From Geovibrio ferrireducens (GTDB lineage: Bacteria; Chrysiogenota; Deferribacteres; Deferribacterales; Geovibrionaceae), in the NCBI RefSeq assembly GCF_026226615.1, contig NZ_JAJAPB010000002.1:124001-188000 (forward strand): a stretch of DNA of 64,000 nucleotides, given 5' to 3'. The notes below the pieces were generated by a model. It made no database searches and was not told the origin of the DNA. It saw only the letters and a program-made list of their open reading frames with translations. A program made the translations under genes and the position numbers. Shown here in pieces: positions 1-64,000 of the stretch (position 1 is its first letter; every line of letters begins with the position of its first letter).

Positions 1-603
1 GGCGCATCTCTGGATGGCTGTTGCGATAATGCTCTGGGCTTTTTTCTCGGCATCCATTTTGGTCTGCTCTTCGATTTCCCTGAGCTCACGCGCCGCATCT
101 ATTTTTGCATCCTCAACAAGTTCGGCGATAAGCATCTGCTTTGCTTCCTCCCTTGTCATGGCGGCTATCTTTTCGATTTCGGCTATCATTCTGTTGCGGA
201 TCTCTTCCGCTTCTTCACGGAGCCTGTCGAGAACCTTCTGTTTTTCTTCAGCTTCCTCGTATTTTTTAAGGAGCGCATCCTCTTTCTTGGTAAGCTGATC
301 AAGCTTGCTGTCGATGGATTCTTCTTTGGTGATAAGCCTTTTTTCAAGGGCGGCTATCTCTTTTTTCTTTTCTCTTGATTCCCTTTCAACTTCCTGCTTG
401 CCTTTATAGACATAATCCTTGGACTCAAGTTTGCCTTCCTTGATTATCTCATCGGCTTCCTTTCTTGCTCTGCTTAAAATATCTTCGGCTGTTTTGCTGT
501 TTCTGATATTCTCATTATCATTCTTTCTTTTCTGATATAAAAGTCCCGCGAACATACCTACTAAAAGGCTCGCGAGGGCAAGTAACGCATGCAGACTGCT
601 CAT
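1..603 (-). CDS. rny: Ribonuclease Y, N-terminal part (cut by window edge)
   Basis: Membrane-anchored endoribonuclease that starts mRNA decay. Only the first 200 or so residues are visible. I read them from the minus strand: a start at 603, a hydrophobic anchor at about residues 4-22, then a long, highly charged coiled coil rich in Glu, Lys and Arg (EEAEEIRNRM, EKKAQSII). This anchor plus coiled coil is the classic RNase Y N-terminus; the KH and HD domains would lie beyond position 1. The ATG overlaps the stop of the cyclo-ligase gene (ATGA), and AGGAGGAGC lies just upstream as ribosome binding site, so the two genes are translationally coupled. The catalytic part is not in view, so the call rests on N-terminal architecture. 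Confidence 0.85.
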   Translation of the reverse strand, partial: MSSLHALLALASLLVGMFAGLLYQKRKNDNENIRNSKTAEDILSRARKEADEIIKEGKLESKDYVYKGKQEVERESREKKKEIAALEKRLITKEESIDSKLDQLTKKEDALLKKYEEAEEKQKVLDRLREEAEEIRNRMIAEIEKIAAMTREEAKQMLIAELVEDAKIDAARELREIEEQTKMDAEKKAQSIIATAIQRCA

Positions 604-1139
604 CTGCTCCTCCTGTATATGTAATTTTCAGTTATCAGCGCATCCAAGGGGAAATCATGCTCTTCCCTGTAAACCGTGCCGACAATCTGAAATCCGTAAC
701 CCAGACCGGCTTTGACCGAAAGCTTCAGTCCGGGCAGTAGTCTGTCGTAGTAGCCGCCTCCGTAGCCAAGCCTGTACAACCCGCTGTCAAAAGCAAGTCC
801 CGGCACAGCAACCACGTCAAAATCTGTTCTGTCATCTATCACAATCGGTTCCCTGACTCCGTAGGGTCCCGCCTGTAATCCTCCGTCATAGGGTCCGGTA
901 ACCAGCCTGCCTTCTTTTAATGCGGGCAGGTAGACTTCCGTCCCTCCGTTCATTAATTGTAGCGCAAGATTTTCCGTTTTCACCTCGTTATTTATATCGG
1001 AGTACAAAAGTACCCTCTTTGCCGATTTATACTCGGCCAGAAATTTAAGGCATATGCTGCGCGAGGCCTCCTCCACAAAGGGAACAGCCAGCTGACAGCG
1101 TTTTTCCTTCATGAGCTTTCTGAGGGCGGCTTTATTCAT
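600..1139 (-). CDS. ygfA: 5-formyltetrahydrofolate cyclo-ligase
   Basis: ATP-dependent conversion of 5-formyl-THF to 5,10-methenyl-THF in the cytoplasm. The 179-residue protein has the family's usual length. It shows an N-terminal KxxLRK/MKEKR-type segment, the VPGLAFD motif and the glycine-rich RLGYGGGYYDRLL loop that binds ATP and folate. It overlaps the 3' end of rarA by 8 nt and the start of rny by 4 nt, so all three are probably on one transcript. In many bacteria this gene follows zapA and the 6S RNA gene; here the same set is present with rarA inserted between. Confidence 0.95.
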   Translation of the reverse strand: MNKAALRKLMKEKRCQLAVPFVEEASRSICLKFLAEYKSAKRVLLYSDINNEVKTENLALQLMNGGTEVYLPALKEGRLVTGPYDGGLQAGPYGVREPIVIDDRTDFDVVAVPGLAFDSGLYRLGYGGGYYDRLLPGLKLSVKAGLGYGFQIVGTVYREEHDFPLDALITENYIYRRSR

Positions 1140-2349
1140 ATTTCTTTACGCCGTCCCAGAGCCTTTTAAGGCGTTCAGCAAATTTTGCCTCAAATCCCTG
1201 TTCGGAAGGATTGTAAAAATTAAGCGTTTCCTCCGCATAATCCTGCTTCACAAAACTTCCGTGATCAAACGGATAAACATATCCGCTGCCCCCGCTTCTA
1301 AGATGGTCAGGCACTTTGGGGTTGTGTGCCTGAAGGTAATTTTTTACTTTGTGCAGAGCCATATAGCTCCTGTTGCTCTTCGGGCAGGATGCAAGGTAAG
1401 TCACCGCCTGAGCGAAGATAATGTCCCCTTCGGGTCTGCCCACGTTTGTAAACGCCTGATAAGAGGCATTCGCAAATTCCAGCGCATCGGGATAGGCGTT
1501 GCCTATGTCCTCACTGGCGGAGATGAGCAGCCTTCTGAAAACAGTTTCCGGAGCCACTCCGCTTTCCATAAGCTTCATGCCCCAGAGAAGAGCCGCATCG
1601 GGGTCGCTGCCCCTTATGCTTTTTATCATGGCGGAAAGCAGGTCGTAATGCTCGTCCGTATCGTAGCTTCCGCCTGTGACGTAGTCTTCAATGCCCTGAA
1701 GACCCAGTGTGACGCTCCGCCCGCTGAAAACACCCTTTATAACGGAGAGTTCCAGCATGTTCAGAAAGCGTCTGCCGTCGCCGAGGCTGACACGTTTAAG
1801 CTTTGTCAGGCCTTCGTCATCGGCTGTCACTTCTTCAACCCCGTAGCTTTCTTTTATGTAGGAAACAGCCTTTTCATAAAGCTGATCCAGAGCCCTGTCC
1901 CCAAGAGGATTGAACTCAAACACAAAACTCCTTGAGCGGAGCGGCTGAGTGAGGTTGAAGTAAGGGTTCTCCGTGGAGGCTCCTATAAGCTTCGCATGCC
2001 TTCCGTCGATAACTTTCAGCAGGAGATCCTGCTGGGTTTTGTTAAACCTGTGAAGCTCATCGATGAAGACAATGGCCTCTCTGCCGTAGTGCTTCGTGGA
2101 TTCGATTATGTTCTTTATGTCCGAGGAACCGGAAGTGGAGGCATGCAGCCTGAAGAAGGGTATAGCAAGGTATTCTCCCACCAGTTCCGCCGCGGTGGTT
2201 TTGCCGCAGCCCGGCGGGCCAATCAGGATCAGCGAGTCAAAGTTGCCTGACTTCACCAGCTTTAAAAAGAGCGCATCCCCTTTAAAAAGATGATCCTGCC
2301 CTACTATATCTTCAAGCCCTTTCGGGCGGAGTGCTTCCAGTATCCTCAT
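1132..2349 (-). CDS. rarA: Replication-associated recombination protein A (RarA/MgsA AAA+ ATPase)
   Basis: A 405-residue AAA+ ATPase of the clamp-loader-like RarA/MgsA/WRNIP1 family that acts at stalled replication forks. The start MRILEALRPKGLEDIVGQDH is the family's N-terminal RP..L.D.VGQ.H motif. Walker A is GPPGCGKTT (about residues 44-52) and Walker B is FIDELHRF (about 94-101), followed by sensor 1 (GASTENPYF). The C-terminal half carries the family tetramerisation region (GSDPDAALLWGMKLMESG). Length is normal. It lies directly downstream of the 6S RNA gene and overlaps the cyclo-ligase gene by 8 nt, suggesting co-transcription. Confidence 0.95.
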   Translation of the reverse strand: MRILEALRPKGLEDIVGQDHLFKGDALFLKLVKSGNFDSLILIGPPGCGKTTAAELVGEYLAIPFFRLHASTSGSSDIKNIIESTKHYGREAIVFIDELHRFNKTQQDLLLKVIDGRHAKLIGASTENPYFNLTQPLRSRSFVFEFNPLGDRALDQLYEKAVSYIKESYGVEEVTADDEGLTKLKRVSLGDGRRFLNMLELSVIKGVFSGRSVTLGLQGIEDYVTGGSYDTDEHYDLLSAMIKSIRGSDPDAALLWGMKLMESGVAPETVFRRLLISASEDIGNAYPDALEFANASYQAFTNVGRPEGDIIFAQAVTYLASCPKSNRSYMALHKVKNYLQAHNPKVPDHLRSGGSGYVYPFDHGSFVKQDYAEETLNFYNPSEQGFEAKFAERLKRLWDGVKKYE

Positions 2350-2356
2350 AAAACCA

Positions 2357-2530
2357 ACCCCCGCATGCGCCGTTTGTGGAAGAAACCTAGTAGCCCTTAC
2401 AATAAGGGCGGGAGTATCACGGGCGCTTCAGGCTTCCTGCAAGCAGGCATGCACACTGCGCCCAGTATCAACCCCCAGGTTAAAATTGTTGGCTGCAGTT
2501 TTCTTCCATCTTACGAACGCCGCAGGGGAT
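2357..2530 (-). ncRNA. ssrS: 6S RNA
   Basis: RNA regulator that binds sigma70-RNA polymerase by mimicking an open promoter. On the minus strand the two ends of this gene-free gap pair. CCCCTGCGGCGTT near 2530-2515 pairs with GGCGCATGCGGGGG near 2370-2358, leaving one bulged A. Inside that, GGAAGAAA (near 2507) pairs with TTTCTTCC (near 2380). A central region of lower pairing follows, then an apical hairpin (CATGCCTGCTTGCAGG). Length of about 174 nt and the long interrupted rod shape fit 6S RNA. Position immediately after zapA is the conserved location of this gene. I could not run a covariance search; the pairing was done by eye. Confidence 0.85.
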
Positions 2531-2532
2531 CT

Positions 2533-2808
2533 TTATATATCTATCTCGTTCAGCCGTTCGCTGAGCTTGTCCACTTTGGCCTCGGCTTCGGCCATAAGCT
2601 CTGAAAGCTCAACACTGTCAACGGCGACTTTTAAACCTGCCATAACAACGGCACGGTGAGTATTGACTATCTTGGAGGAACCGCTCGATTCCTGAAACTT
2701 GTCCTCCAGAAGCCCTGCTGCTTTTTTCAGCACCTCTTCGTGCTCAGTTCTCAGGGAGTAGTGCCCGCCTGCGACGGTTATGTGAACTTCCTTGCTTTCA
2801 GGACTCAT
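2533..2808 (-). CDS. zapA: Cell division protein ZapA
   Basis: Small FtsZ-ring associated protein that bundles FtsZ protofilaments. The 91 residues match the usual length. The N-terminal globular head (VHITVAGGHYSLRTE, about residues 7-21) is followed by a helical segment with HRAVVMAGLKVAVDSVEL, then a C-terminal coiled coil (LMAEAEAKVDKLSERLNE). It lies 4 nt downstream of a ZapB-like coiled-coil gene and just upstream of the 6S RNA gene, the standard context for zapA. Confidence 0.92.
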   Translation of the reverse strand: MSPESKEVHITVAGGHYSLRTEHEEVLKKAAGLLEDKFQESSGSSKIVNTHRAVVMAGLKVAVDSVELSELMAEAEAKVDKLSERLNEIDI

Positions 2809-2812
2809 TCTT

Positions 2813-3007
2813 TTACCCTATTTTAGCCAGAAGGCTCTCCACTTTTTCCCTGACCGTTTTCCTTTCCTCAATAAGGGCGGACATTTCCGCTTCCAGTTCC
2901 GAAGCCCTCTTTCTCAGGGCTTCGTTTTCGTTTTTCAGGTTTTCCCTGTCATCTATGAGACGTTCTATCTTACTGCTTAAAATATTCAGTTTCTCAAGTA
3001 ATTCCAT
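2813..3007 (-). CDS. zapB: ZapB-like coiled-coil cell division protein
   Basis: A 64-residue protein predicted to be almost entirely coiled coil: LLEKLNILSSKIERLIDD and then alternating charged heptads to the C-terminus (REKVESLLAKIG). This size and composition, directly upstream of zapA with a 4-nt gap, fit ZapB, which joins ZapA to the division ring. Coiled-coil sequence alone is weak evidence of family, so the call leans on context. Confidence 0.7.
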   Translation of the reverse strand: MELLEKLNILSSKIERLIDDRENLKNENEALRKRASELEAEMSALIEERKTVREKVESLLAKIG

Positions 3008-3302
3008 ATCAAAATTATGTCAGAGAAGCACAAGTTTGTCAATCCTCAAGAGACAAGGGGCTGATTTGCGCAAACTGTTTTCACCTCTGCTCTTTCCTGT
3101 CCTGCTGCACGCAGGTTCCGGTTATACTGTTATGAGCATATCGGAAATATTAAAACATATGCTTTTATTTTATCTGAAACTAGTTACTTTATATGATATA
3201 TTATCTAAGAAGCATTTACAAAGGTAATTTTCACTTGATATTTTTTATCCTTTTGAGTAGTCCGGTTAAAAACATATCACCGGAAAAGCGGAAAAGAGGT
3301 TT
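3008..3302. other. Intergenic region, divergent zapB / EAL-HDOD gene
   Basis: About 295 bp without a gene. The centre (3120-3240) is AT-rich and probably holds the divergent promoters, but I cannot assign hexamers with confidence. A short inverted repeat (TCCGGT ... ACCGGA, near 3260-3285) lies in the 5' leader of the EAL/HDOD gene, ahead of its AGAGG ribosome binding site. Confidence 0.4.
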
Positions 3303-4538
3303 ATGAGCGACAGAATTTTTGTCGGAAGACAGCCGATACTTGACAGCAACGGAAACATATATGCTTATGAAATACTTTTCCGTAACGCAGAGAAAAATAT
3401 AGCGGAGATAGACGACAATCTGTCCGCAACTTCATCCGTCCTGCTGCACCTTTTGCAGAACTTCGGCATAGAAACCCTTCTGGGAGCGAAGAAAGGCTTT
3501 ATCAATATTGATGAATCGGTGATTGATGAAGACATAATAGCCCTTCTTCCCGCTGATAAAACTGTCCTTGAAATACTGGAAACCACAAAAGTTACCGATG
3601 ATTTGGTTGATAAAATAAAAGATTACGGCAAACAGAACTACAGCTTCGCACTGGATGACTTCATATTTACCGCAAGCCATGCGGAAACCTTCCGCCCGCT
3701 CTTCGGGGATGTGAGCTTCATCAAGGTTGATATACGCTCTGTCTCCAAGATGCAGATAATAAAGAACATGGACTCGCTGAAAGCGATGAACGTCCGTCTT
3801 CTGGCAGAAAAGGTTGAAACAAGGGACGAGTTTGAGTTCTGCAAAAAACTGGGGTTTGAATACTTTCAGGGGTATTACTTTGCAAAACCCCTTGTTGTAT
3901 CTGCAAAAAAAGGGATAGACCCTTCAATGGCAGGAGTGATAAGCCTGATCAACATACTGAGAGATGACAACAGCACGATGGAATTTATAGCGCGGGAGAT
4001 GAAAAACTATCCGGCAATAAACCTCAACCTGCTTAAATTCATAAATTCATCCGCATTCTTCCTGAAATCTGACATAACTTCTATAAAACATGCGGCGGCG
4101 CTTCTCGGCAGAAATAATCTTTCAAAATGGCTTACCCTTCTGCTGTATGCCTCAAAAGGCAATATGGACCCCTGCGAAAACCCTTTGATGCAGACCGCCC
4201 ATGAGCGTGCGTCCACCATGGAGAAAATAGCCGAAAAATCATGCCGCGATCTCAAAGAGAAGGCATTTCTGACCGGTCTGCTCTCTCTTCTGGATGTGAT
4301 TCTGGAGGCTCCTTTTGAAGCGTTTATTGATCAGTTCAACGTAAGCGCGGATATAAAGGAGGCTGTTATGGGTGCGGAAAACAGGCTGGGCAAGCTTCTG
4401 AAACTGGCGGTAATGCTTGAACGGAACGAAATTGACGAATCAATACCGCTTCTCAGAGAGTTCGGACTGACCCTTGCCGATGCTGCAGAGGTGCGCATGG
4501 AAAGCTTCGTAACCAAAGATAAAGGGCTGCTGGGGTAA
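3303..4538 (+). CDS. EAL-HDOD signalling protein (YuxH/CdgJ type)
   Basis: A 411-residue two-domain protein. Residues 1-200 form a shortened EAL domain beginning FVGRQPILD and AYEILFR. The EAL signature itself reads YEILFR and the DDFG loop is reduced, so c-di-GMP hydrolysis is unlikely. AEKVET..EF and FQGYYFAKPL, conserved in this subfamily, are present. Residues 200-400 form an HDOD domain (modified HD output domain) without the metal-binding HD pair. Proteins of this type regulate motility or other c-di-GMP outputs by protein contact. The gene stands alone, with AGAGG 4 nt before the ATG. Confidence 0.85.
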   Translation: MSDRIFVGRQPILDSNGNIYAYEILFRNAEKNIAEIDDNLSATSSVLLHLLQNFGIETLLGAKKGFINIDESVIDEDIIALLPADKTVLEILETTKVTDDLVDKIKDYGKQNYSFALDDFIFTASHAETFRPLFGDVSFIKVDIRSVSKMQIIKNMDSLKAMNVRLLAEKVETRDEFEFCKKLGFEYFQGYYFAKPLVVSAKKGIDPSMAGVISLINILRDDNSTMEFIAREMKNYPAINLNLLKFINSSAFFLKSDITSIKHAAALLGRNNLSKWLTLLLYASKGNMDPCENPLMQTAHERASTMEKIAEKSCRDLKEKAFLTGLLSLLDVILEAPFEAFIDQFNVSADIKEAVMGAENRLGKLLKLAVMLERNEIDESIPLLREFGLTLADAAEVRMESFVTKDKGLLG

Positions 4539-4858
4539 GTTCGCAGTTCTGTAAAGAGTTACAATTATCGGAAGCCGTCTGAAATCCTGTGCAACGTTAT
4601 AGACATAAGTAACATGTTACCTGTGTCACCGGCTGATTCTGTTACCATTCTCAACGTTGCACATAATTTTACCTTGTTCTCCGGTTTTCTATTACCGGGG
4701 TTTCTCCTTTCGGGACTGTTTTGCGTCATTGCAAACCCTGAAAGGGTGAAGCAATCTCTCAGTATATTTTAGAGACTGCCGCGTCGCGTCGCTCCTCGCA
4801 GTGACACGGTAACACATCATCCGGTCAGTTTGATGCACACGCTCGCAGAGGATATAAC
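4539..4858. other. Intergenic region with long inverted repeat and REP-like element
   Basis: About 320 bp without a convincing gene. It holds a widely spaced perfect 10-bp inverted repeat (GTGCAACGTT at 4589-4598, AACGTTGCAC at 4653-4662) enclosing a 12-bp palindrome GTAACATGTTAC (4609-4620), then the REP-like repeat at 4725-4805. The short ORFs here are repeat sequence read in frame. Confidence 0.6.
4725..4805. repeat. REP-like palindromic repeat
   Basis: An 81-bp imperfect palindrome. The outer arms are GTCATTGC (4725-4732) and GCAGTGAC (4798-4805). Inside are two further stems, ACCCT-GAA-AGGGT and GCAATCTCT...AGAGACTGC, joined by CGTCGCGTCGCTCCTCG. GTCATTGC...GCAATCTC...TCGCTCC is a pattern I know from interspersed extragenic repeats in many anaerobes. 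There is no coding potential and only one copy of this type in the window. Confidence 0.65.
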
Positions 4859-4890
4859 AAAAAAAGGCTTCCATAAAGGAAGCCTTTTTT
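4859..4890. terminator. Rho-independent terminator after tRNA-Arg
   Basis: AAGGCTTCC and GGAAGCCTT pair across a 5-nt loop, with A-run and T-run on the two sides, so it works in both directions. It lies 3 nt from the 3' end of the tRNA on the minus strand. Confidence 0.85.
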
Positions 4891-4893
4891 CAA

Positions 4894-4967
4894 CGCGCCC
4901 GAAGGGAGTCGAACCCCTAACCTACAGATTCGTAGTCTGCCACTCTATCCAATTGAGCTACGGGCGC
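4894..4967 (-). tRNA. tRNA-Arg (anticodon ACG)
   Basis: A 74-nt tRNA on the minus strand. The acceptor stem pairs GCGCCCG with CGGGCGC and the discriminator base is G. The D-arm contains AGCTCAATTGGATAGAG, the anticodon loop CTACGAA gives anticodon ACG, and the T-arm carries GGTTCGACTCC. CCA is not encoded. The ACG anticodon (A34 normally edited to inosine by TadA) reads CGU, CGC and CGA. Confidence 0.97.
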
Positions 4968-5047
4968 AGCAAGGAAGATATACTTAATAAATTTTTGTCT
5001 GTTTTGCAAGGTAAAATTTTAAAAAACAAAAACTTTCTATCTACGGA

Positions 5048-5644
5048 CTATTTGCCGCAAACGGTGTTGTTGAGAATCTCCATATCCTCCCTGCGGTTAA
5101 TATTTGAGAATATGGAACCGTCAAAACCTATGGAGGAAAAGAAAGCATCGTCCAGATAACGCGTATTCAGCGCGGAGAGAGCATCCCTAAGGCGGTAGTT
5201 GCCTGTTTCAAACTGGTTTACAAAAACATCCAGACAGCTCGGTGAGTAAGCCGCGATGAGCGGGTGTATTTTTCCGAAGGCATCCGGCACTGCGGCATCA
5301 TAACCGCTCAATGAACCGAGAACAGCCTTTGCCGCATCAGCAGGCACACCCGGTGCATCGGTGGAGATCACAAACACCGGCGCCCTGAAATGACGCAGAG
5401 CAGTGATAAGTCCCGCCAGCGGGCACTGCTGTTCGTAAATATCCTCCACATGCTCCACAGAACCGCTGAGAACATTAAGGTACTTTGTAACGTCTTTAGA
5501 GATGACGGAAACATTGAACCCTTCACGGACAAACTTTTCGGATATATACTCAATAAGAGGTTTTCCGCGGAAGAGAGCCAGAGCCTTATCGGAGCCGAAG
5601 CGCCTGCTCTGCCCCCCCGCAAGGAGAGCTACGTTCAAAAGCAT
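5048..5644 (-). CDS. mobA: Molybdenum cofactor guanylyltransferase MobA
   Basis: Transfers GMP from GTP to Mo-molybdopterin, making the guanine dinucleotide cofactor used by DMSO-reductase-family enzymes such as the PsrA in this window. The N-terminus has the nucleotidyltransferase signature LLAGGQSRRFGSDKAL, then the acidic metal-binding STDAPGVP (family DxP-like) and a PLIAAYS segment. About 198 residues is normal. I chose the ATG at 5644, since LLAGG normally begins within 5-8 residues of the start; a GTG at 5662 would add six residues. No strong ribosome binding site is visible for either. Divergent from the sensor kinase gene. Confidence 0.92.
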   Translation of the reverse strand: MLLNVALLAGGQSRRFGSDKALALFRGKPLIEYISEKFVREGFNVSVISKDVTKYLNVLSGSVEHVEDIYEQQCPLAGLITALRHFRAPVFVISTDAPGVPADAAKAVLGSLSGYDAAVPDAFGKIHPLIAAYSPSCLDVFVNQFETGNYRLRDALSALNTRYLDDAFFSSIGFDGSIFSNINRREDMEILNNTVCGK

Positions 5645-5717
5645 TGTAAAAAGAGATAGCACTTCTCTTTAAACATGGCAACTGATATATTGAGCATATC
5701 TAACAACAAGGTGACTG

Positions 5718-7007
5718 ATGGAACAAAATAAAAACGGATTCGCCGAAAAGCTCAAGCTGGTGCTTATCGCAGTGATACTGCTTAACCTGATACACGCGGT
5801 AATCCATATAAAATCCTACACGAGAAACATAGAGACATACAAACACCACATAATAGACATGGGTATGAACTCTCTGAAATCGCTGGAAGGCGGAAGGCGG
5901 GCGTTCATGGTTTCCAGATATGCCGGAATGGACAGGCTGATACGCTTTGTTGAGGAACTCAGCACACAGAATTCAGTGCTGAATATGGTTATTTTCGATG
6001 AAGACGGCAAAATAATAGTCAACCCCTCCCCTGCCCACACGCCGCCTTACATGGGGGAGATAAGCGGGTACTCCATTGTTGAGAGCGGTGAAACAATAAC
6101 AATTTATACATCATTCAAGACATTCAGCAATCCTAACCACGGGCACATGATGGAGCGAAGATCCGGACAGAGGATGATGGGGGAACCGCCCAATCCCGAA
6201 AACCTACAGGATATAACAGTTGCTCTTGTTATGGATTCCTCCGCTGTTGCCCTCGCAAAAAGACAGATGTACACAGGGCTTGTTCAGATAGGGATTATAC
6301 TTGTTTTCCTCATAGTTGCATATGTGCTGGTAATACGCTTCATCAGGCTGCACCTGCTCCAGATTGAACGGTTCAAAAAGGTTGAACAGGAAGCAGAGAT
6401 GGGCAAAATGTCCCACATCCTCGCCCATGAAATAAGAAACCCGCTGAGCTCAATCTCCGGTCTTATAAGCTTTGCCGCAAAAAAGGAGCAGAGCCCCGAC
6501 ATAAAAGACATTCTGGCTCACACAACAGACGAAATAAACAGGCTGAACACCATAGTAAACGACTTCCTCACTTTCGGCAAAGAGCTCAAGGCGGACATGC
6601 AGAATATTTCCGTCGGCGCGCTGGCGGATAAGACGATTAACCTTCTTTCCGCTGATTTTAAAAGCAAATCAGTCCGCATAGCGATCAACGGCGAGGATGC
6701 CCTGATAAAGGCTGATGCAGACAAAATGCTTCAGGTGCTGTTCAACCTGCTTCTTAATGCCCTGCAAGCATCGCCGGAGCATGGAACAGTGGAGATAGAC
6801 TACAGCGAGAAAGGAATCACAGTGAAAAACGATGTGGCCGGAGAAGCACCAGAGAAAAACAGGCTCTTTGAACCATTTTATACCACAAAGGCAAAAGGTT
6901 CGGGGCTGGGGCTCGCGGTGGTGAAAAGGATATGCGCCCTCCACGGGTTTCAGGCGGACGTTAAAAGCACAAACCCTTTTATTATAGAAATAAAATTCGG
7001 CAGGTAA
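5718..7007 (+). CDS. Membrane sensor histidine kinase (ZraS/NtrB-like)
   Basis: A 429-residue membrane histidine kinase. TM1 is at about residues 11-30 and TM2 at about 188-208, enclosing a periplasmic sensor of about 155 residues. That sensor contains a Met/His-rich stretch at about 139-154 (NPNHGHMM...QRMM), which could bind metal. The H-box LAHEIRNPLSSISG places the phosphorylated His near 237. The N box (NLLLNALQAS), G1 (absent or weak) and G2 (GSGLGLAVVKRI) of the ATPase domain follow. AAGGTGACTG precedes the ATG. The sigma54 response regulator gene begins 6 nt downstream, so this is a matched pair. Confidence 0.9.
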   Translation: MEQNKNGFAEKLKLVLIAVILLNLIHAVIHIKSYTRNIETYKHHIIDMGMNSLKSLEGGRRAFMVSRYAGMDRLIRFVEELSTQNSVLNMVIFDEDGKIIVNPSPAHTPPYMGEISGYSIVESGETITIYTSFKTFSNPNHGHMMERRSGQRMMGEPPNPENLQDITVALVMDSSAVALAKRQMYTGLVQIGIILVFLIVAYVLVIRFIRLHLLQIERFKKVEQEAEMGKMSHILAHEIRNPLSSISGLISFAAKKEQSPDIKDILAHTTDEINRLNTIVNDFLTFGKELKADMQNISVGALADKTINLLSADFKSKSVRIAINGEDALIKADADKMLQVLFNLLLNALQASPEHGTVEIDYSEKGITVKNDVAGEAPEKNRLFEPFYTTKAKGSGLGLAVVKRICALHGFQADVKSTNPFIIEIKFGR

Positions 7008-7013
7008 CTAGAA

Positions 7014-8321
7014 ATGGCTGGCAGAATACTTATTGTTGATGACGAATCCAACCACAGACTGATGATTAAGCTTCACCTTGAAGACAACGGATATAAAACC
7101 GAGGAAGCAGCTAACGGAGCTGAGGCTCTTATTAAGCTTGATGATTTTGAGCCTGATGCAATCCTCCTCGACATGAAGATGGATATAATGGACGGCCTTA
7201 CCTTTCTCACCCATGTGAGCAGAAGGGGGCTGACTGTGCCTGTCATAGTGATAACCGCATTCTCCAGCGTTAAAACCGCTGTGGAGGCCATGAAACTCGG
7301 CGCTGCGGATTATCTCACCAAACCTGTGGATATAGACCACATGCTTGAAACAGTGGCAAAAACACTGATTGAGAAAACTGTTATACCCCCCCTTGAATAC
7401 GCTGAGGAGTACAGCTTTGAAGGTGTTTACTCCGCAGACGGACTGGGGAAAATCATAGAACAGCTTAAGATGGTGGCTCCTCTGAATGCAACTGTTCTGA
7501 TCCTCGGAGAATCTGGCACGGGGAAAGAGCTTATTGCCCGCTCAATACACGCCAACTCCCCCCGGAAGAATAAGCCGTTCGTAGCAGTGAACTGCGCCGC
7601 ACTGAATGAAAACCTCATAGAAAGCGAGCTCTTCGGCCACATGAAAGGCGCATTCACCGGAGCATCCGCAAACAAAGAGGGACGTTTTGAGCTGGCGGAC
7701 GGAGGCACAATATTTCTGGATGAGATAGGCGAGCTTCCCCCGCAGGTGCAGGCAAAGCTGCTCCGTGTACTTCAGGACAGAACATTTGAGCGTGTTGGCG
7801 GAATCCGCACACTGACCACGGATGCGCGCATTGTGGCGGCTACAAACAAGGATCTGAAAACACTTTCGGAAAGAGGGGAATACAGGGAGGATCTGTATTT
7901 CAGGCTGTCGGTGTTCCCTGTGAATCTCCCTCCGCTCAGGGAAAGAAATCAGGAGATTGAGCCTTTGGTGAACTTTTTTATATCAAAATACGCCCAGAGG
8001 TTCGGGAAACTGATCAAGGGAGCGGAAAAAAGCTATATTGATAAGCTGAAAAAATATCCTTTTCCCGGCAACATAAGGGAGCTTGAAAACATAGTGGAAA
8101 GAAGCGTTATTCTCTCAAAATCAGAAAGGCTTACCCCTGACACCCTGCCGCCGCTTGAAAACAGAAACGGCTGCGGTTCGCTGGACATGCGGGACAACGA
8201 AAAGGATCTTATAATCAAGGCGCTGGAAAAAACAGGCGGAAACAAAACAAAGGCGGCTGAGGTTCTGGGAATTTCGCGCAGAACACTCCACAGCAAAATA
8301 AACGAATTCGGCATTAAATAA
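7014..8321 (+). CDS. Sigma54-dependent response regulator (NtrC/ZraR family)
   Basis: A 435-residue activator with three domains. The receiver (1-120) has ILIVDDE and phospho-acceptor Asp near 53 (LLDMKMD). The AAA+ sigma54 interaction domain (about 145-375) has Walker A GESGTGKE, the GAFTGA loop that contacts sigma54, Walker B GTIFLDEIGELP and R-finger region (PFPGNIRELEN). The C-terminal Fis-type helix-turn-helix (about 390-435) reads GGNKTKAAEVLGISRRTLHSK. It follows its kinase by 6 nt. Target promoters would be sigma54 type; I found no clear one next to this operon, so the regulon lies elsewhere or was missed by eye. Confidence 0.95.
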   Translation: MAGRILIVDDESNHRLMIKLHLEDNGYKTEEAANGAEALIKLDDFEPDAILLDMKMDIMDGLTFLTHVSRRGLTVPVIVITAFSSVKTAVEAMKLGAADYLTKPVDIDHMLETVAKTLIEKTVIPPLEYAEEYSFEGVYSADGLGKIIEQLKMVAPLNATVLILGESGTGKELIARSIHANSPRKNKPFVAVNCAALNENLIESELFGHMKGAFTGASANKEGRFELADGGTIFLDEIGELPPQVQAKLLRVLQDRTFERVGGIRTLTTDARIVAATNKDLKTLSERGEYREDLYFRLSVFPVNLPPLRERNQEIEPLVNFFISKYAQRFGKLIKGAEKSYIDKLKKYPFPGNIRELENIVERSVILSKSERLTPDTLPPLENRNGCGSLDMRDNEKDLIIKALEKTGGNKTKAAEVLGISRRTLHSKINEFGIK

Positions 8322-8330
8322 TGCCTGTAT

Positions 8331-8357
8331 CTGTTACACCTGTTCCGGGTGTAACAG
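8331..8357. terminator. Perfect hairpin between convergent genes
   Basis: CTGTTACACC (8331-8340) and GGTGTAACAG (8348-8357) form a perfect 10-bp stem with a 7-nt loop. It lies 10 nt past the regulator's stop codon and 17 nt from the end of the small minus-strand gene. There is no T-run, so it could be a bidirectional terminator or an operator-like palindrome. Confidence 0.55.
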
Positions 8358-8373
8358 TTGCTTTAAGCTTATT

Positions 8374-8484
8374 TTACTGGAGAATGCCCATCAGGCAGAG
8401 AAAACCGAGCACAGCCAGACTGAAAGCGAATATGCCAAGCCTTACTTCATTATGTTCGTTGCGCACTTTATAGTTACTGTTCAT
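8374..8484 (-). CDS. Small membrane protein, 36 residues
   Basis: A short gene I do not recognise. It encodes 36 residues: a charged N-terminus (MNSNYKVRNEHNEVR) followed by a single hydrophobic helix from about residue 16 (LGIFAFSLAVLG...) to the end. GGAGG lies 6 nt before the ATG, a strong ribosome binding site, and a perfect TATAAT lies about 35 nt upstream on the same strand. This makes the gene believable despite its size. It is divergent from the MocR-type regulator gene and may be under its control. Function unknown; single-helix peptides of this type often attach to larger membrane complexes. Confidence 0.65.
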   Translation of the reverse strand: MNSNYKVRNEHNEVRLGIFAFSLAVLGFLCLMGILQ

Positions 8485-8545
8485 ATCATTCCTCCGGATA
8501 ATCATTGACTCTTTCTGCTTATTATAATACTACTTTCCTGATACA

Positions 8546-8586
8546 ATAACAGATGCAGATAACAGAAATTTCAGGTATAACAGATG
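8546..8586. promoter_or_regulatory. Three direct repeats ATAACAGA(TG), probable MocR operator
   Basis: ATAACAGATG occurs at 8546-8555 and 8577-8586, with ATAACAGAAA at 8559-8568. The two perfect copies are 31 bp apart, about three helical turns. They lie directly before the MocR-type gene and next to the divergent TATAAT (near 8521-8528). MocR/GabR/PdxR regulators commonly bind direct repeats in their own divergent promoter, so self-regulation is a reasonable inference. Confidence 0.55.
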
Positions 8587-8594
8587 GGTGATAT

Positions 8595-10025
8595 ATGACG
8601 GCTGATGACGGAAAATTCCTTTACGAAGAGATACAGGAACTGATCCTTGAAATGGTGAAAACAGGCAAACTGCAATCAGGAGGAAAGATTCCCTCCCTGC
8701 GGGAAACAGCACAGAAGCTGAAAACCAGCGTCACCACCGTCATGAAAGCTTATATGGAGCTTGAGCGCAAGGGCTTCATAGAATCACGCCCGAAATCAGG
8801 CTACTTTCTGGTAAACACTCAGATGCGCAGACTTCCTCAGCCGGAGGCCACAAGCCCCTCCCCCGTGCCCAACCCTGTCAGCAAGTTTGACCTTGTCATG
8901 CAGCTTTACTACACCATGGGGAAGACCAGCAAAATCTCATTCGCAGTAGCAGAACCATCCTCCAAGCTTCTGCCCACTGACGAACTGGCGAAGATGATGA
9001 AAAAAGCCATGGCACAGACACCCAACCATTCATCATACGAAACAATAGGCGGCCTGCCAGAGCTCAAAAACCAGATAGCCTACCACATGCTCTCCAGCGG
9101 AATCACCATGCCAACGGACAAAATGATCATCACCTCCGGCGGTTCGGAGGCGATTTACCTTGCCCTCAAAATACTCACAAAGCCGGGGGACAGCGTTATT
9201 GTGGAATCACCCTGCTATTTCGGATATACAAACATTCTCCACGCCCTTGGGATATACGCCCTTGAGCTCCCTACCCACCCTGTAACAGGGATAGACAAGG
9301 AAGCGCTCCGCCGTGCCCTGATGCGGGATGATGTGAAGGCGGCGATAATTCAGCCTAACTTCAACAACCCCCTCGGCTGCCTTATTCCTGAAAGCGACAG
9401 GCAGGAGATAACAGATATGTTCCGAAAAAGCGGCGCAGTTATAATAGAGGACGACATATACGGCGACCTGCCCCACGAGGGAGAGCGCCCCTCCACACTG
9501 TACCAGCATGACAGGGAATCTGTTATATACGTCTCCTCCTTCTCAAAAACAATTGCCCCCGGATACAGGGTTGCGTGGATGTGCTCCGAAAAATACCTCA
9601 CCCCTATGTTCAAGTACAAAGCCTCCACCACAGTGGACACAGTGCGCCCCACCCAGCTTGCGCTGGCGGAGTATCTGGCATCCGGTAAATACACACGCCA
9701 CCTCAAGAAATTCAGAGGCACATGCTCATCACTTGTGGCCTCATTCACCAACGCCATTTCCAAATATTTCCCCGAAGGAACCAGAATCACCCGCCCGAAG
9801 GGAGGGTTCATCCTCTGGCTGGAGCTTCCCGAAACAGCAGATACTCTTGCCATATACCAGCGCGCCTCGCACGAAGGCATAGGCTTCGCACCGGGGACGG
9901 TTTTCTCATCGCAGGATAAGTATAACAACTGCATGCGCATTAACTGCGCCGTGGTGTGGAATGATGAAACGGAGATGTATCTGAAACGTCTGGGTGAACT
10001 CTGCCACAAGGCGCTTAAGGGATAA
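8595..10025 (+). CDS. MocR-type transcriptional regulator (GntR HTH + PLP aminotransferase fold)
   Basis: A 476-residue fusion. Residues 1-75 form a GntR-type winged helix (GGKIPSLRETAQKLKTSVTT and KGFIESRPKSGYFL). Residues about 110-476 form an aminotransferase class I/II fold, with the PLP lysine in SSFSKTIAPGYRVAW and the PLP-contact segments TSGGSEAIYLALKIL and QPNFNNPLG. Family members (PdxR, GabR) sense PLP or amino-compound aldimines and regulate a divergent gene. Here the divergent gene encodes the 36-residue membrane peptide, and three direct repeats lie between them. There is no nearby pdxST or gabT, so the effector is unknown. Confidence 0.9.
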   Translation: MTADDGKFLYEEIQELILEMVKTGKLQSGGKIPSLRETAQKLKTSVTTVMKAYMELERKGFIESRPKSGYFLVNTQMRRLPQPEATSPSPVPNPVSKFDLVMQLYYTMGKTSKISFAVAEPSSKLLPTDELAKMMKKAMAQTPNHSSYETIGGLPELKNQIAYHMLSSGITMPTDKMIITSGGSEAIYLALKILTKPGDSVIVESPCYFGYTNILHALGIYALELPTHPVTGIDKEALRRALMRDDVKAAIIQPNFNNPLGCLIPESDRQEITDMFRKSGAVIIEDDIYGDLPHEGERPSTLYQHDRESVIYVSSFSKTIAPGYRVAWMCSEKYLTPMFKYKASTTVDTVRPTQLALAEYLASGKYTRHLKKFRGTCSSLVASFTNAISKYFPEGTRITRPKGGFILWLELPETADTLAIYQRASHEGIGFAPGTVFSSQDKYNNCMRINCAVVWNDETEMYLKRLGELCHKALKG

Positions 10026-10031
10026 AAAAAA

Positions 10032-10062
10032 CAGCCCGGAGAAATTCCGGGCTGCCTTTTTT
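10032..10062. terminator. Bidirectional Rho-independent terminator
   Basis: CAGCCCGG (10032-10039) and CCGGGCTG (10047-10054) form a perfect 8-bp stem with a 7-nt loop, followed by T6 on the plus side and preceded by A7. It can end both the MocR-type gene and the convergent rhodanese gene. Confidence 0.9.
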
Positions 10063-10096
10063 GAAGAAAGATTATGAAAAAGTGTAATTGCTTATG

Positions 10097-11287
10097 TTAT
10101 TCAACTATGCACTGAGCATTGCTGAATTTCACGTGAGCGTCAAGGAAGTGGAGTCTTTCCTTCTGAGCAAACTTGCAGTCCTCTATGAGGCCGAAATACA
10201 TTTCGCCCGCTCTGCCGCCTGAGGCGCAGTGGAAAATCAGATCCCCTTCTTTCGGAAGAAGAGAAGTGACAGCCTCGCAGCCTTCTTTGTACATTTTGTT
10301 CACGTCAATGTTTATTGCGCCTTCAATGTGGCCGTTCTGGAATTCAGCGGGAGTCCTTACATCAACAATAATGATATTAGCAGGTCTGGAAGGAACAAGT
10401 GTTTTGAAGTAATCCTTGTCAACAGAGCCGGGTTCAGCGCCCTGCTTGATTCCTGTTGCGGGAGCAGCAGCGGCAGCGGCTTTAGGAGCGGCAGCAGTCA
10501 TTGTTCCGCCCATTTTTTCCCATTCGGGAAGGCCGCCCGCGTATATAAGCGGTTTTTTATAGCCGAGCTTCATAGCCTCTTCTGCAACAACGTGCGATTT
10601 AACGCATTCGTAACCGCCGCAGTAAACAACGAATGTCTCGTTTTTGTCAGCGGGAAGAAGGTGTTTGAACTGCTCAAACTTGTTGTCCGGAACATTTACG
10701 GAACCGGGGATTGTGCTTTTTTCAAAAACTCTTTCGGGACGGGCATCAACGAAAAGCGCTTTGCCTTCGGCCTGAAGTTTTTTTGCTGTTTCAAAGCCTA
10801 TTTCGATAGCCTGACCTTTTTTTGTCCAGTCGGGCATGCCGTCAAGATAGATTTTTATGTTAGTGTAGCCTTTGTCTTTGAGCATTTTAGCGTCATCAAG
10901 ACTTTTTATGCAGTCCACACCGCCGCAGTAAGTGATTATGTATGTGTCTTTTGTCACTTTCTTTTCAGCGAGAACAGGGAAAAACTGCTCAAATTTGTTG
11001 TCAGGGATGTTGACTGAGCCGGGGATGTGACCCTGATCAAATGTACGCTCAGGTCTGGCATCCACAAGAACGCCTCTTGAAGCGTTGAACATGCCGTCGC
11101 CGACAACTTTTTTAACTTCGTCAAATTTGACCATTTCGAAACCGGATTCGGCTATCTGCTCCGCAACAGACTTAGCCTTCACTGCCTCGGCGGGGGCTGC
11201 TGCCTCCTTCGTTGCCGTTCCGCAGCCAACAGCAAAAAGAGCCATGCTGAGCACGGCAGTCATGAGAATTCTGCTTAACATACGCAT
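10097..11287 (-). CDS. Lipoprotein with three rhodanese domains
   Basis: Likely periplasmic sulfane-sulfur transferase, similar in role to the Sud polysulfide carrier. The signal ends in a lipobox-like AVGC (Cys about 22), so lipid anchoring is expected. Three rhodanese domains follow. Domain 1 (about 50-160) has active loop YCGGVDC and domain 2 (about 165-265) has YCGGYEC; both share VDARPER and PGSVN.PDNKFEQF, showing internal duplication. Domain 3 (about 290-396) is a different type with HCASGGRAG. All three keep the catalytic Cys. An Ala-rich linker (KAAAAAAPA) separates domains 2 and 3. GGAGGT precedes the ATG. It lies downstream of psrABC but has its own 426-bp upstream region, so probably its own promoter. 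Confidence 0.88.
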   Translation of the reverse strand: MRMLSRILMTAVLSMALFAVGCGTATKEAAAPAEAVKAKSVAEQIAESGFEMVKFDEVKKVVGDGMFNASRGVLVDARPERTFDQGHIPGSVNIPDNKFEQFFPVLAEKKVTKDTYIITYCGGVDCIKSLDDAKMLKDKGYTNIKIYLDGMPDWTKKGQAIEIGFETAKKLQAEGKALFVDARPERVFEKSTIPGSVNVPDNKFEQFKHLLPADKNETFVVYCGGYECVKSHVVAEEAMKLGYKKPLIYAGGLPEWEKMGGTMTAAAPKAAAAAAPATGIKQGAEPGSVDKDYFKTLVPSRPANIIIVDVRTPAEFQNGHIEGAINIDVNKMYKEGCEAVTSLLPKEGDLIFHCASGGRAGEMYFGLIEDCKFAQKERLHFLDAHVKFSNAQCIVE

Positions 11288-11402
11288 TAAAAAATACCTC
11301 CATCGGGGTTAATTAAAATTTATAACTCTGCCTGCCCCTTCACTCTTCCGCTTGATGAATACACGGGAACAGGTCTTTGTTATCAAAGGCTGCATCTGCA
11401 TT

Positions 11403-11468
11403 TTTCGTAAAAGTTAAACTAATAAATTATCAACAAACAACTAATTTATTATACTCATTTTTACGAAA
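11403..11468. promoter_or_regulatory. 66-bp concentric double palindrome
   Basis: The outer arms TTTCGTAAAA (11403-11412) and TTTTACGAAA (11459-11468) are perfect reverse complements. The inner arms TAATAAATTA (11420-11429) and TAATTTATTA (11442-11451) are also perfect. Both pairs share the same centre (between 11435 and 11436). It lies 116-181 bp before the rhodanese start codon. Candidate operator for a dimer-of-dimers regulator; the role is inferred. Confidence 0.5.
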
Positions 11469-11664
11469 TTTACAATTTTAAAATCAAATAATGAATACAA
11501 TTTAACCAATAAGCATTCTAACTATTTGAAATTAAAAAAGCAAATTACCAAGTAATTAGCTATGATATATATCCATAGATAAAATCTATAGTACTGACAA
11601 ATATTTATCTATACACCTGTATATAGCAATTAATAAATATCTGCCATCCTCCATAAGCAGTATT

Positions 11665-11701
11665 GCCCGCACAGCCCCTTTTTTCAGTGAGCCGTGCGGG
11701 C
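11665..11701 (-). terminator. Hairpin at the end of psrABC
   Basis: On the minus strand GCCCGCACGGCTC pairs with GGGCTGTGCGGGC (13 bp with two G-U pairs) just after the psrC stop. No T-run follows, so termination is probable rather than certain; it could also protect the mRNA 3' end. Confidence 0.6.
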
Positions 11702-11713
11702 AGTTTTCAATCT

Positions 11714-12925
11714 CTAATGGTGGCTCTCCGTCTCAAGATTCAGGAACTTCTCCGCTGAGAAATACAGCAGGAAAAACACACCGAAGCCGAACATATAAAC
11801 AAGCCATTCAAGTGCCGAAGGGCTGTACATAGCAAGTCCGAGCGCATCGGTAACTACTCCTGAACCGGGGAAGCCTTCCCTCATAGGAGGAAGCTGACCC
11901 GCAACCACAAAGTCAAACCTTGTGAAAAACAGGCCGATGAGGAAAATGAATCCGGCAAGGCTCAGCTTTTTCACGCTGCCTTTAGCAGTCACTATGAGCG
12001 CGAGGGGCAGAACAACCGCCAGAAGCATTTCGCCTATCCAGAAGTTGAACGCTAAAGGCCCGGAAACAAGTGCCATGACAGACATATAAGCGTCCCCCGG
12101 CTCAGTGAATATTGATGAAAGCATCTTCCACAGGTAAAGGAACATCATCACCCCTATTCCGCCGCCCATGAGCTTGCCGAGGGAGAGCATAGAGGGTTTG
12201 AGTTCTTCGGGAAGGCTGCCTTTATAAACTATATTGTGCACGAGGATAAGCAGTGCTGCCCCGGCTGTTACCCCTGAAACCACAAGGAAAGTGGAGAAGT
12301 ATATGCCGTGATACCAGTCCCTGGCGTTAAGCGAACCGAAGACATAGCCAAGGTTGCTGGTCGCAAGCACACCCACAAGAAGAGCAAGAAAGCCCGCAAC
12401 AGCAGCAAGCTTATGATCGCTTTCTGTCTGGTTCGGTTTGAATATCAGGTAAAGCTCAAAGGCGAGTATCACAAGCTCAATACCGTAGAACATACCCATC
12501 CAGAAGATGGGAGCCTTGAAGTTCGGGCTTATCATCATGTAAACCATTCTCAGCGGGTTGCCTATCTCCATAAGGATCTGCGTGAAGCCCGCAAGGAGAA
12601 CAATTGTAGCCAGAACAACTATCCTTTTGCTTATCTTCGCATATTTTTCATATCCGAAAGCATGCCCCAGACCGCCTATAAAAGCTATCCCGGTGGAGAT
12701 GATAACAAAATAGGCATATGAGGAGATCAGAAGCCCCCACGGAACCTGTCTGGTTACGCCGTAGGATTCATGGTGTCCTTTTACGAACACTGTAACAACC
12801 GCAACCGCCCCCACAGCGCAAAGTATAAGGCCGAGGACTATGAAAGGCATGGCGGGAATGTCCTTATTATTAACTATAAGGGACTTCAAAAAAGATTTTC
12901 CGTGGTTTTCCGTATGTGCTGCCAT
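11714..12925 (-). CDS. psrC: Polysulfide reductase membrane subunit PsrC (NrfD family)
   Basis: Quinol-oxidising membrane anchor of a PsrABC-type complex. The 403 residues form about nine to ten hydrophobic helices, starting with PFIVLGLILCAVGAVAVVTV near residue 25. The NrfD-like pattern includes FIGGLGHAFGYEKYAKI, GNPLRMVYM and PIFWMGMFYGIEL. It ends 14 nt after psrB in the same operon, with GGGGGATG before the ATG. It passes electrons from menaquinol to the PsrB clusters. NrfD-family anchors also serve thiosulfate, tetrathionate and nitrite enzymes, so the substrate is set by PsrA rather than by this gene. Confidence 0.9.
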   Translation of the reverse strand: MAAHTENHGKSFLKSLIVNNKDIPAMPFIVLGLILCAVGAVAVVTVFVKGHHESYGVTRQVPWGLLISSYAYFVIISTGIAFIGGLGHAFGYEKYAKISKRIVVLATIVLLAGFTQILMEIGNPLRMVYMMISPNFKAPIFWMGMFYGIELVILAFELYLIFKPNQTESDHKLAAVAGFLALLVGVLATSNLGYVFGSLNARDWYHGIYFSTFLVVSGVTAGAALLILVHNIVYKGSLPEELKPSMLSLGKLMGGGIGVMMFLYLWKMLSSIFTEPGDAYMSVMALVSGPLAFNFWIGEMLLAVVLPLALIVTAKGSVKKLSLAGFIFLIGLFFTRFDFVVAGQLPPMREGFPGSGVVTDALGLAMYSPSALEWLVYMFGFGVFFLLYFSAEKFLNLETESHH

Positions 12926-12938
12926 CAGAACATCCCCC

Positions 12939-13493
12939 TTATTTTATATAGTGCAGCCGGGGTCTGGTATTCTTCTCCGGCTTAAGCTGATAAGAATGGT
13001 TACGCGCAAGCACTTTGCTTGCTTCACTTTCGGGATCGTTAAGATCACCGAAAACCCTTACCCTTGTGGGACATGTTTCCACACAGGCCGGTTCCCTGCC
13101 TTCGGGCTGACGCTGGTAGCAGAATGTGCATTTGTCTATGGCGTGAAGATGAACGTTCTCGTATCTCGCGTCATAGGGGCATGCGGTCATGCATGCTTTG
13201 CAGAGAATGCACTTATCATAGTCTATAAGCACAACACCTTCCGGCGATTTATAGGTTGCCTTGGTGGGGCAAACGCTTGCACAGGGTGTGTTCTCGCAGT
13301 GCTGACACTGTGAGGGCTGGTATTCCTGCGAGAGGTTCGGGTAAGTGCCCTTAAGCTCAAGCTCGCTGACCCATATTCTGTATTCGCTGTCACCGGGGTG
13401 GATCATATTCTCAAACTTGCAGGCAACGGTGCATGCCTTGCAGTTGAGGCATTTTCTGGCATCAAGAACAATGCCGAATTTTTTGGTAGCCAT
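12939..13493 (-). CDS. psrB: Polysulfide reductase iron-sulfur subunit PsrB
   Basis: A 184-residue ferredoxin-like subunit with four [4Fe-4S] cluster motifs. The first is CLNCKACTVAC (about 16-26), the second CQHCENTPCASVCP (about 63-76), the third CILCKACMTACP (about 94-105) and the fourth CTFCYQRQPEGREPACVETC (about 121-140). This is the DmsB/PsrB/PhsB pattern. It carries electrons from the membrane subunit PsrC to the catalytic PsrA. There is no signal peptide, so it must travel with PsrA through the Tat pathway. Spacings to psrA and psrC are about 14 nt each. Confidence 0.95.
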   Translation of the reverse strand: MATKKFGIVLDARKCLNCKACTVACKFENMIHPGDSEYRIWVSELELKGTYPNLSQEYQPSQCQHCENTPCASVCPTKATYKSPEGVVLIDYDKCILCKACMTACPYDARYENVHLHAIDKCTFCYQRQPEGREPACVETCPTRVRVFGDLNDPESEASKVLARNHSYQLKPEKNTRPRLHYIK

Positions 13494-13506
13494 CTGCCGT
13501 TACCTC

Positions 13507-15822
13507 CTAAGCCTTGCTTACGGTTACAAAGGTTTCATGCATAGCTGCATTACCGGAAATGGGCTCTATGTAGTCCTCAAGAATTGCTGCCTGTGAGGCG
13601 CCCTTCTGATAAACAAGGCTCATCCCTTTTGAAACGCGGCCGAACCCATGTGCGTAGTAAACGCAGTCGGGGCGGATCTTCTCTGTAACTTCGGCTCTGA
13701 GCGTCTGTTCGCCCACTGAGCTTTTCACAACAACTCTGTCACCGTTTTTGATGCCGAGTCTGAAAGCCTCCTTGGTATTGATCCAGAGGGTATTTTCCTT
13801 CTGTATCTCCCAGAGGTATTCGTTGTTCTGTGTCCCGGTGTGGGTGTTCCAGCCGTGTCTGCCGAGGATAAAACGGAACTGACCGTTCTGGGGCTGTCTT
13901 GCTTTTCTGTAAACAGGAAGGGAATCAAGCCCTTTTTCGGGGTATTTCACGTTGGTGAATTCTATTTTCCCGCTTCTGGTTTTGAAGCGGAAGCCCTCTC
14001 CTGAGGCTGTGCCGTAAACGCCTTTATCGGTTTTGTAGATCACGCCCTCTTTAAGGAGCCTTTCATAACCGTTTTCATAGCCGCTGACCTGATACTTGAT
14101 GTAATCCTGTATCGGGGCATGGAGAATAGCCTCAATGAAGTCTTCCTTGAAGTACTCAAGTTCTTCCTCGTCTGTATCATCCCAGAGCTCAGGAATTTTC
14201 AGCATCTCATCCACTATTCCCGCTGTTATCTCAAACATTGACTTGGTCTGGTAAACAGGCTCAATACACGCCTGACGGAAGGTAGCTATGGGCCAGATTC
14301 CCGCAAGACTGTGCACCACGTCCCATCTTTCCAGATAGGTGGATTCGGGAATAACCAGATCCGCGTAGTAGGCGGTGTCTGACATCTGAATATCTATCAT
14401 GCAGATAAAGTCCATCATCTCCATCATTTTCAGGGTTTTCGCCCTGTTTGGAGCAGCTTCCACAAAGTTCTGCTTGTAGATCATCATCATTTTTACGGGA
14501 TAAGGCTCACCCTTAAGGACAGCCTCGCGGAAGCGAATCCAGCTTCCGTCCTTCTCACCGAGGTACGCAACGGAATCAAGGGGAAGTCCCGCCTCTTTTC
14601 TGGCATCATCCGGGAGGTTGTTGTCAAACTCGCCGAAGGATTCCACATCGAGCCTTTCCTCAACCATATCGTAGAAAGGATACATGACATCAGGGGTCTT
14701 GAGGGGAACACCGGCTTTGGGAACTATGCCGCCCGGAACATCCCAGCAGCCGCAAAGGGCGGGGAGGATGGCACAGGCTCTACGGAAGGCAACGTCATCC
14801 ACATACCACGATGTTCTCCTGCCGGGGTAAACCACGGAGCGGGGAGCATATTTTGCAAATTCGCGGGCGCACCAGCGAATCTCAGAGGCGGGAATTTCGC
14901 ACTCCTTCTCTGCCCATTCCGGAGTATACTGCTGAACATGAGCCTTGAGTTCCTCAAAGCCTTCGGTCATATTCGCCACAAACTCTTTATTATAAAGCTC
15001 TTCGTTGATTATCACGTTTATCATGCCGAGCATGAAAGCCATGTCAGTGGCGGGCTTAACCGGATACCACTTATCAGCTTTCGCGGCAGTGTTTGTAAAT
15101 CTGGGGTCCAGAACCACAAGCTGCTGACCTTTGGGCCTGTAGCGGAGGAAGTCCATAGAATCGGGTGTGACAATCGCTTCCGCCCTGTTGGCGCCGGGCA
15201 TTATAACAAACATGGCATTAGCCAGATCCGCATCAGGATAAACTCCGTAAACAGATGACCAGCCCTGAATTGTGGATGAGAGACAGAGCGAAGGGTGACG
15301 CACGGTGTTGGTTGAGCCGTAGGTCTGTGCCAGCATATGGAAGCTGCCTTCCTGAAGCCCTTCTGAGGAGAAGAAGGCCACGGATGAGCGGTTTTCATAT
15401 TTTGCCTTGGCCTCTGCGAGCTTCTGAGCGACGATCTGGAAAGCCTCTTCGTATGAGATTTTTCTCCATTTATTCTCGCCTCTTTCACCGTCCCTTACGA
15501 GCGGTGCTTTAAGCCTTTCGGGGTTGTAGGGTTCCTCCGCGCCTGCATTGCCTCTTGCGCAAAGCATTGAGCGGCTTTTAAAAAAATGGGGGTTGGGGTT
15601 AAGCTTTTTGATGCGCCCGTTAACCACGTGGGCATAAAACCCGCATTTGTTAACGCACATTTCACAGGATGAAGCGACGTGTTTTTCGCCCTTTTCCCCT
15701 GTCTGCGCATCACCGTGTCCGCTTTCCGCAACCGCCGTGAGGGATGAAAGATTCGCTGCCGCCACTGCCGCCGCGAATGCCCCTCCGGAAGCTGCAAGAA
15801 ACTTCCTGCGACTGAGCTTCAT
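13507..15822 (-). CDS. psrA: Polysulfide/thiosulfate reductase catalytic subunit PsrA (molybdopterin)
   Basis: A 771-residue DMSO-reductase-family enzyme for periplasmic sulfur respiration. The Tat signal SRRKFLAASGG lies at residues 4-14. The N-terminal cluster site is CEMCVNKC with a fourth Cys in MLCARG. The molybdenum ligand is Cys in HPSLCLSS, as in PsrA and PhsA, and is not selenocysteine. Cofactor-binding segments such as VVYPGRRTSWY and FRFILGRHGWNTHTGTQ (near the C-terminus) are present. Length fits PsrA/PhsA better than arsenate reductase ArrA or tetrathionate TtrA, but polysulfide, sulfur and thiosulfate cannot be told apart from sequence. AGGAGGT precedes the ATG. Neighbours PsrBC, rhodanese and TorD fit a sulfur substrate. 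Confidence 0.88.
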   Translation of the reverse strand: MKLSRRKFLAASGGAFAAAVAAANLSSLTAVAESGHGDAQTGEKGEKHVASSCEMCVNKCGFYAHVVNGRIKKLNPNPHFFKSRSMLCARGNAGAEEPYNPERLKAPLVRDGERGENKWRKISYEEAFQIVAQKLAEAKAKYENRSSVAFFSSEGLQEGSFHMLAQTYGSTNTVRHPSLCLSSTIQGWSSVYGVYPDADLANAMFVIMPGANRAEAIVTPDSMDFLRYRPKGQQLVVLDPRFTNTAAKADKWYPVKPATDMAFMLGMINVIINEELYNKEFVANMTEGFEELKAHVQQYTPEWAEKECEIPASEIRWCAREFAKYAPRSVVYPGRRTSWYVDDVAFRRACAILPALCGCWDVPGGIVPKAGVPLKTPDVMYPFYDMVEERLDVESFGEFDNNLPDDARKEAGLPLDSVAYLGEKDGSWIRFREAVLKGEPYPVKMMMIYKQNFVEAAPNRAKTLKMMEMMDFICMIDIQMSDTAYYADLVIPESTYLERWDVVHSLAGIWPIATFRQACIEPVYQTKSMFEITAGIVDEMLKIPELWDDTDEEELEYFKEDFIEAILHAPIQDYIKYQVSGYENGYERLLKEGVIYKTDKGVYGTASGEGFRFKTRSGKIEFTNVKYPEKGLDSLPVYRKARQPQNGQFRFILGRHGWNTHTGTQNNEYLWEIQKENTLWINTKEAFRLGIKNGDRVVVKSSVGEQTLRAEVTEKIRPDCVYYAHGFGRVSKGMSLVYQKGASQAAILEDYIEPISGNAAMHETFVTVSKA

Positions 15823-15887
15823 ATGAATGGACCTCCTGTTATATCACTAATCTAACCGACAAGTTCGTTTACTAACCGACTGTACAC

Positions 15888-15902
15888 TGTATACAATATA
15901 CA
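15888..15902. promoter_or_regulatory. 15-bp palindrome TGTATACAATATACA, copy 1
   Basis: TGTATA-CAA-TATACA, 66-80 bp before the psrA start codon. The same 15 bases occur upstream of torD (19437-19451). Probable operator of a shared regulator of the sulfur genes; the regulator is not identified. Confidence 0.6.
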
Positions 15903-16078
15903 CTTATATCTATATCTGTTTTCCCTAATATTCGCAAGTATAAATATTTAAAAATTATAACATCGTTAGAATACTATCTGTCTACTGGGAAAAGGCGCTA
16001 AATTCTCTATGACCAAAATCTTATGTGCGGACATGAAGCGGAACAAAGTTTGCAGCAAGGTCATTTATAAGCCTTAAA

Positions 16079-16104
16079 GCGGGAGCCCCGGAAAGAGCCC
16101 CCGC
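16079..16104 (-). terminator. Hairpin after the DUF3373 gene
   Basis: On the minus strand GCGGGGGCTC pairs with GGGCTCCCGC-type sequence (10 bp with G-U pairs, 6-nt loop) just after the stop codon. No T-run follows. Confidence 0.6.
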
Positions 16105-16113
16105 ATAAAATTT

Positions 16114-18117
16114 TTAGAAACTGTAAGTAAAGGAGCCGTAGAATTTCTCAACCTTATCAACAACAGGCATCATAGCGTGAAGACCGTTTACGTCGTCAAT
16201 CTTGGTGGGCGCACCCATGGGGTTGCCGCTGCCTGTGTATTCATAGTCGAAATACTGATAGCCGATTGTGGCGAACAGCTTGTTGTCAACTATGGGCTGA
16301 TGGTAGTAAACCTCGTAAACCTTACCTCTCACTGCGAGTTTGCTGCCCACAATGTCATCCTCGCCCGCGGTGAAGTTTATCCAGTTTTTGCTTCCCTGGT
16401 TGTATTCAAACCCAAGCTTGCCGCCTGTTACGGGGAGTGCGGGAGTTGTCACGCCCACCCATACCATGTTGCCGTGCTTGCTGCTGTCTGAACCGAGAAG
16501 CTTGTCCTGATCCATAAACTGGAACATGGGGTTGTTTGACCTGCCGTCCGGGTGGGTCTGGCTGAGGTTGTATGAGGCAAACCAGTTAAAGCCGAAGTTC
16601 TCACCCTGAACAAGGAAGGCGTGCATTTCTATGTCGCCTATTTCCGCTGTGGGCTCAAACCTTGAGGCGTAGCCGCCGTAGTTGGGGTTAAACGAATATT
16701 CGTCGTACTGTCCGTCCATGTTGTAGTCTTTGCCGCTTATATAGAAGGGCATAGCTACCATTCCGGTGAAGCCGTCTGTCACGCCGAATCCTCTGGCGTA
16801 GTTGTACCAGACTTTGTACTGCTCATCGTCATAGAACTTGACAATGATTCCGCCGAACTCAACATCGTCCACATTAGGATTGGAAATGAGACCGTTGTTG
16901 GCAGAAAGAGCGTTTGCTGTACCCCACTGACCTTCAAATCCTTTGCCGTAGCAGAATTTTATGAAGGAGCCGGGAACCCATTCATCAAAGTCAAACTGGA
17001 GTGACGCGCCGTCGAAGTTCCACTGGATGATGGAAGCCACGGGAGAACCGCCGAGAACGGAGTTCTCATGGTTTTCATAACCGGGGCCGTAGGTGGAGGG
17101 GCGGCGTCCGAATGAGAAGTGGTAACCCACATCGCCTATATTGTTTTTGTAAACAAAGTAGGCTCTCTCAACATGTACAGAGTCATCCGTGGGAACAGCA
17201 GCGGAGTTGCCGTCAAGATACATGCTCTTGAATGTTCCGTCGAAGAACCTGATGTTGTTGGAATCGCCCCATGATTTATACATAACAAGCCTGCCCGCGA
17301 AGCTGAGGTTGTTGTTGACCTTGCTGTTGAGACGCAGACGGAGTTTGTTGGTGAACATAGAGCTGTTTTCGGCGCTGTACTTTCTGGGTTTTACACCCTT
17401 GAACATAGATTTCACTACCGCAGCCTCTGCAGAGGAGAGAGTGTTGTCGTTCATAAGGTAAGCAAAGGCCATCATGTTTGCCATCATCTGCGCCTGAGCC
17501 GCCTGAGCCGGGTCGTTCAGATCCAGACTGTTCATGGTGGCAACGGCTATAACAACGTCCTGATAATCCGTAACGCCGTTCATGTTGCCGTCTGCGAGGC
17601 CTGTCATGCCTGTAAACTCAATCATACCGTCTACCCAGTCGGTATTGCTGAAATTACCCATGCCGTCACTGCCGATAAGAGCACCGAAATTCATCTGGAA
17701 TTCCTGCGCAACCGCTGAGGTTCCCATAAGCTCGCTGTAAAGAGCTCCGAATTCCTGCTGATAATTCTGCATGAAAGCATCGTTCCAGAAGTCGCCGTTT
17801 GTGTCCCATGCGGAACCGCCGGCACCGGAAACCAGTGTACCCTGAAGCCAGAGGCTCATCATGTCGTTGGCGTATGCGGGAAGCGCACGCACATCGTCAT
17901 AGCTGATGGAGTCAAGCCTTGTCCTCAGTTCAACACCGAGAGTTGTTTTGTCAAGCGCCGTGTGACGTTCTGTCACGTCCACACGCTTGCTGATTGTGTC
18001 TATCTCCTGCTGGAGTGCGGTTATCTGGTTTTTGAGATCCTCAAGGGAAGGATCGGCCGCAAAAGCAAGAGAGACAGACATGAATACTGTTAAAAGCGCA
18101 ACGAGAAGCTTATTCAT
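16114..18117 (-). CDS. DUF3373 outer-membrane protein
   Basis: A large outer-membrane beta-barrel-type protein of the DUF3373 family, function unknown. I start it at the ATG at 18117 because this gives a clean signal peptide (MNKLLVALLTVFMSVSLAFA) with GGGGGCAG upstream; the longer frame adds 27 unlikely residues. A short coiled coil (LEDLKNQITALQQEIDTI) follows. Three EF-hand-like loops (DTNGDFWND, DGNMNGVTDYQD, DYNMDGQYDEY) suggest calcium binding. The body alternates aromatic strands and the protein ends in Phe (GSFTYSF), as outer-membrane barrels do. It follows the cytochrome and TorD genes, and in other anaerobes I recall DUF3373 beside small cytochromes, so a role in sulfur or metal respiration is possible. 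Confidence 0.82.
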   Translation of the reverse strand: MNKLLVALLTVFMSVSLAFAADPSLEDLKNQITALQQEIDTISKRVDVTERHTALDKTTLGVELRTRLDSISYDDVRALPAYANDMMSLWLQGTLVSGAGGSAWDTNGDFWNDAFMQNYQQEFGALYSELMGTSAVAQEFQMNFGALIGSDGMGNFSNTDWVDGMIEFTGMTGLADGNMNGVTDYQDVVIAVATMNSLDLNDPAQAAQAQMMANMMAFAYLMNDNTLSSAEAAVVKSMFKGVKPRKYSAENSSMFTNKLRLRLNSKVNNNLSFAGRLVMYKSWGDSNNIRFFDGTFKSMYLDGNSAAVPTDDSVHVERAYFVYKNNIGDVGYHFSFGRRPSTYGPGYENHENSVLGGSPVASIIQWNFDGASLQFDFDEWVPGSFIKFCYGKGFEGQWGTANALSANNGLISNPNVDDVEFGGIIVKFYDDEQYKVWYNYARGFGVTDGFTGMVAMPFYISGKDYNMDGQYDEYSFNPNYGGYASRFEPTAEIGDIEMHAFLVQGENFGFNWFASYNLSQTHPDGRSNNPMFQFMDQDKLLGSDSSKHGNMVWVGVTTPALPVTGGKLGFEYNQGSKNWINFTAGEDDIVGSKLAVRGKVYEVYYHQPIVDNKLFATIGYQYFDYEYTGSGNPMGAPTKIDDVNGLHAMMPVVDKVEKFYGSFTYSF

Positions 18118-18184
18118 AAACTGCCCCCATAAAAGGAATGAAAATTTATATAAACCGTGCCGAAGGGAGCACAGGTCTATACCT

Positions 18185-18228
18185 AAGTGCTTATGCACTT
18201 AAGGCAGGCATTGAAGGGAATGCCTGCC
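18185..18228 (-). promoter_or_regulatory. Tandem hairpins between cytochrome and DUF3373 genes
   Basis: Two perfect stems: GGCAGGCATT/AATGCCTGCC (18203-18228, 10 bp) and AAGTGC/GCACTT (18185-18200, 6 bp). No T-run follows either. They may process or stabilise the transcript, allowing different levels of the two products. Confidence 0.55.
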
Positions 18229-18245
18229 GTGCACATATATTTTCC

Positions 18246-18587
18246 TTAACCGCAGGTTTCAGGCTGATCGCTGTCCAGCGCGTGGTTTTTAAGATATTCG
18301 TACATATCTTCCCAGTCGCTGGGCTGAAGAGCTTCATGAGAAGCGCCTTTTGCCTTGTGAGCAGCATCAATCTTAGCGTGGTTGCCGTCAAAAAGGGCTT
18401 TCCACTGAGCCTGTGTTTTTGAAACGGGAGAAAGATCAGAAGCTTTGCTTCCGTCATGACATGCCGTGCGGCAGCTTTTCTTCCATGTTCTTTTACCTTT
18501 TCTTTCATTTCCCGCAGCAAAAGCGGTAGCAACCGCAAAAGCGAGAATCAGAGCCACTGTGAGAGCCATAACAGCTTTTCTTTTCAT
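18246..18587 (-). CDS. Small periplasmic c-type cytochrome with CX3CH motif
   Basis: A 113-residue secreted protein: a signal peptide to about residue 24 (VATAFA), then a small cytochrome-like domain. It resembles small monoheme cytochromes that begin GNxRKGKxxxKKxCRxCH and end in a (D/E)-SPQPETCG-type tail. Here the heme site reads CRTACH, that is CX3CH with one residue more than the standard CXXCH. I checked the codons (TGC CGC ACG GCA TGT CAT), and the frame is open on both sides. If heme is attached it is by a non-standard motif. It lies between torD and the DUF3373 gene, transcribed in the same direction. Confidence 0.7.
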   Translation of the reverse strand: MKRKAVMALTVALILAFAVATAFAAGNERKGKRTWKKSCRTACHDGSKASDLSPVSKTQAQWKALFDGNHAKIDAAHKAKGASHEALQPSDWEDMYEYLKNHALDSDQPETCG

Positions 18588-18634
18588 ACTAGACCTCCAA
18601 AATTTAACGGGCTTTAACCCTTTAGTTTTTATTT

Positions 18635-19318
18635 TTATCCGAAGATAAGCTCTTCGAAAATCTGTTCTGCATCAGCAAGAAAGCCCTGAACAAGCCTTCC
18701 GGCGGTTTTGTAAAACTCCTGCTCTGCCTCCTCTGTCACCTTAGCGGCAAAAGAGCCTGCAAAAGCAGGGAAAAAATCCCTCATGATCTCAAGCAGGGTA
18801 AAAAAACTGCCGACACTGCATGAACCGGAACCGGCGGCTATCTTTTCTGTCAGCACGGAGCAGAACTCAAGCACAACACTGATATGATCCTCAAGCTCGG
18901 TCACTGGCGCACTCATAACGAAACCTTCCGCCTCCATAAGCTCTTTCAGGCGCATCATTTTATCGCCCCAGAGAAGCTTTTCCTCGCTGAGCCAGCAGGA
19001 AGCATAGGGATTGGCTTTCATGCCGCCGGGAGCGTTGATGAAAAGACGCACGTAGTCATATTCCATCTCACGCCTGTCAGTGAGCTCAAGGGTTCCGGCG
19101 GAATATTCATCAGCAAAAGACTGAAAATCAGAAATGTATTTCAGGAGAGTGTCGTATACAGGCGCATCCGGATACCTGTAAACAAGGGAAAGGAACATAA
19201 AAGCGGCGGAAAGGCTCACCAGACCGTCATTATCAGGGTTTGTGCCGGAGAGAACATCAGTGGCTCTCTCATAGTTATTTTCCGCAAAAGCGTTTTTCAG
19301 ACCTGTCATTGAACTCAT
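18635..19318 (-). CDS. TorD/DmsD-family chaperone
   Basis: A 227-residue all-helical cytoplasmic chaperone of the TorD/DmsD/NarJ family. It binds Tat signals of molybdoenzymes and helps cofactor insertion. The family pattern is visible: LSLVYRYPD near the N-terminus, then MEYDYVRLFINAPGGMKANPYASCWLSEEKLLWGD, from which the conserved Y-x-R-L-F and PYAS motifs stand out, and an acidic C-terminal half. The probable client is PsrA, whose gene lies about 2.8 kb downstream. The upstream region carries the same palindrome as psrA, which supports joint control. It has its own transcription unit with the cytochrome and DUF3373 genes. Confidence 0.88.
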   Translation of the reverse strand: MSSMTGLKNAFAENNYERATDVLSGTNPDNDGLVSLSAAFMFLSLVYRYPDAPVYDTLLKYISDFQSFADEYSAGTLELTDRREMEYDYVRLFINAPGGMKANPYASCWLSEEKLLWGDKMMRLKELMEAEGFVMSAPVTELEDHISVVLEFCSVLTEKIAAGSGSCSVGSFFTLLEIMRDFFPAFAGSFAAKVTEEAEQEFYKTAGRLVQGFLADAEQIFEELIFG

Positions 19319-19694
19319 AATAAAAAACCTCAGGACTCAACTTTGATTAATCTATATTATCTATCTGATATTCACCATATTCTAAGATTGGAATATAGCT
19401 ACTATACCTATGTATTAAAAAATGTAAAGAGTTTTTTGTATACAATATACATTTTAATTCATCTCATAAATTATAGTTACATAATATGTTTTCCTGATAT
19501 TTAAAAGACTAATTCCGACATATGTTACTTTTTTGTTACGTAACTTATTTATCACTAAAGAGTTTAGCATGGCAATATTTTAGAAATAAAACATCAAAAT
19601 AAGCTGTCTGAACAAAATCAATGTCAATTCATAGTAAAGTTGAATAATCAAAATATTGTGTTTTTTGAATCAATTTCTTTTTTACAGGATTCGG
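19319..19694. other. AT-rich regulatory region upstream of torD
   Basis: About 375 bp, no gene. It holds a second copy of the palindrome TGTATACAATATACA (19437-19451), a TATAAT on the minus strand near 19475-19482, TGTTTTCC (19497-19504) as in the psrA region, and a 10-bp palindrome GTTACGTAAC (19535-19544). Confidence 0.55.
19437..19451. promoter_or_regulatory. 15-bp palindrome TGTATACAATATACA, copy 2
   Basis: Identical in all 15 bases to the site upstream of psrA; 119-133 bp before the torD start codon and downstream of a possible -10 (TATAAT). This would suit repressor binding if that -10 is real. Confidence 0.6.
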
Positions 19695-19724
19695 CAAAAA
19701 AAAACCGCCGCGGAATGCGGCGGC
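19695..19724 (-). terminator. Rho-independent terminator of fccAB
   Basis: On the minus strand GCCGCCGC pairs with GCGGCGG across a 5-nt loop, followed by at least eight T residues. It lies 17 nt past the fccB stop codon. Confidence 0.92.
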
Positions 19725-19740
19725 TCATTAATTCATTTTA

Positions 19741-21048
19741 TCATGTCAGTATATCCGACCAGATACTCAGCGCCCAGTCATCCGCATGCTTCGCATAAAG
19801 CTCGGAGCGCGCAGGAGAAAGCCCGCCGCCTCTGCTGGTTATCAGCTTTGTGCTTTCATCATAGTCGTAAACACCGGAGATGAATATGGCTTCCCTGTCG
19901 TTAACCATGCTGTAGCAGGTATTCACAAGGTTAGGTTTCAGCGGCTCCCTGCCGTTCAGCTGGCTGACCACAGCAGCGGCGGCCACCTTACCCATGGAGT
20001 TGGCAACAAAACCGGACTTTGGCACAGGCCCCACAGTTCCCGCATGGGTGGAATCGCCGAGGACAAACACATCCTTAAGCGCCTGTGATTCCAGAGTAAA
20101 CGAATTAACCTTAACCCAGCGTTCCGTTTCAGGCAGAAGCCCCGCTTTATATGCGAATAAACCTGCCTTCATGTCGGGAATTATATTCGCAACCCCGCCC
20201 CTGAAATCCCCATTGGTGGTTTTCACGGTTCTGCTCTTAACATCCACACCCTTCACAACTGTATCGGGGACATACTCTATCACATCCTTATAATAGTCAT
20301 CCCACGCGGCGTGGAAAAGCTTGCCCTTGGAGGCTATATCCTCATTGCCGTCAATAACTATCAGCTTTGAGCCTTTCTTATTGTTCTTAAGATAAAAGGC
20401 TATCTGGCATGCCCTTTCGTAAGGTCCGGGCGGGCATCTGTACGGCGCAAGGGGTACAGTGAGAAGCACATTCTCACCGTTTTTAAGATTTACAAGCTGT
20501 TCACGGAGGAGGATAGTCTGTCTGCCAGCCTTGTAAGCATGGGGGAAAACATCCTCAGCCGATTTTGACCAGCCCTCAATCTTTTCATACATAAACTCAA
20601 CACCGGGGGAAACGATAAGCTTGTCATACTCTATACGCCCTGCCGCGGTGTGAAGCTGCTTTGCGGCGGCATCAAGCCCAGTGGCCTCGGTCTTAATTAT
20701 TTTTATGCCGTAGTTTTTTGACAGGCTGTCATAGGTGAAGGTGATCTCCTGAATAGTTCTCAGACCTGACAAAACAAGGTTGCTCATCGGGCAGGAGACA
20801 AAGTTGTCCAGCCTCTCCACAATAACAACCTCAATGGACGGATCGCACAGCTTAATGTACTTTGCCGCGGTCAGTCCGCCCCAGCCGCCGCCAAGCACAA
20901 CAACCCTTTTGCCGGATTTAGGCAGGATGACCTGTTCCTGCTGTTTATTTATATTGAGGCTCAAACCGCCCGCACAGCCGGAAATGCCCGCAGCGGCTAT
21001 CACTGCGGCGGAAGCCTTGACAAAGTCTCTTCTCGATAAACCGCTCAT
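19741..21048 (-). CDS. fccB: Sulfide dehydrogenase flavoprotein FccB
   Basis: Periplasmic FAD-containing subunit that oxidises sulfide and passes electrons to cytochrome FccA. The Tat signal SRRDFVKASAAVIAAAGISG is followed by a Cys (GC at about 24-25), which might also allow lipid attachment. The dinucleotide fold reads VVVLGGGWGGLTAAKYIK and continues to VVIVERLDNFVSCPMSN, where this Cys matches the first redox-active Cys of the family. The signature YRCPPGPYERACQIAFYLK follows near residue 205-225. 435 residues is normal. Its ATG overlaps the fccA stop (ATGA). It stands next to a reductive Psr system, so the cell appears able to run sulfur chemistry in both directions. Confidence 0.92.
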   Translation of the reverse strand: MSGLSRRDFVKASAAVIAAAGISGCAGGLSLNINKQQEQVILPKSGKRVVVLGGGWGGLTAAKYIKLCDPSIEVVIVERLDNFVSCPMSNLVLSGLRTIQEITFTYDSLSKNYGIKIIKTEATGLDAAAKQLHTAAGRIEYDKLIVSPGVEFMYEKIEGWSKSAEDVFPHAYKAGRQTILLREQLVNLKNGENVLLTVPLAPYRCPPGPYERACQIAFYLKNNKKGSKLIVIDGNEDIASKGKLFHAAWDDYYKDVIEYVPDTVVKGVDVKSRTVKTTNGDFRGGVANIIPDMKAGLFAYKAGLLPETERWVKVNSFTLESQALKDVFVLGDSTHAGTVGPVPKSGFVANSMGKVAAAAVVSQLNGREPLKPNLVNTCYSMVNDREAIFISGVYDYDESTKLITSRGGGLSPARSELYAKHADDWALSIWSDILT

Positions 21049-21629
21049 CTGTTCCTCCCCAGTTCTGTGAGATAGGAAACCATGGCATCTATCTCAACTT
21101 CGCTGACATCCTTAAGGAAAGCCATTTCGTCCGAGGGGATAAGCCCTGCCTTATACTTCATCAGCACATTTTTGAGGTAGCCGGGAACCTGACCTGCTAT
21201 TGCGGGTGTTTCCCCCTCCCCTTTGCCGTTGTCAGTGTGACAGCCGAAGCAGGAGTAATCCTCAATGAGCCTGACAGTTGCGCCCATATTGTAGCTGTTT
21301 ACCTTAACTCTGGAATCGACCCACTTTTTATCTGCCATCCATTCGGATATGGCGGCAAGCTGTTCCTCTGTGTAGCCGGAGGCCATCAGGGACATCTCCA
21401 CACTGTGGGAGCGTTTCTTCTCTTTCAGTTCAAGGAGAACTTTTTTAAGATACTCGGCATTCTGCCCGCCGATAATGGGAATGAATGCGCCGGGCGAGGC
21501 TCCGTTTGTTCCGTGACACCCTGCGCACGTTTTCGCGGTTCTTTCCGCGGTGTCTCCTCCTGCTGCTGCCCACACACTGAGGCTTGAGAGCACAAGGATA
21601 GAGAGCAGATAAAGCGCTGACCTCTTCAT
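21045..21629 (-). CDS. fccA: Diheme cytochrome c FccA (cytochrome c4 type)
   Basis: Electron-accepting subunit of flavocytochrome c sulfide dehydrogenase. It has 194 residues with a signal peptide ending near residue 21 (SVWAAA), then two cytochrome domains with heme sites CAGCH (about 35-39) and CFGCH (about 130-134). Candidate axial Met ligands lie in VEMSLMASGYT and SDEMAFLKD. The stop overlaps the fccB start by 4 nt, so the two are translationally coupled, and a cytochrome immediately before FccB is the usual arrangement. Confidence 0.9.
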   Translation of the reverse strand: MKRSALYLLSILVLSSLSVWAAAGGDTAERTAKTCAGCHGTNGASPGAFIPIIGGQNAEYLKKVLLELKEKKRSHSVEMSLMASGYTEEQLAAISEWMADKKWVDSRVKVNSYNMGATVRLIEDYSCFGCHTDNGKGEGETPAIAGQVPGYLKNVLMKYKAGLIPSDEMAFLKDVSEVEIDAMVSYLTELGRNR

Positions 21630-21677
21630 TAATACCTCCGTTCTTCTTAAGGGAAGAAGACAGGTAACCGCCTGAGA

Positions 21678-22181
21678 CTATTTCAGAAGTTTGGTGAATG
21701 AGCTCCCGTCGGCATATCCGTAAACATCAGCCGAACGGACAGCCACCACACCTGCAACACCTGCTTCGCCTTCAAGAATTTCCACCAGAGAATCGCGTGA
21801 CATCTTCATCACCGGTTCGCCAGCTAAACTACGGTTCCCATACAATGATACACCTTTATTTGCATAAGCCAAATTCTTTGTGAGAGTAAAATTGTCCACT
21901 TTTGTATTTATCGAGGTCAAAGTCTCTCTGTAAGCCACGAAGAGATCTATTATCTGCTTGTATTTTTCTTCTATTGCTGCGTTTCTGCGGTTTATTATCT
22001 CTATATTCTGCTTCACCTCATCAAACTGAACAGTGAGTTCGCCCAGACGTTTTGAGTTCTCCGTTTCACCGCCGGAGGAGAACCCGGCAAGGATTGTCTG
22101 CCCTGTTTCAACCTTCGGCTCCTTGGCTCCACATGCGGCTAAAAGTGTTGATATACAAATAACATAAGTAAGTTTTCTCAT
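21678..22181 (-). CDS. Hypothetical lipoprotein with coiled coil
   Basis: I do not recognise this 167-residue protein. It has a short signal with lipobox LLAAC (Cys about 18), then a helical coiled-coil stretch (about 45-100, with ELTVQFDEVKQNIEIINRRN) and a small C-terminal region from about 115 (YGNRSLAGEPVMKMSRDSL). Lipid anchoring and the coiled coil suggest an envelope structural role. It lies 48 nt beyond fccA in the same direction, but upstream of it, so co-transcription with fccAB is possible. Confidence 0.65.
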   Translation of the reverse strand: MRKLTYVICISTLLAACGAKEPKVETGQTILAGFSSGGETENSKRLGELTVQFDEVKQNIEIINRRNAAIEEKYKQIIDLFVAYRETLTSINTKVDNFTLTKNLAYANKGVSLYGNRSLAGEPVMKMSRDSLVEILEGEAGVAGVVAVRSADVYGYADGSSFTKLLK

Positions 22182-22242
22182 ATAAAGACGCTCCGTGACA
22201 CAAAATATTTTAAAATACGGCCTTTAATAATGCTCAAACCCC

Positions 22243-22271
22243 TTGACTAAAGAGGTTTCTTTTGATATACA
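22243..22271 (+). promoter_or_regulatory. Sigma70-type promoter of rpsT
   Basis: TTGACT (22243-22248), a 17-bp spacer and TATACA (22266-22271). Transcription should start near 22278, giving a leader of about 25 nt before the GTG start codon. Confidence 0.75.
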
Positions 22272-22302
22272 TCACCTCTTACAAAAATACTAGAGGTGAA
22301 AA

Positions 22303-22566
22303 GTGGCCCACACACTTTGTGCTAACAAAAGAATCAGACAGGACAGAAAAAAAGCTCTGGCTAACAAAGCTTATAAATCCAAAATGAGAACTGCCGTTAA
22401 AAAATTCCTTTCGGCTGTTTCAAGCGGAGATAAAACTGCGGCGGCAGAAGCTTTTAAAAGCGCTGAAGTTACAATAAGAAAAGTCACAACTAAAGGCGTT
22501 ATTCACAAAAATCAGGCTTCCAGAAGAGTTTCCAGACTCGCTGTCCGTCTTAACGCGATGGGGTAG
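22303..22566 (+). CDS. rpsT: 30S ribosomal protein S20
   Basis: An 87-residue, strongly basic protein that binds 16S rRNA. The S20 pattern is clear: ANKRIRQDRKKALANKAYKS, KMRTAVKKF and KGVIHKNQASRRVSRL. The start is GTG with AGAGGTGA 3 nt before it. A non-ATG start is known for rpsT in other bacteria and may keep translation rate-limited. An 8-bp inverted repeat (TCACCTCT 22272-22279, AGAGGTGA 22292-22299) overlaps the ribosome binding site. Monocistronic, with its own promoter and terminator-like hairpin. Confidence 0.97.
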   Translation: MAHTLCANKRIRQDRKKALANKAYKSKMRTAVKKFLSAVSSGDKTAAAEAFKSAEVTIRKVTTKGVIHKNQASRRVSRLAVRLNAMG

Positions 22567-22582
22567 TTTTCAGATAATATAT

Positions 22583-22609
22583 ACCCCGGCTATCATCAGA
22601 TGTCGGGGT
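22583..22609. terminator. Hairpin between rpsT and ybaK
   Basis: ACCCCGGC (22583-22590) pairs with GTCGGGGT (22602-22609), 8 bp with one G-U pair, followed by TGTTGT. It lies between convergent genes. Confidence 0.6.
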
Positions 22610-22631
22610 TGTTGTCTGATTTCTTCTCTCC

Positions 22632-23111
22632 CTACTCAATCCCTACGTTTACTTTAACAGGCTTAAGCACTCTTTCCATATCCTTGGGATCAATAATAAC
22701 CAAGAACCCTCTTTTTCCCCCGTTTATCAATATTTTATCAAGCTCGAATATACTTTCCTCAGCATAAACGGGCATCTGTTTCTTTGTGCCGAACGGGGAC
22801 GTTCCGCCGACCATGTAGCCGGTGTGTTTGTTCGCGGTGTTCGGATCGCAGGGATGGAGTGTCTTTGCCCCTATGAATCTGGCAAGGTTTTTCAGGGAAA
22901 TTTCCCTGTCTCCGTGCATCAGGACAACCATTGGCTTCCTGTTTTCATCTTCCACAATAATGGTTTTCACCACTATGTGCTCCTCGACTCCAAGCTCCTT
23001 TGCGGACTGAGCAGTGCCGCCCTTTTCAACATATTTATAAAGATGCCCCTCAAAGGGAACCTTTGCCGCTCTCAAAACGCGTATCGCCGGGGTAACGGGT
23101 AAATCAGACAT
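22632..23111 (-). CDS. ybaK: Cys-tRNA(Pro)/Cys-tRNA deacylase YbaK (EbsC)
   Basis: Trans-editing enzyme that removes Cys wrongly attached to tRNA-Pro. The start at 23111 (MSDLPVTPAIRVL) is chosen for GGAGAGG 6 nt upstream; a longer frame adds five residues. About 159 residues is normal. The YbaK fold motifs are present: KTIIVEDENRKPMVVLMHGD with the catalytic Lys of family members, LHPCDPNTANKHTGYMVGGTSPFG, and LINGGKRGFLVIIDP near the end. Monocistronic and convergent with rpsT. Confidence 0.92.
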   Translation of the reverse strand: MSDLPVTPAIRVLRAAKVPFEGHLYKYVEKGGTAQSAKELGVEEHIVVKTIIVEDENRKPMVVLMHGDREISLKNLARFIGAKTLHPCDPNTANKHTGYMVGGTSPFGTKKQMPVYAEESIFELDKILINGGKRGFLVIIDPKDMERVLKPVKVNVGIE

Positions 23112-23217
23112 TATGCGCCTCTCCAAACTGAAATAATTAACAATATAGCAGATTTTAAAGACTATGACAAAAAAACTTATGATTGCCGCGCAGCGGTTTG
23201 GTTTTTGAGGAGGTTCG

Positions 23218-23243
23218 GGGGAACTTTTGCCTAAAAGTTCTCC
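23218..23243 (-). terminator. Hairpin after meaB
   Basis: GAACTTTT-GCCT-AAAAGTTC is a perfect 8-bp stem, extended by three further pairs. It lies about 20 nt past the meaB stop codon. No T-run, so it may be a weak terminator. Confidence 0.5.
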
Positions 23244-23262
23244 TTTCTAGGCTGAAATTATA

Positions 23263-24233
23263 TCAATACTTCCTGAAAGCATCCAGAAGGCGGCGTGAGG
23301 CGGCGGAGGGGGCGGTTATCCCCTTGGCTACAGCCTCCTGCACCTGCGGGAAGATGCCTTTTACGTTTTTGTTACTGAGAAAGAGGGTTTTGAGGTCGTC
23401 CATCAGCAGGCTCCACATCCAGTCCACAGACTGGCTGCGGCGTTTTTCCTCAAACTCGCCGGATTTTTCCATAGCCTCACGGAAGCTCATCAGCATTGTG
23501 CGTACGTCCTCCATCCCTTCGTGTTTAAGGGCGCTCACTGTGAGCACCGGAACCGACCAGTTCCGGCTTTTTGGGCGGAGGATATGCAGAGCGGTAATGT
23601 ACTGTGATTTTGCGAGTTCCGTCTTGTTTCGGTCGATGTCCGCCTTATTGATCACCACAGCGTCCGCAAGTTCCATTACACCTTTTTTGATCCCCTGAAG
23701 CTCATCCCCCGCTGTTGCCAGCTGGAGCAGCATGAAGAAGTCCACCATCGATGCCACAGCAGTTTCCGACTGTCCCACACCTACGGTTTCGACTATGACT
23801 ATATCATACCCTGCCGCCTCGCAGAGGAGCATTGTCTCCCTTGTGCGTCTGGCGACTCCGCCAAGTGTATCTCCGGCGGGTGAAGGGCGAATGAATGCGT
23901 TAGGATCGCGGGAGAGCTCCTCCATTCGCGTTTTATCGCCGAGGATGCTTCCGCCTGTTATCTGGGAGGAAGGGTCAACGGCAAGCACCGCCACTTTGTG
24001 CCCCAAAGAGGTGAGATGCCTGCCGAAAGATTCGATGAACGTGCTTTTACCCACACCGGGAACACCCGTGATCCCTATCCGGAGAGACCTGCCGGAATGC
24101 GGCAGGAGCCTGTCCAGAAGCCCGGCCGCCTTTTCGGCGTGTTCGGGCTTGCGGCTTTCGATCAGGGTTATCCCTTTGCCGATAGCCCTGATGCTGCCGT
24201 TTAAAATCTGCTGTGTGAGTAAGTCCAAATCCA

Positions 24234-24234
<1 letters not shown>
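23263..24234 (-). CDS. meaB: Methylmalonyl-CoA mutase-associated GTPase MeaB
   Basis: G3E-family GTPase that loads and protects adenosylcobalamin in methylmalonyl-CoA mutase. It has 323 residues. Walker A is GITGVPGVGKST (about 54-65), Walker B includes [24 protein letters not shown], an ETVGVGQSE switch follows, and NKAD gives base specificity. The RPSPAGDTLGGVARRTRE segment is diagnostic for the MeaB/ArgK group. The start codon shares its A with the mutase stop (TAATG), coupling the two genes. Confidence 0.95.
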
Positions 24235-26381
<2,147 letters not shown>

Positions 26382-26471
26382 GTTGTTTTCTCCGTTTAAA
26401 AAAGCGATGGGAGAACCGTTCCCGGCTCTCCCTTCAACTATATCATTACAAGTTTAAATTTTAAACTCCGC

Positions 26472-26990
26472 CTATTCCACAACCGCGAGCTTATCTCCGG
26501 CTGCAACAGTCTGATCCGGCTTAACGAAAAGCTCCTGAACCACTCCGTCCTTAGGTGCTTTGATCTCGTTTTCCATCTTCATTGCAACGAGGATCATAAG
26601 CGGCTGCCCTGCCTTGACTTCCTGCTCAGGCTCCACAAGAACCTTCCAGATCATTCCGGGCATCTGCGCCTCTATAACCTGACGGCCTTCAAGCCCTGCC
26701 GATGTGCGGAGCTTCATGAGACGCTTCATCTCATCCAGAACCTCAACATCAAAATGGTCGCCGCCCATGAGAACAGAGAAGTTGTCTCCTTTTTCGGTTA
26801 TGTCTATATCGTAAGAGCGTCCGTCAATAATGATCGAGTACAGATTGTCGCCCATGCGCGCGAAGTCAACCGTGCTTGTTTTGCCGTCAATACTGACGGT
26901 AAACACATTCGAGGTTTCCTCCACAATGTCTATGGTGTATTCCTGCTCGCCTTTATCAACCGTTGCGAAGTACTGTCTTTTAGTTATCAT
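26472..26990 (-). CDS. Biotin carboxyl carrier protein of propionyl-CoA carboxylase
   Basis: A 172-residue carrier. The biotinylation site is in VAMKMENEIKAP (Lys about 139), followed by a DGVVQELFVKPDQTVAAGDKL hammerhead fold of the biotinyl domain (about 105-172). The N-terminal 80 residues (TISIDGKTSTVDFARM-type sheets) resemble the linker of oxaloacetate decarboxylase and acyl-CoA carboxylase carriers. It lies 10 nt after the biotin carboxylase gene. The neighbours (carboxyltransferase and methylmalonyl-CoA mutase) point to propionyl-CoA rather than acetyl-CoA as substrate. Confidence 0.9.
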   Translation of the reverse strand: MITKRQYFATVDKGEQEYTIDIVEETSNVFTVSIDGKTSTVDFARMGDNLYSIIIDGRSYDIDITEKGDNFSVLMGGDHFDVEVLDEMKRLMKLRTSAGLEGRQVIEAQMPGMIWKVLVEPEQEVKAGQPLMILVAMKMENEIKAPKDGVVQELFVKPDQTVAAGDKLAVVE

Positions 26991-27000
26991 TATCCACCCC

Positions 27001-28521
27001 TTATCCGAGCCTGTTTCCGAGGCTTGTCAGCCTTCCGAAGCGTTTCCAGTTGCTTTCGCCCACATCCCTTCTGGTGACGGAGCGCTGGGCTGAGATCTTC
27101 TCACTCAGAAGCTGCTTGATAGCAGCAGCGATGAGCGCAACAGAGGGATCCTTCTGTTCTTTACGCTGAAGATCTTCCATGTCGAACTTAGAATCGATGA
27201 AGCCGGTGTCATAGTTGCCCGCAAGGAAAGTTTCGTTCTTAAGCACACGCTGGTGGAACGGTATGGATGTTTTAATGCCCGATACCTTGTATTCTGTGAG
27301 TATCCTTTTCATGGCTATGATAGCGCTCTCTCTTGTTTTGCCGAAGGAGCACACTTTAGCTATCATAGGGTCATAGTAAAGGGGAACTTCGTAGCCAGCG
27401 AAGGCTCCGCTTTCCACCCTTACGTTCGGACCGCCCGGAGTTTCGTACACGGTGATGAGCCCCGGTGAGGGAGCAAAGTTGTTGCTGGGATCTTCTGCGT
27501 AAATCCTGCACTCAATAGCGTGTCCGTTCCTGACTATCTCTTCCTGCTTGTAGGTGAGGGTTTTCCCTTCGGCAACCTTGATCATTTCGGTCACTATATC
27601 GACCCCTGTGATCATCTCCGTTATGGGGTGCTCAACCTGAAGCCTTGTGTTCATTTCAAGGAAATAGAAGTTCTGATCCTCACCGACGATGAACTCCATG
27701 GTTCCTGCGCTGTAATAGCCGATAGCCTTAACAGCCTTCACCGCAACATCATACATCTTCGCCCTTGTGGCATCGTTTATGAAGGGTGACGGAGCCTCTT
27801 CTATGACCTTCTGGTGGCGGCGCTGGATTGAGCATTCACGCTCAAAGAGGTGAAGCGCATTGCCGTGCTTATCGCCCAGAACCTGTATCTCAACATGGTG
27901 CGGGCCTATGATGAACTTCTCAATGTACATATCCCCGTTGCCGAAGGCGTTTGCAGCCTCGGAGGAGGCCATACGGAAAGATGACTCGAAGTCTTCCTCA
28001 CTCTTAACAAGCCTCATCCCTTTTCCGCCGCCGCCGTGAACGGCTTTCAGCATTATGGGATAACCGACTTCGCGTGCGGTTTTCTTTGCCTCTTCAACAT
28101 CGCGTATGGCGTTCTTGGTTCCGGGAACAACAGGCACGCCCGCCTCAACCATTGCGTTTCTTGCGCCGGTTTTGGAGCCCATGAGCTTGATGTGCTCGGC
28201 GGAGGGGCCTATGAAGATTATACCTTCCTCTTCAAGACGCTGAACAAACGTGGGGTTCTCAGAGTAAAACCCGTAGCCGGGGTGAATTGCCGCACCGGCC
28301 TGCTTTGCGATTTCGATTATTTTATCAGCTTTCAGGTAACTGGTATCATTATCAGCCTCAGAAATGCAGTAAGCCTCGTCAGCATACCTTACGTGGGGGG
28401 CTGTTCTGTCTGCGTTGGTGTAAATGGCAACGGTTTTTATGCCCAGCCTGCGGCAGGTTCTGAAAACCCTTATGGCTATTTCGCCTCTGTTGGCGACAAG
28501 TATCTTTTTAATATCAGGCAT
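27001..28521 (-). CDS. pccA: Biotin carboxylase subunit of propionyl-CoA carboxylase
   Basis: ATP-grasp enzyme that carboxylates biotin on the carrier protein. 506 residues: KILVANRGEIAIRVFRTCRRLG at the N-terminus, ATP-binding loop KAVHGGGGKGMRLV (about 160), RECSIQRRHQKVIEEAPSP, EMNTRLQVEHPITEM with catalytic residues, and AGYEVPLYYDPMIAKV. A tail of about 55 residues beyond the usual AccC end (from about 450) is basic and unassigned. Part of a separate-subunit acyl-CoA carboxylase (carrier and carboxyltransferase on either side). Gene symbol by function; the order on the transcript is carboxyltransferase, this gene, carrier. Confidence 0.92.
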   Translation of the reverse strand: MPDIKKILVANRGEIAIRVFRTCRRLGIKTVAIYTNADRTAPHVRYADEAYCISEADNDTSYLKADKIIEIAKQAGAAIHPGYGFYSENPTFVQRLEEEGIIFIGPSAEHIKLMGSKTGARNAMVEAGVPVVPGTKNAIRDVEEAKKTAREVGYPIMLKAVHGGGGKGMRLVKSEEDFESSFRMASSEAANAFGNGDMYIEKFIIGPHHVEIQVLGDKHGNALHLFERECSIQRRHQKVIEEAPSPFINDATRAKMYDVAVKAVKAIGYYSAGTMEFIVGEDQNFYFLEMNTRLQVEHPITEMITGVDIVTEMIKVAEGKTLTYKQEEIVRNGHAIECRIYAEDPSNNFAPSPGLITVYETPGGPNVRVESGAFAGYEVPLYYDPMIAKVCSFGKTRESAIIAMKRILTEYKVSGIKTSIPFHQRVLKNETFLAGNYDTGFIDSKFDMEDLQRKEQKDPSVALIAAAIKQLLSEKISAQRSVTRRDVGESNWKRFGRLTSLGNRLG

Positions 28522-28533
28522 TTTGTCCTCCTC

Positions 28534-30078
28534 TTAAAGCGGCAGATTGTCGTGCTTCTTGGGCGGGTTAGACTGCCTTTTGTTCGCAAGAAGCTCAAAA
28601 GCCTGAATTATTTTCGGTCTGGTCAGTTCGGGCAGAATTATTTCATCTATGAAGCCCAGTTCCGCAGCCCTGTAAGGGTTGGCAAAGGTTTCCCTGTACT
28701 CGTCAACCTTCTGTTTCTGCAGGGCGGCGGGGTCACTGGCACTGGTGATCTCTTTTTTATAGAGAATCTGCGCCGCGCCGTCCGGCCCCATAACTGCTAT
28801 TTCCGCTGTGGGGAAGGCATAGTTAATATCGCCTCTTACATGCTTGGAACTGAGAACGTCATATGCGCCGCCGTAAGCCTTTCTGGTGATTACAGTAACT
28901 TTCGGCACAGTTGATTCGCAGTAAGCGTAAAGGAGTTTTGCGCCGTGGCGGATGATTCCGCCGTATTCCTGCGCCACGCCGGGCATGAAGCCGGGCACAT
29001 CCACAAGGGTAAGCAGAGGAATGTTGAAAGCATCGCAGAAACGGACGAACCTTGCCGCTTTGACTGATGAGTCGATGTCAAGAGCACCGGCCATAATCGC
29101 AGGCTGGTTGGCAACTATGCCCACTGTCCTGCCGTTGAGGCGGCAGAAGCCTATGATGATGTTTTTCGCAAAATGCTCCTGTATTTCAAAGAAGTTGCCG
29201 TCATCCACAATTTTCTGGATGAGTTCATGCATGTCGTAAGGTTTGTTGGCATCAACAGGTATTATATCGTGAATTGAAATTTCGGTTCTGTTGGGGTCGT
29301 CCTTAGTGGGGACGATAGGTGCTTCCTCCATGTTGTTGGAGGGGATGAAGCTGAAAAGCTCTCTGATTTTAAGAAGACAATCCTCATCATTCTCAGTGGC
29401 GAAGTGAGCAACCCCGCTTTTTGAGTTGTGGGTCATTGCTCCGCCAAGCTGCTCTTTTGTCACATCCTCACTGGTAACGGTTTTAACAACCTCAGGACCG
29501 GTGATGAACATGTAGCTTGTGTCCTTAACCATGAAGGTGAAGTCCGTAAGTGCGGGAGAGTAAACCGCGCCGCCTGCGCAGGGCCCCATGATAGCGCTTA
29601 TCTGGGGAACAACACCTGAGGAAAGGGTGTTTCTGAGGAAAATGTCGGCATAACCGGCAAGGGACATAACACCTTCGTGAATCCTTGCGCCGCCTGAGTC
29701 GTTAAGACCGATGACGGGGCAGCCGAGTTCGATGGCTTTGTCCATGATTTTGCAGATTTTTTTGGCGAACATTTCGGAAAGAGAACCACCGAGAACAGTA
29801 AAATCCTGAGAGAAAACAAAGACAGTTCTTCCGTTGATCTTTCCATAACCTGTAACAACACCGTCGCCGAAGACTTTGCTCTTTTCCATGCCGAAGTTGG
29901 TGCATCTGTGAACCACGAACTTATCAAGCTCAACGAAAGTACCTTTATCAAGGAGTTTATCGATCCTTTCGCGGGCGCTGAGCTTGCCCTGCTCGTGCTG
30001 TTTCTTGATCCTGTCCAGGCCGCCTCCCAGTTCTGCAATACTGTTAAGCTCCTGGAACTTTTTGATTTTCTCTTTCAT
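28534..30078 (-). CDS. pccB: Propionyl-CoA carboxylase carboxyltransferase subunit
   Basis: Moves the carboxyl group from biotin to propionyl-CoA, forming methylmalonyl-CoA. About 514 residues of the crotonase-fold carboxyltransferase family: [55 protein letters not shown] (first oxyanion-hole region), [41 protein letters not shown] and [15 protein letters not shown] (second oxyanion hole). I start at 30078 (MKEKIKKF) because GGGGGA lies 5 nt before it; an upstream in-frame start adds 15 residues. First gene of the propionate operon with a promoter at 30114-30142. Confidence 0.93.
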
Positions 30079-30113
30079 GAAAGTCCCCCATTTTTTTCTT
30101 ATATGGCTCAAAT

Positions 30114-30142
30114 ATAAAAACATAATTTATTATAAGTGTCAA
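30114..30142 (-). promoter_or_regulatory. Promoter of the propionate operon
   Basis: On the minus strand TTGACA (30142-30137), a 17-bp spacer and TTTTAT (30119-30114). The start codon is about 30 nt after the expected transcription start. Confidence 0.55.
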
Positions 30143-30219
30143 CTGGCAATATAAGTTTTCATAATATAATCAAACACTTTTTCTTTGTTTATATACCAGT
30201 TATTTATGGAAACCGATCA

Positions 30220-30238
30220 TTCATAACGTCATTATGAA
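30220..30238. promoter_or_regulatory. Palindrome TTCATAA-CGTCA-TTATGAA
   Basis: Perfect 7-bp arms, 5-bp centre, about 80 bp upstream of the propionate operon's -35. The rest of the 30079-30376 gap is AT-rich, with no gene. A candidate regulator site; the regulator is unknown. Confidence 0.4.
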
Positions 30239-30376
30239 AGAGGATAAGTTAAACTGTTATTATGGTTTTTAACACCGGAAAACAGCGATATTTTCCATAA
30301 TCTGAAATGGTTTGCAGACTTTTTAAAATAGCACAAGAGTTATTGTTTATCAGGTTTTTAGAACTTAAGGACTGTT

Positions 30377-31003
30377 TTAGAATGTACTTTGAAAAAAGGA
30401 AGCTAAAGAACGGAAAGCGGACTTAATATCCCATTCCTGATTTATTCTTTCACCGCAATAGTTTGAAACACTTCTTGCCTGCATGACCTTCACACCGCAG
30501 CGCAGAGCGGACAAGCCCACCGGAGCACCCTCCATATTCTCCACTACTGCATTTGTTTTATTATAATAGATATTTGCAAGCAGATCACACGAACTGAGAA
30601 GTGACACAGTATTGGATTCGGCATTGCTCAGAGAAGGTATTTTTTCAAATTTAGTAAAATTATTCTCACATACCGGAAAGCCCTCCTCACCAAGAAGCCT
30701 TATTTCAGAGTCTATTAACAATGCCTCATCCGCAAACCAGTCTTTAACTACGCTCACAATATCCCCCGTTTTCAGCCCGCTCTGCCTGTAGGCGCCGCAT
30801 ATTCCCGCCAGAATAGCCTCTTCGGGATGTATTTCAGAGAAAATTAAGGCAGAGGCGAAGGCAGCATTAGTTTTGCTCACCCCTGTGACAAAAACACGCA
30901 TCCCGCGCCACTCGCCGCATGGAATGCCGTATTTCCATTCATTAAGAGTGATTTTGCCCAATGAGCCGTATAGTTCGTTCACCGTGGGAAAAAGCAGAAT
31001 CAT
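30377..31003 (-). CDS. mqnB: Futalosine hydrolase MqnB
   Basis: Cleaves futalosine to dehypoxanthinyl futalosine and hypoxanthine in the menaquinone pathway that does not use chorismate-MenF chemistry. The 208 residues have the nucleoside phosphorylase-like fold, with VTGVSKTNAAFASAL, GICGAYRQSGLKTGDIVSV, and near the C-terminus VENMEGAPVGLSA and SVSNYCGERINQEWDIKSA. The VENMEGA and SN..GER motifs are typical of MqnB. The start codon shares its A with the upstream radical SAM stop (TAATG). Its presence implies that menaquinone is the respiratory quinone. Confidence 0.88.
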   Translation of the reverse strand: MILLFPTVNELYGSLGKITLNEWKYGIPCGEWRGMRVFVTGVSKTNAAFASALIFSEIHPEEAILAGICGAYRQSGLKTGDIVSVVKDWFADEALLIDSEIRLLGEEGFPVCENNFTKFEKIPSLSNAESNTVSLLSSCDLLANIYYNKTNAVVENMEGAPVGLSALRCGVKVMQARSVSNYCGERINQEWDIKSAFRSLASFFQSTF

Positions 31004-31884
31004 TAAAACTCCTCATAAAAATCAGGGTATTTATCAAGCATACCGCGTGTACGGAGGAATTTCTCTGTTTCATCAACTCTTGCAAGAAGTTTTCCCTTAT
31101 CCCTCGGCAGAACGCCTTCAAGGGGTACAAAGTTTGACACATGGTTGGAGCGGAAAATCATTGCGCCTTCATTAATACCGGAAACGAAACGCCTGATTTC
31201 ATCAATAAGATCACCTATGCGCGGTTTTTCTATGCTGTCAAAATAGTCGCGTCTGCGTCTCAGGAAAAGTGTCAGGAGCGACACATATTTAGGCTTCGCA
31301 GCGTTCAGCCATGCCGTAGTTTCTTCCATATGCTGACGGCTGAGTATTCTTCCGCCGCCGCCAAGAATAACCATGACCGAAAAATCGATCCCCTGCTCTT
31401 TAATTAACTGAACCTTAGGGAGAAGTTTGTCCGCTTTCATCCCTTTATTCATCAGTTCCAGCACTCTGTTGTCAGCGCTCTCTAGACCGAAATAAAGAAG
31501 CCTGAGCCCTTTCTCCCTGAGAAGTTTCCATTCCGCAGCGCTCTTTTTCATCAGAGCCTGCGGGCCTGCGTAGCTGCTTATTCTTCGTAAGGAAGGGAAT
31601 TTTACAGTGAGAGCATCCAGAATCACAGCCAGTTCAGCGGTGGGGTAAATCACTCCGTCACCGTCTGCAAGAAAAACCCGGTGAACATGGCGGGAGTAAG
31701 ATTCGGGTATTCTGTTAATCTCTGAGAGAACATCATCCAAAGGCTTTATGCGGAAAGGCTTATCAATATACATGCCGCAGAAGGCGCACTTGTTGTATGA
31801 GCAGCCTTCCGTTATCTGAAATATAAGGGAGTCCACCTCGCTGGGCGGCCTGTAGAGGGGTTCGGTATGATGGGGCATGTTCAT
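31003..31884 (-). CDS. Radical SAM protein, unassigned
   Basis: A 293-residue radical SAM enzyme. The [4Fe-4S] site is CSYNKCAFC (Cx4-5CxxC spacing of the family: CxxxxCxxC, about residues 29-37), and ADGDGVIYPTAELA and YFGLESADNRVL are typical TIM-barrel strands. It lacks a B12-binding or TRAM domain. I start at 31884 (MNMPHHTEP), where the ATG overlaps the metF stop (TAATG); the longer frame reads into metF. It sits between metF and mqnB with overlapping stops and starts on both sides. No function is assigned; a role in quinone or folate/C1 metabolism is only suggested by context. Confidence 0.8.
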   Translation of the reverse strand: MNMPHHTEPLYRPPSEVDSLIFQITEGCSYNKCAFCGMYIDKPFRIKPLDDVLSEINRIPESYSRHVHRVFLADGDGVIYPTAELAVILDALTVKFPSLRRISSYAGPQALMKKSAAEWKLLREKGLRLLYFGLESADNRVLELMNKGMKADKLLPKVQLIKEQGIDFSVMVILGGGGRILSRQHMEETTAWLNAAKPKYVSLLTLFLRRRRDYFDSIEKPRIGDLIDEIRRFVSGINEGAMIFRSNHVSNFVPLEGVLPRDKGKLLARVDETEKFLRTRGMLDKYPDFYEEF

Positions 31885-32732
31885 TAAAACAGCCTCTTGA
31901 GAACCTCTTCCGTTGCGCCGGAGCGGTTTAGGGTATAGAAGTGGATGCCCCTCACACCGTTTTTCCAGAGGCATTCGCACTGTTTAACAGCATAGTCCAC
32001 ACCTAGGGAGAACATATCCTCATCGCTTTTCCCCTCCATAGCACTGACAATTGAGGAGGGAACCTCAACACCGCACATCTGGGTAAAACGGATGACCTGT
32101 GATATATTGGTGATAGGCATAACACCTGCAATTACCGGGATGGTTATCCCTGCCTTTTCACACTTTTCGATGAACCTGTAGAAGTAGTCATTCACAAAAA
32201 ACAGCTGGGTTATTGCAAAATCTGCACCAAGATCCTGTTTAAGCTTAAGATGTTCCAGCTCCTTATCCAGATTTCTTGTCTGCACATGCCCTTCGGGGTA
32301 GCATGCCACGCCGACGCTATAATCCCCGCTTTTTTTCAGGAATTTAACCAGATCTGATGCGTACTCGAACTCCTTGCTTATCTCATCCGGGTTCATATCC
32401 TGCGGAACATCGCCCCTGAGAGCCAGAATATTCTTAACGCCTATTGAGTTAAGCTCGGATGTGACAGACTGTATCACCTCACCCGTTGCGGCTATGCATG
32501 TGAGGTGCATCATAACCTCAAGACCGTAATCCACACGGGTTCTGCGTATCCATTCCACAGTTTTTTCAGTGGTGCTCCCCCCTGCACCGTAAGTTACGGA
32601 AACAAAATCGGGGTTGTATTTTTTTAACTGAGAAATTGTATCAAAAAGAACTGATTCCGCCTCCTCTTTTTTTGGGGGGAAAAATTCGAAAGATATTGTG
32701 CGTTTTGAATTTATTATATCAATAATTTTCAT
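31884..32732 (-). CDS. metF: 5,10-methylenetetrahydrofolate reductase
   Basis: FAD enzyme reducing methylene-THF to methyl-THF for methionine synthesis and possibly the Wood-Ljungdahl or C1 branch. 282 residues, normal length: TISFEFFPPK, PDFVSVTYGAGGSTTEKT, HLTCIAATGEVI, ILALRGDVPQD, SVGVACYPEGH, DLGADFAITQLFF and VIAGVMPI. First gene of a three-gene unit with radical SAM and mqnB. Confidence 0.97.
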   Translation of the reverse strand: MKIIDIINSKRTISFEFFPPKKEEAESVLFDTISQLKKYNPDFVSVTYGAGGSTTEKTVEWIRRTRVDYGLEVMMHLTCIAATGEVIQSVTSELNSIGVKNILALRGDVPQDMNPDEISKEFEYASDLVKFLKKSGDYSVGVACYPEGHVQTRNLDKELEHLKLKQDLGADFAITQLFFVNDYFYRFIEKCEKAGITIPVIAGVMPITNISQVIRFTQMCGVEVPSSIVSAMEGKSDEDMFSLGVDYAVKQCECLWKNGVRGIHFYTLNRSGATEEVLKRLF

Positions 32733-32812
32733 GGGACTTCTCCGGATGTTTAATGAAAAATAACCGCAGAATGCGTTGACTGCAAGAAATATTTATGAAA
32801 TAGTCATTACAG

Positions 32813-33406
32813 ATGAAGCTTATCTCTATTTATAAAAAAATCCTGCTGGCGTTTATCCTCTATGTCTTCCTGCTGAATACATGCACATTTCTGACCACCC
32901 TTAACCCCAAAGCGTTTCTAAACCCTTTTCATATAAAGACAAGAACAATCAGCGTGTATCATCTTGTCCGTCATGTCGTGCTGGTTTCGGGTGTGGCTTT
33001 CAGAGAAATACCCAGAGAGCTGATAAACGAAAAAGCTGAACATTATTCCGATAAATACGGGGTAGACCCTGACCTTGTTAAAATAGTGATCGATGTGGAA
33101 TCAAAGTACAATAAGTTTGCAATATCCAGAACCGGAGCTATGGGGCTTATGCAGCTTATGCCTATAACCTTCGGCGATATGGGCGGGCAGGATCCGTTTG
33201 ATATGGACACAAACCTTGAAGCGGGGATAAAGTACCTCTCCATCCAGCTAAGAAGGTTCAATAATACAGAACTGGCTCTTTCCGCATACAATGCAGGGCC
33301 TTACACTGTTTCATCCAGAGGCAACAGAGTGCCCGATTTCGGGGAGACGCAGCGGTACGTCAAAAAAATAATGTACCGCTACAGTCAGGTTGCAGGGCAG
33401 GACTAA
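32813..33406 (+). CDS. Lytic transglycosylase (SLT family)
   Basis: Cell-wall enzyme cleaving peptidoglycan glycan strands. 197 residues: an N-terminal membrane anchor or uncleaved signal (about 7-25), a short linker, then an SLT domain from about 70: YGVDPDLVKIVIDVESKYN with catalytic Glu in VESKYN, AISRTGAMGLMQLMP, and LALSAYNAGP. Divergent from metF and convergent with the alcohol dehydrogenase gene, overlapping it by 4 nt at the stop codons. Confidence 0.9.
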   Translation: MKLISIYKKILLAFILYVFLLNTCTFLTTLNPKAFLNPFHIKTRTISVYHLVRHVVLVSGVAFREIPRELINEKAEHYSDKYGVDPDLVKIVIDVESKYNKFAISRTGAMGLMQLMPITFGDMGGQDPFDMDTNLEAGIKYLSIQLRRFNNTELALSAYNAGPYTVSSRGNRVPDFGETQRYVKKIMYRYSQVAGQD

Positions 33407-34491
33407 ACCAGTTTCCTCACCACATAGTCAGCATCCGCCTCAAACGGGGTGGACTTCATATTCGGTTTACCCAAAGCATAAGCGGCCATCACAGACTTTT
33501 CCTCCATACTGAGAACGCTGCTGAGAGACTCAGCACCAAGCCTTTCCAGCCAGAAATCCAGATCAAAGCCATGCTTCTCAAACAGTGACGGAATAACACC
33601 GAACTTCTGCACGCCTTTTTCACGGAGCATTTCCATAAAACACGGAATCAGCATTGCGTTTGCTGTACCGTGATGGATTTTCTTATTGTTTGTCAGGTAA
33701 TAACCCAGACTGTGCAGGAGGGTGGTTCCCGTATGCAGAATCACAGTGCCCGCAAGGGACGAAGCATACATAAAATTAGCCAGCGCACGGTCGTCCTTGA
33801 GATCTTCCGCCGCCGAAAGAGTTGCCAGAATGAGCTCCATTGAAGTCATGGCGCACATATCGCTGAAAGGGTTTGCACGGAGGGAGATAAGCCCCTCCAT
33901 TGAGTGTGTGAACGCATCAAACACAGTGGCAAGGAGTGTGCGCTCATTCAGGGTTTTCAGCAGTCCGGGATCAAGCACAGCCCATTTTGGGAACATGCAT
34001 GGCTTGGTGAAATTTATTTTATCGGTCTTCTCGGCATCGGTAATGATGGAATAAGCGTTCATCTCACTGCCTGTGCCGCATGTGGTGGGTACGGCAAGCA
34101 CGGGCAAGGGTTTGTTGGGCATATCTTTTTTTGCCAGAAGCTCATAGAAGCTGTCGTTATTTGCAGCAAACACCGCTATCGACTTCGCAGCATCCAGAGG
34201 GCTTCCGCCCCCCACTGCTATCACAGCCTCGCATCTGGCGCTGCGCATGAATGTGCCGCCGCGTATTATCGTATTTATGGACGGGTTTTCCTCCACCTCT
34301 GAAAAAAAGTGAAGCTGCTTACCCGCAAGCTCAGCCTCAAGAAACGCCCTCATCCCTGTGGCATCAAGGGAAGTCCGCCCTGAAACTATGCCTATGGTTC
34401 TGAATGGCGCCATCAGTTCTTTGATTTTTTCTATGCTGCCGAAGCCGAAAAAAGCCTCCACAGGGCTGTGGAACGAAAATATATAGCTCAT
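33403..34491 (-). CDS. Iron-containing alcohol dehydrogenase
   Basis: Group III (Fe-dependent) alcohol dehydrogenase family, NAD(P)-dependent. 362 residues. The cofactor region is AVGGGSPLDAAKSIAVFA (about 90) and PTTCGTGSEMN (about 140). Metal ligands are expected in DAFTHSMEGLIS (Asp, His) and LHSLGYYLTNN/HHGTANAMLIP (His). Ends 4 nt within the end of the convergent lytic transglycosylase gene. The substrate cannot be told from sequence; possibilities include primary alcohols and aldehydes. Confidence 0.9.
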   Translation of the reverse strand: MSYIFSFHSPVEAFFGFGSIEKIKELMAPFRTIGIVSGRTSLDATGMRAFLEAELAGKQLHFFSEVEENPSINTIIRGGTFMRSARCEAVIAVGGGSPLDAAKSIAVFAANNDSFYELLAKKDMPNKPLPVLAVPTTCGTGSEMNAYSIITDAEKTDKINFTKPCMFPKWAVLDPGLLKTLNERTLLATVFDAFTHSMEGLISLRANPFSDMCAMTSMELILATLSAAEDLKDDRALANFMYASSLAGTVILHTGTTLLHSLGYYLTNNKKIHHGTANAMLIPCFMEMLREKGVQKFGVIPSLFEKHGFDLDFWLERLGAESLSSVLSMEEKSVMAAYALGKPNMKSTPFEADADYVVRKLV

Positions 34492-34494
34492 GGC

Positions 34495-35592
34495 TTACAT
34501 ACCCGTAAATTTTCCGTTTTCAAAAACAAGCCTTCCGTCCAGATAAGCCTTTCCGTCTTCCATAGCCTTTATCATGTCCCAGTGAATGCCGGATTTGTTT
34601 TTCCCGCCCGCTTCGGGGTATGAGGCTCCGACAGCCATATGGATTGTGCGGCCTATTTTTTCATCAAACAGGATGTTTTTTGTGGGTTTGGTGATGGATT
34701 CGTTAAGACCGAAGGCTATCTCGCCTATGAAGCGCGAACCTTCGTCTGTTTCAAGAACAGACTGGAGAAAGTCGTTCCCTTTTTCGGCGTGAGCCTCCAT
34801 GATTTTGCCTTTTTCAATTTTGAGGGTTATTCCGCCCGCTTCCACACCCATGTAAGATGTGGGTACGTCAAAGTATATGGAACCGTTTACTCCGTCCTCC
34901 ACGGGGCTGGTGAAAACCTCTCCGTCCGGCATGTTGTGGTGTCCGTTGCAGTTAATCCATTTGCGGCCGTCAACATTGAATGTGATGTCTGTCTTGTTTC
35001 CCACTATGCGGAGCTCCTTAGTTCCGTTGAGGAGGCCTGTTATTTTCTGCTGATATTCATCAACGGATCTCCACGCGGCTACCGGGTCGTCCTCGTGCAG
35101 TCTGCATGCGCGGTAAACAAACTCAGTGTACTCATCCAGAGACATTTCCGCATCCTGCGCCATCGCTGCGGTGGGATAAGGGCAGAGCGACCAGCGGAAC
35201 TCACCTTTCTGTTCCCTGTCCATAAGCACCTCACGCACTTTTGCGTATGATTTGGCGTATGCGGCTATCTTCGACTTATCAGCCCCAGTAAGCTGCTTTG
35301 TGTTGTCAGTGGCATCGATGTATATTGATGCGGTTACATTGTGAGTATCAGCCCACACACTCTGCGGTATGAACTCAAGCTGGTCTTTTTCCGCATGTTT
35401 GTAAAAAACAGACTGCTGACCGGAAAATGCCAGACGCAGAACAGGATAAGCTCCGGTTTCAAGGGTTTTTGCATATATTTCCTTTATAAGAGGCTCACTC
35501 ACCGTTTCCGCACGGATGAGAAGTATATCCCCTTTTCTTAAGGACAGGCTGTATTCGCATATAAGTTTGGCTAATTTCTTTTCAAGACTCAT
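34495..35592 (-). CDS. M29-family aminopeptidase
   Basis: Metallo-aminopeptidase of the AmpS/PepS/thermophilic aminopeptidase T family. 365 residues from the ATG at 35592, chosen for GGGGAGC 6 nt before it. Family features: LRKGDILLIRAETVSEPLI, WADTHNVTASIYIDA, FNVDGRKWINCNGHHNMPDGEVFTSP (metal ligand Glu in GEVFTSP), EGSRFIGEIAFGLN (with ligand Glu), HMAVGASYPEAGGKNKSGIHWDMI (with His and Asp ligands). It begins a two-gene unit with the alcohol dehydrogenase gene 3 nt downstream. Confidence 0.9.
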   Translation of the reverse strand: MSLEKKLAKLICEYSLSLRKGDILLIRAETVSEPLIKEIYAKTLETGAYPVLRLAFSGQQSVFYKHAEKDQLEFIPQSVWADTHNVTASIYIDATDNTKQLTGADKSKIAAYAKSYAKVREVLMDREQKGEFRWSLCPYPTAAMAQDAEMSLDEYTEFVYRACRLHEDDPVAAWRSVDEYQQKITGLLNGTKELRIVGNKTDITFNVDGRKWINCNGHHNMPDGEVFTSPVEDGVNGSIYFDVPTSYMGVEAGGITLKIEKGKIMEAHAEKGNDFLQSVLETDEGSRFIGEIAFGLNESITKPTKNILFDEKIGRTIHMAVGASYPEAGGKNKSGIHWDMIKAMEDGKAYLDGRLVFENGKFTGM

Positions 35593-35790
35593 TGTAAGCT
35601 CCCCGTAGTTTTTCTTCTGACATAACATAATCCATTTTGTTTAATAAAAAAAGGGAAGGCTGAAAGACAGGTGCAGTCGTACATGCTTTATTAAAAAGAA
35701 ATGGATCTGTTTTTGAGGGGACTGGTTTAATCATGCCTATCAAAATCCCCCTCTGCTCCCCCTTTGCAAAGGGGGAAGTTATTGCTGATA

Positions 35791-35820
35791 AAACAAAAAA
35801 CCCCTCTTTACAAAGAGGGG
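35791..35820 (-). terminator. Rho-independent terminator of eno
   Basis: CCCCTCTT and AAGAGGGG pair across a 4-nt loop (35801-35820); on the minus strand a T-rich run follows. It lies about 100 nt past the eno stop codon. Confidence 0.8.
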
Positions 35821-35853
35821 CCTAGGATATTTTCAGCAAAAGTTTTTCGCACA

Positions 35854-35914
35854 CGCTCGCGGGCGGGTAAACCGCCCTTCGCTCCGCACGGCGCGCCCGC
35901 TTCCTGCGGGCGCG
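35854..35914. repeat. Modular palindromic element, copy A
   Basis: CGCTCGCG (35854-35861), stem 1 GGGCGG/CCGCCC with loop GTAAA (35861-35877), linker CTTCGCTCCGCACGGCGC (35877-35894), stem 2 CGCGCCCGC/GCGGGCGCG with loop TTCCT (35892-35914). The linkers match copy B at 61561-61621; the stems do not, yet both still pair. Confidence 0.7.
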
Positions 35915-35923
35915 GGGAAACGT

Positions 35924-37219
<1,296 letters not shown>

Positions 37220-37297
37220 CTACTCCCGGATTTATATTTTTTTCATTACGGTTATTTGGTGCCGTAAGTATATATTGAAAAATTGCGAAAATACAAT

Positions 37298-38674
37298 ATG
37301 ATTTGTTTTCCCGCATTTCCTACGGCGGGCTTTCCGTGCGTGTTCTCAGGGGATGCGGCGGATTCATTAAACAAGGCAGGTACTATGTACGATATACCAA
37401 GTCTGCTGTTTGCGGACAGACAGGGCAATATATATGACCACCCCAGCCTGAAAATGGCTGTGAGAAGCGAAAATTATAACTTTGTTCCGTATGAGACGGA
37501 GCTTATTGAACTCCCCGAATCCTCCAGACTGTATTTCATGCCGAACACCCACCCCATAGCCTATAATCAGGACACGGCAAATATGGAAACGTTCTCCGGC
37601 GGCATGGCTGTCAGCGCATTTCTGGCTCCGGGGTTTCTGCGCCTGTTCCTTCCGGCATATAAAAAGCTGGATACGGAAATCCTTCCCCTTTACGCATACA
37701 CTGCGGTGGGTTGGATGAACGGCAAGTTTGTTGTTCCTGCCATTAAGATAGACGATGATTCAAAGTGGAACCCGTGTCTTTATGACTACTCGGACGCTTT
37801 CAAGCCGAAAGTTCAGGCATACCTCGGCAAATACCCGGAAAACAGGCTGTACAGACAGCTCGCCAAATGCGCACTGGAATACCACTGCACAGCGGCAAAA
37901 AATGTTTTCATGGGCAGATGGGAATGCCCCATCCCCACTGCGCCCTCATGCAACAGCAGGTGTCTGGGCTGCATATCCAAACAGCCTGCGGAGTGCTGCC
38001 CCTCCCCTCAGTCCCGCATTGAATTTGTCCCCTCCCCCAAGGAGATAATAGAAGTGGCGCTGAACCATTATGAAACAGCGGAAGAGCCGATAATCAGCTT
38101 CGGTCAGGGCTGCGAGGGCGACCCCATAACAGAGGCCGAAACCATAGCAAAGGCTGTTTCCGTCATTAAGAAAAAAGCGCCGAACATGACCATTAACTTC
38201 AACTCAAACTGCTCAAGCCCTGAAAAGCTCAAGCTCCTTCTGGACGCAGGGGTTGACAGTATAAGAGTGAGCATGAACTCCGCCAACCATACAACATATG
38301 AAATGTACTACTCACCAGTGAACTACGATTTCGGTGATGTGCTGAAAAGTATCGAACTGGCAAATAAATATAAGGTTTACGTTTCCCTCAACCTTCTCAC
38401 CATCCCCGGCGTGAATGACCGTGAAGGTGAGCTGAATACGCTCCTTGACTTTCTCGGAGCTTACAATATTGACCTTATCCAGCTTCGGAACCTTAATATT
38501 GACCCGGATTTTCTCTTCTCAAAAATGAAGTTTAAAACAGAGGAAATTCTCGGACTCAAAAACATGCTAAAATTAATTAAGCGTAAAAACAAAAATGTCA
38601 GGTTCGGTTATTTCAACCGCACGAAGGAAAACTTTTTTAAAGACTTCGGATTCCCTGACCTTAAAAGGAGATAA
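37298..38674 (+). CDS. Radical SAM protein with N-terminal domain, unassigned
   Basis: About 458 residues. The first 200 (from MICFPAFPTAGFPCVFSGDA) form a domain I do not recognise; a radical SAM domain follows. The cluster site is CNSRCLGC (CxxxCxxC, about 227-234 of this start), with ISFGQGCEGDP, MTINFNSNCSS, DSIRVSMNSANHTTYEMYY and LLTIPGVNDREGE downstream. A further Cys pair (ECC, about 245) may hold something extra. The ATG at 37298 lacks a clear ribosome binding site; a TTG at 37283 is possible. It is divergent from eno, and the outer-membrane protein gene starts 3 nt after its stop. No function is assigned. Confidence 0.78.
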   Translation: MICFPAFPTAGFPCVFSGDAADSLNKAGTMYDIPSLLFADRQGNIYDHPSLKMAVRSENYNFVPYETELIELPESSRLYFMPNTHPIAYNQDTANMETFSGGMAVSAFLAPGFLRLFLPAYKKLDTEILPLYAYTAVGWMNGKFVVPAIKIDDDSKWNPCLYDYSDAFKPKVQAYLGKYPENRLYRQLAKCALEYHCTAAKNVFMGRWECPIPTAPSCNSRCLGCISKQPAECCPSPQSRIEFVPSPKEIIEVALNHYETAEEPIISFGQGCEGDPITEAETIAKAVSVIKKKAPNMTINFNSNCSSPEKLKLLLDAGVDSIRVSMNSANHTTYEMYYSPVNYDFGDVLKSIELANKYKVYVSLNLLTIPGVNDREGELNTLLDFLGAYNIDLIQLRNLNIDPDFLFSKMKFKTEEILGLKNMLKLIKRKNKNVRFGYFNRTKENFFKDFGFPDLKRR

Positions 38675-38677
38675 ACC

Positions 38678-39394
38678 ATGAAGAAGCTTCTTGTATTGGC
38701 AATCGTCATCTGCTTTGCGGCAACCGCTTTCGCTGATGACATCAAACTCCGCCCCGGCATGACCCAGAGCGATTTCAAGACCTTCACCAAGGAACTCGGC
38801 TCAGTTATTTCGTTTGACCCCAACAGCCCCGCAGACCCTCTCGGCATACTGGGCTTTGACATAGCCGCCGAAGCGTCATTCAATATAATTGACACCGGCA
38901 TATGGGACAAGGCCGCCTCCGACGGCGATTCGCAGGAAGCTCTCGTTATGTACAGACTGCACGCTCAGAAGGGACTCCCCGGCAAGATTGACATAGGCGC
39001 GATGATAGGCCAGTCTGCAAACTCTGACCTCACAGTTGCAGGTGTTTCAATAAAATACGCCATACTTGAAGGTACAATGGCAACACCTGCCCTCTCTCTG
39101 AGAGCGGCCTATTCTCAGGTTGTCGGTCACGACGAGATAGACGCATACAACGCCAACATAGGCCTTTTTATCAGCAAGGGCATACTTATTGTCAAACCCT
39201 ATGCGGGCATAGTCGGCTCTATGAGCTACCTGAAAGAAAGCTCCGATGCGGTTGATCTGGACGCTGAAACAGCGTACACCGCAAAGGGCATACTCGGCGT
39301 ACAGGTTACCCCGTTCCCCTTCCTTAAGTTCAACGCTGAGGCGGGAATAGGCGAAATAAACCAGCTGAGCCTTAAGGCGGGCATACGCTTCTGA
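38678..39394 (+). CDS. Outer-membrane beta-barrel-type protein
   Basis: A 238-residue secreted protein: signal peptide to about residue 19 (CFAATAFA), then repeated amphipathic strands with alternating small and aromatic residues (SLRAAYSQVVGHDEI, LIVKPYAGIVGSMSYL, FNAEAGIGEINQLSLKAG), ending in Arg-Phe (IRF), as barrels recognised by BamA do. I do not recognise a closer family. Its stop overlaps the nadB start (TGATG), so it is co-transcribed with genes that have no clear functional link. Confidence 0.75.
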   Translation: MKKLLVLAIVICFAATAFADDIKLRPGMTQSDFKTFTKELGSVISFDPNSPADPLGILGFDIAAEASFNIIDTGIWDKAASDGDSQEALVMYRLHAQKGLPGKIDIGAMIGQSANSDLTVAGVSIKYAILEGTMATPALSLRAAYSQVVGHDEIDAYNANIGLFISKGILIVKPYAGIVGSMSYLKESSDAVDLDAETAYTAKGILGVQVTPFPFLKFNAEAGIGEINQLSLKAGIRF

Positions 39395-40953
39395 TGAATA
39401 AAAAACGTTTCGATTACATAGTGCTCGGCAGCGGCGTGGCAGGTTTGCGCGCCGCAATCGAGCTTGCCGGTCACGGTGATGTGGCACTCATAACCAAATG
39501 TGTTCTGGGTGAAAGCAGCTCCGAATACGCTCAGGGCGGGGTTGCTGTCGCTCTGAGTGAAGAGGACGACATAGTCCTCCACTATGAAGACACCCTGAAA
39601 GCCGGTGACGGCCTCTGCGTGAAGGAAGCGGTGAAGACCCTTGTCGCTGAAGGACCTGAATATATCACCCAGCTTATTTCATGGGGCGCAAAGTTTGATA
39701 CAAAGGAAGGCGCACTCTCCTTCACGCGTGAGGCGGCGCACAGCGTAAACCGCATAATCCACGCCCACGGTGACGCCACCGGACACGAAATAGTCCGCAC
39801 ACTGAAAGAATATTCCCTCAAGTTCATAAATATCTACAGGCTTGACTACACCTACGCCATTGATTTCATAAAAGACGGAGACAGAGTCACTGGAGTTCTT
39901 GCGCTGGATGAAAAAACCGGCGAACTCACTTCTTTCTTCTCAAAGGCTGTCGTTGTCGCCACAGGCGGAGCAGGAAGGCTTTTCACACGCACAACCAACC
40001 CGGATGTATCAACAGGGGACGGCGCTGCCATGGCTTTCAGAGCAGGTGCGGAGCTTGAGGATATGGAGTTTTTCCAGTTTCATCCCACCGCGCTTCACTT
40101 TCCCGGCGCTCCGGCGTTTCTCCTCAGTGAATCCATGAGAGGCGAAGGCGCTGTCCTGCGCAACAATGCCGGGGAAAGATTCTGCTTTAACTACCACGAA
40201 GACGGCGAACTCGCCCCCAGAGATGTGGTGAGCCGCTCAATATTCTTTGAAATGAATAAGACAAAAACGAATCACGTCTACCTCGACGTGACTCATCTTG
40301 ATAAAGAGCACATCCTCCACAGGTTTCCCAAGATATACAACACCTGCCTCGGTTACGGAATCGATATTACGCAGGACTACATACCCGTCAGCCCCGCAGC
40401 ACACTACTACATGGGCGGAATAAAGACCGATCTTGACGGACGCGCGAGCCTGAAAGGGCTTTACGCATGCGGTGAGGCTGCCTGCACAGGCGTACACGGC
40501 GCGAACAGACTTGCCAGCAACTCGCTCCTTGAAGGGGTGGTATTCGGCGGAAGAAGCGCAAAGGCGGCAGTGTCCGATTCCCTGAATATGGAAATCACCG
40601 AGCAGGAAGTACAGACGGAAGAGAAATATACCGAAACCGATTACACCGAATCATTAAAATTCATTCAGGAAACAATGTGGAAGTATGTCAGCGTTTCCAG
40701 AAATGAAACCGGGCTCAAAACCGCAGTCAGTGAACTGGAAAAATTTCTGAAAAAGTTTGAAGGCAGAATCCCCGCTGACCGCAGAACGGCAGAGCTTAAG
40801 AACCTCGCTCAGTCCGGGCTTCTGATGGCTTATGCTGCGCTGGCAAGAAAAGGCAGCCGCGGCGGGCATTACAGAGACGACATGCCGGAAAAAATAACCG
40901 AAGACTACCATATATATTTCAGCAATGCCGAATTTAATCCTCATCTCAGGTGA
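39394..40953 (+). CDS. nadB: L-aspartate oxidase
   Basis: FAD enzyme forming iminoaspartate, first step of NAD synthesis from aspartate; in anaerobes fumarate or a quinone is the likely acceptor. 519 residues: YIVLGSGVAGLRAAIELA, SSEYAQGGVAVALSEEDD, HSVNRIIHAHGDATGHEI, VVVATGGAGRLFTRTTNPDVSTGDGAAMAFRAG, EFFQFHPTAL, LLSESMRGEGAVLRN, HYYMGGIKTD and GANRLASNSLLEGVVFG. These separate NadB from the related SdhA/FrdA. It begins on the stop of the outer-membrane gene and overlaps the methyltransferase gene by 29 nt. nadA and nadC are not here. Confidence 0.97.
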   Translation: MNKKRFDYIVLGSGVAGLRAAIELAGHGDVALITKCVLGESSSEYAQGGVAVALSEEDDIVLHYEDTLKAGDGLCVKEAVKTLVAEGPEYITQLISWGAKFDTKEGALSFTREAAHSVNRIIHAHGDATGHEIVRTLKEYSLKFINIYRLDYTYAIDFIKDGDRVTGVLALDEKTGELTSFFSKAVVVATGGAGRLFTRTTNPDVSTGDGAAMAFRAGAELEDMEFFQFHPTALHFPGAPAFLLSESMRGEGAVLRNNAGERFCFNYHEDGELAPRDVVSRSIFFEMNKTKTNHVYLDVTHLDKEHILHRFPKIYNTCLGYGIDITQDYIPVSPAAHYYMGGIKTDLDGRASLKGLYACGEAACTGVHGANRLASNSLLEGVVFGGRSAKAAVSDSLNMEITEQEVQTEEKYTETDYTESLKFIQETMWKYVSVSRNETGLKTAVSELEKFLKKFEGRIPADRRTAELKNLAQSGLLMAYAALARKGSRGGHYRDDMPEKITEDYHIYFSNAEFNPHLR

Positions 40954-41614
40954 TAAGAAGCCGATCTCCACGGGGGACGGCTCCATATCATTCTACAACC
41001 TCACATACAAACAGGCTTACCACGCAAAAAGCATAGGCACTTTCACCGAAAGCCTGCACAAGTTTGTAATCCCTTCGGAAATTGTGGAAAAGCTGAAAAA
41101 AGGTCATGTACGCCTGCTGGACATCTGCCTCGGAATCGGCGCTAATCTCGCTGTGACATTTCATGAAATTGAAAAGCTTGATATTCCGAAGGAGCACAGA
41201 CTCCAGATAGTAAGCCTTGAGAAGGATCACAGCCTTGTCCAGCTTATACAGAAAACAGCTTCGCTCTCCCCGCCGGACGGGTACAGAATTCTCCGCAGAC
41301 TGCTTTATGAAGGAACATGCGGCAGATACGGGCTGGATGTTATGTACGGTGATGCGGTGAACAGTCTGGACAGGCTTGAGGCTCCGTTTGACGCTGTGTA
41401 CTTTGACCCTTTCAGTAAGAGAAAGAACGCGGAAATGTGGACAGAGAGCGTGTTCAGGAATTTACACAGAATACTTAAGGATGACGGAAAAGTCGTTACC
41501 TATTCATGCGCTAAAGGGGTGAGGGAGGATATGAAGAAGGCGGGGTTTGCCGTTTCAGACATTCCCCGCCTTCCTGATGGCTTTCAGTCAGGAACTGTAG
41601 CTATGAAAAACTAG
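40925..41614 (+). CDS. MnmC-like SAM-dependent methyltransferase (DUF752)
   Basis: A 229-residue methyltransferase similar to the N-terminal half of MnmC, which methylates 5-aminomethyl uridine at the tRNA wobble position. Seen: YHAKSIGTFTESLHKFV (substrate entrance), LLDICLGIGANLAVTFHE (SAM-binding motif I), and FDAVYFDPFSKRKNAEMWTESVF, the MnmC catalytic-site segment that matches DxFxPxKNPxMW. The FAD domain of full MnmC is absent, as in many bacteria. The 29-nt overlap with nadB gives translational coupling. Confidence 0.85.
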   Translation: MPNLILISGDKKPISTGDGSISFYNLTYKQAYHAKSIGTFTESLHKFVIPSEIVEKLKKGHVRLLDICLGIGANLAVTFHEIEKLDIPKEHRLQIVSLEKDHSLVQLIQKTASLSPPDGYRILRRLLYEGTCGRYGLDVMYGDAVNSLDRLEAPFDAVYFDPFSKRKNAEMWTESVFRNLHRILKDDGKVVTYSCAKGVREDMKKAGFAVSDIPRLPDGFQSGTVAMKN

Positions 41615-41622
41615 TCTGCACA

Positions 41623-41709
41623 CTAGTCTGCATGTTGGGATTTGTAGTAAACAGCAGTCCAGAAACCTGCGATAGCCGAAACACAAATGATACCTAAAAG
41701 CATTGCCAT
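41623..41709 (-). CDS. Small membrane protein, 28 residues
   Basis: I do not recognise this gene. It encodes 28 residues: MAMLLGIICVSAIAGFWTAV, then YYKSQHAD, so one transmembrane helix with a short hydrophilic tail. GGAGGAAGAA lies just before the ATG. On the same strand, a possible promoter reads TTGTTT, 16 bp, TATTAT about 75-110 bp upstream, and an inverted repeat (TTTCCGG...CCGGAAA, 41733-41758) lies in the leader. These support a real gene. The peptide type resembles small subunits of terminal oxidases or other membrane complexes, but there is no specific match. Convergent with the methyltransferase gene. Confidence 0.6.
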   Translation of the reverse strand: MAMLLGIICVSAIAGFWTAVYYKSQHAD

Positions 41710-42157
41710 TTCTTCCTCCATACGCAGAACGTGTTTCCGGAAGTTTTTTAAGCCGGAAAACTGCGTCCGTTTTTTTTATTCTCTGTGGTCTGAGATAATA
41801 ATAGATCCCTGAAAAAATAAAACAACTCTAATTTTTGTCTCTAATTAACTGTTCGTAGAACAAAACGCGTTTTATTGTTATAATTTGCTATTAACTATGA
41901 ATTTATTTGTTAATCAGTTTACTTTGCATACAAAACAAATAACTTCTTTTTAAAATCAGACACCTTGAATCATATGTTAACGGGAGCAGATCTCATTACC
42001 TTACCCGCAGGTATTTCAGCACCTCAGATTTAATTATGAATTACAGTTCATAAGCAAAAAATGCAGTCAGAAGTTATTTTCATGCATCCGGAACTTTGAT
42101 ATTGCGCATGCATCTGCTATGGTCTAATTTTACTGATTACGCATTGGCAGGTGATGT
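41710..42157. other. Intergenic region with palindromic sites
   Basis: About 450 bp, AT-rich, no gene. It holds the leader and promoter of the 28-residue peptide, a perfect 12-bp palindrome AAAACGCGTTTT (41862-41873) directly next to GTTC-GTA-GAAC (41851-41861), and the likely promoter of the PrsW-like gene. No repeat element. Confidence 0.5.
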
Positions 42158-42829
42158 TTGGAGCTGATGTTAATTCTTGCGGCAGGCTCTTTTTTCTGGG
42201 CGCTCCTGATAAACGCCTTCGGCAGGTTTGAGAGAAGAACCCTTTACATGTCCCTTCTGGTGGCTTTTGCCGCAGGTTCCGCTGCATACCATCCGGCAGC
42301 ATGGCTGAATACCCTCTTTCTTGACACCGCAGGTATAGAGATGAACGCCGTCAACCTGCCGAAATCCGCCACAGCGGCCTACTCCGCCTTCGTCGGGATA
42401 AACGAGGAATTTCTCAAATGCATTATAACCTTTCTTATCATCAAGGATTCTGATAACTACCGCAGACCGCTCCAGGGATTCATATACGCAGCCTCAGCAG
42501 GACTGGGCTTTGCCGTGATTGAAAACATATACTACCTGAACGGGCTGAACACCCAGATGCTGCTTATGCGCCTTGGTATTTCCACACCTCTGCACATCGT
42601 CCTTGCATTAATCTGGGCAGCCGGAATGAACGCGGCAAAATTCGGCGGATGCAGGTTCCTTCACTGCACAGCGGGCTATATCTTTGTGGCTGCGGCGCTG
42701 CACGGAACATATAACTATCAGGCGCTGTACGCACGTTCAGTGGGCGAAAGCGCAGTGAAAACACTGACAGTTCTCACTGTTTCTGCGGTTACGGCATTCT
42801 TTTTCATAAGGCATCACAAAAACAGATAA
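42158..42829 (+). CDS. PrsW-family intramembrane protease
   Basis: A 223-residue membrane protein with about six helices. It has the PrsW/CPBP-like motifs: NEEFLK (EExxK type) near residue 87, GFAVIENIYYLNG (FxxxE type) near 125, STPLHIVLALIW (His) near 148 and a later HGTYNY. PrsW proteases cleave anti-sigma factors in other bacteria; the substrate here is unknown. The frame starts at TTG (42158); an ATG at 42167 three codons later is equally possible (AGGTGATG lies upstream). Alone in its transcription unit. Confidence 0.8.
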   Translation: MELMLILAAGSFFWALLINAFGRFERRTLYMSLLVAFAAGSAAYHPAAWLNTLFLDTAGIEMNAVNLPKSATAAYSAFVGINEEFLKCIITFLIIKDSDNYRRPLQGFIYAASAGLGFAVIENIYYLNGLNTQMLLMRLGISTPLHIVLALIWAAGMNAAKFGGCRFLHCTAGYIFVAAALHGTYNYQALYARSVGESAVKTLTVLTVSAVTAFFFIRHHKNR

Positions 42830-42907
42830 AGGTTATTATTACCCTTTTACTAAGTGATAGATTATGGTAATTTATTAAACATTGCGTTTTGAGCAAATGA
42901 TAAGGCT

Positions 42908-44962
42908 GTGAATACTATGAGCTTGTTCAACCCTGACGAACAGAAAAAAACTGAAAACCCATCAGGAAGCCATCTGCCGGAGGACGGGGGCTGTTCCCTG
43001 TTCAGAGCAGTATTTGAACAGAGCGCCGACGCAGTTATCATAACCAGCCTTAAAAGCGAAATCTCCTTCTTTAATCCCGCAGCAGTCCGCATGTTCGGAA
43101 TGAACTCAGAACAGCTTTCCAGACAGAATATTAACTCCCTCGCATTCGGCCGCAGGATAATTCAGAATGATGAACTGAAAAAGCTCACCAAAGGGGAATA
43201 TCCGGAAGGACTGAGGACAGAAAACCTTTACATGAATAAGAACGGCTTTTTCTGGGGGAATACAGCCATATCCCTGATCGCAGGGCAGAAAAATGAAAAA
43301 ACATATTTAATGTTTGTCATCAGGGACATAACCACGGAGAAAAATCTCAGGGAAGAGCTCTTCACCAGCAGGGAGCAGCTCCAGAACATGCTGGACTTTG
43401 TAAACAGCATGGTTGTTGTAACCAACGGCACAGAGATGCGCAACTGCAATAAAAATATGCTCAGCTTCTTCGGCTATGACTCTCTGGCGGATTTCAGAGA
43501 GCATAACGGCTGCATATGCGACATGTTTGTACCTCAGGACGGTTATCTCACTGAAAACAGGCGGGGGCACTGGCTGAAAAAGGTTCTGCGGAACAAGGCT
43601 TCCTCCGGTGATACAAAAGTTGCCATAAAAGACCCGAAGACATCATCCATCCGCTTTTTTATGGTGGATATTCAGCCCTTTCCCGGCGAAAAGTATTACT
43701 ACATAGTTTCATTCACCGACATCACTGAGCTTGAAAACCAGAAAAAGCTTCTGGAAGACACCAACATATCCCTGGAAGAGAAGATAAACCGCCGCAGCAG
43801 GGAACTTTTTGAGAGCTACCGCAAGCTGGCCGCCAATGAGGAGATACTGTCCGTTATATTCAACATGGCCAGCATCGGAATAGCGATGGTGGATGACAAA
43901 GGCCGGTATGTGCGCGTAAACAGCCGCTTCTGCGAGATGTACAGGCTGAAAGAACATAATGTTATAAACTCCGGCTTTGAAACAGTTCTCCACGAAAGCC
44001 TGCGGGAGGACATGCGCAGACTGTTCATAAAATACCGTGACGGACAGGTCCGGCGCATAGCCTCAGAATGGAAGATAAAGCGTGTTGATGAAACCGTTAT
44101 GGACATGCTGATGACAACCAAGTGGGTGACAATGTATGACGGCAAGCGCTATCTTATCTCCACCCATCTTGACATAACCGATAAAAACAAACTGCAGCAG
44201 AAGCAGAGAGAGCAGGAAAGGATGCTTGTCCAGCAGTCCAAAATGGCAGCCATGGGCGAAATGATCGGAGCTATAGCACATCAGTGGAAACAGCCCCTGA
44301 ACGCCATTGCCCTTATTGCTCAGTGTTTTAAGGATGACTATGACTATAAGGAGCTCACCCTTGAGGCGGTGAATGAGCATGTGAACGGCATACTGAAGCA
44401 GGTCGGCTTCATGGCGGCCACTATTGATGATTTCAGAAACTTTTTCAAACCCGCCAGAAGCATGCAGTTCTTTGACATTTCAGCCGCAGTGGGGGACATA
44501 GTCAACCTTATGCTGCCTCAGCTTAAAGTAAACTATATAGCAGTGTACATAGACAATGCAGGCACAGAGAAATACGGTTCGGAAGTATCAGGCTATCCGA
44601 ATGAGTTTAAACAGGTGATCCTGAACCTCATAGCAAACTCCAAAGATGCCATTGCCGAAAGAAGAAACCGGAAAACACTGAAAAATTCGGAAGCAGGCAC
44701 AATAAACATCAGGATAGAATCAAACGAAAGACAGGTAAAAATCACATTCTCAGACAACGGAGGAGGAATACCGGACGAGGCTATGCACAGGCTTTTTGAG
44801 CCCTACTTCACAACAAAGGGCACAGGTTCGGGTATAGGCCTGTATATGTGCAGAACAATTATTGAAGGGAAAATGAAGGGAAAAATCAGCGCTCGCAATA
44901 TCACAGACGGAGCTGAGTTCACTATCGTGCTGGAAAAATTCATTGAGGGGAGTCAGTTATGA
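42908..44962 (+). CDS. Soluble PAS-domain histidine kinase
   Basis: A 684-residue kinase without membrane segments. PAS domains lie at about 35-145 (FEQSADAVIIT), 150-285 (VVVTNGTEMRNCNKNML) and 305-430 (FNMASIGIAMV), with short coiled coils between. The HisKA box is GEMIGAIAHQWKQPLNA (His about 460), and the ATPase domain has NLIANSKDAI, DNGGGIP and GTGSGIGLYMCR. A cytoplasmic sensor of redox or small molecules is likely. The frame starts at GTG 42908; an ATG three codons on (42917) fits AAGG better. The next gene, a receiver, overlaps its end by 4 nt, so it is the direct partner. Confidence 0.88.
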   Translation: MNTMSLFNPDEQKKTENPSGSHLPEDGGCSLFRAVFEQSADAVIITSLKSEISFFNPAAVRMFGMNSEQLSRQNINSLAFGRRIIQNDELKKLTKGEYPEGLRTENLYMNKNGFFWGNTAISLIAGQKNEKTYLMFVIRDITTEKNLREELFTSREQLQNMLDFVNSMVVVTNGTEMRNCNKNMLSFFGYDSLADFREHNGCICDMFVPQDGYLTENRRGHWLKKVLRNKASSGDTKVAIKDPKTSSIRFFMVDIQPFPGEKYYYIVSFTDITELENQKKLLEDTNISLEEKINRRSRELFESYRKLAANEEILSVIFNMASIGIAMVDDKGRYVRVNSRFCEMYRLKEHNVINSGFETVLHESLREDMRRLFIKYRDGQVRRIASEWKIKRVDETVMDMLMTTKWVTMYDGKRYLISTHLDITDKNKLQQKQREQERMLVQQSKMAAMGEMIGAIAHQWKQPLNAIALIAQCFKDDYDYKELTLEAVNEHVNGILKQVGFMAATIDDFRNFFKPARSMQFFDISAAVGDIVNLMLPQLKVNYIAVYIDNAGTEKYGSEVSGYPNEFKQVILNLIANSKDAIAERRNRKTLKNSEAGTINIRIESNERQVKITFSDNGGGIPDEAMHRLFEPYFTTKGTGSGIGLYMCRTIIEGKMKGKISARNITDGAEFTIVLEKFIEGSQL

Positions 44963-45333
44963 AAAATCTGAAGGACATCAGGCTTCTTTTTGTGGAGGAT
45001 GAGCTGCTTATGCAGAAATCCATCGAAAAGATACTAGCCAAACACATTAAGGAGTTCCGGCTTGCCGTAAACGGGGAAGAAGGGCTGAAAATCCACGGCG
45101 AAATGAAACCGGACATCATAGTAACAGACCTTGATATGCCTGTTATGAATGGAATCCAGATGATTTCTGCGATCAGAAAGACAGACATCGTAACACCGAT
45201 CATCATAATCACAGCCTTTGAGGATCAGGCGGAAGTGGCCAACGGAGCCGACTTCTCACTGATTAAGCCGATCCTCAAGAAAAGACTGTTCGAGCTTCTT
45301 GAACTGTGTGTGGAGAAGCTGAACAAAAACTGA
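44959..45333 (+). CDS. Single-domain response regulator (CheY-like)
   Basis: A 124-residue receiver domain with no output domain: LLFVEDELL at the N-terminus, IIVTDLDMPVMNG with phospho-acceptor Asp near 54, TPIIIITAFED with the switch Thr, and LIKPILKK with the conserved Lys. It overlaps the upstream kinase gene by 4 nt. It may be a phospho-relay step or act through protein contact. Its stop codon and that of the convergent NqrM-like gene together form the palindrome TGATCA, with no gap. Confidence 0.92.
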   Translation: MKNLKDIRLLFVEDELLMQKSIEKILAKHIKEFRLAVNGEEGLKIHGEMKPDIIVTDLDMPVMNGIQMISAIRKTDIVTPIIIITAFEDQAEVANGADFSLIKPILKKRLFELLELCVEKLNKN

Positions 45334-45522
45334 TCAGCGCCCTCCGCAGCCGTGGCTGTTTTCACATTCACTGTTATCGGTGTGCCCGCCGGAAGAGGCG
45401 CAGCAGTCAGCGCCCTTTCCGCATCCGCACGAGGCATTTTTTCTCTTCGCGCTCAGCACCGAGAGAAAAAATACCGCAAAGGCTATTAAGGCCGCCGCAA
45501 GGGCGGCCGCAAATACTTTCAT
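45334..45522 (-). CDS. nqrM: NqrM-like Cys-rich membrane protein
   Basis: A 62-residue protein: one helix (about 5-24, AALAAALIAFAVFFLSVL), then a soluble tail with seven Cys (CGCGKGADCCASS... ENSHGCGGR). NqrM matures Na+-NQR by delivering iron to the [2Fe-2S] site at the NqrD/NqrE interface. Helix plus Cys tail directly after nqrF suits that role. The Cys pattern (CGC, CC, C, C) differs from the NqrM forms I know, and CC with a His-bearing tail also resembles FeoB-associated Cys-rich proteins. The call depends on context, 6 nt after nqrF. Confidence 0.6.
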   Translation of the reverse strand: MKVFAAALAAALIAFAVFFLSVLSAKRKNASCGCGKGADCCASSGGHTDNSECENSHGCGGR

Positions 45523-45528
45523 TACAAT

Positions 45529-46755
45529 CTACCCGCCGAAGTCATCAAAGTATATATTCTCCGGTTCAACACCAAGCTTATCCAGAAGGTCAAGCACTGC
45601 GTCTATCATAACAGGGGGCCCGCAGAGGTAATACTCGCAGTCCTCCGGCGCAGGATGGTTTCTGAGATAGGCATCATAGGCTATGCAGTGCACAAAGCCC
45701 TTGTAGCCAGTCCAGTTATCCTCCGGCAGGGGTTCACTCATCACCACATGCCAGCTGAAATTCTCAAACTCCTGCTCAAGCTGCTTGAAGTCTTCATCAT
45801 AGAAGAGCTCGGCAACACTCCTTGCCCCGTACCAGTATGATATTTTGCGTTTTGTTCCCTTTCTTTTAAGCTCATCGAATATTATTGAGCGTAAGGGAGC
45901 CATGCCCGCCCCGCCGCCGAGGAATATCATCTCGGTATCGTTATCAGTGGCGTGAAACTCGCCGAAGGGTCCGGTTATTGTAACCTTATCCCCCAGCTTC
46001 CTCGTATGAAGATATGTTGAGCCTTTTCCGGGCGGAATATCCACACTTTTCGGAGGCGGAGTTGCTATGCGCACATTGAGCTTGATAACCCCTTTCTCCT
46101 CCGGGTAATTAGCCATGGAGTAGGCACGCACCACAGGCTCATCCACCACGGACTTATATCGGTACATGCCGAATTTTTCCCATGTACCGTGATATTTCTC
46201 GCCCACATCTATCTGCGTAAAGTCTGTCTGATGGGGGGGAACCATAACCTGAATATAGCCGCCCGCGCGGAAGTTCACGTCCTCCCCTTCGGGAAGTTTC
46301 AGAACTATCTCCTTTATAAAGGTAGCCACATTTCTGTTTGATACAAGCTCGCATTCCCACTGGCGCGCGCTGAAAACCTCCGCCGGAACCTCTATTTTCA
46401 GATCGTCTTTAACGGTAAGCTGGCAGGAGAGCCTGTAGCCTTCCCTCTCCATTTTCCTGTTGATGTGGCTTTTTTCCGTGGGGAGGATCTCTCCTCCGCC
46501 CTGCTGAACCACAACCTTGCACTGTCCGCATGAACCGCCGCCGCCGCAGGCAGAGGAAACAAATATTTTTTCATCCGCCAGAACGCTCAGGAGCTTTCCG
46601 CCCCTCTGCACACTCAGCGCCTTGTCCTCGCTGCCGTTAATGACAATGCGAACATTCCCTGCGGGCACAAGCCACTGCTTTGCAGTGAGGATAAACCCCG
46701 CCAGAAAAAGAATAATTGCTGTAAAAAGGGCAACGCCTAAAACTATCTCTATCAC
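45529..46755 (-). CDS. nqrF: Na+-translocating NADH:quinone reductase subunit F
   Basis: NADH-oxidising subunit of Na+-NQR. 408 residues. TM anchor at about 3-25, then a [2Fe-2S] ferredoxin domain with [10 protein letters not shown] (about 70-79) and a later Cys near 111 (YRLSCQL). The FAD domain has [11 protein letters not shown] (R-x-Y-S FAD signature) and the NADH domain has [28 protein letters not shown] and YYLCGPPVM, ending in IYFDDFGG. Operon order A-B-C-D-E-F is the standard one. 10 nt separate it from nqrE. Confidence 0.97.
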
Positions 46756-46765
46756 GTTTCCCCCC

Positions 46766-47377
46766 TTAAAGCTGTATGCCGGAGAAGAGCATGAACGAAA
46801 TCGCCATGATCCCCGCTATTACGAATACAATGCCCAGATTATCCAGCCCTTTGGGGACATCGGCATACTTCATCTTCTCCCTGATTCCGGCCATTGCTAT
46901 TATGGCAAGCGCCCAGCCCGCTCCTGAGCCGAAACCGTAAACCACGCTCTCCCCGAAGGTGTAATCGCGCTGAACCATGAACAGCGTACCGCCGAGGATG
47001 GCGCAGTTAACCGTTATAAGCGGCAGGAAAATGCCCAGAGCGTTGTAAAGCTTAGGAACGAACCTGTCCAGCCCCATCTCAAGCACCTGCACTATGGCGG
47101 CTATTACGCCTATGTAAGTCACAAGGCCTATAAACGTGAGATCCACATTATCAAGCCCTGCCCATGCCAGTGCGCCGTCCTTGAGTATATACTGATAAAT
47201 AAGGTTGTTTACCGGAACAGTAATGGTCTGCACAGCAATAACTGCAATGCCGAGCCCCGTTGCCGTCTCCACCTGCTTTGAAACCGCAAGGAACGTACAC
47301 ATGCCCAGAAAGAAGGCAAGCGCCATGTTTTCCACAAATATTGATTTAACCAGAAGGCTTAAGTAGATTTCAATCAT
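46766..47377 (-). CDS. nqrE: Na+-translocating NADH:quinone reductase subunit E
   Basis: Membrane subunit, 203 residues with six helices. Conserved Cys in [11 protein letters not shown] (about 26) and VNCAILGG (about 120), which in this family help bind the intramembrane [2Fe-2S] cluster shared with NqrD. It overlaps nqrD by 4 nt. Related to RnfA, but the neighbouring genes show this is Nqr. Confidence 0.96.
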
Positions 47378-47994
47378 GCTTTAACCTCCCTGGATATTAT
47401 AAGCTGAACACCCCATATAATGAGCCCTATGAGGAAAAAGGCGCTGGGAGCCAGAAGGAAAAGCCCGTTCGGCGTGTACCAGCCTCCCTCCGTGGCGAGG
47501 GGGAGCACCTGAAAGCCCAGAAGCTTGCCCGCACCGATGAGTTCACGGACAGTACCCACGGCTATAAGCACAAGGCCGTAGCCCGCACCGTTGCCGAGAC
47601 CGTCAAGAAGGCTCTGGAACGGAGGGTTCTTTATGGCGTACGCCTCAGCTCTGCCCATGAGGATGCAGTTTGTTATTATAAGCCCCACGAAAACCGAAAG
47701 CTGTTTGCTGATCTCAAAGAAATAAGCCTTTATAAACTGATCGGCTATGATAACCAGAGAGGCGATTATTGTCATTTCCACTATTATCCTTATGCTTGAA
47801 GGGATGTAGTTCCTTATCACACTGAGAGACAGGTTGGAAAGCCCCAGAACCACAGTAACTGCAAGCGCCATGACAAGAGTTGTTTTCAGGTTTGACGTAA
47901 CAGCCAGTGAGGAGCATATCCCCAGAACCTGCACAGCGATGGGGTTATTCCTGAAAATGGGGTCCGTAAATATTTTCATTGTGCTGTCAGCCAT
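47374..47994 (-). CDS. nqrD: Na+-translocating NADH:quinone reductase subunit D
   Basis: Membrane subunit, 206 residues with six helices. Conserved Cys in [10 protein letters not shown] (about 27) and [15 protein letters not shown] (about 110), the counterpart of those in Nqr[16 protein letters not shown] is a family signature. It overlaps nqrC by 8 nt and nqrE by 4 nt. Confidence 0.96.
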
Positions 47995-48775
47995 TGAACC
48001 CCTCCTCGTTTATTCTGGAAAGAAATCTGCCGTAGCCGTTTTCACCCAGCCAGAAGCGGACAAGCCCGTTGACTCCTCTGCTTGTGAGGGACGCACCGGA
48101 TATGGAGTCAACCAGATGCGCAGAATCCGGAGAGGCAGGATCAACTTTTCCGTTGCCCACACCGAGTTTAAGGGAACCGTCATCACCGTAAACCTGTTTT
48201 CCCGGCCACTGGGCTTTCCAGTTGGGGTTGTCAACCTCACCGCCCAGACCGGGGGTTTCCTTCTGGTCATAGAACGTGAGCCCTGCAACAGTTTTACCGT
48301 CCCCTTCCAGTGCGAGAAAGCCGAACATAGTTGACCAGAGTCCGCTGCCGTAAACATGGAGAATTATTTTATCCGGCTTTCCATCCTTCATTACTATATA
48401 AACAGGCTGCTCCTTAGCTATACTGGCTATGCCTGCTATGTCCTGATCTTTTGCGAGGCGGACGGATGTGGCGCCTGATGTGCTGAGGTTTTTGAAGTCC
48501 TTGAAGAAGGCCGCATCAAATCCCGGCTGTTTTTCAAAGCTTCCGTCCCGCACATTCACTGCCAGAACAGAGATATTTTTAAATGTGTCTTCTATGTCCG
48601 TGCTTTCGCCGAGAAGCCCCGCCGCAGCGAGAACATTCTTCTGCCTGTCAAGCTCACGGTTTTTGTCCTGAATCGGCTTAAGGGAAACAGCCGCCGCGGA
48701 AACCAGAACCGAGCAGACAACGGAAAGGACGAGAGAGACTATAAATGTAAATTTTCGGGAATTAACATCCGGCAT
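47987..48775 (-). CDS. nqrC: Na+-translocating NADH:quinone reductase subunit C
   Basis: Subunit carrying a covalent FMN. 262 residues: a TM helix at about 8-28 and a periplasmic FMN-binding domain. The flavinylation motif is normally S-G-A-T, with FMN on the Thr; here it reads [12 protein letters not shown], Ser in the acceptor place. Codons GGT GCG TCC CTC confirm Ser. [20 protein letters not shown] is a well-kept family segment. It overlaps nqrB by 14 nt. ApbE, the flavin transferase, is not in the window. Ser may accept flavin, or this subunit may be unusual. Confidence 0.95.
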
Positions 48776-49955
48776 ATCTGCGCCCCCTCCTTCTTATATT
48801 CGCTTTTATAACATACTGGTCAATGACAGGCGCAAAAACGTTTCCGAACAGCACCGCAAGCATTGCTCCTTCCGGGAACGCAGGGTTAACAACCCTGATG
48901 AGCGCCGTCATAGCGCCGATTAAAAATCCGTAGATGTACATGCCCGTTCTCGTCATGGAGGCGGAAACAGGGTCTGTGGCCATGAAAACAGTGGCGAACG
49001 CATATCCGCCCAGAACAAGATGCCACTCAGGGGAGAGGTTCATCATGGGGTTTGTTTCGCTCCCTATCAGGTTAAAAAACAGCACAAAGGAAACGAGTCC
49101 CGCAACACTTGAAAGCATTATCCGCCATGAGCCTATGCCTGTGGCGATCAGCACAGCCGCCCCGAACAGACACGCCAGAGCGGATGTTTCACCCATCGAG
49201 CCGGGCATGAAGCCGAGAAAAGCGTTCATCCAAGTTAAGCCTGAATCATTACCCAGAGCCATAGAACCCAGAGGGGTTGCATATGTCATAGCATCCGCGG
49301 GAATCCATATTCTATCCCCCGTCATAGCCGCAGGGTATGAGAAGAAGAGAACCGCCCTGGACATAAGCGCAGGGTTGACAAAGTTGCGCCCTGTTCCGCC
49401 GAAGACCTCCTTGCCCATGACAAGACCGATGGAAATGGCCACCCCGGCCTGCCAGAGAGGAATAGTCGGAGGAAGAATCAGCGGGAAAAGAAGGGATGTA
49501 ACAAGGAATGCCTCCCCTATCTCATGTTTTCTCACCACCGCAAAAAGCAGTTCCCAGAAACCGCCCACAGCAAGGGTTACAATATAGACAGGCAGAAAGT
49601 AGAGTGCGCCGTGAAGGAAGCATGAACCGACAGACGAACTGTCCGCCCCGCCTGCTGCGGCCATTACACCAAGCCGCCACCCTTCCGTAAGTGTGCCCGC
49701 CTCCGCTGCATAGTTGGCCTGAAGCCCTGTATTGTAAAATGCCATAAGAATACACGGAATAAGCGCCAGAACCACGGTGGTCATTATCCTTTTGAGATCA
49801 AGCCCGTCCCTTATGTGCGTATATCCCTTTGTCACTTCGGGGGATGTGTACAGGAAAGTGTCGGTCATTTCAAATACCGGATACCACTTTTCCAGCTTTC
49901 CGCCCTTCTTGAAGTGATGCTCATATTTTTCCAGAAAATTAAGCAGCCCTTTCAT
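48762..49955 (-). CDS. nqrB: Na+-translocating NADH:quinone reductase subunit B
   Basis: The largest membrane subunit; carries a covalent FMN and riboflavin and forms much of the Na+ path. 397 residues with about ten helices. Seen: DGLDLKRIMTTVVLALIPC, GKEVFGGTGRNFVNPALMSRAVLFF, and IPADAMTYATPLG, whose T-Y-A-T corresponds to the S/T-x-A-T flavin site. ATDPVSASMTRTG near the C-terminus is a quinone-side signature. It starts on the nqrA stop codon and overlaps nqrC by 14 nt. Confidence 0.96.
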   Translation of the reverse strand: MKGLLNFLEKYEHHFKKGGKLEKWYPVFEMTDTFLYTSPEVTKGYTHIRDGLDLKRIMTTVVLALIPCILMAFYNTGLQANYAAEAGTLTEGWRLGVMAAAGGADSSSVGSCFLHGALYFLPVYIVTLAVGGFWELLFAVVRKHEIGEAFLVTSLLFPLILPPTIPLWQAGVAISIGLVMGKEVFGGTGRNFVNPALMSRAVLFFSYPAAMTGDRIWIPADAMTYATPLGSMALGNDSGLTWMNAFLGFMPGSMGETSALACLFGAAVLIATGIGSWRIMLSSVAGLVSFVLFFNLIGSETNPMMNLSPEWHLVLGGYAFATVFMATDPVSASMTRTGMYIYGFLIGAMTALIRVVNPAFPEGAMLAVLFGNVFAPVIDQYVIKANIRRRGRRYAGC

Positions 49956-51310
49956 CAGCCTTCCTTCTCCAAAGTATCAAGCACCTGCCGGAGCATGGGC
50001 GCATAGTCCTGCTTGCCGGGGCAGGCGTAAGTGCACAGGGATAAATCCTCCTCCAGAAGCTCAAGACAGCCGAGCTTCTCCGCCGTTTCGAAATCCCCCA
50101 CTGAAACAGCCCGAAGGAGATAAGTGGGCAGAATATCCAGAGGCATCACGTCCTCGTAGCTCCCCACGGGAACAATGGGACGTTTGCCGCCGTTCAGGTT
50201 TGTATTGAAAACAGGTCTGCCTATGCCGAAGCCGCTGAGAAACGAGCGTTTCACTGAATGCATGTCCGTTCCCGGCCCAGCCCAGCCCATGAACCGCCTG
50301 TCCCTGCCTTCGGGAATGAGCGTAACCTGATTTATATATCTGTGGAGATAGTCCGCAGGGGCAACCGCCTTGCGTCCGTGGAGTGCGCTTCCGCTTATCA
50401 CGCGGACATCCTCCGCGTTGATTTCGTTTTTAAGGAGATCGCCCAGCCATGCGCCGCGTATGGTTCTGATAAGCCGCGGCTTAACAGCGCCTGTCCCGCA
50501 GAGCGATATTACTGTCTGAACAGGTATCTTCCCTGTGAGAAAAAACTCGCCGATTGCCGCCGTGTCCTGCCAGCCTATTTCCCATGTGCGGTTTCCGGCG
50601 TGAGCAGGTGAGAGGAAGTGAATATGAGTTCCCGCAAGCCCTGCCGGGTGCGGCCCTTTAAAGCACACGTACTCAATCTTCCCGCCCTGAACCGCAGGAA
50701 CGGAATCCTCCGAACCGACACAGACATAAAGCTTCTTGCCTGCCAGCTTCTCAAGGAGGCTGACACCCGCTGCAAAAAACTCCTCTCTGCCCTCAATGGC
50801 GGTTTTTACATCCGCACACAGCGGGCGGGTATCCGCAGCAGTGACATAAATATAGTCGGCAGATGCATCCGCAGCGGGAGTTTTGCCGAAGGGGCGGCTG
50901 ATGAATGATGTCCAGAGTCCCGCATCATTTACGGCACTCCTGACAGTGTCACTGCCGATGATTTTAAGCTCCGCAGTGTTAAAAGCCCTGAAGCCGCCGC
51001 CTTCTGTGCCTTCAATCTCTATCTCAAGTGAGAGAAACCTGCGCTTCTCGCCCCTGTTGACAGCCAGAACCCTGCCGGCAAAAGGGGAAACGAACTTAAC
51101 GCCCGCATTTTTTTTATCGGTGAAAAGCAGATCACCCGGCTTCACCGAATCCCCTTCCTGAACATTCATAGTGGGTTTGAGGCCGATATGATCGTCTCCG
51201 ATGACGGCATATCTGCTTACAGTTCCCGATGCATAAATTTTCTGTTCGGGAGCTCCGCCCAAAGGAAGGTCAATACCTTTCTTAAGAACTACATTTTTCA
51301 TACCGCTCAA
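49955..51310 (-). CDS. nqrA: Na+-translocating NADH:quinone reductase subunit A
   Basis: Peripheral cytoplasmic subunit, about 450 residues, near the quinone site. Seen: LKKGIDLPLGGAPEQ, VGDDHIGLKPTMNVQEGDSVKPGDLLF, RNWEIGWQD-like NRTWEIGWQDTAAIGEFF, SLCGTGAVKPRLIRTIRGAWLGDLL and MPLDILPTYLLRAVSVGD, then YACPGKQDYAPMLR. A TTG at 51310 has GAAGGTG 5 nt before it; an ATG three codons on (51301) gives the more usual MKNVVLKKG. First gene of the operon. Confidence 0.95.
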   Translation of the reverse strand: MSGMKNVVLKKGIDLPLGGAPEQKIYASGTVSRYAVIGDDHIGLKPTMNVQEGDSVKPGDLLFTDKKNAGVKFVSPFAGRVLAVNRGEKRRFLSLEIEIEGTEGGGFRAFNTAELKIIGSDTVRSAVNDAGLWTSFISRPFGKTPAADASADYIYVTAADTRPLCADVKTAIEGREEFFAAGVSLLEKLAGKKLYVCVGSEDSVPAVQGGKIEYVCFKGPHPAGLAGTHIHFLSPAHAGNRTWEIGWQDTAAIGEFFLTGKIPVQTVISLCGTGAVKPRLIRTIRGAWLGDLLKNEINAEDVRVISGSALHGRKAVAPADYLHRYINQVTLIPEGRDRRFMGWAGPGTDMHSVKRSFLSGFGIGRPVFNTNLNGGKRPIVPVGSYEDVMPLDILPTYLLRAVSVGDFETAEKLGCLELLEEDLSLCTYACPGKQDYAPMLRQVLDTLEKEG

Positions 51311-51379
51311 AAAACACCTTCACACACAAAATATTTTAAGACTATTTATGCCTTATAATACACAACGACTTATAAATAA

Positions 51380-51407
51380 AGCATAATCCTAATAACGTCA
51401 GAGTCAA
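51380..51407 (-). promoter_or_regulatory. Promoter of the nqr operon
   Basis: On the minus strand TTGACT (51407-51402), 16 bp, TATGCT (51385-51380). The -35 overlaps the stop codon of the GGDEF/EAL gene upstream. The expected start gives a leader of about 65 nt. Confidence 0.5.
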
Positions 51408-53623
51408 GCTAAGTCGTCCGGTTTAGTATCCGGCTTTGGTTTGGCGATGAAGAACCCTTGGGAATAGTCAATTCCGAGCTCATTTACGGCATCAAAAATT
51501 TCCTGACTGCTCACAAATTCCGCCACGGTTTTTATTTTCATACCGCCTGCGAATCCTGTTATGCTTTTCACCAGCCTGTTTGTGTACTCATCGCGGTGAA
51601 TGTTCTGAATCAGACTGCCGTCAATTTTCAGATAATCAAAATCAAGGTTCATCAGGTGCGTAAAGTTGGAGTAGCCTGTGCCGAAGTCGTCAATAGCCAC
51701 TTTGCAGCCCAGCCTTTTAACCTCACTTATAAACTCCCTGATCTCCTCGTAATTGCCTATGTTGTCCGTTTCGAGAATCTCGAATATCACATTGCCTGCG
51801 GCATCCGTCTCCCGGAGAAGATTCTGGATATAGAGCACTATATCCTTATTGAGTATATCCTCTGTTGAAATATTTATTGAAAATTCGTTATTTCCGCCTC
51901 TGAAATGTTCCACCGACTTGCGCAGCATTATTTTGGTAAGCTGCGGGTACAGTTTGGTCTTTTTAATAATAGGCAGAAACATCCCCGGAGAAACCACACT
52001 CCCGTCCGCCTCCTGCATCCTTATGAGGCATTCGTATTTGCGTATTTCCCCTGTGCGGTTATCCACTATTCCCTGAAAATAGGGTATAATGCGATCCTCT
52101 TTTATGGCCAGCTTCACCTTATTCAGCCAGAAGAAGTTGTTTGACTGATGCTGGCTCAGTTCCATGCTTTCGTCAAAATGCATGTAGGCTCTTTTACGCT
52201 CTCTGGATATTTTCAGTGCCATGTCAGATGACTGGAGCGGCTTTTCCCTGTTTCCGGATATGCCGATGCTCACTGAAATGGAGATCTCTATCCCCTGATA
52301 GTCAATCAGTTCCGAATCCGTCTTAACGGATATGGAGTCAGCTATTTTTTCCGCCAGTTCCATCCTTGATTTAAGCAGAACAACAAATTCGTCCCTGCCC
52401 AGCCTGTAGAGAACGTATCCGCCCGCAATCTCAGGATAAGCCGATTCCAGTGAGGAAAGATAATCTCGCAGGCACATGGAATATTCCTTCAGGACATGGT
52501 CTCCTGCGCCTATGCCGAAAACCTCGTTAACCTCTTTGAAGCGGTCAATATTTATCAGAATCATCACAGAACCGGAGGAGGAGCCGAGATCACTTAAAAG
52601 AGCATTCCTGTTGGGAAGCCCGGTGAGCGCATCGGTTCTCTGCTGAGCGGAAAGGTTCTTTTTGCCCTCTTCTATTTCCCGGAGCATAGAACGGAAACTG
52701 TAGTGCAGAATTGCAGCAGCAAGTATAAGGAATGCAAGCACCACAAGCGCCAGATAAAACCTTGCGTTGCGGTAGTCCCTCACCTCAGCGTTTATGTCCT
52801 GAGCAACCACGAGATATGCAAACGGTTCCCCGGAATGCTCCCTCAGTTCGTAAGCCGTATGAAAGCTGTAGTATGTTCCGTCAATTTTTTTGACGAGCAT
52901 TGTCCGCTCAGGCACAAACTCTGTATCCAGCGCCTGAAACAAATGCTCATCCGTTCCGGCTATGTAGTAGTTTCCGCCCTCAATCATTCCGTCTCTGCTG
53001 TTCAGAATCTCCGCGTATGATTTCTTTAAAAAGAGTGCACTTCTGAACTGAAAATGCTTCGCCACCGCTTCGACAACAAAATCCGCATTAATTCCAAGAT
53101 CAAGCATTCCGGCATATTCACCGCCGGAAAATATCGGAACCATAATCCGGTAGAATATACCGTTCCTTCCGGCTTCGAAGCCGGAAGCGGCACTGCGGTT
53201 TTCATTCACCTCACGGACAAGAGGACGAAGCTCCGTGAGGCTGTCACCGTAAAAATCCGGTCTGTGCATACGCAGGACAGTCACACCGTTTTTGTCTATG
53301 AAGTGCATTACATGAAAGAACGGGTTCTCTGCAGTCATCTCTCTGTAATATGGAATAAGCTCCAGAAAAAGCTTCTCTCTGTCCCCTGCCAGAAAAGAAT
53401 CAAGAATCCTTCCCTTCTGGAGGAGGCTGTGCGCCGCGTTAAAGTATCTGCGCTCGGTTTCTGTCACGGAGATTTCGAATGAGCGTGCAAGCTGCGAGTC
53501 GAACCTGCGGAAGGAGTAATCAAGATATTTTTCATTAAAATAATTGCCCGCCAGAAGAAAAATAACGGAAAGAGAGAGCATCAGCATAGTAACAATGAGC
53601 ATGGCTCTCATGCGGACAGTCAT
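51404..53623 (-). CDS. Membrane GGDEF/EAL c-di-GMP signalling protein
   Basis: A 739-residue protein. TM1 at about 7-25 and TM2 at about 285-305 enclose a periplasmic Cache-like sensor (HVMHFIDKNGVTVLRMHRPD; IFSGGEYAGMLDLGINADF). The GGDEF domain (about 325-480) starts DALTGLPNRNALLSD and reads YRLGRDEFVVLL, that is GRDEF in place of GGDEF. The EAL domain (about 495-735) reads YECLIRM, ECL in place of EAL, but keeps FEILETD, IDDFGTGYSNF, LKIDGSLI and AEFV. Cyclase activity is doubtful; phosphodiesterase activity is possible. Divergent from the receiver-CheC-kinase module. Confidence 0.9.
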   Translation of the reverse strand: MTVRMRAMLIVTMLMLSLSVIFLLAGNYFNEKYLDYSFRRFDSQLARSFEISVTETERRYFNAAHSLLQKGRILDSFLAGDREKLFLELIPYYREMTAENPFFHVMHFIDKNGVTVLRMHRPDFYGDSLTELRPLVREVNENRSAASGFEAGRNGIFYRIMVPIFSGGEYAGMLDLGINADFVVEAVAKHFQFRSALFLKKSYAEILNSRDGMIEGGNYYIAGTDEHLFQALDTEFVPERTMLVKKIDGTYYSFHTAYELREHSGEPFAYLVVAQDINAEVRDYRNARFYLALVVLAFLILAAAILHYSFRSMLREIEEGKKNLSAQQRTDALTGLPNRNALLSDLGSSSGSVMILINIDRFKEVNEVFGIGAGDHVLKEYSMCLRDYLSSLESAYPEIAGGYVLYRLGRDEFVVLLKSRMELAEKIADSISVKTDSELIDYQGIEISISVSIGISGNREKPLQSSDMALKISRERKRAYMHFDESMELSQHQSNNFFWLNKVKLAIKEDRIIPYFQGIVDNRTGEIRKYECLIRMQEADGSVVSPGMFLPIIKKTKLYPQLTKIMLRKSVEHFRGGNNEFSINISTEDILNKDIVLYIQNLLRETDAAGNVIFEILETDNIGNYEEIREFISEVKRLGCKVAIDDFGTGYSNFTHLMNLDFDYLKIDGSLIQNIHRDEYTNRLVKSITGFAGGMKIKTVAEFVSSQEIFDAVNELGIDYSQGFFIAKPKPDTKPDDLA

Positions 53624-53931
53624 AGTATTACCACCTTGGTTTTACAATAATTTAAACCGTAATACAGATATTCGGAAACCCGGCGGCGGTTCATGCAGAA
53701 AAAATGTTCTCTCTCATACATTAAAACACTCCGGGAACAAACAGCCGTTTAAATAATATTTAACTACTATTCATTATACATTTGCAGAAGAAGAACCGCA
53801 ACTTAACCTTAGCATTAAAATGAGCCTCAAATAAGGCGGAGCTAAACCGCTCTGTACAAGATCTTCAACTTGACATTTGGCTTTCTCAGGTTATGATCAC
53901 TTAAATTAATAAGAATTTTTAGCAGGTACAC
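53624..53931. other. Divergent promoter region
   Basis: About 308 bp, AT-rich, no gene. It contains the plus-strand promoter at 53870-53897. The promoter of the GGDEF/EAL gene probably lies near 53640-53780 on the minus strand, but I cannot place its hexamers. Confidence 0.5.
53870..53897 (+). promoter_or_regulatory. Strong sigma70 promoter of the receiver-CheC-kinase operon
   Basis: TTGACA (53870-53875), a 16-bp spacer and TATGAT (53892-53897). Expected transcription start near 53904, 28 nt before the start codon. Confidence 0.75.
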
Positions 53932-54291
53932 ATGAAAATCTTGATAGCCGATGATTCCAAAATTGCAAGAAAGGGGGTTCTCAAGTCCCTGGCCACGGCT
54001 TTTTCAGGAGAGTTTGATTATCGCGAGGCAGCAAACGGCTGTGAAGCGGTGGAAATGTTCACCTCTTACACGCCTGATCTCGTATTTATGGATCTTACCA
54101 TGCCTGAAAAAAGCGGCATTGAGGCGCTGGAGGAAATAAAAGCTATTAATCCGGCGGCAAAAGTTGTTATAATCACAGCAGATATACAGAAAAAAACAAC
54201 CGAGATGGTCTCTGAACTCGGAGCTGATGAAATACTCAACAAGCCTGTGACTGCGGAGAAAATATCGCAGATTATCACTAAACTGGTTTAA
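53932..54291 (+). CDS. Single-domain response regulator (CheY-like)
   Basis: A 119-residue receiver without output domain: ILIADDSKIARKG, LVFMDLTMPEKSG with phospho-acceptor Asp near 53, KVVIITADIQ with the switch Thr, and ILNKPVTAEKI with the conserved Lys. First gene of an operon with a CheC-type phosphatase gene 12 nt on and a PAS kinase gene. It probably carries phosphate from that kinase, which CheC-type protein would remove. Confidence 0.92.
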   Translation: MKILIADDSKIARKGVLKSLATAFSGEFDYREAANGCEAVEMFTSYTPDLVFMDLTMPEKSGIEALEEIKAINPAAKVVIITADIQKKTTEMVSELGADEILNKPVTAEKISQIITKLV

Positions 54292-54303
54292 CGGCTGATT
54301 TAT

Positions 54304-54927
54304 ATGATGAATATTCTGAATGATGACAGGAAAGATGCGCTCACCGAAATCATGAACATTTCTTATGGCATGGCCACTGCCATAATATCTGATTCCATTG
54401 AGGCTCACGCCAATCTGCACGTTCCGAAGATTCATGTGGTCGGCACGGAAGGGCTGGAAAACTACGTAAACAGCAAGACATCCAAAAATAATGATTACTT
54501 CGTCTCCGTTCAGGTTTTTATAAACAAGCTGGACGGGGAAAGCATCTTCATCATTGACAGCGGTTCCTCGCGCAAAGTTGCCGGCATCTTCATGAACGAC
54601 AGCGGTGAGCAAATAGAAAGCGAAGACGACATAGTAAGCTCTATCCACGAACTCTCAAATATCCTGACCTCCGCCTGTGTGGGTAAAATTGCAGAACTCC
54701 TTGAGCTTGAGGTGTTCTTTCATCCTCCCGCAGTGGACAAGCAGAGCGGCGAAAAAATAGCCGAATACAAAAATTTCGAAAATTTCAGCAAAATCATTGT
54801 GGTGGAAACTGTCCTGGATTTCAGGCAGGAAAAAATCAACGGACTTCTCATATTTCTTTTGAAGGAGAGTTCTTTTGAGCATTTGCTCATAGCACTGGAT
54901 AAATATATTGAACAGTATGAAATTTGA
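54304..54927 (+). CDS. CheC-type CheY-P phosphatase homologue
   Basis: A 207-residue protein of the CheC/FliY/CheX phosphatase family. It has two copies of the motif D/S-x3-E-x2-N-x22-P. The first runs DALTEIMN (about 11-18), then Pro 23 residues after the Asn. The second is SSIHELSN (about 117-124), again with Pro 23 residues after the Asn. Both halves look intact, so it should be active. No other chemotaxis genes are near; its partner is presumably the receiver just upstream. It overlaps the next kinase gene by 11-20 nt. Confidence 0.85.
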   Translation: MMNILNDDRKDALTEIMNISYGMATAIISDSIEAHANLHVPKIHVVGTEGLENYVNSKTSKNNDYFVSVQVFINKLDGESIFIIDSGSSRKVAGIFMNDSGEQIESEDDIVSSIHELSNILTSACVGKIAELLELEVFFHPPAVDKQSGEKIAEYKNFENFSKIIVVETVLDFRQEKINGLLIFLLKESSFEHLLIALDKYIEQYEI

Positions 54928-57637
54928 GACTGACCCGGCTTATTTTCTGGACTCCATTTACAACGGCGCCTGCATTCTGGACGATGAACTGACGGTTCTC
55001 TTCTGGAACAAGTGGCTGGAAGCGCACACTTCCCTTTTCAGAGAACAGGTTACAGGCAGAAAAATAACAGAGCTTTTCCCCGAAATTAACGTAAACCAAC
55101 TGAAAAGAAAAATACGTTCAATGAAAGCCCTCAAGTCCCACACCTACTACGATGCGGGCACGGACGGCTGGCTTTTCAAAATAAAATCCGCTAAATTCAC
55201 CAACTCTATTTTTGAATACATGAAACAGAATGTGGTCATATCCCCTTTTGACAAGGAGCTTAAGTACGCTCTTGTGATGGTTTACGACCAGACAAGGCTC
55301 TTTGAAACCCAGAAGAAGCTTGAAGAAAGCGAATCCTTCCAGCGCGCTGTATTCGGCAGGAGCGCAAGCGGAATTGTCATTCTCAACACTGACAAGTCAA
55401 TACTGACCACGAACGAGTCTTTCCGCAGAATGGCAAATATTGAGGAAGATGACATCAAAGGGATGGATTTTGAGATGTTCCTCAGCCCTGAGCACCTCGA
55501 CCTGTGCCGTGAATGCTTCGGTAAACTATTTACAGGTCAGCAGGATTCCGTAACGGAAGATGTAAAACTCAAGACACCCGGAGGCAAAAGCTTCTGGAGC
55601 AGAGTTGCGGGGTCTGTCATCTTTGACCAGAGCGGAAAGCCGGAATACATAGTCTGCGTTATGGATGACATCACCGAGCGAAGAAACTTCCTCAACGAAC
55701 TTGAAAAGAAAAGTGAATATGTTCAGAAAATTCTGGATTTCCAATCCAATATTATAATAGTCACCGACGGCGAACTTCTCCTTAACTGCAACAAAAGCTT
55801 TCTAGATTTCTTTCAGGCAAAAACCCTTGACGAGTTTAAAGAACGCAAAAAGGATCTGTCCGAATATTTCATGAAAGAGCAAGGGCTTATAGTTGGTGAA
55901 GATGAGCAGGGATGGCTTGAGGAGGTTTTTCAGAACTTCCGCATGGGCATGGACAGCAAGGTAAAAATGCGTGATCCCTTCGGTGCTGTCCGCACTTTTC
56001 AGGTAACTTTCCGCATCCTGCCCATGACAGCAGGCGAGTACATAGTGTCCCTGACGGATATAACCGATCTGGAGAACTACCACAAAATACTCAGGGATGC
56101 CAACCGCATACTGGAAATCATAGTAAACGAACGCACCGAAGAGCTGAGAAACGCCAACAGAATGCTGGAAAGCAGCCGTCAGCAGCTTGAACAGGCGCAG
56201 CAGATAGCCCGTATCGGAAGCTGGGAATGGACAGGAGCAGACAAAAAGCTAAACTGCTCAGATGAGCTTTACAGGATATTCGGTCTGGATAAAACGGAAG
56301 TGATCCTCTCCGGCAGCAATTTCCTCGATATGATCGCTCCGGAAGACCTGCCTCTGGTTCACACCATGGTTTCGGAAAAATCCATAGCCCGCGGCAGCTT
56401 TGACGAATATATACACATAAACCGCATAGACGGGGAAAGGCGCATACTCAGGGTGCAGAGCCGCATAAGAACAGATGCGGCCGGACACATAAACATACTG
56501 GGCACAGCACATGACATAACCGAGATAAAACGCACGGAAACGGCACTGCGCCAGAACGAGCAGCTTCTCTCCTTCATATTCGAGTTTGCCAGCTTCGGTA
56601 TATGCCTTGTGGATCAGGAAGGAAATTTTGTCAGGTTTAACAGAAAGTTCAGCCAGATACTGACGATTCCCGAAGATACACTGAAAAATCAGAACTTTTT
56701 TGAGCTGTTCCCCGAAGCAGACAGGGAAAAAGCACCCCACACAACAGAGTGGAAGCATGAACCGGACAGCGGCAAGCCTCTTGATCTTCTTGTTACCGCA
56801 GGTGCGGTGAAAATGGAGGAGGAAAAGCTCCATTTTATTTACTCAATAGCAGACATAACGGAGAAAAACAGAATAGAGCGGATACACCGAGAACAGGAGC
56901 AGATGCTTATTCAGCAGTCCAAGCTGGCTGCACTCGGCGAAATGATAGGCGCCATCGCCCACCAGTGGAAACAGCCTCTCAACTCCGCCAGTCTCTATGT
57001 TCAGCTTATTGAGGACGATTATGACTTTAATGAGCTTACCAAGGAAAAACTCAGTGAATATGTAATTGAGATAATGAACCAGCTTAACTTCATGGCGCAC
57101 ACGGTTGAGGACTTCCGCACCTTCTTCACACCGTCCAAATCCCTCGGTGAGTTTTCAGTCAGAAAAGCTCTGAACGATGTCACAGCGCTGATGAAATCAT
57201 CCCTTGAAAAGCATAAGATAAATGTAAAAATCACCACCGAAGGCGGTGATCCGGACAGCATAGTTCTTTTCGGCTACGCCAGCGAATTTAAACAGGTTAT
57301 GGTGAACCTGCTCAGCAACTCGCGCGATGCGATAGATGCTAAAAGGCTCTCCATGCCCCCGCTTCAGAGAAAATCAATCGGCAACATAGAAGTGGCGGTA
57401 ATTGAAACCGACACGGAAGTCATTGTCGAAACAAGGGACGACGGCGGCGGCATACCGGAAGAAGCGCTGAAAAAAATATTTGAATCCTACTTCACCACCA
57501 AAGGGGATGAAGGAACGGGAATCGGTCTTTATATGTCCCGCATGATCATAGAAAACCGCATGAAAGGAACGATCTCCGCCTCCAACAGTGAAAAGGGCGC
57601 AGTGTTCTCCATGCGTTTTCCGAGAGAGTTTCTTTAG
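54917..57637 (+). CDS. Soluble multi-PAS histidine kinase
   Basis: About 906 residues, no membrane segment. Domains: an N-terminal region (YFLDSIYNGACILDDE) and PAS domains near 130-250, 265-390 (IIIVTDGELLLNCNKSFLDFF), 430-540 (ARIGSWEWTG, a PAS-3 type) and 550-640. The HisKA box GEMIGAIAHQWKQPLNS (His about 683) is followed by N box NLLSNSRDAI, DDGGGIP and GTGIGLYMSR. Paralogous to the kinase at 42908. The ATG at 54917 is preferred over a TTG at 54908. It shares an operon with a CheY-like receiver and a CheC-type phosphatase, and its stop codon overlaps that of the convergent DUF269 gene. Confidence 0.9.
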   Translation: MKFETDPAYFLDSIYNGACILDDELTVLFWNKWLEAHTSLFREQVTGRKITELFPEINVNQLKRKIRSMKALKSHTYYDAGTDGWLFKIKSAKFTNSIFEYMKQNVVISPFDKELKYALVMVYDQTRLFETQKKLEESESFQRAVFGRSASGIVILNTDKSILTTNESFRRMANIEEDDIKGMDFEMFLSPEHLDLCRECFGKLFTGQQDSVTEDVKLKTPGGKSFWSRVAGSVIFDQSGKPEYIVCVMDDITERRNFLNELEKKSEYVQKILDFQSNIIIVTDGELLLNCNKSFLDFFQAKTLDEFKERKKDLSEYFMKEQGLIVGEDEQGWLEEVFQNFRMGMDSKVKMRDPFGAVRTFQVTFRILPMTAGEYIVSLTDITDLENYHKILRDANRILEIIVNERTEELRNANRMLESSRQQLEQAQQIARIGSWEWTGADKKLNCSDELYRIFGLDKTEVILSGSNFLDMIAPEDLPLVHTMVSEKSIARGSFDEYIHINRIDGERRILRVQSRIRTDAAGHINILGTAHDITEIKRTETALRQNEQLLSFIFEFASFGICLVDQEGNFVRFNRKFSQILTIPEDTLKNQNFFELFPEADREKAPHTTEWKHEPDSGKPLDLLVTAGAVKMEEEKLHFIYSIADITEKNRIERIHREQEQMLIQQSKLAALGEMIGAIAHQWKQPLNSASLYVQLIEDDYDFNELTKEKLSEYVIEIMNQLNFMAHTVEDFRTFFTPSKSLGEFSVRKALNDVTALMKSSLEKHKINVKITTEGGDPDSIVLFGYASEFKQVMVNLLSNSRDAIDAKRLSMPPLQRKSIGNIEVAVIETDTEVIVETRDDGGGIPEEALKKIFESYFTTKGDEGTGIGLYMSRMIIENRMKGTISASNSEKGAVFSMRFPREFL

Positions 57638-58092
57638 ATAATCCCCATCTCTGCCGCTTTTTCACAGGCTTTGAGCGTTTTTGTCTCGCCCGCGGCTGCA
57701 AGCTCCTCAATGGAGGCAAAGGCAAACTTGTGGGCATTCCGCAGAGTATCACAGCAGAGAATATAGTCCTCATATATCACAAATGCCCTGCCGAACCCCT
57801 CATAACCCAGATCAAGGGCAGCATAGCAGAGTTTTCCGATATTCTGCTCGGTGAGCATGGCAACAGCCTCGTAAAACATGCGTATCTGCCACACAGTCTG
57901 GATGTCCACAGTGCCTGATGTATCTATCTTTTTTCTGTCCTCACGGCTTTTCACATAGCGGCTCAGAACCTGCGTGTCATCAAGTTTTTTCCATGAGCCG
58001 TATGTGTCAAACGCCCTCATTTTTTTGACAAGGGTATCAGTAAAGCCGGAGACCTCCCAGCCTGTTCTCTGGGAAAGAGACATGCCTGCCAT
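57634..58092 (-). CDS. NifX-associated DUF269 protein
   Basis: A 152-residue protein of the NifX-associated family (DUF269). It shows FTDTLVKKMRAFDTYGSWKKLDD near the N-terminus, VWQIRMFYEAVAMLTEQNIG in the middle and GYEGFGRAFVIYEDY, the family's HEGFGR-type segment. Found next to nifX in most diazotrophs and thought to help FeMo-cofactor supply. It starts 1 nt after the nifX stop. It is the last gene of the nif transcript. Confidence 0.9.
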   Translation of the reverse strand: MAGMSLSQRTGWEVSGFTDTLVKKMRAFDTYGSWKKLDDTQVLSRYVKSREDRKKIDTSGTVDIQTVWQIRMFYEAVAMLTEQNIGKLCYAALDLGYEGFGRAFVIYEDYILCCDTLRNAHKFAFASIEELAAAGETKTLKACEKAAEMGII

Positions 58093-58093
58093 G

Positions 58094-58462
58094 CTACTTG
58101 ACCTGTATCGCCTTTCTCAGCCATGGCGGAGGAGAATCATTAAGCTTTTTCACCAGACTGTCCAGAAGCTCATCGATAGATGTTTTGTCGTCCACCTTTA
58201 CGGGGTGAATCTTGTTGCGCACCACTACCGCAGCAGCGGGTCCGCCTATCTCAGTGAGATAAAGGATAGAACAGTCGTTAAGCGCCTCAACCTTTGTATT
58301 AATATCAATCTTGTGATTTTCCTCAGCGTCAATTGGAATAAATGTGCGCAGTTCGGCAAACTCCGAACCTTCAGTGTCCACATCATAAACAGCGACGGAA
58401 GTTGCTCTGCCGAAGTGTTCGTCCACCTCTTTCATACTGTTTGTACAGAACGCTACCTTCAT
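58094..58462 (-). CDS. nifX: NifX FeMo-cofactor carrier
   Basis: Small protein of the NifX/NafY/VnfX group that holds NifB-co or VK-cluster during FeMo-cofactor assembly. 122 residues from the ATG at 58462: MKVAFCTNSMKEVDEHFGRA (with HFG), then VYDVDTEGSEFAEL and SILYLTEIGGPAAAVVVRNKIHPVKV. I chose this start because AGGAGG precedes it and the ATG overlaps the nifN stop (ATGA). A longer frame adds 12 residues. Confidence 0.9.
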   Translation of the reverse strand: MKVAFCTNSMKEVDEHFGRATSVAVYDVDTEGSEFAELRTFIPIDAEENHKIDINTKVEALNDCSILYLTEIGGPAAAVVVRNKIHPVKVDDKTSIDELLDSLVKKLNDSPPPWLRKAIQVK

Positions 58463-59790
58463 AAACTCCTCCTGTAGTTCTCTGTCTGCTCCTCCCATGA
58501 TTCGTGCTCATCACGTTCAAGGAGAATGCTCCCGATCTCAGAGGCGAAGTACGCCGCGCCCCTGTAGCAGGTGTAAACCTTTATAAACTGCCCTATCCTG
58601 TCCTTCACCGGAATACCCATCCTCAATAATGGAGCGTGCACTATCTCCGAGGTTAAATGGGCATTGGTGTTTGAAATGACAAGGGAGACTCCTCCCCCCT
58701 TTAGGGCTACATCTTCCAGATCACCCTTAATCACCTGTTCCGCCGGTACATCCTTAAGAAAAGGGGAAGAAAAGGTGGTGATGCCGATTTGCACAGTAAT
58801 GCCCAACTCATCATGAAGAAACTTTGATACGCCGAGCAGGAGATCCGGCTCAATGGCGACAGCGGCCTTTTTACCGCCGAAATTGAAGTGTCCGTCAAGC
58901 ATTACATCTATTGCTGTTCTGCGCTGCTTTTTGATTCTGGCAGGAACATCCGCCCTGCCGGAAAGCTTCATAAGCAGCTCTATGAATCTGTCTGTTTCAG
59001 TGATCCCTATGAGAGAATCGAAGGTTACAAAAGGAACATCAGTAAGCTCTTTCAGCTGTTCCGCTATCTCACCCATTGTCCTGCCGACCGCTATGTTCAG
59101 TTCCGCTGCTCCGGCAGTTTCTATATCCTCAACAGTGCACCCGCCGGGGGCTGTGCTGTAGAAGAAATCCGCACAGCCGGACATGCTTTCTGAAATATCC
59201 GGCAAAAACACCGGGCGCAGTCCGAATGATTCCGCAACATCCCTTATCTCGTCTATGTCCCCGGCGGTCATGGCGAATGCGGGAAGAATGTTCACACGCC
59301 CCTTTTCGGTTTCCATCTTCGCCGGAGCAAGCTGCCTGAATATTGCTTTCAGCGTATTTGTGTAGCCGAGGTGAGCATCGTCCACGAAATCGGGTGTCGT
59401 GGAGTAAACAATTTTCGTTCCCGCATATTCCGGGTATTTCTTCCTGAAATCCTTTATGCTTCTTTCAAAATCGTCACCTCTGGTGTCGGAGATTCCGGTG
59501 GAAAGCAGCACGAGGAGTTCGGGCATATGCTTTTCTATTACGTTTTTCATGCCTTCAAGCAGGTTCCAGTCCTCACCCATAATCGTTGCTATGTCGGTGA
59601 GGGCTGTGGTCTGCATGGGGACTATCTCCCTGAAATGCTGAGTGAGAAACGTTTTGGTAAATGCCGTGCACCCTTGCGAACCGTGGTGGAGAGGCATAGC
59701 CCCTTTTATTCCGAGGGCAGCCAGACTTCCGCCCAGCACCTGACTTTTTTTCAGAGGGTTGGTCTGTCCGGTTTTTGCTGTTGTTTCCAT
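58459..59790 (-). CDS. nifN: Nitrogenase cofactor assembly protein NifN
   Basis: Beta-type subunit of the NifEN scaffold on which FeMo-cofactor is finished. About 443 residues from ATG 59790, with GGGAGTAGG upstream. Seen: NPLKKSQVLGGSLAALGIKGAMPLHHGSQGCTAF (Cys in GSQGC), TQHFREIVPMQTTALTD, LLVLLSTGISDTRGDD, DGHFNFGGKKAAVAIEPD and LKGGGVSLVISNTNAH. Normal length. It begins 4 nt after the nifE stop. Confidence 0.95.
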   Translation of the reverse strand: METTAKTGQTNPLKKSQVLGGSLAALGIKGAMPLHHGSQGCTAFTKTFLTQHFREIVPMQTTALTDIATIMGEDWNLLEGMKNVIEKHMPELLVLLSTGISDTRGDDFERSIKDFRKKYPEYAGTKIVYSTTPDFVDDAHLGYTNTLKAIFRQLAPAKMETEKGRVNILPAFAMTAGDIDEIRDVAESFGLRPVFLPDISESMSGCADFFYSTAPGGCTVEDIETAGAAELNIAVGRTMGEIAEQLKELTDVPFVTFDSLIGITETDRFIELLMKLSGRADVPARIKKQRRTAIDVMLDGHFNFGGKKAAVAIEPDLLLGVSKFLHDELGITVQIGITTFSSPFLKDVPAEQVIKGDLEDVALKGGGVSLVISNTNAHLTSEIVHAPLLRMGIPVKDRIGQFIKVYTCYRGAAYFASEIGSILLERDEHESWEEQTENYRRSL

Positions 59791-59794
59791 AGAC

Positions 59795-61153
59795 CTACTC
59801 CCACGGAGCCTTGCGTCTTGCCACTTCCCAGACAGGGGAAGTGAGGGTGTATGCAAGCTGTTTTGCCAGTTCGACCATGCCTGTGTAGCCAGCGTAGCCG
59901 TGTATTCTTTCCTGATTCACGTCCACAAAAGGGTATCTGCCTTTGATGGAGGTGTACATGTTCCTCCCTCCGGCAAGGAGCAGATCCGCCCTCTCCTTCT
60001 GAAGAATGTTCAGAAGGATGCGGCCGTCCCCTTTTTCAAGGAGCATTTTCTGTGTTCCTTCAAAGTGTTCCCTGATTTTTTCTATGTCCTGCTCAGTCGA
60101 TTTCCTTGTGCTGGTTCCTATTACTTCCATGCCGAGTTCCTCAAGCTGATAAATTGTTGACCAGCTTTTCACCCCGCCCGTATAAACGAAAACTCTTTTT
60201 CCTTTGAGGACAGCGGCATAGGGTGCTATCTCAGACAGAGTCTCAGCGTTTTTCCTTTCAACATAGCTGTGAATTTTTGCCCTGAGTTCATCAGAGCCCA
60301 GCATGTCCGCAACGGAGAGCAGAGTTTTCTCTATTTCACCCAGTCCGTAGAATGAGCCTTCTGCGAACGGTATTCCGTATCTGCGTTTAAGACCTTCCGC
60401 CAGAGTGAGCAGAGCCTTGCTGCATATGACAAGTGTGCATTTCGCCCTGTGGGCACAGGCAATTTCATCGAATGAAGTACCGCCTGTTAAGCTTGAGAGA
60501 ACATTTATCCCCAGCTCCCTGAAAACAGGCATCATCTGCCAGAGTTCACCGGCTATGTTATAGTCGCCTATGATGTTTATGTCGTATTCTGTGGTTTTTT
60601 CAGGCTCTTTAGTGCCTATTACGTACTCAAGAAGAGCATCGCCTGCTATCTTGTTGCCGAAGTTTTTATTGCCGATGAAGCCGGGGGATTCCACGGGTAT
60701 CACGGGGATTCCGGTGAGTTCCGCCGCCTTTTTACAGGCAGTGGGTACATCGTCCCCTATCATGGCGGTGACGCAGGTGGTGTAGACAAAGATCGCTTTT
60801 ACCGGGTATCTGCCTGCTATCTCCACGCATTTATCAGTAATCTTCTTCTCTCCGCCGAAAACAACGTCCATCTCGGTGACATCTGTGGAGAAGCCCATTT
60901 TATAATACTGACCGTGAAGATTCCTGCTGCCCCTGTTGTTCCAGTTCTGGCTTACGCATGTGGCGGGACCGTGAATGAGGTGTACTGCATCCCCCACGGG
61001 AAGGAGAACGATCTGTGCCCCGTCAAAGGCGCACCCGCCCATTGTGGCGCCGGGTGTGGGTTTGGCACATTTTTTTGCTTTCTCTGCGGTGCTTTTCTTT
61101 TTATTTTCAGAACAGCTGTCAACTTCGGTCAGATGGTCAAATTTTGCAGCCAT
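59795..61153 (-). CDS. nifE: Nitrogenase cofactor assembly protein NifE
   Basis: Alpha-type subunit of NifEN. 452 residues: CAKPTPGATMGGCAFDGAQ (Cys ligand in GGCAFDGA), HLIHGPATCVSQNWNNRGSR (Cys), FVYTTCVTAMIGDDV (Cys), IPVESPGFIGNKNFGNK and NIIGDYNIAGELW. A Lys- and Ala-rich stretch near 19-30 is odd (KKKSTAEKAKKCAK) but no frame change is visible. Terminal PWE. 12 nt after nifT. Confidence 0.96.
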   Translation of the reverse strand: MAAKFDHLTEVDSCSENKKKSTAEKAKKCAKPTPGATMGGCAFDGAQIVLLPVGDAVHLIHGPATCVSQNWNNRGSRNLHGQYYKMGFSTDVTEMDVVFGGEKKITDKCVEIAGRYPVKAIFVYTTCVTAMIGDDVPTACKKAAELTGIPVIPVESPGFIGNKNFGNKIAGDALLEYVIGTKEPEKTTEYDINIIGDYNIAGELWQMMPVFRELGINVLSSLTGGTSFDEIACAHRAKCTLVICSKALLTLAEGLKRRYGIPFAEGSFYGLGEIEKTLLSVADMLGSDELRAKIHSYVERKNAETLSEIAPYAAVLKGKRVFVYTGGVKSWSTIYQLEELGMEVIGTSTRKSTEQDIEKIREHFEGTQKMLLEKGDGRILLNILQKERADLLLAGGRNMYTSIKGRYPFVDVNQERIHGYAGYTGMVELAKQLAYTLTSPVWEVARRKAPWE

Positions 61154-61165
61154 GGCACATTCCTT

Positions 61166-61372
61166 CTATTTAGAGAGTACTTTAGCCTCGAATGTAGCCG
61201 GGAGTTTGGGCACTTCCTCCAAAGCGGGAAATTCCAGAACCCAGCCGTTGTCAAGTTCAAACACTCCGCCCCATGCCCCTGCCTGCTCTATTTTGATCAC
61301 GTGCGCTTCGATGTCCTTCTTGGGAACGTAAATATTAATGCCTTTCGGTGTTTCTCTAACTGTTACTTTCAT
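61166..61372 (-). CDS. nifT: NifT/FixU protein
   Basis: Small protein of the NifT/FixU family, role unclear, found in nif operons. 68 residues: MKVTVRETPKGINIYVPKKD, then WGGVFELDNGWVLEFP, which matches the family's GG.w.L.NGW pattern. AGGTAGGG precedes the ATG. It is separated from nifK by 250 bp containing the attenuator-like hairpin and the palindromic element, so it may head its own transcript with nifENX. Confidence 0.88.
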   Translation of the reverse strand: MKVTVRETPKGINIYVPKKDIEAHVIKIEQAGAWGGVFELDNGWVLEFPALEEVPKLPATFEAKVLSK

Positions 61373-61414
61373 TTTGCAGCCCTACCTAAAAAAATAATAA
61401 TTAATTAGTTAAAA

Positions 61415-61444
61415 GCGGGGGGCGGACTTTTGCCGCCGCCCCGC
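61415..61444 (-). terminator. Hairpin between nifK and nifT (attenuator-like)
   Basis: On the minus strand GCGGGGCGG pairs with CCGCCCC, extended by CCCGC, across a loop CGGCAAAAGT, followed by TTTT. It lies 40 nt before nifT. Partial termination here would give more NifDK than NifEN. Confidence 0.6.
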
Positions 61445-61477
61445 AGCGGTATATACCTTTTGTTATTAAACTGTTTC

Positions 61478-61516
61478 CTATCTTATTACGTCGTAGCTCG
61501 TGGTGTACATCGTTTT
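61478..61516 (-). pseudogene. Detached second copy of the nifK 3' end
   Basis: The 39 bases 61478-61516 match the true nifK end (61627-61665) at 37 positions. Both code for KTMYTTSYDVIR and a TAG stop; the two differences are ATA for ATC and GAC for GAT, both silent. It lies 110 bp beyond the real stop, with the palindromic element in between. Confidence 0.75.
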
Positions 61517-61529
61517 CCATTTTCCATCG

Positions 61530-61621
61530 CCGAACCTGCGTCCTGCGGTTCGGCTGAAACCGCTCGCGCCTTGCAAAGCAAGCCTTCGCTCCGGCACGGC
61601 GCAGTTCCGTCCATGGAACTG
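61530..61621. repeat. Modular palindromic element, copy B
   Basis: Three palindromes: CCGAACC/GGTTCGG (61530-61553), CTTGC/GCAAG with loop AAA (61570-61582) and CAGTTCC/GGAACTG with loop GTCCAT (61602-61621). CGCTCGCG (61561-61568) and CTTCGCTCCGGCACGGCGC (61584-61602) match copy A at 35854-35914. No coding potential. Confidence 0.7.
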
Positions 61622-61626
61622 TGACA

Positions 61627-63144
61627 CTATCTGATTACATCGTAGCTCGTGGTGTACATCGTTTTTCTGTCTGTTTCGTCAAGGATTGTGTTGACGATCC
61701 AGTTGAGGAGGTTCAGGCCGCCCATGTACCCTATAGTGGGGTATCTGTGGAGGAACTGCCTGTCAAACATGGGGAAACCGATTCTGATAAGCGGAATGCC
61801 CGTATCTCTCATAAGATATTTTGCGAAGCTGTTACCTATGATGAAATCGCAGGGGTCAGTGGCAAGCAGTGAACGGAAGTGCCACATATCCTTGTTTGAG
61901 TAAACTTCTGCTTCGCTGCCCTGAGGATATGAAGCAAGCAGCGCTTTAGTGTCCGCTTCCCAGTCTTTTGTGCCGTTGGTGAGCAGAACATGCTTGATCT
62001 CCCCGCCAAGCTCCATAACCATGCGTGTAAGACCGAAGGCATAGTCAGGGTCAGCGTTCAGAGAGAAGCTTTTGCCGTGTACCCAGTAGTATGAGTCGCC
62101 TATGGCATCAACAAATCTGCCTCTTTCGTTTTCGATTTCAGCAGGAATCTCTTTGCCTGTAAGCTCGGAGATTGCCATCATAAGGTCATCTGAACCTTTG
62201 ATACCGAAGGGGTTAACCACTTTTACAGGGTGAGCCCATTCCTTTTCGATGAACTCAATCGTTTTGGCTGTGGCATATTTCTGAAGAATCAGAGTTGCCT
62301 TTGAATTGGGTGCATCTTTCAGGTCAGCAATCTTAGTTCCGCCGTTGAACATTTTGTAATGTCCGTCAGTGGGTGAGTCAAGGTTGTAGGAAGGATCGCT
62401 CAGGAGGATGAAATCCACTCCGAACAGACCGAGAATCCTTTTTATCTCACGGAAGTTGCCTATATAAGTATCAAAGCCGAGTATTACGTTGATTCTGTCT
62501 TTCACTTCGCCTGTTTTCTCGCCGACCTGAGCAAGCATGCTTGAGAGCATGTTGTCATAGCCTGTGATATGTGAACCAACGAAGGAAGGTGTGTGCGCAT
62601 GTGTAATGATCGAACCTTCCGGAACATTGCCCTGATCTTTGGCATTTTTAACGAAGTTGTTAAGGTCATCCCCGATAACTTCAGCCATACATGAAGTGCA
62701 TATGGCTACCATGCCGGGTTTGTAGAGCTTGTAAACGTTATCAAGCCCCACGTACATGTTGTTGTGTCCGCCGAAAACCGCAGCGTCTTCCGTCATGGAG
62801 TCGGAAACAGCGGGGAAAGGCTCTTTAAAGTGACGGCAGAAATGTGAGCGGAAGTAAGCCGCACAGCCCTGTGATCCGTGCACATAAGGCATAGTGTCGT
62901 CAAAACCTATGGCAGCATAAAGCGCGCCCAGAGGCTGGCATGACTTAAGAGGGTTAACAACAAGGTGCTCCCTTTTGAAGTTAAGCTCCTTGTATTCCTC
63001 ACCGAGTGTCCACTCAAGGGTTTTTGCAACCTCTTCCTCAGTTGCTGCGTTCTCATAGAGAGCGCGTTTTCTCTTGAACATCTCTCCGAAGCGCTCGTCC
63101 TCGAAAAGGGTTATATGATCTTTTACTTTAATATCTTTGCTCAT
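61627..63144 (-). CDS. nifK: Nitrogenase MoFe protein beta chain NifK
   Basis: Beta subunit of Mo-nitrogenase, shares the P-cluster with NifD. 505 residues, normal length. P-cluster Cys lie in NPLKSCQPLGALYA (about 69), VHGSQGCAAYFR (about 94) and ICTSCMAEVIGDD (about 152). Further family segments are HTPSFVGSHITGYDNM, LILQKYATAKT and RIGFPMFDRQFLHRYPTIGYMGGLNLLNWI. 29 nt after nifD. The last 12 codons are repeated downstream at 61478-61516. Confidence 0.98.
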   Translation of the reverse strand: MSKDIKVKDHITLFEDERFGEMFKRKRALYENAATEEEVAKTLEWTLGEEYKELNFKREHLVVNPLKSCQPLGALYAAIGFDDTMPYVHGSQGCAAYFRSHFCRHFKEPFPAVSDSMTEDAAVFGGHNNMYVGLDNVYKLYKPGMVAICTSCMAEVIGDDLNNFVKNAKDQGNVPEGSIITHAHTPSFVGSHITGYDNMLSSMLAQVGEKTGEVKDRINVILGFDTYIGNFREIKRILGLFGVDFILLSDPSYNLDSPTDGHYKMFNGGTKIADLKDAPNSKATLILQKYATAKTIEFIEKEWAHPVKVVNPFGIKGSDDLMMAISELTGKEIPAEIENERGRFVDAIGDSYYWVHGKSFSLNADPDYAFGLTRMVMELGGEIKHVLLTNGTKDWEADTKALLASYPQGSEAEVYSNKDMWHFRSLLATDPCDFIIGNSFAKYLMRDTGIPLIRIGFPMFDRQFLHRYPTIGYMGGLNLLNWIVNTILDETDRKTMYTTSYDVIR

Positions 63145-63173
63145 GATTTACCTCTCTTGTACGGCTCTGATTA

Positions 63174-64000
63174 TCAGCTTTTCCACGGAGCTTTGATGTT
63201 TTTCCAAACGGCTCCGTTAATTGCCATGTCCATATCTCTGGCAAATACTCCGAAACCTTCCACACCGTGGTAGGGGCCTGAGTAGTCCCATGAGTGCATC
63301 TGCCTGAAAGGGATGCCGGACTTCTGTGTCTGGTATTTTTCTTTAATACCTGAACCGAAGAGGTCGGGTTTGTACTTCTCAAGGAAGTTGTCCATCTCGA
63401 ATTCTGACATGTCATCAACCATGATGGTTGTGCTGTCGAGGTATTCAAGGGTACGCTGGTAGTCGTCACCGTGGGCAAACTCATACCCTGTGAGCAGTAT
63501 CTCAACACCGAGATCCTGAAAGGCGGGCATTGTGTGTCTGGGTCTCAGACCGCCAACGAAAAGCATTGTCTTTTTCCCTTCAAGTCTGGGTCTGTATTTG
63601 GCAACAATTTTTTCAAAGTAAGGCTGATATTTTTCAGCGATGACTTTTTCCGTCTGCTCTTTGATTTTGTCATCAAACATAGCAGCAATTTTGCGCATGG
63701 ATTTGATGATCTGTGTGGGGCCGAAAAAGTTGAACTCAAGCCACGGCACATTGTACTTTTCTTCAATGTAGCGTGAAATATAGTTCATTGAGCGGTAGCA
63801 GTGGATAAGAACCACTTTCGCCTGAGCAACGTTGGCAAGCTCGCTGAACGTACTGTCGCCTGTTGACTGAGCAACAAGGTTAAGCCCCATGTCCTCAATA
63901 ATTTTCCTTGATGACCATATATCGCCGCCTATGTTGTAGTCTCCTATGAGGGCTACATCGTAGGGGCCTTTCTCGAATTTCTGGCCGACCATATCTTTTT
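63174..64000 (-). CDS. nifD: Nitrogenase MoFe protein alpha chain NifD, C-terminal part
   Basis: The gene continues past the window; about 275 C-terminal residues are visible. FeMo-cofactor ligands can be seen: Cys in [18 protein letters not shown] and His in [33 protein letters not shown] and [18 protein letters not shown] are also family segments, and the pattern suits the Mo type rather than the V or Fe-only type. The P-cluster Cys half lies outside. nifH and nifB are not in view and may lie further upstream. Confidence 0.97.

Follow-up and report, generated by a model that had tools for sequence, protein, structure and literature searches.

A conserved palindrome upstream of psrA and torD in Geovibrio ferrireducens: a probable operator of a GntR-family regulator of central energy metabolism

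The psrABC genes and the torD-cytochrome-DUF3373 genes are each preceded by the same 15-bp palindrome, which raises the question whether they form one regulon and which protein reads the site. An earlier note on this DNA had described the two palindromes and proposed that the genes behind them make up a single sulfur-respiration regulon. By exact pattern match TGTATACAATATACA was indeed found at 15888-15902 and at 19437-19451 of the window, by which we mean the whole 64-kb stretch of DNA that was analysed, each time 5' of a gene on the minus strand. The features of the two loci are listed below.

11714..12925, minus strand: psrC/NrfD-like membrane subunit gene (weak DsrP/NrfD matches)
12939..13493, minus strand: psrB-like iron-sulfur subunit gene (profile match)
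13507..15822, minus strand: psrA-like molybdopterin reductase gene of the Phs/Psr family; in the profile search its product is below the PhsA cut-off (505.6 against 694 bits)
15881..15895, minus strand: putative second, overlapping psrA operator, TGTATACAGTGTACA, 7-bp offset
15888..15902, minus strand: putative psrA operator, TGTATATTGTATACA in gene direction; exact 15-mer, 23.3 bits, 20/20 best psrA orthologs
15909..15914, minus strand: predicted psrA -10 (TATAGA), directly upstream of the operator
15932..15937, minus strand: predicted psrA -35 (TTGCGA), weak; TTGCnn recurs in relatives
16114..18198, minus strand: DUF3373 gene (PF11853); true start probably about 18118
18246..18587, minus strand: gene for a small exported protein with a heme-type motif (from sequence)
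18635..19318, minus strand: torD-like chaperone gene (PF02613); the product is assigned only to the TorD/DmsD family, with the TorD/DmsD profile score below cut-off
19401..19406, minus strand: predicted torD -10 (TATAGT)
19423..19428, minus strand: predicted torD -35 (TTTACA), 16 bp downstream of the operator centre
19437..19451, minus strand: putative torD operator, TGTATATTGTATACA in gene direction; exact 15-mer, kept in 18/23 genomes

The palindrome and the genes that carry it

There is no further exact copy in the window, as the earlier note had also said; genome-wide there are three, and the third lies 5' of sdhCAB. The window contains 25 occurrences of perfect 6-3-6 dyads, among which TGTATACAATATACA is the only one that recurs, and it contains 7 matches to the palindrome with up to three mismatches against 0.86 expected, a number that was reached in 0 of 100 shuffles. 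The claim that the pair is unlikely by chance holds on these grounds but not on the identity of 15 bases as such, because exact repeats of this length are nothing unusual in a 64-kb stretch (41 15-mers recur here, many of them overlapping). Both sites lie within AT-rich intergenic DNA, and this, with the occurrence of repeated 15-mers in the window, is what could be said for a chance repeat of an AT-rich palindrome. That explanation is contradicted by the shuffles, by the reversed-pattern controls and by the conservation described below, and we consider it already refuted, its probability being practically nil. At psrA another site, TGTACACTGTATACA (15881-15895), overlaps the palindrome copy with an offset of 7 bp. 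Weak sites inside genes (L031, L032, L035 and L036) were taken as chance. The second shared element put forward in the earlier note, TGTTTTCC followed by an AT tract, was rejected, because the window holds 11 copies of TGTTTTCC and the promoters of the relatives compared do not keep it.

Sites were located by pattern searches together with stretches of sequence, and the reversed pattern served as the control. The full motif, TGTATACnGTATACA, consists of two GTATAC boxes 7 bp apart and is extended by a third box at 27 of 84 sites. Across seven genomes that represent five families of the phylum it is also found 5' of gltA, acnB, idh, mdh, sdhCAB, nuo, the two atp operons and sfrAB-like genes, and each of these genomes has 12-19 sites with at most one mismatch (control 0-2). 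The search upstream of psrA and torD in relatives, which the earlier note had recommended, showed the motif 5' of the best psrA ortholog in 20/20 genomes and of 0/8 second psrA paralogs, and 5' of torD in 18/23 genomes; the torD gene of genus g4 is without a good site. Since the dyad is a conserved cis-element common to both, psrA and torD can be placed in one regulon. This part of the earlier proposal stands but its restriction to sulfur does not. A target set limited to sulfur or polysulfide genes was not found, as genes of the TCA cycle, complex I, ATP synthase and the SfrAB-like proteins also have the motif, and on this target list a sulfur-only regulon was rejected. That the exact 15-mer is common to both promoters would favor a sulfur-specific psr and torD regulon, but we regard it as very improbable given the third exact copy at sdhCAB, the one-mismatch sites 5' of TCA cycle genes, nuo and the atp operons in the seven genomes, and the presence of the motif at sdh, TCA cycle, nuo and atp genes in bacteria of the Geobacter order as well. 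The earlier note would have given up its proposal if many copies were found at unrelated sites; many copies were found, but at sites that are functionally related and conserved in relatives.

In Geobacter-type genomes the motif is 5' of nuo, gltA, acnB, idh-mdh, an sdh/frd operon, atp, sfrAB-like genes and gntR. At least one site is present in 90/97 genomes of the Geobacter order, typically 5-10 (control 0-1), and the gltA promoter has it in Geobacter sp. AOG1, Citrifermentans bremense and Pelovirga terrestris. The motif strings had no match in the bacterial regulation papers of the literature searched.

A candidate GntR-family reader

The earlier note had seen no obvious regulator gene nearby, and the candidate that we propose, GntR1, is in fact encoded on a contig other than that of psrA and torD (G000:C14:64849-65511). 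Its tandem paralog GntR2 follows it (C14:64142-64771); GntR2 was considered as a broken gene, but the TGA that had been flagged is its own stop codon and the gene is intact. GntR1 has an N-terminal GntR winged helix (PF00392, 65.5 bits, cut-off 27) and a C-terminal FCD effector domain (PF07729, 83.1 bits, cut-off 24.3). The metal ligands of FCD domains are an Asp and three His. In GntR1 the histidines H141, H185 and H207 do not vary among 15 homologs, but Asn137 occupies the usual Asp position. The GTATAC boxes agree with the operator consensus of the FadR subfamily, GTM-N0-1-KAC (PMC4494728). The motif is present at the promoter of gntR1 itself in 23/23 orthologs, and at their own promoters in 42/44 non-Firmicutes homologs vs 1/36 of the more distant Firmicutes homologs. 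Each Geobacter-type genome has a single strong GntR1 homolog, and the promoter of that homolog has the motif.

Families having GntR1 show an excess of the motif, and families f6, f7 and f9, which are without GntR1, are on the whole near control; of the sdhC orthologs checked in these three families 0/6 had a site. There are exceptions. G037 (f7) has 23 sites vs 10 in the control and G033 (f6) has 13 vs 4, neither with a GntR1 match, while G024 (f1) shows no excess at two mismatches (24 vs 27). Family f8 retains a GntR2-like protein without motif excess. All these cases count against the assignment proposed below.

Because the motif is found at the promoter of gntR1, co-occurs with the gene and fits the operator consensus, and because the GntR protein GSU3370 is reported to bind the gltA promoter in G. 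sulfurreducens (PMC10599522), we propose that the palindromes are very probably operators of GntR1, a FadR-subfamily GntR protein with an FCD domain that would govern central energy metabolism, both in the group of this bacterium and in Geobacter and its relatives. GntR2 probably also acts at them. GntR1 would bind TGTATACnGTATACA and control the TCA cycle, complex I, ATP synthase and the SfrAB-like NAD(P) oxidoreductase, with psrABC and torD-cytochrome-DUF3373 as accessory respiratory operons under it, and its effector would be a carboxylate, probably metal-bound. Some other, unlinked regulator that reads a 7-1-7 palindrome, for example of the Fur, Crp or HgtR type, could instead be responsible, and the GntR gene would then simply be among its targets. 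There is a CRP-like gene in the neighborhood of acnB, and HgtR of Geobacter represses gltA, atpG and nuoA (PMC7726332). However, the presence of GntR1 tracks that of the motif across the phylum and Desulfuromonadota, and this, with the fit of GTATAC to the FadR-subfamily consensus and the report of a Geobacter GntR protein at the gltA promoter, makes another regulator unlikely.

Position of the sites relative to predicted promoters

All -35 and -10 elements are predictions. The site overlaps or follows the predicted -10 at idh, mdh, acnB, nuoA, sfrB-like, gntR1 and psrA, a position that suggests repression. At gltA, sdhC and torD the distance is conserved and places the site some 50 bp 5' of the predicted start, which suggests activation. 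With this difference in promoter geometry the regulator may not act on psrA as it does on torD. The distance from site to -35 is 17 bp in 21/22 cases at gltA, 14-15 bp in 24/24 at sdhC, and at torD 16-17 bp in 15/18 genomes and 26 bp in 3. Repression might be exerted from upstream sites as well, and opposite signs for gltA and acnB/idh, which are members of one pathway, would be odd. If the same regulator only repressed, by blocking at the upstream sites of gltA, sdhC and torD the polymerase contacts upstream of -35, all targets in one pathway would respond alike, and the strong TTGACA promoters of gltA and sdhC need no activator. Against this, the fixed spacing to -35 across five families suggests contact with the polymerase, as does the torD site of genus g2, which is shifted by one helical turn (26 bp instead of 16). 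We put repression alone at somewhat under an even chance.

A site variant, ATATACA, was present in 25/27 upstream sites vs 0/51 others in the first set. It did not hold as a clean marker of upstream sites and is no more than a tendency, since in genera g2 and g4 the gltA site reads TGCACAC, and since psrA, which had been counted as upstream, proved to overlap -10. A tie between the variant and the gene duplication was also rejected, as the variant is also found in G001, a genome of f10 in which the gene is present only once.

A wider reading, which we offer tentatively and think rather doubtful, is that Deferribacterota, the deep relatives of this group (f10) and Desulfuromonadota have in common one ancient GntR/FCD regulon by which the acetate-oxidising energy chain as a whole is set. 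Duplication of the regulator gene in Deferribacterota would have given the tandem pair, whose DNA-reading helices are nearly the same, and a single set of operators would thereby answer to two metabolite signals, with repression from sites at the start point and activation from those about 50 bp upstream; accessory reductases such as psr and torD would have been wired in. The control of flux through the TCA cycle and the respiratory chain in anaerobic respirers like Geobacter and Geovibrio is poorly understood. We define a motif, list its putative targets, name a candidate regulator gene and predict a sign for each promoter, all of which can be tested by simple binding and deletion experiments.

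Comparison with known regulators

GSU3370, whose mechanism and role are little known (PMC10599522), is a possible ortholog of GntR1. It belongs to the GntR family and acts at gltA, and relatives of Geobacter have the same motif 5' of gltA, acnB, idh-mdh, nuo and gntR. What sets the Deferribacterota side apart is the duplication of the gene and the presence of psr/torD among the putative targets. HgtR, which represses gltA, atpG and nuoA, is the product of a separate gene, GSU3364. By sequence, the solved structure nearest to GntR1 is 7xp0 (E 9.6e-26 with the single sequence, 4e-33 with a profile), and the FCD histidines align. We take 7xp0 and 7xp1 to be PmiR, the GntR sensor of 2-methylisocitrate from Pseudomonas aeruginosa. 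PmiR is described as a regulator of virulence that senses 2-methylisocitrate, whereas the targets of GntR1 would be the TCA cycle and the respiratory chain.

GntR1 stays below the curated NCBIfam equivalog cut-offs of PdhR (46.9 against 330 bits), NanR (69 against 260) and PhnR (123.6 against 271.5). PdhR, the repressor of the pyruvate dehydrogenase complex, is like GntR1 a GntR protein with an FCD domain and acts on central and respiratory metabolism; its targets include ndh and cyo and its operator is unlike the GTATAC motif. NanR is reported to be an FCD GntR protein that binds (GGTATA)3 repeats (PMC8012715) and would share with GntR1 an operator of tandem boxes, but the boxes of GntR1 are spaced 7 bp apart and only a minority of its sites have a third.

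Palindromes of the window and targets in the genome

The earlier note had described two exact copies of the palindrome TGTATACAATATACA, one before psrA and one before torD, and both were found to be present. They and the features next to them are the following.

15888-15902, exact copy of TGTATACAATATACA, before the minus-strand psrA-like gene (13507-15822)
15881-15895, second site overlapping the psrA copy, offset by 7 bp
19437-19451, exact copy of TGTATACAATATACA, before the minus-strand torD-like gene (18635-19318)
18246-18587, small exported protein with the heme-type motif CRTACH, which is CXXXCH and not CXXCH, between torD and the DUF3373 gene

In the whole window TGTATACAATATACA is the sole perfect 6-3-6 dyad that occurs twice, and there are 7 matches to it at up to three mismatches against 0.86 expected. 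When sites were scored with a matrix derived from 84 sites, the exact copies scored 23.3 bits each and the overlapping site 21.3 bits, compared with 5.2 bits for the next-best site in the window and a maximum of 10.2 bits in the reversed window. Because of the gap between these three sites and the next best, only two promoters in the window are of this kind. Adjoining the torD operon, at 19741-21629, are a c-type cytochrome gene and a flavocytochrome c/sulfide:quinone reductase-like gene whose product has a Tat signal; the motif is absent there.

The consensus of the wider motif is TGTATACnGTATACA, from which TGTATACAATATACA differs by one mismatch, and an extra box at 7 bp spacing accompanies 27/84 sites vs 12/336 control positions. 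At up to two mismatches on both strands, the genome has 24 matches at about 18 places, and the targets were named by reading the adjoining genes. They are citrate synthase, aconitase B, NADP isocitrate dehydrogenase, succinate dehydrogenase (sdhCAB) and malate dehydrogenase; downstream of the last of these lie genes that, read by eye, are sucCD-like and oxoacid:ferredoxin oxidoreductase-like. Complex I (from nuoA), both ATP synthase operons and an Mrp-type antiporter also belong to the list, as does a GntR/FCD regulator gene that has sites upstream of its own start. The remaining target is a NuoF/GltD-like and NuoG-like pair assigned by domains, which we take to resemble Geobacter SfrBA. The motif at this pair (L030:6967-11187) is also found in six relatives and two Geobacter-type genomes. 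A CRP-like regulator gene lies near acnB (L025:11244-11942).

Conservation and the candidate regulator

Seven relatives of five families have 12-19 sites each at up to one mismatch, against 0-2 in the reversed control, and in most of the seven the motif recurs at gltA, acnB, idh, mdh (often downstream of idh in one operon), sdhC, nuoA, atpF, atpB, sfrB-like, gntR1, psrA and torD. In some relatives it precedes fumAB, a sodium:solute symporter, an acetyl-CoA hydrolase/transferase or a rhodanese gene. In one relative, G006, a strong site (L166 = G006:C2:882500-888500, position 2976) covers the -10 of a rhodanese-domain gene that is related (47%) to the window gene 10097-11287, which itself has no site. 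The psrA site is upstream of 20/20 best orthologs vs 0/8 second paralogs, and the torD site is present in 18/23 genomes and absent in genus g4. The palindromes belong to a real, strongly conserved set of putative operators. A single sulfur-respiration regulon had been proposed for psrA and torD; their common membership stands and the sulfur-respiration function does not.

The candidate regulator, GntR1 (C14:64849-65511, on another contig), has GntR and FCD domains and passed none of the equivalog cut-offs. Directly after it lies a paralog:

G000:C14:64142-64771, minus strand, GntR2, intact tandem paralog of GntR1 (46%)

GntR2 forms its own clade apart from GntR1, the HTH sequences of the two are nearly identical, and they are neighbours in 23/24 genomes of families f1-f5. 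GntR1 orthologs are found in 23/24 genomes of these families, motif counts (up to two mismatches) exceed the control in 23/24, and the motif is at the gntR1 promoter in 23/23 orthologs. No GntR1 ortholog was found in f6, f7 or f9, where motif counts at the same threshold are mostly near control (exceptions G037 and G033), and 0/6 sdhC orthologs of f6/f7 genomes have the site. Family f8 has only a GntR2-like protein and no motif excess, and f10 has one GntR1 homolog (43-45% identity).

Promoter geometry and possible effector

Relative to predicted promoters, the sites fall into two classes. At idh, mdh, acnB, nuoA, sfrB-like, gntR1 and psrA the site lies over or past the predicted -10. Measured from its centre to TTGACA, the distance is mostly -35 or -36 at idh; it is -28 in most acnB promoters and also in two Geobacter-type genomes; at psrA (TTGCnn, 16-17 bp, then TATATT or TATAGA) the distance is -42, -35 or -27. 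At gltA, sdhC and torD the site lies upstream of the predicted -35, with a spacing of 17 bp in 21/22 gltA promoters and 16 in one (Pelovirga also has 17), 14 or 15 bp in 24/24 at sdhC, and 16 or 17 bp in 15/18 at torD, where the three genus g2 genomes have 26 bp. A degenerate half tends to mark these upstream sites (ATATACA type; TGCACAC at gltA of g2 and g4).

Repression would suit the sites over or past the -10. Activation through contact with RNA polymerase would suit the upstream sites, since their spacing is near-fixed and the one shift is of about a helical turn; repression from the upstream sites as well is possible.

Histidines 141, 185 and 207 of the FCD domain are invariant across 15 homologs, with Asn at the usual Asp position; one Asp and three His usually act as metal ligands in this domain. 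The closest solved structure is 7xp0/7xp1; we take this protein to be PmiR, which senses a TCA-like acid. Because of the invariant histidines and this nearest structure, a carboxylate would be the natural guess for the effector.

Comparison with known systems

Geobacter-type bacteria have one GntR1 homolog (45-47%) with the motif at its own promoter; at promoters of GntR1 homologs the motif is found in 42/44 non-Firmicutes loci vs 1/36 in Firmicutes. Their motif targets are nuo, gltA, acnB, idh-mdh, atp, sfrAB-like, an sdh/frd operon and a gene for a CoA-transferase, and the motif is present in 90/97 genomes of the order of Geobacter sp. AOG1. According to PMC10599522, which cites Ueki and Lovley 2010, the GntR protein GSU3370 binds the G. 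sulfurreducens gltA promoter. The literature searched, which was mainly open-access, yielded no description of the regulon or of its spread across phyla, nor of the tandem paralog or the two geometries; the kind of system, a GntR/FCD metabolic regulator, is already known.
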